A stretch of 22,297 nucleotides of DNA from a virus: the IMG/VR virus record IMGVR_UViG_3300027906_001712, positions 1-22,297 of that record; one strand, given 5' to 3'. The notes under the pieces were generated by a model, which had not been told where the DNA came from, did not search any database, and saw nothing but the letters and a program-made list of their open reading frames with translations. This document shows positions 1 to 22,297 of the stretch, in pieces (position 1 is the stretch's first letter; every line of letters begins with the position of its first letter). Made by a program: the position numbers and the translations under genes.

Positions 1-1
1 C

Positions 2-190
2 ATTAAGCCACGTAGATTATTCACTCCAACGTATGCAAAGGAGATGAAAATCCTAATCAATGAGGTGCTAGATGAACGTGAAGGTAAGATGAATTATAAG
101 ACTTACTTTGATACAGAACCATTCAAGCATCCTATAGATGAGGAGGAACCACCTTATGAAGGCGTACAGTATCCTAACTTAAAGGGTTGA
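2..190 (+). CDS. 3' end of an unidentified protein (partial)
   Basis: An open frame enters from the left edge and ends at TGA 188-190, giving about 62 C-terminal residues. The tail is charged and proline-containing: it begins near KPRRLFTPTYAKEM, has an acidic DEEEPPYE stretch and ends in YPNLKG. I do not recognise a family. It stops 4 nt before the purN ATG, so the two genes are probably co-transcribed and translationally linked. The rest of the gene is outside the window. Confidence 0.6.
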   Translation: MKPRRLFTPTYAKEMKILINEVLDEREGKMNYKTYFDTEPFKHPIDEEEPPYEGVQYPNLKG

Positions 191-194
191 TAAC

Positions 195-824
195 ATGAGA
201 TTAGCAGTTTTTTGTTCAGGTAGTGGATCTAACTTTGAGAATATAGTTAGAACATGTCATCACGATGAAGTTGTGGTTATGATTCACAACAAAGAGAAAT
301 GTGGTGCTGCTAAGAGAGCGATGAAACTGGGAATACCCCATGCATGGATTGATCACAAGGATGAATTGTCCATGGTTAAAATGTTAACAGCATGGAATGT
401 AGATCTCATAGTATTGGCAGGATGGATGAGAATTGTTTCAAAACATCTCATAAAAGAGTTTCCAAACCGAATAATCAACGTTCACCCCTCGTTGTTACCT
501 AAGTATAAGGGGTTACATGCCGTAGAACAAGCAATGGATGCTGGTGATGAATACACTGGATGCACTGTACACTACGTAACCGAAGAATTAGATGGTGGTC
601 CTATCATCATCCAATCAAAAGTTCCTATTATGCCAGATGATGATGTTAAATCTCTTACAAAGGCCATTCAGCGACGTGAGTACGCAATTTTACCGTTGGC
701 AATCGAATATGTTAAGCACGAATTACAGAAACCGAATAGTGGATATCTGTTGCAGGATGATATCTACGGATGGGACGGTGGACCTCAACGAGAGAATATG
801 GATGAACAAGTTGTGCGAACATAA
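195..824 (+). CDS. purN: Phosphoribosylglycinamide formyltransferase (PurN, GART)
   Basis: PurN transfers a formyl group from 10-formyl-tetrahydrofolate to GAR in de novo purine synthesis. The 209-aa product has the N-terminal glycine-rich phosphate-binding turn (CSGSGSN, residues 7-13). It also has the hallmark NVHPSLLP block at 95-102 and ELDGGPII at 131-138. N95, H97 and D133 correspond to the E. coli catalytic triad Asn106/His108/Asp144, so it should be active. Its length matches bacterial PurN, apart from a divergent tail after about residue 180. The start at 195 follows the upstream stop closely and has a weak AAGGG at 182-186. Purine genes are established auxiliary genes in T4-like cyanophages, presumably feeding phage DNA synthesis. 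purC lies two genes downstream. Confidence 0.95.
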   Translation: MRLAVFCSGSGSNFENIVRTCHHDEVVVMIHNKEKCGAAKRAMKLGIPHAWIDHKDELSMVKMLTAWNVDLIVLAGWMRIVSKHLIKEFPNRIINVHPSLLPKYKGLHAVEQAMDAGDEYTGCTVHYVTEELDGGPIIIQSKVPIMPDDDVKSLTKAIQRREYAILPLAIEYVKHELQKPNSGYLLQDDIYGWDGGPQRENMDEQVVRT

Positions 825-877
825 CAAATCTGCTAGCTCCTTAGCTGGTGCCTTATTATGCCCTGATTATATTGAAC

Positions 878-1558
878 ATGACTACGAGAAATGATCTCTG
901 GAAGAATTATAGAGAAGCACTGTGGGATACATTCCCAGAATTTGTAAAGCAACCCATATGGGCTGACTGGACAGGTAAGGGTGGTACTAGATTACAAGCC
1001 ACCGTATATACACATGATTATTTTATTAAATCAAGAGAAGTCGATATCTGGGATGAAAAATCCTGCATCTATAACAATATTCTTTATCCTAAGTGTGGAG
1101 CAAATGGGTGGGCAGGTAATCTCCCTTGCTTCGGCATGGATCTCATGGGATTCAATGAGAACAGAGTTATTATAGTATTTGACTTCCAGCATCCAGTAGA
1201 ACATTACTTGATGTCTGTACCTGGTTTACCTAAAGCAGAGAAGGACTATAGGTTCTTTGAGATGGGTAATCATTTCTCTGAGAATATCTTTGTTAGGTAC
1301 TGTAAAATGGATGAGGTGGATGAGCACCTTGACATGTTTAAGAAGTATCTGCTAGAATACAAGAAACTTATAGAGTGGGAAACACCTGACGGCACTAATG
1401 CTGCTGAGACATATAGGGATTTTGATAACTATATGACAAGGCTTGACCCAGTTGGTCCTTATCTTGCTGGTAAGTTTGGTAAGGAACAGTCAGAGCAATT
1501 AGTGAAAGGATTTTTATTTAATTATGGAAGTGAAAGCGAACCCGAACAACAATCCTGA
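878..1558 (+). CDS. pebS: Ferredoxin-dependent bilin reductase, PebS-like (phycoerythrobilin synthase)
   Basis: This protein belongs to the ferredoxin-dependent bilin reductases, which reduce biliverdin; PebS does both two-electron steps to phycoerythrobilin. From the ATG at 878 it has 226 aa. Family blocks visible are LPCFGMDLMGF, VIIVFDFQHP, YRFFEMGNHF, NIFVRYC and, near the C-terminus, DFDNYMTRLDPVGPYL. Asp88 (in PCFGMD) and Asp190 (in RLDPVG) correspond to the two PebS catalytic aspartates, D105 and D206 in the P-SSM2 enzyme as I recall it. An earlier ATG at 848 would add ten residues but lacks a ribosome site; neither start has a good one. The 3' end overlaps purC by 35 nt. PebA, PcyA or PcyX are alternatives, but the block pattern fits PebS best. 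No heme oxygenase gene is visible here. Confidence 0.85.
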   Translation: MTTRNDLWKNYREALWDTFPEFVKQPIWADWTGKGGTRLQATVYTHDYFIKSREVDIWDEKSCIYNNILYPKCGANGWAGNLPCFGMDLMGFNENRVIIVFDFQHPVEHYLMSVPGLPKAEKDYRFFEMGNHFSENIFVRYCKMDEVDEHLDMFKKYLLEYKKLIEWETPDGTNAAETYRDFDNYMTRLDPVGPYLAGKFGKEQSEQLVKGFLFNYGSESEPEQQS

Positions 1559-2282
1559 TAAACTTCATAGGATTATCATTAAGCACCCTGCATTGACTGA
1601 GGGTAAAGTTAAGAGTGTCTATGATGTAGATGCTCAGAGGGTCATGATTAAGTATCGTGATGAGGTGACTGCATTTGATGGTAAGAAGAAGTCTAAACCT
1701 GAAACCAAGGGTAGAATCTGCTGTCTTATATCAGCACTTATCTTTGAGTATCTGGAGAAGCAGGGTATAAGAACTCACTATATTGATTGTCCTTCTCTTG
1801 ATACTATGCTATGTAAGAAACTTACTATAGTACCAATTGAGGTTATCGTTAGAAATATTGCTGCTGGATCTATCGTTAAGAATACTACGATGCATGAAGG
1901 TACAATCATATCACCACCTCTTGTAGAATATTTCTTGAAGGATGATTCTAAGGGTGATCCATTACTTACACAGGATCGTGTAAGACTGATGGGTATTGAT
2001 CCAGAACCTATGTACCACATTGCAAAAGATATTAACTTACATCTACAACAGATGTTTACCCTTCTGGGTCTTGATCTTGTAGATTTCAAACTAGAGTTTG
2101 GGTATGATGCTCATGGTGATCTATATGTTGCTGATGAGATCAGTCCTGATTCTATGAGATTGTGGGAGAAAAACAGTGGTATGAGTAAGGATAAGGACAT
2201 TTTCAGGAAGTATGGATCTGATGAAGCACTCATAGCAGCATATGGTGACATACTAAAAGGTCTTAGGCAGTTCGCTGTCTAA
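1524..2282 (+). CDS. purC: SAICAR synthase (PurC)
   Basis: PurC ligates aspartate to CAIR using ATP, giving SAICAR in purine synthesis. The 252-aa frame has the N-terminal GKVKSVYDVD strand (ATP-site glycine loop) and the IEVIVRNIAAGS signature. It also has LVDFKLEFGYD, VADEISPDSMRLW and a closing KDIFRKYG. These align in order with E. coli PurC (237 aa). About 20 extra N-terminal residues precede GKVKSVY. They are encoded within and just beyond the pebS 3' end, and no later in-frame ATG fits, so 1524 is taken as the start. The 35-nt overlap with pebS suggests coupled translation. With purN upstream, this phage supplies two separate steps of the purine route. Confidence 0.95.
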   Translation: MEVKANPNNNPDKLHRIIIKHPALTEGKVKSVYDVDAQRVMIKYRDEVTAFDGKKKSKPETKGRICCLISALIFEYLEKQGIRTHYIDCPSLDTMLCKKLTIVPIEVIVRNIAAGSIVKNTTMHEGTIISPPLVEYFLKDDSKGDPLLTQDRVRLMGIDPEPMYHIAKDINLHLQQMFTLLGLDLVDFKLEFGYDAHGDLYVADEISPDSMRLWEKNSGMSKDKDIFRKYGSDEALIAAYGDILKGLRQFAV

Positions 2283-2305
2283 ATAATCCAGTTTGATTAA
2301 AAATA

Positions 2306-3103
2306 ATGACAAGTCTAATTGACCCTAGAAAATATTCTCGTGCGGTTGACCTGTTGAGGTCATTTTTTTTGTCTAAGGGTTTCCTTGAAGTACATACCCA
2401 GAATAGACTAAGCATACTTGCTGCATGTGAAGATCCTGAAACTGTAGCAGTATACAATTACGGTGGTAATGTTTGGCCACTACCTCAAACAGGTCAAATG
2501 TGGTTAGAACATGAATTACTTTCCAACCCTTCTGAGCAAGGGTTTTTTTGTGTTTCAACTTCATATCGTGCAGAACCTAATCCTGTACCAGGTAGACACG
2601 AAACGATCTTCCCCATGTTTGAGTTTGAAATGAAGGGAGGTGTAGACGATCTTAAAGCAATGGAGATAGAACTCTGTGAGCATTTAAGACTACCACTTGC
2701 TTCAGATAATATCAAAACATATGCTGAATGGGGTAACAAGTATAAGGTTAAAGAACTTGACCATGGACATGAGGCTGCCATTGGTACTGGTATGATTACA
2801 GACTTCCCTGAGTGGACATCACCGTTTTGGAATATGTCAAGAAACAGTGATGGCACTAGTCGTAAGATAGATGTTATCTTAGGTGGTATGGAAACTATTG
2901 GTTCTGCTGAACGTAGTACTGATAAAGCACAGATGAGAGAAACATTCCACACTATCTCTGATGGTGGGTATGCAGCACTACTCTATAGAAAATTTGGTGA
3001 GGAAAGAGTTGAAGATGAACTGGATAAGTTCTTAGACTTTGACTTCTTCCCTCGTTCTGGAGGTGGAATCGGTGTAACTCGTCTCATATCGGCACTTGAA
3101 TAG
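2306..3103 (+). CDS. Class II aminoacyl-tRNA synthetase-like catalytic core (AsnRS/AspRS/AsnA type)
   Basis: A 265-aa protein consisting of a class IIb synthetase catalytic domain only. A motif 1-like helix lies at about residues 14-31. Motif 2 is SYRAEPNP at 86-93 with RH at 97-98 and FEFE at 105-108. A substrate-loop equivalent, GGMETIGSAERS, is at 193-204. Motif 3 is GGGIGVTRL at 252-260. The N-terminal OB anticodon-binding domain of true AsnRS/AspRS (usually over 430 aa) is absent. Stand-alone cores of this class can be amino acid ligases (archaeal AsnRS-related asparagine synthetase) or modifying enzymes (EpmA), so tRNA charging is not assured. The gene starts 23 nt after purC without a clear ribosome site and ends 9 nt before a tRNA with an Asn anticodon. 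Its 5' part contains two terminator-like hairpins. Confidence 0.8.
   Translation: MTSLIDPRKYSRAVDLLRSFFLSKGFLEVHTQNRLSILAACEDPETVAVYNYGGNVWPLPQTGQMWLEHELLSNPSEQGFFCVSTSYRAEPNPVPGRHETIFPMFEFEMKGGVDDLKAMEIELCEHLRLPLASDNIKTYAEWGNKYKVKELDHGHEAAIGTGMITDFPEWTSPFWNMSRNSDGTSRKIDVILGGMETIGSAERSTDKAQMRETFHTISDGGYAALLYRKFGEERVEDELDKFLDFDFFPRSGGGIGVTRLISALE
2347..2370 (+). terminator. Intragenic intrinsic-terminator-like hairpin 1
   Basis: Perfect 6-bp stem TGACCT (2347-2352) / AGGTCA (2357-2362) with a GTTG loop, followed directly by eight T (2363-2370). It starts 41 nt into the synthetase-like frame, where it encodes Asp-Leu-Leu-Arg-Ser-Phe-Phe-Leu. It is also 65 nt past the purC stop, so it could end the purC transcript or act as an attenuator. 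Activity is inferred from structure only. Confidence 0.6.
2525..2549 (+). terminator. Intragenic intrinsic-terminator-like hairpin 2
   Basis: Perfect 7-bp stem AACCCTT (2525-2531) / AAGGGTT (2538-2544), loop CTGAGC, followed by five more T (2545-2549), so the T tract is seven long counting the stem end. It lies within the synthetase-like gene at residues about 74-82 (NPSEQGFFC). It has the same orientation and design as the hairpin 178 nt upstream. Confidence 0.6.
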
Positions 3104-3112
3104 TGCCTTCCT

Positions 3113-3197
3113 TGTGAGGTGGCGAAACGGTAAACGCTGTAGTCTGTTTAACTACTGTTCCTGGCGGGACTTGAAGGTTCGACTCCTTCCCTCACAG
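3113..3197 (+). tRNA. tRNA with GUU (Asn) anticodon and a long, Leu-type variable arm
   Basis: A complete cloverleaf can be drawn. The acceptor is TGTGAGG/CCTCACA (3113-3119/3190-3196, 7 of 7 pairs) with discriminator G3197. The D arm is GCG/CGC with a 10-nt loop containing GG. The anticodon arm is GTAGT/ACTAC with loop CTGTTTA (3144-3150), reading GUU at 3146-3148. The 17-nt variable region (3156-3172) folds as GTTCC-TGGC-GGGAC. The T arm is GAAGG-TTCGACT-CCTTC. CCA is not encoded. U1-A72 and G73 resemble tRNA-Asn, whereas the TGGCG...CGC D arm and long variable arm are those of tRNA-Leu. Position 37 is U, not the A expected for Asn. It sits 9 nt after the synthetase-like gene. Confidence 0.85.
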
Positions 3198-3213
3198 TAA
3201 AATAGTATATAGC

Positions 3214-3244
3214 TTGACAACCTCTTCAGGATGTGCTATAAATA
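3214..3244 (+). promoter_or_regulatory. Promoter for gp32: sigma70-type with overlapping late-promoter box
   Basis: TTGACA (3214-3219), a 17-nt spacer and TATAAA (3237-3242) form an essentially consensus vegetative promoter. The -10 region is also the T4-type late octamer TATAAATA (3237-3244). It lies just after the tRNA and about 230 nt upstream of the gp32 start, so it may serve both host-polymerase and phage-modified late transcription. Activity is inferred. Confidence 0.75.
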
Positions 3245-3247
3245 GTA

Positions 3248-3437
3248 TATCGGCGTAATTAACCGATACGGGAGTGACTGAATAAACTTGCTGGCATAAG
3301 GCTAGTTAAGGTGATGAGACACAGGTGGTGCTGCTTCCCCCAAGGAAGAATCGACTTACCAGTCGGGTCTCAGATAGTACAGTAAAAATCTACTAATGTA
3401 GCAATGCCCTGTACTTGTTGGTATACATTAATCCAAC
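3248..3437 (+). promoter_or_regulatory. Highly structured 5' leader of gp32 (candidate cis-regulatory RNA or small RNA)
   Basis: The 235 nt between promoter and gp32 contain no convincing ORF but a series of short stems. TATCGG/CCGATA is at 3248-3253/3263-3268. An imperfect AACT-GCT/GGC-AGTT hairpin spans 3285-3307. TGAGAC/GTCTCA (3315-3320/3367-3372) encloses CTTCC-CCCAA-GGAAG (3334-3348) and CGACT-TACC-AGTCG (3352-3365), a three-way junction. AGTACAG/CTGTACT (3376-3382/3409-3415) encloses CTAC-TAAT-GTAG. GTTGG/CCAAC is at 3417-3421/3433-3437. A ribosome site CGGAG (3468-3472) follows. T4 gp32 mRNA is autoregulated through its leader, so a similar role is possible. I do not match it to a known RNA family. 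Confidence 0.55.
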
Positions 3438-3479
3438 CTCCCACCCCATACTCAAATACACTTAATACGGAGAATACGT

Positions 3480-4364
3480 ATGTCTTTTGCTTCACTTAAG
3501 AAGTCCTCTTTTCAGGACTTGCTCGCTAAGGCTGACAACTTAAATAAAACTGAGAAGTCAGGTCCAGATGAGCGTCTATGGAAACCAGAGGTAGACAAAG
3601 CAGGTAATGGTTACGCAGTAATCAGATTTCTTCCTGCACCCGATGGAGAAGACCTTCCATGGGCACAAGTTTGGACACATGCCTTCCAAGGACCAGGTGG
3701 ATGGTATATTGAAAACAGTCTAACGACTTTAGGTAAAAAGGATCCTGTTTCTGACTTGAACAGGGAACTCTGGAATTCTGGTGGTGAAGGTTCTGCTGAA
3801 AGAACTCAAGCACGCAACCAGAAGCGTAAGTTAAACTATTACAGCAACATTTACGTTGTCAAGGATAGTGCAAACCCTGAGAACGAGGGTAAAGTCTTCT
3901 TGTACCGTTATGGTAAGAAGATCTTTGATAAGGTTATGGAATCAATGCAGCCTGCATTTGAGGATGAGCAACCAGTAAATCCTTTCGATCTTTGGAAGGG
4001 TGCTGATTTCAAACTTAAGATCACTAAGGTTGCAGGTTTCTGGAATTATGATAAGTCTGAGTTTGATAAATCATCAACTCTAGGTGACTTCTCTGACAAA
4101 GAGTTAGAGACAATCTGGAAACAAGAGCACAGTCTTGCTGCTTTCACTGCTGAGGATCAGTTCAAGTCTTACGATGAACTTCGTGAGCGTCTTGAAAGAA
4201 CACTCAAAGGTGGATATAAGAAGCAGGTTGAGCAGGAGCAGTTTGATGAAGAGGTAACTCCAACAGTACAGGGTAGACCCGATGTACCAGGCACTCCAAC
4301 TCCTACACCTTCAGGTGAAGACGATACACTATCTTTTTTCGCTAAATTAGCTAACGAAGACTAA
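3480..4364 (+). CDS. gp32: Single-stranded DNA-binding protein (T4 gp32-like)
   Basis: gp32 coats ssDNA during replication, recombination and repair. The 294-aa product keeps the T4 order. There is a basic N-terminal LAST-like region (ASLKKSS) and the OB core blocks GNGYAVIRFLP (about residues 42-52) and GGWYIEN. These are followed by ANPENEGKVFLYRYGKKIFDKV and VAGFWNYDKSEFDKSS. The C-terminal tail is Pro/Thr-rich and acidic, ending in a hydrophobic/acidic tip. T4 gp32 is 301 aa. The protein has no cysteine, so the T4 zinc site (one His, three Cys) is gone. The start at 3480 has a good CGGAG seven nt upstream. It is expressed from its own promoter and long leader and is closed by a strong terminator. 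Confidence 0.93.
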   Translation: MSFASLKKSSFQDLLAKADNLNKTEKSGPDERLWKPEVDKAGNGYAVIRFLPAPDGEDLPWAQVWTHAFQGPGGWYIENSLTTLGKKDPVSDLNRELWNSGGEGSAERTQARNQKRKLNYYSNIYVVKDSANPENEGKVFLYRYGKKIFDKVMESMQPAFEDEQPVNPFDLWKGADFKLKITKVAGFWNYDKSEFDKSSTLGDFSDKELETIWKQEHSLAAFTAEDQFKSYDELRERLERTLKGGYKKQVEQEQFDEEVTPTVQGRPDVPGTPTPTPSGEDDTLSFFAKLANED

Positions 4365-4383
4365 ATTCGACTTTATAATACCA

Positions 4384-4416
4384 AAATACCCCGAAAAAAA
4401 TTCGGGGTATTTTTTT
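4384..4416. terminator. Bidirectional rho-independent terminator between gp32 and gp53
   Basis: A 12-bp perfect stem (4384-4395 / 4401-4412) with core ACCCCGAA/TTCGGGGT and an AAAAA loop runs into a T tract to 4416 on the plus strand. On the minus strand the stem is followed by TTTT. It lies between convergent genes, 20 nt after the gp32 stop and 6 nt before the gp53 stop, so it probably ends both transcripts. Confidence 0.92.
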
Positions 4417-4421
4417 ATGCC

Positions 4422-5039
4422 TTACATTTTCAGTTCGTAGGCAGTGCTGGAAACATTAACTGTTCCCATCTTATTAATTCTTCTATAATATGTTTCAACG
4501 AAGTCTGTTATGAGATTCGGACGTATGACTTTAATTTTTTCCTTCTTACCGTTAATTTCTTCTTCATATTGATAATTGGTAATGGATACGACTGGATTTG
4601 CTGTAACAACGATACCATTATCAATATAACTTACTGAGTAATTAGATGGAACTACTTTTCCTGGTGGAATAATTGTATTACCTGTAGTGTTCTTAACTTC
4701 AGTAGTTACATAGTGCTTTGTTGCTTGTGGATTATCATATTTGTTAGATACGTAATCAGTCAACTGTAAAGTAGACTTTGGCCATTGCTCATAATAATTT
4801 ACTATATCATTAGCAATAAAAAGTGTCCAGTTATAAAATGGACTACCATATAATCTATTTGCAATAATTTCTGGATTTTCTCCATTTTTTACCACATACT
4901 CATCAAATAGAGTTATACTATTGATATATTCAGGCAATACTTCAGATCTCTGCCATAGATTCTTTGCGTAGAGTAAATCTACATCTACAGGAGATTTAGC
5001 AATATTATAGAATAAATCTGGTAGGTTTTTTAATAACAT
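4422..5039 (-). CDS. gp53: Baseplate wedge subunit (T4 gp53-like)
   Basis: gp53 helps join the baseplate wedges around the hub in T4-type contractile tails. This 205-aa protein (T4 gp53 is 196 aa) has the N-terminal LFYNIAKSPVDVDLLYAKNL region. It then has a LysM-like segment typical of the family, NPEIIANRLYGSPFYNWTLF at residues about 55-74, and the downstream YYEQWP. The C-terminal half is a probable beta-rich domain (YYRRINKMG near the end). It is the last gene of the minus-strand group. Its ATG overlaps the gp48 stop by one base (TAATG), which implies translational coupling. The family call rests on the LysM-like region and synteny with gp48. Confidence 0.82.
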   Translation of the reverse strand: MLLKNLPDLFYNIAKSPVDVDLLYAKNLWQRSEVLPEYINSITLFDEYVVKNGENPEIIANRLYGSPFYNWTLFIANDIVNYYEQWPKSTLQLTDYVSNKYDNPQATKHYVTTEVKNTTGNTIIPPGKVVPSNYSVSYIDNGIVVTANPVVSITNYQYEEEINGKKEKIKVIRPNLITDFVETYYRRINKMGTVNVSSTAYELKM

Positions 5040-6274
5040 TAGAGATGCTTGTCGGAGTCGAAGTCGGTTCTGGTTAGTGCAGTCAGTTCAGTGAATCTTA
5101 AAGTAGCTGTGATTAAAGGTATAGTACCATCATGGACAGTGCTTACTGTACCAAATGGTGTAGTGTTTACATTTAAACCCTGCAATGCACATAATTTTGT
5201 TTTTGGCATCATCTTATGTGGTTCTGATGACATGGTTACACCTTGTTTCACTGGTACGAATCTAGGTTCTAATACAAATACATCTGGGAATCCTAGTAAT
5301 ACTCCAGTACCCGAACCTAATGGATCTAGTGATGCTGGATGCATACCAATCTTAAACCATTTGAGAATATCTTGGATCATTGTAGATTCTTTTTCATTTC
5401 TTGATGCAAACTCAAAGTTTAGTTCAAACTGTCTGAATTCCATTTTTGAAAAGAATTGTATAGCATTTTCATTTGGTGCCATACCAGCTAGACCAGCAAT
5501 ATTGGTTGGATCCATTAAATCTGAGTTTATACTAAATGGATTACTAGCATATTTTGATCCTTTAGCAGTTCCTGCTGCTAGATCTCCAAATAAGTTATTT
5601 CCACCTCTTGCCCTGTTTTTTAACAAACCCCCTCCAGAACCTAAAGCACCACCTACACCTAAGATTGTGGCAGCTCTTTTGGGATCGTCTGCTAGTAGAG
5701 CCATGGTTCCTAGCTTAAATGTATTATTCCAGTTAGCACCATATTGGTATTGGAATTCATTTGGTAGTGCTAAATTACAATAACTTTTGGCATATCCTTC
5801 ATCGTTAAACTTTCTAACCGCATCTTTTCTATCTAATACCTCTCGTAACGATACCTGTTCTCTTTCTCCACCAATATATCTACCTTCAAATTTCATATCC
5901 AAGATATCATCATTGGTACGTTCGTCTTTTGTAAACCAACCTACTCCATTTTCTTTTCTTGCTTGTTTAATAGCTGCTACATCTCCAGCATTTCTAAAGT
6001 ATACATCGCCAAAGTCATCATTATCAGCTGCTATTCTAGCATATTTGTCTGACTTAGTACCTGAATTGTAAGCCCAATTTGCTGTATTTGATATAGCATT
6101 CGTTACATTTCTAATGCCACTACTATTTGATACAGATCCTAGTGCATCACGTTGATTCTGAGCAACTTGTTTCAGACCATCTTTATAGGAATACTTATTA
6201 ATTTTTATAAACGATGCATATGGGATCTCAGAGATCTGAATTGGATATGCATAGCTTTTATTTGTACCTTCCAT
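5039..6274 (-). CDS. gp48: Baseplate tail tube cap (T4 gp48-like)
   Basis: gp48 sits on the central hub and, with gp54, forms the platform for tail tube polymerisation. The 411-aa product (T4 364 aa) has the conserved N-terminal YPIQISEIPYASFIKINKYS region. A low-complexity Asn/Gly/Ala middle follows. The C-terminal tube-like domain contains FFSKMEFRQFELNFEF, a DILKWFKIGMHP block and a final ITATLRFTELTALTR strand pair. This C-terminal layout is the tube-protein fold shared by gp48 and gp54. It overlaps the gene before and the gene after by one base each (TAATG). The corresponding initiator gp54 is encoded divergently 870 bp away. Confidence 0.85.
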   Translation of the reverse strand: MEGTNKSYAYPIQISEIPYASFIKINKYSYKDGLKQVAQNQRDALGSVSNSSGIRNVTNAISNTANWAYNSGTKSDKYARIAADNDDFGDVYFRNAGDVAAIKQARKENGVGWFTKDERTNDDILDMKFEGRYIGGEREQVSLREVLDRKDAVRKFNDEGYAKSYCNLALPNEFQYQYGANWNNTFKLGTMALLADDPKRAATILGVGGALGSGGGLLKNRARGGNNLFGDLAAGTAKGSKYASNPFSINSDLMDPTNIAGLAGMAPNENAIQFFSKMEFRQFELNFEFASRNEKESTMIQDILKWFKIGMHPASLDPLGSGTGVLLGFPDVFVLEPRFVPVKQGVTMSSEPHKMMPKTKLCALQGLNVNTTPFGTVSTVHDGTIPLITATLRFTELTALTRTDFDSDKHL

Positions 6275-6768
6275 TATTTGTTACGATGGAATTTCTCTAG
6301 GGGTAGTTGACTTAGTACTTGTATGTCTTCTTCAGATACTTCAAAGAAAATGTCGTCAGCATTCTTAGGTATGTAATAATGTAGAGTGACAGAAGGATAC
6401 TTCTTATTATTTATCGCACTTAATCTAGCATTGCTTTGAATGTAATGTAGATTCGCACCCAAATATATATCTCCTTTAATTTCAAGTAGTTTGATGAGAG
6501 GAAATTGATCCCATTGTTTCAATACACTTTTAAATTTTGGATCATAATCAAAAAAGTACCATTTACCTTCTTCTGGAGTTTCAACAGCATCATCTAATAA
6601 GGTATTGAATACTGTATCTCGTAATTTTGTTTTAGTTATTGAAGTTCCTTTTAAACTTTGAAGCAGACTAGTAAATTTTGAGCTCGACTTCAGTGATGAG
6701 CTTGAACTTCCAAAGCCTGTCCCTGCAGTATTGCTCTGCCGCTTCCCACTTTGCTTTGTTGGTGGCAT
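6274..6768 (-). CDS. Conserved-looking phage protein of unknown function between gp4 and gp48
   Basis: A 164-aa protein with a basic, Ser-rich, probably disordered first ~40 residues, followed by a folded domain. The folded part reads KWYFFDYDPKFKSVLKQWD, then QFPLIKLLEI and YLGANLHYIQSNARL. This D-x-FPL ... LGxNxHY pattern recurs in small virion-associated phage proteins as far as I remember, but I cannot assign a role. The only plausible start is the ATG at 6768, preceded by GAGG nine bases upstream. This makes the first 33 codons overlap the end of gp4 in another frame (101 nt). Its stop overlaps the gp48 start by one base. It may act in head or baseplate assembly by context. Confidence 0.75.
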   Translation of the reverse strand: MPPTKQSGKRQSNTAGTGFGSSSSSLKSSSKFTSLLQSLKGTSITKTKLRDTVFNTLLDDAVETPEEGKWYFFDYDPKFKSVLKQWDQFPLIKLLEIKGDIYLGANLHYIQSNARLSAINNKKYPSVTLHYYIPKNADDIFFEVSEEDIQVLSQLPLEKFHRNK

Positions 6769-7108
6769 AGGTCATTACCTCGGTTAGATATTGTTTAGTT
6801 TTTCTTTTTTGAGGTTTAGGACCATCGACCTGTCTTTTTGGTTTAACCTCAACTAAGTATTTGGATATCTTTCCATTTGCTTCCCGTACCTTCATATAGA
6901 AGTCTGGAAAATATCTTCTCCACTTCTTTTGTACAGGATCTTTATATGGTATAACGTATTCTTCACTTGACCACTCTAGTATATTCTTGTTAGAATCACA
7001 GTAGTCCATGAACTTTTTCTCCCAAAGAGAACGGTAAATGACCCCAGTGGGGTCTCCTTTGTACTTACGGTAGTTTCGTACCTTGTATTTACCTTTATAT
7101 GAGGGCAT
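6668..7108 (-). CDS. gp4: Head completion protein, PD-(D/E)XK nuclease fold (T4 gp4-like)
   Basis: gp4 is needed to finish filled heads before tail attachment in T4. The 146-aa product (T4 gp4 is 150 aa) shows a nuclease-like arrangement: SLWEKKFMDYCD with Glu28, KKWRRYFPDFYMKV with Asp68 and YLVEVKPKRQ with Glu87/Lys89. This gives E...(P)D...ExK, the PD-(D/E)XK active-site spacing. The ending TYATNKAKWEAAEQYCRDR is also family-like, so the real gene continues to its stop inside the next frame. It is the first gene of the minus-strand group. Its start codon lies within the plus-strand late-promoter box of gp54. Confidence 0.83.
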   Translation of the reverse strand: MPSYKGKYKVRNYRKYKGDPTGVIYRSLWEKKFMDYCDSNKNILEWSSEEYVIPYKDPVQKKWRRYFPDFYMKVREANGKISKYLVEVKPKRQVDGPKPQKRKTKQYLTEVMTYATNKAKWEAAEQYCRDRLWKFKLITEVELKIY

Positions 7109-7113
7109 AAATA
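7106..7113 (+). promoter_or_regulatory. Late-promoter box CATAAATA for gp54
   Basis: CATAAATA matches the T4-like late consensus NATAAATA, 28 nt upstream of the gp54 ATG. The first three bases are the complement of the gp4 start codon. No -35-like element is expected for this promoter class, and no good ribosome site follows. Confidence 0.65.
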
Positions 7114-7135
7114 AAACAGGTCACACCATACTAGA

Positions 7136-7143
7136 TATTTATG
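7136..7143 (-). promoter_or_regulatory. Late-promoter box CATAAATA for gp4 (minus strand)
   Basis: The reverse complement reads CATAAATA, an exact inverted copy of the 7106-7113 box. It is 28 nt upstream of the gp4 start codon. Its plus-strand bases 7141-7143 are the gp54 start codon. The two boxes give a symmetric divergent promoter in a 32-bp intergenic gap. Confidence 0.65.
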
Positions 7144-7944
7144 GCAACCACAAAGCTCTTTGAGTCAAAAGAAAAGTTCAGTATCGATAGTTTTAAGGAC
7201 TTGATTGTCGATAAGGGTATTTCTGCGTCTAATTTATATTCTTTTGAGATCCAAGGTACGGATGCCCTAAAAGGTTATATGAAGACGAATATAAGACAGA
7301 GGTATAGCAATAAAGTATCTCAAGCTGATGATCCTTTTACATCAGGTCAGTATAAATTGAATATGATCTGTAATGAGATTCAGATACCTGGAGTTGATAT
7401 GACTGCATCTGATGTTAAGTCACCTTATAAAGGGTTGACACAGAAGATGGTGTCTGGTAAAGTATATAATGAGCTAGATGTACAGTTTTATTGTGATTTG
7501 AATTCTACTCCCTTGTCTTTCTTTAGAGCTTGGCAAGATATGATCATGGGTAATCAACATGTACAGAATGTATTAGGATATGCTACAGGAAAAGTAAGTG
7601 GTAAAGATGGAGCATATGAAAAAGATTCTAACTTCCATAAGACCCATCAAGCATATGCACAACAGTATTATGATGATTATACATCCAATATAATTATATC
7701 TAAGCTTGAAAAGTATGGGGTGGCAAATAAACCAAAGTATAATAGGGCTGATAATGATTATGATTTTATTCGTCCTGAAGAATGGGATGTGTCATTTAAA
7801 GCAACCTTGACGAATGCTTATCCATATTCCATGTCCTCTGTACCATATAACTTTGGACAATCTGAACTTGTTAGAGTATCTGTGGGATTCTACTACGAGT
7901 ACCAAACTTTCCAATTCTCATACCCAACCCCATCATCCAATTAA
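7141..7944 (+). CDS. gp54: Baseplate tail tube initiator (T4 gp54-like)
   Basis: gp54 tops the baseplate and starts polymerisation of the tail tube. The 267-aa product (T4 320 aa) has a tube-protein character. QYKLNMICNEIQIPGVDMT (about residues 70-88) is followed by LTQKMVSGKVYNELDVQFYC and then FFRAWQDMIMG. After a charged insertion it has EEWDVSFKATLTNAYPYSMS and a final VRVSVGFYYEYQTFQF strand pair. These are the conserved blocks of gp19/gp54-type tube proteins. Being first in the plus-strand hub operon and paired with gp48 supports gp54 rather than gp19. No ribosome site is obvious; the leader from the predicted late promoter would be only about 20 nt. Confidence 0.82.
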   Translation: MATTKLFESKEKFSIDSFKDLIVDKGISASNLYSFEIQGTDALKGYMKTNIRQRYSNKVSQADDPFTSGQYKLNMICNEIQIPGVDMTASDVKSPYKGLTQKMVSGKVYNELDVQFYCDLNSTPLSFFRAWQDMIMGNQHVQNVLGYATGKVSGKDGAYEKDSNFHKTHQAYAQQYYDDYTSNIIISKLEKYGVANKPKYNRADNDYDFIRPEEWDVSFKATLTNAYPYSMSSVPYNFGQSELVRVSVGFYYEYQTFQFSYPTPSSN

Positions 7945-7947
7945 ATT

Positions 7948-8646
7948 ATGCCATTACCTGAAATTGTTACACCAACCTATGAGTTGGTGGTGCCTTCTAC
8001 AAAAAAGAAAATTAAATACAGACCCTTCTTAGTAAAAGAACAGAAGGTTTTGATTGTTGCGATGGAATCGCAAGATGATGCTCAGATAATAGAAGCTATT
8101 AGAACTATACTAAAGAGTTGTATCAATAGTAGAATTAAGATCGATGATCTTGCTTTATTTGATATTGAGTATCTATTTCTTCAAATACGTGCTAGATCAA
8201 TTAGTGAAAAAATTGAATTGAAGATCACTTGTCCTGATGATGGTGAGACTGAAGTTAATGTTAATTTCTTGGTAGATGATGTTAAGGTACAGTTCCCAGA
8301 AGGGCATAGTAATATAATTAAGCTCGAGAATGAGGTTACTATTGAGATGAGGTATCCGAATCTGGATTATTTCCGTAAGGTTAATTTTGCGACTGAACAA
8401 TTAGATCCTTATGATCTAGTAGCAGAGTGTATTAAGAATGTTTATATTGGAACTGAAAGTGCTGGTACCTTTACTTTTAAGGAAGCTAGAGAGTGGGTTG
8501 AAACATTAACTGCTTCTCAGTTTGATAAGATTCAGGAATTCTTTAATACAATGCCTACTCTTAAGCATGAAATGAAGGTGAAGAATCATAAGACAGGTGT
8601 TACTAATGACATAGTGATAGAGGGTTTAGTGAGTTTTTTCGGATAG
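7948..8646 (+). CDS. gp26: Baseplate hub assembly protein (T4 gp26-like); upstream half of a predicted frameshift pair
   Basis: gp26 is required for T4 baseplate hub assembly around the gp29 tape measure. The 232-aa product (T4 208 aa) has an N-terminal beta region (YELVVPSTKKKIKYRPFLVK), a central IKITCPDDGETEVNV-type segment and the family C-terminus AREWVETLTASQFDKIQEFF...LVSFFG. The last codons are AGT TTT TTC GGA TAG. TTTTTTC is an in-phase slippery heptamer, followed after four bases by a perfect hairpin. The -1 frame runs open into gp51, so a minor 295-aa gp26-gp51 fusion (7948-8640 then 8640-8834) is predicted. This is the arrangement of tail-assembly chaperones lying directly upstream of tape-measure genes. 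Confidence 0.85.
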   Translation: MPLPEIVTPTYELVVPSTKKKIKYRPFLVKEQKVLIVAMESQDDAQIIEAIRTILKSCINSRIKIDDLALFDIEYLFLQIRARSISEKIELKITCPDDGETEVNVNFLVDDVKVQFPEGHSNIIKLENEVTIEMRYPNLDYFRKVNFATEQLDPYDLVAECIKNVYIGTESAGTFTFKEAREWVETLTASQFDKIQEFFNTMPTLKHEMKVKNHKTGVTNDIVIEGLVSFFG

Positions 8647-8664
8647 CCCTCTTCAATGAGGGCT
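8634..8664 (+). promoter_or_regulatory. Predicted -1 programmed ribosomal frameshift site (gp26 to gp51)
   Basis: Slippery heptamer T_TTT_TTC at 8634-8640 is in the exact zero-frame phase. A 4-nt spacer GGAT follows, then a hairpin AGCCCTC (8645-8651) / GAGGGCT (8658-8664) with loop TTCAAT. The zero-frame stop TAG is at 8644-8646. After slipping, codons from 8640 read RIALFNEGL and enter gp51 at its ATG without a stop. The 3' stem arm also carries the GAGG that could start gp51 independently, so the hairpin may gate both routes. Confidence 0.75.
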
Positions 8665-8666
8665 TA

Positions 8667-8834
8667 ATGGTGTTCTTTCAAACGAATTTCTCTCTTGTTC
8701 AACACCATAAATATAGCTTGACTGACATTGAAAATATGATTCCGTGGGAACGGGATGTTTATGTGAATTTATTATCTGCTCACTTACAAAAAGAAAGAGA
8801 GCGAATAGAGGAACAAAAGCGCAAGCATGGCTAA
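8667..8834 (+). CDS. gp51: Baseplate hub assembly catalyst (T4 gp51-like), probably also made as gp26-gp51 fusion
   Basis: A 55-aa frame, MVFFQTNFSLVQHHKYSL onward, then TDIENMIPWERDVYVNLL and a charged helix LQKERERIEEQKRKHG. The MxPWERDxYVxLL motif followed by a Glu/Lys helix is typical of gp51 and of the second half of tail-assembly chaperones. gp51 is needed for T4 hub assembly. It lies 20 nt after the gp26 stop, in the -1 frame relative to gp26, with no stop between. Its last 8 nt overlap the start of the tape-measure-like gene. Independent initiation would use GAGG (8658-8661), which is buried in the hairpin. Size and motif support the call; the product form (free or fused) is open. Confidence 0.72.
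   Translation: MVFFQTNFSLVQHHKYSLTDIENMIPWERDVYVNLLSAHLQKERERIEEQKRKHG
8706..8713 (+). promoter_or_regulatory. Possible internal late-promoter box CATAAATA upstream of the tape-measure gene
   Basis: An exact NATAAATA octamer inside gp51, 113 nt before the next gene. It could give extra late transcripts of the 800-aa protein and downstream genes. Only the octamer supports it, and such AT-rich words also occur by chance. Confidence 0.3.
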
Positions 8835-11229
8835 GAAGAAAAATAGAATTTTATCTTTTTTAGGTGGACTACTTGGTGGTAGTGGTGCTGGAAGGTCTCA
8901 TGCTGACAAAAAGATTACTCTTAAAGATGTAGTTAAGAGTACTGAAAAATTTGGTGAGTCTGTAGAAGATTTCTTAGAGGTTGAGTATAATTATATTGAG
9001 TGGCTACGTACACGTAATAGTGGTGGTCTTGGAGTTGGAGGACTTGATGGAGAACGTGGATCTAGGACTTATCTAGATCGTGCAAGATATCAGAGACAGG
9101 TAAAACTTGGAGGTTTGGGTTTTGATCCCAGAAGAGGAGGAGGAAGAAGACGACAAAGAGGTATGCCTAAGAGCAAATATAGTCGTTGGATGGAGAATAG
9201 GAGAGCAAGACAATTCAATCAACGATTGATGAAGAAATATGGTTTTGATAGGAGGCAAATAAATGCATTTAGAAGGGCAAGATCAGGTGGTGCTAATTTT
9301 CAGCAAGCTTTAAGAATTGCTAGAAATACACGGAAGGCAGGTCTAATAACGCGAACGTTAACGGGTCTACGTGATTCAATACCTAATCGTCCAGATTTCT
9401 TAACTAGAAAAAATTGGGGATTTCTCAGACCAGGTGTTAGAGAAAGAGCAGGAGAACAACTAGGTAGATTTGGTAGATGGATTAACCCCTTTAAGAATTG
9501 GAAGGGATTAGGAAAGATGAAAATACCAGGGTTGGGTTGGTTGAAAGGAAAGAAGATCCCCTTCATTAGTGCTGCACTTACTGCTTGGAGAAGACATAGT
9601 GAGGGAAATGATGCTGTAGATATAGTTGGTGGAACAGCAGCCGAGACTTTCTGTGGTGGTGCTCTTGCTACTAAGGGTACAGCATGGGGAGCTTCAGCAG
9701 GAACTGCTATTGCTCCTGGTGTAGGTACTGTTATTGGTGGTGCACTAGGTGGTCTATTAGGATTTGGTCTTGGTTCATTTTTATGTGGGAGTGCTTGGGA
9801 TGCTGGCTCAAAGACGATAAGGAATAACACCAATAAAAATAAATTTGGTAGTTTAGTTAAAGGTGCTTCTCAATGTACTGATTGTGCTAGTAGTGCTAGT
9901 ACTTCTAAGTACTCAGGTGGAGCAGTTGTTACCTCACCAACACGAGGTATATTAGGTGGACAAAAAGCATTAGTTGGTGAGGCACAAGAAGCAGAATTGA
10001 TTCTACCAATGAGTAAGATTGGTGATGCATTATCTGCAGTTTATAGAGAAGGTGCATCTGTTATGGTAGGTGCTACTATATCATTCCTTACTCCTTTATC
10101 TGCGTCTCCTGCTGTTGCGTCAGTATTAGGAGAAGCAAGAAAACTTCAAAGTATAGTTGGTACGTCAGATATTGAGGCTGAAACACCAAAAGTTCCAGAA
10201 ATAAAACAGGTTGATGTAAAGGCAAGTAATAATGAAACCAATAATATGGAACAGAAATTTAATTCTGGTGGTTTTGTAACTGGAGGTACAGGTATAGATA
10301 AAGTTCCTGCACGACTAACTGCTGGTGAATTTGTGATGAGTAAGGGTGCTGTTAAGAGATTTGGTGCTGGTACATTAGCTGCAATGAATGCTGCTGGAGG
10401 TGGAACTAATAGACCAACTCCTAATGGTGGGTATAATCAAGGTGGAAAGTCATTTGATAGATCTCATTATGGAACAGAAGGATATCAGATAGGACAAATA
10501 AATCCACCTACATTAATTCTTTCAAGAGAAGAATTCAAAGATCATAGTACGGATAGTAATAAGAAAAGAAATTGGTTGCAAAAAAATGTAACTCAACGTG
10601 ATTATGAAAAGTTCACAGAATACGAAGGCCCTATTCTTGGGATGCAACGTACAAAACTGGAAACCAGAGATGGAAATTTGGTTACTACACAAACTTATGA
10701 ATCAGATATAGTCTCTATTGGACTTCCTGATCTATATGAACATAAAGATCAACTTCTTTCTGCAATCCATGCTGTTCCTGGATATGGTCATGTTACCATA
10801 CAGGATGTTATAAACAGTAAGGTAAATATGCCACTTAAACAATATATGATGATTCTTATGACTAGTGATGCACAGGCAGCAACATTTGCTAAACAGGATG
10901 CAGCACACCAAGCAGATCTAGACTTGAGAGGGATTGATCCAAGTAAGGGTTATAGTATGATGTATGACATGAATGGTGGTGGTTTAGTTCCACCAGCAGC
11001 AAGTCCTGCTATAACACCAAATATACAACCACGTCCTAAGAAGAATATACAGCAACTTAATTCTACTCCTATTAATATAACAAAGAAAGCTAAGGTTAAA
11101 GGATCAATAGTACCTATACCTATACCAATGCCAGTTACAGTTACGAAACAAGTGGTTGTAGAGAAACCTGTACTTAAGAATCGTACTTTGGTTATATCAG
11201 ATCAAGGTAAAGGAGTAGTAGTATCATGA
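8827..11229 (+). CDS. Tape-measure-like tail protein (probable functional counterpart of T4 gp29)
   Basis: An 800-aa protein whose features are those of a tape-measure protein. The N-terminal region is long and very basic (RRGGGRRRQR near residue 105). A glycine-zipper hydrophobic stretch lies at about 272-325, including GTAIAPGVGTVIGGALGGLL. Two C-terminal tape-measure signatures follow: ALVGEAQEAELILPMSKIG near 380-400 and GGFVTGGTGIDKVPARLTAG with EFVMSKGAV near 482-507. Tape measures set tail length and travel ahead of the DNA; the hydrophobic stretch could insert in the host membrane. It directly follows gp26/gp51, the assembly-chaperone slot. T4 gp29 is 590 aa. ATGA overlap with the next gene implies coupling. 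Homology to gp29 itself is inferred. Confidence 0.72.
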   Translation: MAKKKNRILSFLGGLLGGSGAGRSHADKKITLKDVVKSTEKFGESVEDFLEVEYNYIEWLRTRNSGGLGVGGLDGERGSRTYLDRARYQRQVKLGGLGFDPRRGGGRRRQRGMPKSKYSRWMENRRARQFNQRLMKKYGFDRRQINAFRRARSGGANFQQALRIARNTRKAGLITRTLTGLRDSIPNRPDFLTRKNWGFLRPGVRERAGEQLGRFGRWINPFKNWKGLGKMKIPGLGWLKGKKIPFISAALTAWRRHSEGNDAVDIVGGTAAETFCGGALATKGTAWGASAGTAIAPGVGTVIGGALGGLLGFGLGSFLCGSAWDAGSKTIRNNTNKNKFGSLVKGASQCTDCASSASTSKYSGGAVVTSPTRGILGGQKALVGEAQEAELILPMSKIGDALSAVYREGASVMVGATISFLTPLSASPAVASVLGEARKLQSIVGTSDIEAETPKVPEIKQVDVKASNNETNNMEQKFNSGGFVTGGTGIDKVPARLTAGEFVMSKGAVKRFGAGTLAAMNAAGGGTNRPTPNGGYNQGGKSFDRSHYGTEGYQIGQINPPTLILSREEFKDHSTDSNKKRNWLQKNVTQRDYEKFTEYEGPILGMQRTKLETRDGNLVTTQTYESDIVSIGLPDLYEHKDQLLSAIHAVPGYGHVTIQDVINSKVNMPLKQYMMILMTSDAQAATFAKQDAAHQADLDLRGIDPSKGYSMMYDMNGGGLVPPAASPAITPNIQPRPKKNIQQLNSTPINITKKAKVKGSIVPIPIPMPVTVTKQVVVEKPVLKNRTLVISDQGKGVVVS

Positions 11230-12596
11230 ATCCAGAAGATAAAAATGTAACCTTAGCTGACTTAAATAGGTCAATTCTGGGTATTAAAGAACTTATTGAA
11301 GATAGAACTGCTCTATTGCAGTCTATGTTTAAGGAGGATCTATATAATGATTTCCTTATGCAGGAAGCTAGGCAGTCAGGTGCTGTTGGTGTTACTGGAA
11401 TGGATCCTACTGGAGATGGTGTAATAGATATATCTCCTATACCAGAGATGCCTGATGATGTAAACTATGAGAGGCTTCAGCAAGGACTTGATGATGATTG
11501 GTTAGATGGTGGACCTACAACTGGAGAAGGTCTTGAAAGGAATGAACAGAGAGAAGAAGACCTTGAGAATGATAATACAAATAAATTTGCGAGGGGTGGA
11601 TTGCTTAACGGGGGCAATGATGATGCATTTTCACCAGTTGATAATACATCTAGTCAGTCACTAGAAGAGAGTGGATTTGATGATACCTTCCAAAACAATA
11701 TTTCAGATAAGTTAGAAGAAGATTTCCAAATAGATGGACGTTTAAAAGAAGCATTTGGTGCATCCCTAGCACTACCTATGAAGGCTGCTGCAGCTGGATT
11801 GATGCAGGTCTTTAAGATGATTCCACAGATAGGTATTGGTGGAAATATAAACAATATTGTAAACAATAATCTTAATTCAATTAGTAAGAGTCTTGGTATT
11901 TCTAGTGATAATGTTACTCAGACAGGTGATACTGCATCTACTAATCTATTTCAGAGTGTCGTTAATAGTGGAGTTAGTAATTTCTTAGGCATGGGTGGGA
12001 ATGGTGTTAATGGTATTAATGGTGCCAATGGTGCTAACGGTACACCTGGATCCACTGGTTCTTCTATGGCTGGTGATAATACTTGGATGAATAGTGTTCT
12101 GAATTCAACTAATATTGCTGATAGTAGGACTAGTGGTGGTAATAGATTTAATATTCTTAATCCTTTTGGTGGTATGCAGAAGGGATTGATTGAAGGAGAT
12201 AAGGCTCGTTCTGGTACTAGAGGTGAGGATGCAAGTGGTACTCCACTTGGTAATATGCTTAATCATAATAATAAAACTCAACAAATGATAAACGAGTTGT
12301 TGATGAGTAGTAGTAATACTAATATTAACAGTTCTAGTGGTGGTTTGAATCTTTCTTCTTTTGCAACAGGAGACAGTAGTATAGCATTGTTGACTGATAC
12401 TGTTATAAATGAAGGTAATGACTTAATTATGCTAGAAGATGCAAGTGTTCAAAAACAAGCAGAACAGATGGCCAATCTACCAGATCCATATACACCAAAT
12501 ATGGGTGCTGAGAGTGGATTTGCTAATGCTATTTCTGATGTTAAACCAGTTTCCGATGTATTCTTAGAATACGCTAGTACAGCTCAATTCTCATGA
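11226..12596 (+). CDS. Gly/Asn/Ser-rich tail or hub structural protein with collagen-like triplets
   Basis: I do not recognise a named family in this 456-aa protein. It has an N-terminal helical segment (NRSILGIKELIEDRTALLQS) and an acidic region. A tape-measure-like FARGGLLNGGNDD motif lies near residue 121. A short hydrophobic stretch follows (FGASLALPMKAAAAGLMQVF, about 178-197). After an Asn-rich part there are collagen-like G-x-N triplets at about 258-281 (GVNGINGANGANGTPG). The tail is mostly low complexity. It sits between the tape-measure-like gene and gp27, linked to both by ATGA overlaps. It is therefore probably a hub- or tape-associated virion protein. The T4 gene in roughly this slot is 28, but I see no specific similarity. 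Confidence 0.6.
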   Translation: MNPEDKNVTLADLNRSILGIKELIEDRTALLQSMFKEDLYNDFLMQEARQSGAVGVTGMDPTGDGVIDISPIPEMPDDVNYERLQQGLDDDWLDGGPTTGEGLERNEQREEDLENDNTNKFARGGLLNGGNDDAFSPVDNTSSQSLEESGFDDTFQNNISDKLEEDFQIDGRLKEAFGASLALPMKAAAAGLMQVFKMIPQIGIGGNINNIVNNNLNSISKSLGISSDNVTQTGDTASTNLFQSVVNSGVSNFLGMGGNGVNGINGANGANGTPGSTGSSMAGDNTWMNSVLNSTNIADSRTSGGNRFNILNPFGGMQKGLIEGDKARSGTRGEDASGTPLGNMLNHNNKTQQMINELLMSSSNTNINSSSGGLNLSSFATGDSSIALLTDTVINEGNDLIMLEDASVQKQAEQMANLPDPYTPNMGAESGFANAISDVKPVSDVFLEYASTAQFS

Positions 12597-13870
12597 TTCA
12601 AGAAGGTAATTTTAAACTTGTTAATATAGCAATTGGTATTGGTGGAACCGATTATGGTTTCACTATCAATCAATTGATGTCATTGAAGTATACTGAGAGC
12701 ATTAAAAGTGCATCAGTTAGAGTGGAAATTCAGTTAACTGATACTGAGACTGGTGCTCTTTCTGCTGTGCAGGGTATGGAACCTGTTTACGTTGAATTTG
12801 AAGACCATTTAGAAAATAATTTCGGCACTGATTTGGTTGTATATGATGTTCAGGATAGATTGGTAGTTGATGGTAAGTCAAAAGCAACTCTATTATGCTG
12901 CTCTCCTGATTTGATAAACAATGCAGCTGCTAAGATTTCTAAGAGATTTGGTACAGGTGGTGGAGATACTATTAATAATATAGTTACTGACATACTTGAG
13001 AACATACTTACCACCAGTAGGGAACTTGTGAGTTTTGCTCCAACCAAAAATAAGTTTTCTTTTATATCATGCTATTGGTCTCCTTTTACAATAATCAAGT
13101 GGTTGGCAACTAAGGCTATACCTGCTGAGGGAGGTAGTGGTGCAAATGCTAGTGCTGGATATGCCTTCTTTGAGAATGCAAGGGGATATAATTTTTTAGC
13201 ATATGATTCATTTGCTACTAAGGAATATACTAAGAAGATGATAGTTGGTTATGAAGAACCAGAAATGGGAGAACCAGATAAAACTATCATACCTATTATG
13301 AGTATGAGAGTTACTAGTGCTGCAGATGTTTTAAGAGGTTTGAACTATGGATCATATACTAGCAAGTTTATGACATTTGATGTGAAAGATATGTCTTATA
13401 CAGAACACAACTTCAACATATCTAAATATTACAAGGATGTTCCTAAGATGAATGGTGATGTAACTCTTCCCAAATACTTTGAAAAGTTTGAGAAGGCTAC
13501 TGCACCTACTAGAATTATGTCCAAGATTATGGATACAGCATTATTTACTGAAGGTACTATGACACAAGATAGTACTAAACAAGTAGCACAGTCAGCATTA
13601 AGAGAAAAATTATTCTATAGTAAGGAAGTTGAAGTAGAATATGTTGGTGATATAGATCTATTTGTTGGTGATACTGTAGAACTTACAGTATATAAAGGTA
13701 AAGCGAGATCTTTAGATGGAAATAACAGTGGTGTTTATGTTGTAGGTCAGATTGAAAGGGAATTTATATCTAGTAATGATCGAATGACTACTAAGGCTAC
13801 ATTATATACTGATAGTCCAGGTAATATTGAAGAGACTTCTCAAACCAAAACTGATGAGACTTTGAAGTGA
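12593..13870 (+). CDS. gp27: Baseplate central hub protein (T4 gp27-like)
   Basis: gp27 forms the trimeric hub ring holding the gp5 spike. The 425-aa product (T4 391 aa) begins with tube-fold strands (YGFTINQLMSLKYTESIKSA, then VRVEIQLTDTETGALSAVQG and PVYVEFED). It continues with the helical insert IIKWLATKAIPAEGGSG and FFENARGYNFLAYDSF. This FxExxxGYxFxxxD block is common to gp27/gpD-like hub proteins. The end has a beta domain (GDIDLFVGDTVELTVYKG, then SGVYVVGQIEREFIS). The next gene is the gp5-type OB protein, the partner of gp27 in T4, joined by a TGATG overlap. The assignment rests on the hub-protein block and this synteny. Confidence 0.78.
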   Translation: MIQEGNFKLVNIAIGIGGTDYGFTINQLMSLKYTESIKSASVRVEIQLTDTETGALSAVQGMEPVYVEFEDHLENNFGTDLVVYDVQDRLVVDGKSKATLLCCSPDLINNAAAKISKRFGTGGGDTINNIVTDILENILTTSRELVSFAPTKNKFSFISCYWSPFTIIKWLATKAIPAEGGSGANASAGYAFFENARGYNFLAYDSFATKEYTKKMIVGYEEPEMGEPDKTIIPIMSMRVTSAADVLRGLNYGSYTSKFMTFDVKDMSYTEHNFNISKYYKDVPKMNGDVTLPKYFEKFEKATAPTRIMSKIMDTALFTEGTMTQDSTKQVAQSALREKLFYSKEVEVEYVGDIDLFVGDTVELTVYKGKARSLDGNNSGVYVVGQIEREFISSNDRMTTKATLYTDSPGNIEETSQTKTDETLK

Positions 13871-16389
13871 TGAACGAAGCAACTGCTAATTTTATTGGAA
13901 AGGATGGGTTCAACTGGTGGGTTGGACAGGTGGAGAATAGTGGCGGTGGTACGAAGGATGAACCAGATGATAAGGATGAAACTAATAAAGTAAAGGTTAG
14001 AATCGTAGGATATCATAATCCAAGTAGAAAGGAACTTCCTACTAAGGATTTACCATGGGCTATGGTAATGATGCCCAATATGTTCCCGCAAAGATCTGGA
14101 ATTGGTACAGTACATCAACTTCAAATCAATGGTTGGGTTGTTGGTTTCTTTATGGATGGTGCCGCTGCACAAGTACCAATCGTTATGGGTGCTGTTGGTG
14201 ATGAGAATCCTAAAGGTGCATATAAAACAACAGAGAAGGAGGGTGAAGAAGAATTTTTCCCTAAACTTGTGGCAGCTGATTATGTTCCTAATGTTCATGC
14301 TGGTCAAGGTACTGGTGCACCTGGAACTGGATCTAATGTTGCAATAGATCCTAAGACTGGTAATCAGGTACCTGTTGAGAAGGATGACACTACTGATGGT
14401 GAAAGTAAGGATTCAACAGTCAATCCAAGAGGTGAAGGTGAAATACCAAGTAAACTTCAAGATTATGTTGAAGAATCTAAATGCTATACCGTTCAAATGG
14501 GTAACGGTAAATGTGGAACAGAAACTTCAACTAAACTAAAAGGACCATTACTTGAGTTCATGAAGTTTGCTCGTGGTGTTGAAAAGAATGATATTGGTGA
14601 ATTTGTTGATAAGTATACTGGTAAGGTAGTAGATGTTACAGGTAAGATTGACAATATAGCTCGTCGTGTTCAGTCGAAGTTGTTAGGTATAACAGGTAAT
14701 ATTAAAGGTGTTGCTTTAGAGCAAGTCAATAAAATGATTAGTGAGCAATTAGATAAGATACCTATCCCAGATCCTAAACTTACTGGTCCAGTTAAAGCTA
14801 ATCTTGAGGGTCTTGCTAAGGTAGTCAATTGTGTATTTGCTACTTTATTAGATGATCTCAAAGATTTTATTAAAGGGTTACTATCTGATCTCTTTAATAA
14901 TGTCCTTGATATGTTCCTTTGTTTGATACAAGATTTCATTTCTGCCATCATGGATAAGTTGATGGGATTAATTGAAAAGGCATTATCTATGATTGATGGT
15001 TTGGTAGGTGCTATTAAAGATGCAATGAATAAAATTCAGTCATTGCTTAAAGATGCTTTATCAATCTTAGATCTCTTCTGCGAAGGTGAATTATCATGTG
15101 CTCTTGGTGCTTCAGTTTATGAGACATGCCATGGACCTAAAGCTTTAGGTAATGATGCAGCTGCAAAGAAGCAAAATCAATTCCCAGTTAAACCACCAAA
15201 AGATTTCGTTCCTACAACAGGAAAAATGTTGAAAGGTGGATTCGTTGCTGGAATTCAAGGTGGAGTGAAAAAAGTTTTTAATGCAAAAACTGGTGCTATG
15301 GTTGATCTAGCATCTCCTGCAGGTAAGTTAACTGGTGTTGGTAAGAGTGCATTCAATACTAAAGGACCACTTGAAACGTTTGAATCATTTAAACTTGGTA
15401 TAGATGGTAAGTTCCCAACAGCATCTCTGAATTGTAATTCTGGAAATAGGAATAAGAAACCATGCTTCCCTGAAATGGTATGGGATAACTTACAATCTAC
15501 TGCCCCTATTAAAGCATTACCTATTGTTGATAGAATTGGATCTATTGTTGGTTCATGGGTAAGGAAGAAGGGTAGAAATGTAAGTCTTGAAGCTAAAGTT
15601 CGTGCACAGTTTACATGTAATGAACCTGAAGGTGGTGGTGCTGTATTCAAACCTAATATTGTAGATGGTCAGGTAGATTCTATTGATGTGGTAGAACCTG
15701 GTATTGGATATGGATTTGATCCTGCTGAAACTTATTGCCCTAAAGAACAGTACAATTATAAGATGCCAAAAGGTACTATAGCAGATAATACTGAGAATGG
15801 TGAATTATTATTCTTAATTTCTTATGCTGATGGTACTGTTGATAGTACTAAACCAGAAGTAATGCAGGTAGTTGATACTGATTATGATGATAATAATATG
15901 GTTATTGCTACATTAGATCCTTCATGGCATGTTAATGTTGAAAATGGTATGGTATTACAGACAGTATCTGGGGATACTTTCACTCTTAATTATTTTGAGA
16001 AGTATGCTGATTTGGTTGTACCAGATGATGCTAAAGCAGTATATGCTGAGTGTGGTGACCTTATCCCTGTAGTTGAAGAGGTTAAACCTATTAATGTAGG
16101 TACTGGTTATAAGAAACCAATCATAACAATAGGTACTGGACCTGATAAGAAGAAAATTGGTGACTATACTATAGATGATCAGGGTAGATTAGTCAAACCT
16201 GTTCTTACTGAAAAAATCTTTGGATTTGTTACAGCAAAGGTTGAGGATACTGAGGGTGGACAAGGTGCTGGTGCTACTGTTATACTAGGTTATAGTTATG
16301 CTGGACCTATTAAGATCAGAGAGCAGATTCTAGGACTAGATTCATACATTGATTGTGTAGGTCATCCAGCATTGGAGAAACAGGTATGA
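13870..16389 (+). CDS. gp5: Baseplate hub/spike protein with gp5-type N-terminal OB fold, lysozyme domain not seen
   Basis: An 839-aa protein. Residues about 10-120 form a gp5/VgrG-like OB domain: NWWVGQVENSGGG, VKVRIVGYHNPSRKELPTKD, LPWAMVMMPNMFPQ and INGWVVGFFMDG with IVMGAVGDENP. In T4 this domain binds gp27. A long amphipathic, partly hydrophobic helical region follows (about 275-405) with several cysteines (FCEGELSCALG). A beta region then carries G-x-GY motifs near 610 (EPGIGYGFDP) and 743 (NVGTGYKKP). I see no T4-type E-D-T lysozyme motifs and no beta-helix; the needle is a separate downstream gene. The start is taken at ATG 13870 (TGATG with the gp27 stop); a GTG one codon earlier is possible. 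T4 gp5 is 575 aa. Confidence 0.75.
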   Translation: MNEATANFIGKDGFNWWVGQVENSGGGTKDEPDDKDETNKVKVRIVGYHNPSRKELPTKDLPWAMVMMPNMFPQRSGIGTVHQLQINGWVVGFFMDGAAAQVPIVMGAVGDENPKGAYKTTEKEGEEEFFPKLVAADYVPNVHAGQGTGAPGTGSNVAIDPKTGNQVPVEKDDTTDGESKDSTVNPRGEGEIPSKLQDYVEESKCYTVQMGNGKCGTETSTKLKGPLLEFMKFARGVEKNDIGEFVDKYTGKVVDVTGKIDNIARRVQSKLLGITGNIKGVALEQVNKMISEQLDKIPIPDPKLTGPVKANLEGLAKVVNCVFATLLDDLKDFIKGLLSDLFNNVLDMFLCLIQDFISAIMDKLMGLIEKALSMIDGLVGAIKDAMNKIQSLLKDALSILDLFCEGELSCALGASVYETCHGPKALGNDAAAKKQNQFPVKPPKDFVPTTGKMLKGGFVAGIQGGVKKVFNAKTGAMVDLASPAGKLTGVGKSAFNTKGPLETFESFKLGIDGKFPTASLNCNSGNRNKKPCFPEMVWDNLQSTAPIKALPIVDRIGSIVGSWVRKKGRNVSLEAKVRAQFTCNEPEGGGAVFKPNIVDGQVDSIDVVEPGIGYGFDPAETYCPKEQYNYKMPKGTIADNTENGELLFLISYADGTVDSTKPEVMQVVDTDYDDNNMVIATLDPSWHVNVENGMVLQTVSGDTFTLNYFEKYADLVVPDDAKAVYAECGDLIPVVEEVKPINVGTGYKKPIITIGTGPDKKKIGDYTIDDQGRLVKPVLTEKIFGFVTAKVEDTEGGQGAGATVILGYSYAGPIKIREQILGLDSYIDCVGHPALEKQV

Positions 16390-17255
16390 CAGAACTAACA
16401 GGATTTAAAGATGGTTCAGAGGAGAATAGTTCTTCAGTAACCAATCCTATAGTATGGCCAAAGAACTTTGTACAAAGTACATCATGTGGCCATTATATTG
16501 AGATGAACAACACACCGAAAGGTGAAAGGTTCCGTTTAACTCATGGTACTACTAAAAACTATATTGACATGGATGTCAAGGGTAGTACTGACATATATGC
16601 ACATAAAGATATTCACATGAGAGCTCATGAGAGCATGACTGTGGATGTTGGTGATGATCCAGATATTCACATGCTAGTTCTTAACGTCAAAGGTGATGTT
16701 AGGATGACTGTTGAAGGTAATACTGAGATAGAATGTGAAGGTGATTTGAATACAAAATGTGACGGTGACTACAATTTAACAGTAGGTGGAGTGTATAGCC
16801 TTAATACAAAAACTAGTCTAGCATTTAAAACAGACAAGACTTTTAGGGTTGAATCTGCTAAATATGAGAACATTGGCACACTTTATGAATCAAGGCACAA
16901 AGCCCGTGAAGAAACAGTGGATAAATTCCACTCAATTACACAAACAGATCCTATTGGTGCAATCGCAACATATGCTGAGGGTAACATAAGATCAGAAGCA
17001 GTCGCATGTCGTTATGATAAAACAGTGGGTAATAAATTCACTGAAGTGAAAGGAAAACACAGAGAAAATGTGGTTGGTAATTCCTTTGACTGTATAGATG
17101 GAGGGCAACCAGAAGAAATGGTTGATACACCCCTTCCAAACAGTAGTTATGACGTTAGCGTCACTGGTAACAACTCATTGAGTACTAGTGGCAATTTTAA
17201 TATTTCTGCTGGAGGCAATGTAAATGTCGCTGGTACTGCAATATATTTGAATTGA
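16386..17255 (+). CDS. Spike needle protein with gp5C-like octapeptide beta-helix
   Basis: A 289-aa protein that looks like the detached C-terminal needle of gp5. Octad spacing of VxG units is exact over V101-K-G103, V109-E-G111, C117-E-G119, C125-D-G127 and V133-G-G135. It recurs at G261, G269 and G277 near the C-terminus. The T4 gp5 beta-helix consensus is VxGxxxxx, so a trimeric triple-stranded beta-helix is predicted. The N-terminal part (residues 22-75, with HYIEMNNTPKGERFRL and IDMDVKGSTDIYAH) resembles the VgrG/gp5 region leading into the helix. It starts in the ATGA overlap with the OB protein, with GGAG about nine bases upstream. Together the two genes probably make the membrane-piercing spike. 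Confidence 0.8.
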   Translation: MTELTGFKDGSEENSSSVTNPIVWPKNFVQSTSCGHYIEMNNTPKGERFRLTHGTTKNYIDMDVKGSTDIYAHKDIHMRAHESMTVDVGDDPDIHMLVLNVKGDVRMTVEGNTEIECEGDLNTKCDGDYNLTVGGVYSLNTKTSLAFKTDKTFRVESAKYENIGTLYESRHKAREETVDKFHSITQTDPIGAIATYAEGNIRSEAVACRYDKTVGNKFTEVKGKHRENVVGNSFDCIDGGQPEEMVDTPLPNSSYDVSVTGNNSLSTSGNFNISAGGNVNVAGTAIYLN

Positions 17256-17276
17256 TGATAGTTTACAACAACAAAG

Positions 17277-17510
17277 ATGACAACTTTTCACATGTCAGTA
17301 ACAAAGCAGGAGGCTGTGTTCCTAAAAGCCATCCTTGCTAAACATTTAGACGATTACGTCGAAGAATTGGTTAAAGACGAGAAAGATAACGTACACATGA
17401 TAAAGCACATGCAAGAAAACCGCAACGCTGGTCTAGCACTTTTGGACAAAGCGAAAGAGGTTAACAGACGTGCCAGTCGTGCGGGTGAACACCCCTACTT
17501 TACAAACTAG
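17277..17510 (+). CDS. Small hypothetical helical protein
   Basis: I do not recognise this 77-aa protein. It is charged and predicted to be mostly helical (KQEAVFLKAILAKHLDDYVE, then NAGLALLDKAKEVNRRASRA), ending in HPYFTN. It starts 21 nt after the needle gene without a clear ribosome site. The codon choice looks normal and the frame is clean, so it is probably real. Its position after the spike genes and before a second small protein suggests an accessory late gene, but no function can be read from it. Confidence 0.6.
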   Translation: MTTFHMSVTKQEAVFLKAILAKHLDDYVEELVKDEKDNVHMIKHMQENRNAGLALLDKAKEVNRRASRAGEHPYFTN

Positions 17511-17552
17511 GAATGGTGTGGTAGGATTAGAGAGTGTTTATCGGTTCCTTTT

Positions 17553-17738
17553 ATGTATCTTGATCTTGGAGAAGAGTACCTTGATAAGGTAACTGTTGAC
17601 ATTCCTAAGAAAAGGTTTACACTACTAAGTAGTGATGGTCGTTCCAAAGTCATAGAATGTGATGATGGTGATCAATTCATACGTGTTCTTGATGTTATTC
17701 GAGAATCCTGTCAAAATGATGAAGTAGTTTACGTTTAA
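17553..17738 (+). CDS. Small hypothetical acidic protein
   Basis: A 61-aa acidic product ([20 protein letters not shown] at the start, ending NDEVVYV) with alternating beta-like strands and a C-terminal helix. No family is recognised. The stop codon shares a base with the ATG of the acyl carrier protein gene (TAATG), so the two are probably translated together. That is the best hint of a link. Confidence 0.55.
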
Positions 17739-18268
17739 TGGCATACAACAAGACATACTCTGAAATCAGAGCGATGCTTAAGGCATCGAAACGCATCTCT
17801 AAGCAGACTATGCTTAAGATAGCAAAGATGGCTATCAAGGAAACCTTGATGGACAGAGCTAAGGATGAAGATGGTAATGAGATAGAAGTTACTTGGGATT
17901 CTAAGTTAGGTGATGACCTAATGTTAGACTCACTTGATATGGTTGAACTCGTTATGTTCTTAGAGGAATGTTTTGGAGTTGAAATACCAGATGAGATGGC
18001 GGGTGATATCGTCACAGTTGGTGATGCCATAGAAGTTATTAAGAAAGCGAAAGCAAATAAGGGTAAGAAACCGAGTAAGAAGGCATTGAAGGCCAAGTAT
18101 CTCAAAACTACGAGTGCACCAACTAAAGTACCTCATCCTGATAGTCCTTTTATGAAGAACCCACCAGGTAAAGGTCTTGGTTCTCAGAATGCAATAACTG
18201 AGGAAGAGATAGATAAAGCACTTGAGGAGCAAGAAAAAGAGGATGGAGATACAAAACCAGTTTCTTAA
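17738..18268 (+). CDS. Acyl carrier protein-like protein with long N- and C-terminal extensions
   Basis: ACPs carry acyl chains on a 4'-phosphopantetheine attached to a serine in a DSL motif. Residues about 53-105 read as an ACP helix II-IV core: [20 protein letters not shown], then [20 protein letters not shown]. Ser65 in DSLD is the expected attachment site. The acidic recognition helix and the VGDAIEVI end match well. Unlike typical 75-80-aa ACPs it has 176 aa. A basic helical N-terminal part precedes the core. A 70-residue tail follows it, Lys-rich ([12 protein letters not shown]) and then acidic ([11 protein letters not shown]). It lies among late structural and auxiliary genes. Its 3' end overlaps the 2OG oxygenase gene. 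Whether it is pantetheinylated by the host transferase is unknown. Confidence 0.82.
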
Positions 18269-18719
18269 GTATGGTACCTTTAACGAACTGCATAACCAAA
18301 TAGCTGATAAAAATTTTCCTTGGTATTTTACCCAGTCACCTGGTGAGCCAGAACAGTATACTAATTTACTGTACTATGATCACCAGTTTTCTTCTGCAAT
18401 AACACCTAGGATGATGAGGTGCTTAGTTACTATAACTAATCAACTCAATGCTATATCAATACTAAGAGTTAAAGTAAACGCAACTCCCAGGAATGCACCA
18501 GAGCAAGAGTGGCATACTGATTGGCAAATTAGTACACCAAGTAAAACTTGTGTCCTTTACCTCAATACTAATGATGGGTATACTGAGTTTAGGGATAGGA
18601 AAGTATACAGTCAAGAGAATACTGCTGTAATATTTGACACTAATACGGAGCATAGAGGTGTTCCTGCTAGTGATATTGACCGTAGGTTAGTATTAAATGT
18701 CAGTTACTTTGAGAAATGA
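18243..18719 (+). CDS. 2OG-Fe(II) oxygenase-like protein
   Basis: A 158-aa protein with the facial triad of 2-oxoglutarate/Fe(II) dioxygenases. The HxD pair is H91-D93 (EWHTDWQ), the distal His is H137 (TEHRGV) and a 2OG-binding Arg is R147 or R148 ([11 protein letters not shown]). The strand [12 protein letters not shown] and a short [18 protein letters not shown] barrel segment fit the double-stranded beta-helix core. Such small oxygenases are common in T4-like cyanophages, but their substrates are generally unknown. The start is set at ATG 18243, inside the ACP 3' end; GAGGAG lies 13 bases upstream and a TTG at 18222 is an alternative. Its stop overlaps the next ATG (ATGA). Confidence 0.8.
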
Positions 18720-19393
18720 AGCAAGTATATTGGTCATATAGAATAGGAGAAGGAGATGAGACTGATCCATTTCCACCTGAGTTTATAGATCCACCAAAGA
18801 AATATAGAACTGGGTATGATATGAAATATGATCATGCCAAATGTCCTGCATGGAAGAAGTGGGGTGATAATACTTGGGTAGTTACTCAACCATTTGATCT
18901 TGGGTTTAAGATTAAGGATGATAAGATAGAAACCAGTTTAAGTCAAGAATCATATAATGATTACTTTCACTTAGGTGAAAATTGGCTAAGTGGAGACTTG
19001 CCAGAAATTCAAATGAAGTATACAATGTCTATATGGACAAATGAAAAAGATGTATGGATTGAACAGATTCCTCACCCATTGCTTTCTAGGTTTGGGTTGG
19101 ACTTGGTACCTGCTACCTTTCCTATATCTGTATGGTATAGACCGCTTGTAGTTGGAGTAAAAGTATTACAGAAAGATGTATACTTACCAAAAGGAACACC
19201 ACTGTATTATTTCAGACTATATTCTAAGAAGTCTGATTCTAATTTTAAATTAGACAAGAAGGATCCACCTGAACGTTTGATTAAAGAACTTAATCAGAAC
19301 AATAGGTTCAGGTCATTTACTATGTTTGACGCATGGGATATAATTATGAAAAGAGTAAACAATGAGAAGGGATGTCCGTTTCGATGGAACTAG
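18716..19393 (+). CDS. Hypothetical protein, 225 aa
   Basis: The family is not recognised. The protein is rich in Trp, Tyr and Pro. It has YWSYRIGEGDETDPFPPEFI at the start, CPAWKKWGDNTWVV, and a mid region with repeated WxNE/WYRP-type segments (MSIWTNEKDVWIEQIPHPLL). A later GVKVLQKDVYLPKGTPLYYF stretch looks like a beta-sandwich or cupin-like strand pair, and a helix follows. Its ATGA overlap with the 2OG oxygenase and 10-nt overlap with the cpeT-like gene make it a middle member of a tightly coupled auxiliary set. It may therefore act with one of these, but nothing in the sequence proves it. Confidence 0.65.
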   Translation: MKQVYWSYRIGEGDETDPFPPEFIDPPKKYRTGYDMKYDHAKCPAWKKWGDNTWVVTQPFDLGFKIKDDKIETSLSQESYNDYFHLGENWLSGDLPEIQMKYTMSIWTNEKDVWIEQIPHPLLSRFGLDLVPATFPISVWYRPLVVGVKVLQKDVYLPKGTPLYYFRLYSKKSDSNFKLDKKDPPERLIKELNQNNRFRSFTMFDAWDIIMKRVNNEKGCPFRWN

Positions 19394-19812
19394 ATTTATT
19401 TTGCCAGTGGTTTGAAGGAACCTTTGATAATTGGACGCAAGCTGCATCTAATCCTACTAAGTGGGCACATATAATAGTAACTCATGAAAAGGTAGATGAA
19501 CGTAAGTTCCTTACTAAGTCTAGGTATAACTATACTGACAAACCATATCGAGAACAGGAAGTAGAGGTTACCGAACCTTTAATATTAAATGATAACACTG
19601 GTATATTGATAGTAAAGAATCCAGCATGTGATATGATCTTCTCATTTATGAAGGATGGGTTCTATTTTGAAGGAGCATCTGAAGATGATTGCACATATAA
19701 AGGTAAAAAGTTAATAAGTAGAGCGAAATTATATGCTGATGCCTATCATACATGGGATAAAGGGTACTGGCCGAGTAGTGAGGGATTTTTTACATTCAAG
19801 AAGAAGTTATAA
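19384..19812 (+). CDS. cpeT: CpeT-like phycobiliprotein lyase family protein
   Basis: CpeT/CpcT-family lyases attach bilins to phycobiliprotein cysteines and are recurrent cyanophage auxiliary genes. This 142-aa product shows the family pattern. It starts WFEGTFDNWTQAASNPTKWA, has the central KPYREQEVEV block (invariant PYR), then CDMIFSFMKDGFYF. The C-terminal part has DCTYKGKKLISRAKLYADAY, then a D-K-G and SSEGFFTFKK ending. Plant/cyanobacterial members are about 190-200 aa, so this is the short viral form. The start at 19384 fits an upstream AAGGGA; ATG 19372 is an alternative. Alongside the PebS-like gene it suggests phage influence on bilin handling, though viral CpeT activity is not certain. 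Confidence 0.85.
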   Translation: MELDLFCQWFEGTFDNWTQAASNPTKWAHIIVTHEKVDERKFLTKSRYNYTDKPYREQEVEVTEPLILNDNTGILIVKNPACDMIFSFMKDGFYFEGASEDDCTYKGKKLISRAKLYADAYHTWDKGYWPSSEGFFTFKKKL

Positions 19813-19815
19813 ATA
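19808..19815 (+). promoter_or_regulatory. Late-promoter box TATAAATA before the fibre-like gene
   Basis: The exact T4 late consensus octamer TATAAATA, overlapping the cpeT-like stop codon (19810-19812). It lies 28 nt upstream of the GTG start of the next gene, the same spacing as at the gp54 and gp4 starts. It probably starts a separate late transcript for fibre genes. Confidence 0.7.
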
Positions 19816-19843
19816 GACTTGAACGTTTTATTGTGGACTTAGT

Positions 19844-21355
19844 GTGGCAACACGTAAGATATCTGACCTAACATTATTAGAAGCAGGAAGCGTATCAAGT
19901 TCTGATACTCTGTTACTTCTTGATAATTCGGATCCAACAGATCAAAATAAAAGATCAGCTGTAGGTAGTATATTCCGAGCAGTACCTTCTGGTAATTATA
20001 CTACTCCAGGTGTTTCTTTTGAAGGGAAAACCTCTACGGGTATGTTTTCTGAAGCTCAGGGGCAAGTTGGACTTGCTATGGGTGATGCTAGACTCAATCT
20101 TCAGAAGGTTGGATCTACTCTTAATTTACAAGCACGAGATGCTGCTGATACTAACCTAGACATTACCATTGCTGCACAAGGCACTGGTCAAATACGTCTG
20201 GGTTCTATTTTGGCAATTACAGATTCGTTATTTGTAATACCGAACACATCTGATAATACTAAGATTGCTAAGTTTAGTACAGCATCAATACCTGCAGGTG
20301 TAACTCATACATATGTTTTACCTTCTAATGGTGTTGTTGCTGCAAGTGATACACTTGTAACTTTAGGTGCTACTCAAACACTCACAAGTAAAACTCTTGA
20401 CAATGCTACCTTCACAGGAACTTTAAGCATTGCTGATTTCACTTCTAGTGGCAACGGTACAATAGGATCTGATGCTGCTGATACTTTAACTGTTAATGCT
20501 GCATCTTCTTTCAGTGCTGCTGCAACATTTAACAATACGGTAGTTGCTAATCAGACTGTTACTATAACTGGTGATCTCATTCCTAACGGGCATGTTGATA
20601 TGCCTGATGATAAGATTATTAAATTAGGTACTGATGACGATCTGCAGATCAAATATACTAATAGTGGTGATGTATCTTCTATCTTAGACACATCTACTGG
20701 ATTAACTGTTGGTAGTGCTGATGTACAGATTACTGATGCTGCTGGTACTGTTAAGTTCTTTAAGGCTAACACTACTAACTCTATAGTATATCATAATGAT
20801 ACCGCACGTATTACAACAAGTGCAACAGGTATTAATATTAACGGAACAATTGATGCTGTTACTGACATCACCTCTAGTGGTAATGTTGTAGGTAATGGTA
20901 CAGCACATCAACTTGGTTCTTCTGCATCTGGAAAGTTAGGTGTTGGTAGAGCTGCTGCAACATATAACCTTGAAGTTGAAGGTTCTATATTTGCCACAGG
21001 TTCTTCACTTATACTTGGAGATTCTGGAACACAAAAAACAATCATTCAGAAACGTGTAGCAAGTTCAACTTTGCACTTTACTGATAATACTGGTACTGAT
21101 CAAGCTGTCTTAGATGGTAATGGTCAATTCGGTATCGGTAAGACTCCAGCAAAGAAACTGGATGTATCAGGAGATGGTTGGTTTGATGGTGATATAACTA
21201 TTAATACAACTAATCCTGCTAATCAAACTGGTGGTAAAATTACTGCTAGAGAGATTATCCTAACAGATCCACAGACAGGATCTACTGCCACGCTGAATTC
21301 ATCAACTGGAAGCGGTGTATCTATGGCAAAAGTCTACTTCCACTCATTTAATTAA
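19844..21355 (+). CDS. Tail-fibre-like structural protein
   Basis: A 503-aa protein starting at GTG 19844. Its N-terminal segment (ATRKISDLTLLEAGSVSSSD) is typical of cyanophage fibre/virion proteins. A beta-repeat body follows, with the widespread fibre motif LVTLGATQTLTSKTLDNATF. There are two copies of a GxxGVG...LEVEG type unit: GKLGVGRAAATYNLEVEGSI and GQFGIGKTPAKKLDVSGDGW. Such units occur in trimeric fibre shafts and spike proteins. The protein is Ser/Thr/Asp/Gly-rich, without cysteine. The upstream late promoter and following structural gene support a virion role, perhaps host recognition. The exact place in the particle is not known. Confidence 0.72.
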   Translation: MATRKISDLTLLEAGSVSSSDTLLLLDNSDPTDQNKRSAVGSIFRAVPSGNYTTPGVSFEGKTSTGMFSEAQGQVGLAMGDARLNLQKVGSTLNLQARDAADTNLDITIAAQGTGQIRLGSILAITDSLFVIPNTSDNTKIAKFSTASIPAGVTHTYVLPSNGVVAASDTLVTLGATQTLTSKTLDNATFTGTLSIADFTSSGNGTIGSDAADTLTVNAASSFSAAATFNNTVVANQTVTITGDLIPNGHVDMPDDKIIKLGTDDDLQIKYTNSGDVSSILDTSTGLTVGSADVQITDAAGTVKFFKANTTNSIVYHNDTARITTSATGININGTIDAVTDITSSGNVVGNGTAHQLGSSASGKLGVGRAAATYNLEVEGSIFATGSSLILGDSGTQKTIIQKRVASSTLHFTDNTGTDQAVLDGNGQFGIGKTPAKKLDVSGDGWFDGDITINTTNPANQTGGKITAREIILTDPQTGSTATLNSSTGSGVSMAKVYFHSFN

Positions 21356-21360
21356 AACTC

Positions 21361-22297
21361 ATGGCCGTCAAACAAGTCGGAGTACTGGCAAACTTCACCC
21401 CATCCGTTACCCCGTACTCAAATTCAAGAACAACTTCTGCAACTGCAACTCAGGGATTCAACATTTATACATGCCCTGGTGCTACTCTCATGAGTGGTAA
21501 ATTAATAATTGCTAATAATACTGGTAGTGCAGCTACTGTAGATATTGCAGTAACTGAACAAACTCAAGCATTGCAACTAGATGCACCAGGTAACCAACCA
21601 GGTGCACCATCTACCTTTAGTGCATTTTCATTTCCTGAGCATTCATATACAACTTCAGTTGTAATAGAGGGTGGTGGTGTTACAGGATCATTTACAGCAG
21701 GTGAGACTGTCAGTTGGACGAATAGTGGACTTACTCCTACTGCACAGACTGCCATTGTTGAACTCTGGGATTCTGGTAACAGCAAACTTTGGTTAAGGAA
21801 CATGAGCCATCCAAAGGGACTTGATCTTCCAGGTGATACTACTGTAACAGGAACAGGTGGTGGAACAATATCTGCTGGTCCTTCTTATGCTGGTACTGGT
21901 GGAACTGATGGGTGGTCAGGTAGAGTTAGGTATTATGACTCACAACTTGGAGTAGTATACTTCCAAAACTATGAGTATAAAAATAATATCAACTATAAGA
22001 CCATTTATGACATCAATACTGAGGTTGTTGCTGAGAACAACAACAGTGCTGCGAAGTCTACTGCATTTGCTAATGCACCAGTAGCTACTACACAAAATAG
22101 GTATGCTGCTGCTGGTAATACAACTCCTGCAACAGAATTTATTGATGCTGCTGGCGTTGAATTGTTAATCTCTGCAGTTCGTGATGTTGAAACATCACAG
22201 TATATTGCTCGTAATGTATCCATTGATAACCAAAAAACTTTTGAATTGACAGGATTAGTACTTGGTACTTATCAATCACTTTATGTTAAATCAACTG
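21361..22297 (+). CDS. Virion structural protein, partial (runs off the right edge)
   Basis: An ATG at 21361, five bases after the fibre-like stop, opens a frame of at least 312 codons with no stop to the window end. The start reads MAVKQVGVLANFTPSVTPYS. The body is rich in Ala, Thr, Gly and Asn with beta-strand-like repeats, e.g. SSAGKLI-type strands and TVTGTGGGTISAGPS. It includes an RVRYYDSQLGVVYFQNYEYK block. It resembles appendage or fibre proteins of marine phages in composition, but I cannot name the family. It is probably co-transcribed with the preceding gene. Confidence 0.7.
   Translation, partial: MAVKQVGVLANFTPSVTPYSNSRTTSATATQGFNIYTCPGATLMSGKLIIANNTGSAATVDIAVTEQTQALQLDAPGNQPGAPSTFSAFSFPEHSYTTSVVIEGGGVTGSFTAGETVSWTNSGLTPTAQTAIVELWDSGNSKLWLRNMSHPKGLDLPGDTTVTGTGGGTISAGPSYAGTGGTDGWSGRVRYYDSQLGVVYFQNYEYKNNINYKTIYDINTEVVAENNNSAAKSTAFANAPVATTQNRYAAAGNTTPATEFIDAAGVELLISAVRDVETSQYIARNVSIDNQKTFELTGLVLGTYQSLYVKST

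Follow-up and report, generated by a model that had tools for sequence, protein, structure and literature searches.

Genes and features at the gp26-gp51 junction

The analysis covered one strand of a viral DNA stretch of 22,297 nucleotides (IMG/VR virus record IMGVR_UViG_3300027906_001712, positions 1 to 22,297), referred to below as the window. The window belongs to a marine T4-like phage. The gp26/gp51 locus lies between a tail-tube-fold gene and a tape-measure-like gene, and the features of this region are listed in Table 1. Two ORFs located upstream of the T4-like structural block, at 195-824 and 1524-2282, are, as we take them to be by the look of their translations, purN-like and purC-like purine-synthesis genes.

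Table 1. Coordinates of the features at the gp26/gp51 locus, numbered from the first letter of the window.
Feature	Position	Strand	Description
Tail-tube-fold protein, gp54/gp19 kin	7141-7944	+	PF23849 Phage_TTP_2, E=1.2e-15; PHROG 45 tail tube, E=3.4e-29
gp26, predicted short form (TAC-N)	7948-8646	+	Zero frame, 232 aa, stop TAG at 8644-8646
Predicted gp26-gp51 fusion, long form (TAC-NC)	7948-8834	+	295 aa, -1-frame stop TAA at 8832-8834
Slippery heptamer T_TTT_TTC	8634-8640	+	Zero-frame codons TTT TTC, -1 codons TTT TTT
-1 linker RIALFNEGL	8640-8666	+	Would be coding only on ribosome shift; -1-frame third-base periodicity in relatives
gp51 C-domain	8640-8834	+	-1 frame, 64 aa past the slip site; annotated-style gp51 start would be the ATG at 8667
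Downstream hairpin over the zero-frame stop	8645-8664	+	Stem of 7 bp, of which the inner 6 are conserved; loop of 6 nt
Tape-measure-like protein, 800 aa	8827-11229	+	By position; short, weak hits to PHROGs 973, 3547 and 37649 (tape measure), residues about 461-540; 8-nt overlap with the gp51 stop

The last gp26 codons of the window are AGT TTT TTC GGA TAG. An earlier, sequence-only reading of this DNA had placed a T_TTT_TTC in zero-frame phase at the last Phe-Phe of gp26, followed by a -1 frame that runs without a stop through RIALFNEGL and gp51. Both statements were correct: the heptamer fits the X_XXY_YYZ phase exactly, and no stop interrupts the -1 frame before the end of the predicted fusion. 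The heptamer by itself is weak evidence for frameshifting, because 26 in-phase X_XXY_YYZ sites occur within the 6878 codons of the window genes and a second T_TTT_TTC is found in gp32. This second in-phase heptamer (4334-4340, about 10 codons before the gp32 end) was rejected as a frameshift site, as its -1 frame stops after one codon, and it is probably a chance occurrence. A long open -1 frame was also rejected as stand-alone proof; such frames are common past the stops of several window genes, due to ATGA gene overlaps.

The arms of the downstream hairpin (8645-8651 and 8658-8664) form a stem with a folding energy of -13.3 kcal/mol when taken alone. For a programmed -1 frameshift, the stimulatory structure is sought about 5-9 nt downstream of the slip site; the spacer here is 4 nt (8641-8644), or 5 nt if the stem is counted as 6 bp. 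The folding z was -2.2 for 40 nt and -4.7 for an 80-nt stretch, which takes in a second hairpin at about 8667-8708. This second possible hairpin (ATGGTGTT...AACACCAT), folded in the window alone, lies over the gp51 ATG and could mask this start codon or prolong a pause.

Conservation of the slip site and the -1 frame in relatives

For the comparison with relatives, we used 215 distinct gp26-gp51 junctions from viral contigs and annotated phage genomes. An in-phase T_TTT_TTN was found in 214 of them (TTC in 211, and TTT, TTA, and TTG in one each), and in 212 of these the heptamer was located exactly 10 nt ahead of the gp26 stop. The -1 frame was open in all 215 junctions, from upstream of the slip site to 164-203 nt past the stop. 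The sequence-only reading had proposed an alignment of the junction across cyanophages as a check on phase and heptamer, and both were borne out by this set; the -1-frame stops between the genes that it named as counter-evidence were absent from the 215 junctions and from the genomes fetched later. Four further genomes (Aeh1, Cronobacter S13, Sinorhizobium phiM7, and Synechococcus BUCT-ZZ01) displayed the same slip-site arrangement. Among viral contigs, a scan with the gp26 of Vibrio D527 found no relatives, and a scan with the gp26 of Cr30 yielded only two.

The residue preceding Phe-Phe was variable (Ser, Asp, Asn, Ala, and once Arg), and the codon at this position (AGT, GAT, TCT, AAT, or GCT) had T as its last base in every case. 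Heptamer entropy was zero at all seven bases in 62 junctions of the window clade and 100 of the P-SSM2 clade. As a control, the other Phe-Phe pairs of the same genes were inspected, and only 2/236 were written as T_TTT_TTC. A chance heptamer was ruled out because the sequence is conserved in the junctions (214/215), unlike in the other Phe-Phe pairs.

The pattern of substitutions was analysed by codon position. Computed regardless of relatedness, and over a scored stretch of which a part doubles as stem, the entropies displayed a large codon-position contrast in the window clade (62 junctions): 1.28 bits at the zero-frame third position versus 0.56 and 0.45 in the gp26 body, 0.80 bits at the -1 third base (zero-frame position 2) versus 0.04 and 0.41 at offsets +2 to +25, and 0.85 bits at the -1 third position versus 0.10 and 0.20 in the gp51 body. 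The P-SSM2 clade (100 junctions) had the same shift, less sharp in the junction (0.83 versus 0.48 and 0.60). The periodicity changes from the zero frame to the -1 frame right behind the heptamer, before any gp51 ATG has been reached, and the stretch ahead of this ATG appears to evolve as if it were -1-frame coding sequence.

These data bear on the alternative in which gp51 is a small gene in its own right: ribosomes would re-initiate at its ATG (8667 here), or its translation would be coupled to that of gp26, and the T run and the hairpin would be incidental. A start codon is indeed present in the first ten -1-frame codons of 182/215 junctions, GenBank records list gp51 as a short gene of its own, and other genes of the window, which overlap by ATGA, are probably coupled. 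However, no ATG was found among the first ten -1-frame codons in 39/215 junctions, and no ATG, GTG, or TTG in 33; in six junctions, the first of these codons comes at codon 32, adjoining the conserved PWE motif at 33. In addition, the records of CC2, ACG-2014d, P-RSM1, Aeh1, and S13 have no annotated gp51, and an SD-like tetramer stands ahead of only 19/182 starts, although such tetramers are rare ahead of gp26 itself as well (30/212). Separate initiation at the gp51 ATG does not account for the -1-frame coding constraint upstream of it, and the invariant heptamer would be left unexplained; we consider this alternative highly improbable. Production of both forms, that is, a long form by frameshift and a free gp51 wherever a lineage has a good internal start, appears rather unlikely. 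The first -1-frame ATG falls at codon 2 in 89/215 junctions, P-SSM2 among them, and this position is regular, but the P-SSM2-clade ATG lies inside the stem and the coding linker, so its conservation can be explained otherwise. From these alignments, it is very probable that gene 26 of the window phage ends in a site of programmed -1 ribosomal frameshifting.

As for the RNA structure, the 7-bp hairpin 4 nt behind the heptamer and over the stop, noted in the earlier reading, is present in the window, whereas conservation in relatives is limited to the inner 6 bp. The outermost A-U pair was kept in 43% of 42 distinct sequences, and the remaining pairs in 88-100%. Covariation in the window-clade stem was uninformative, as this stem is nearly invariant. 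Between clades, the stem sequence differs: GCCCTC/GAGGGC in the window clade, GTATGGCTC/GAGTCATAC in P-SSM2, and a longer stem in S-PM2. The mean folding energy of 43 divergent junctions reached its minimum right at the stop (-9.25 versus about -3 to -8 elsewhere), and among 155 distinct downstream sequences 72% had a stem scoring at least 15 points, compared with 4-21% of control windows. In 66 P-SSM2-type sequences, 81% of cells were paired and 0/2000 shuffles were as high, with the proviso that kinship inflates such counts. The structure was strong and conserved in the window clade and in the majority of P-SSM2-type junctions, and folding was weak in several S-SM1-type, CC2, and Rhizobium junctions. 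A stimulatory structure is likely at the junctions, though not universal.

Relatives without a slippery site were the other counter-evidence named in advance. The site was missing from one of the 215 junctions (VP-1, Ackermannviridae) and from four later-fetched Ackermannviridae or VP-1-like genomes. In Vibrio VP-1, Vibrio K397, SFP10, LIMEstone1, and VPALA, the -1 frame is open past gp26 and T_TTT_TTN is absent. The gp26 ends in this group are CAC GTT TTT CGC TAA, GAG ATT TTC ATT TAA, TCA CTT TTC AAG TAA, and CAA CTT TTC AGA TAA. The C-domain profile matched LIMEstone1 (E=7e-7), SFP10 (E=2.4e-5), and K397 (E=0.0035), whereas VPALA was not significant, and in SFP10 the -1 frame opens without a start codon nearby. 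As the heptamer is absent but the -1 C-domain is kept, these phages must use either a slip site of an unconventional type or some other mechanism. We tentatively suggest that these phages may frameshift at an unconventional NTT_TTY with one good tRNA re-pairing, as a variant of the T_TTT_TTC system.

Relation of the products to T4 gp26 and gp51

The gp26 of the window matched Pfam PF12322 T4_baseplate (E=1.3e-66) and PHROG 150 (E=2.3e-74), and gp26 matches were found in more than 650 phage records. The fusion aligned with PHROG 150 over residues 1-279 and scored 292 bits, compared with 251 bits for gp26 alone. The -1-frame gp51 C-domain matched PHROG 634, described as 'baseplate hub assembly catalyst', from residue 2 (E=2.1e-26), as well as columns 237-279 of PHROG 150. 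Within the T4 group, the gp51 of Brandy aligned with the fusion over 278 columns across the junction (E=7e-11), and the gp26 profile matched the T4-type gp51 profile with an hhalign probability of 96% (E=1.7e-9). The profile of the frameshift C-domain matched residues 207-246 of T4 gp51 (E=2e-7) and Brandy gp51 (E=2.2e-9), and it had no gp26 matches.

By these matches, T4 gp51 is evidently the long form hard-wired in one frame, composed of a gp26-like domain and a gp51 domain, and T4 gp26 is evidently the short form. The sequence-only reading had treated T4 gp26 and gp51 as simply separate hub factors, a description to be replaced, as they look like short and long forms from two genes. No usable slip site was found at the end of T4 gene 26. 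In T4, Krischvirus, and Gelderlandvirus, each form has a gene of its own and the two genes lie on opposite strands, while the Straboviridae of Aeromonas, Vibrio, and Cronobacter have the frameshift arrangement. The Straboviridae hence contain a switch between frameshifting and the two-gene arrangement, a case, open to testing, in which recoding and gene duplication substitute for each other. The N-domain tree, which is unrooted and gives no direction to this switch, comprised three groups: T4-type 26, T4-type 51, and the frameshift proteins.

Two minor observations were made on the T4-type genes. T4 gene 26 has an annotated internal product, 26' (T4 record 5803-6090). In one IMG/VR genome, a T4-type gp51 is split over two frames (about 2336-2360 of its sequence); this split was set aside, being probably a sequencing or assembly error.

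Proposed chaperone role and comparison with known systems

The short and long forms share a common N-terminal domain and would be made via frameshift here and via two genes in T4. The arrangement and the sequence matches support gp26/gp51 as a lambda G/GT-like tail-assembly-chaperone pair upstream of the tape-measure-like gene. The sequence-only reading had suggested such a pair, and its suggestion gains comparative support from the apparent coding of the -1 frame right past the heptamer and from the T4-group gp51, which appears to be the same fusion in one frame. In the proposed mechanism, most ribosomes would translate gp26 to its stop and release the short chaperone. A minority would be held up at U_UUU_UUC by the stop-covering hairpin, slip one base back, and read on through gp51 to give the long gp26-gp51 fusion. 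Many short and few long chaperones would result, in a ratio set by the slip efficiency. On the model of lambda gpG/gpGT, the gp26 part would form a coat on the tape-measure protein encoded by the next gene, the gp51 tail, being rarer, would bring in tail-tube subunits, and both forms would leave during tail building. We infer the slip, its efficiency, and the chaperone function alike.

Lambda gpG/gpGT reportedly belongs to a wider tail-assembly-chaperone frameshift family, attributed to Xu, Hendrix and Duda in 2004, a work that PMC12859696 also cites. The lambda slip site is G_GGA_AAG. In both lambda and the window phage, two overlapping frames are flanked by a tail-tube-type gene on one side and a tape-measure gene on the other, and a -1 slip late in the first frame, predicted in the window, yields a short form and a rarer C-extended form. 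The two differ in the slip site, T_TTT_TTC in the window, and in the first protein, which is longer in the window phage (232 aa). The likeness rests on this arrangement; no library search linked gp26 with the lambda G sequence. The AlphaFold2 model of gp26 had a pLDDT of 85, and a PDB structure search with this model returned nothing significant, the HK97 tail assembly chaperone 2ob9 appearing at E=3.2 (probability 0.21, target TM 0.40). A PDB structure search with a T4-type gp51 gave no significant match, and the PDB sequence search gave no match.

The gene order of tail-tube fold, 26, 51, and tape measure corresponds to V-G-T-H in lambda, and this speaks against the alternative that the products are structural hub proteins and that frameshifting places a few extended copies in the hub. 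That alternative draws on a T4 tail review, which reports earlier work and genetics placing gp26 in the hub (PMC3004832), and on the record of Dickeya phage LIMEstone1, where the gp26 homologue is listed as a confirmed structural protein, which is not expected for a pure assembly chaperone. However, this review also lists both gp26 and gp51 in a table as hub assembly chaperones and describes gp51 as required and absent from the particle (PMC3004832), and Vladimirov et al. (2022), judging by its title and by the papers citing it, assigns chaperone genes in T4-like phages. We consider a structural hub role unlikely, and the chaperone pair is the reading retained here.

A conserved -1 frameshift with a poly-T motif at the TAC-N end has been described in Vandenendeviridae/Andersonviridae (phage Adele), where the ORF that follows does not stand as a gene of its own (PMC12846349). 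The Adele locus resembles the present one in its poly-T -1 frameshift at the end of TAC-N and differs in its motif, GTTTTT instead of T_TTT_TTC; the two are compared by arrangement, not by kinship within the gp26 family. The tail assembly chaperone genes of T4-like phages were identified by Vladimirov, Gautam and Davidson (2022, Virology 566:9-15), as cited in PMC10885494 and PMC12846349. In the PRFect paper, this work is cited for "some T4-like phages" in which frameshifting is replaced by a pair of genes, one short and one long and fused (PMC10885494). The phage Adele paper cites the same work as the source for poly-T slip sites in the TAC-N genes of T4-like phages (PMC12846349). The chaperone identity of gp26/gp51, presented in the sequence-only reading as an inference of its own, had thus already been proposed for the T4-like case, according to these two citing papers. 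A published cyanophage demonstration of gp26/gp51 frameshifting was not found in the literature searched. Since the principle is known from lambda and was proposed earlier for T4-like phages, the present locus is a well-supported instance of it and not a new system; new here are the scale of conservation and the explanation of the "truncated" cyanophage gp51 and the "missing" Aeh1 gp51.

In a 2010 comparison, the cyanophage gp51 had about 20% of the length of other gp51 proteins, with approximately the first 200 residues missing, and Aeh1 was without gp51 (PMC3037559). The cyanophage gp51 would be short because it is the C-terminal part of the frameshift product, the missing residues being supplied by gp26. 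The Aeh1 gp51 seemed to be missing because the domain sits un-annotated in the -1 frame, behind a T_TTT_TTC just past gp26 (C-domain profile E=3.3e-17). This settles the cyanophage "gp51" as most likely the C-terminal part of a frameshift product. The deeply conserved slip signal would join gp26 and gp51 in the window phage and in nearly all relatives outside the T4 group proper, and hundreds of phage records hold the locus; those examined annotate gp26 and gp51 separately or omit gp51.
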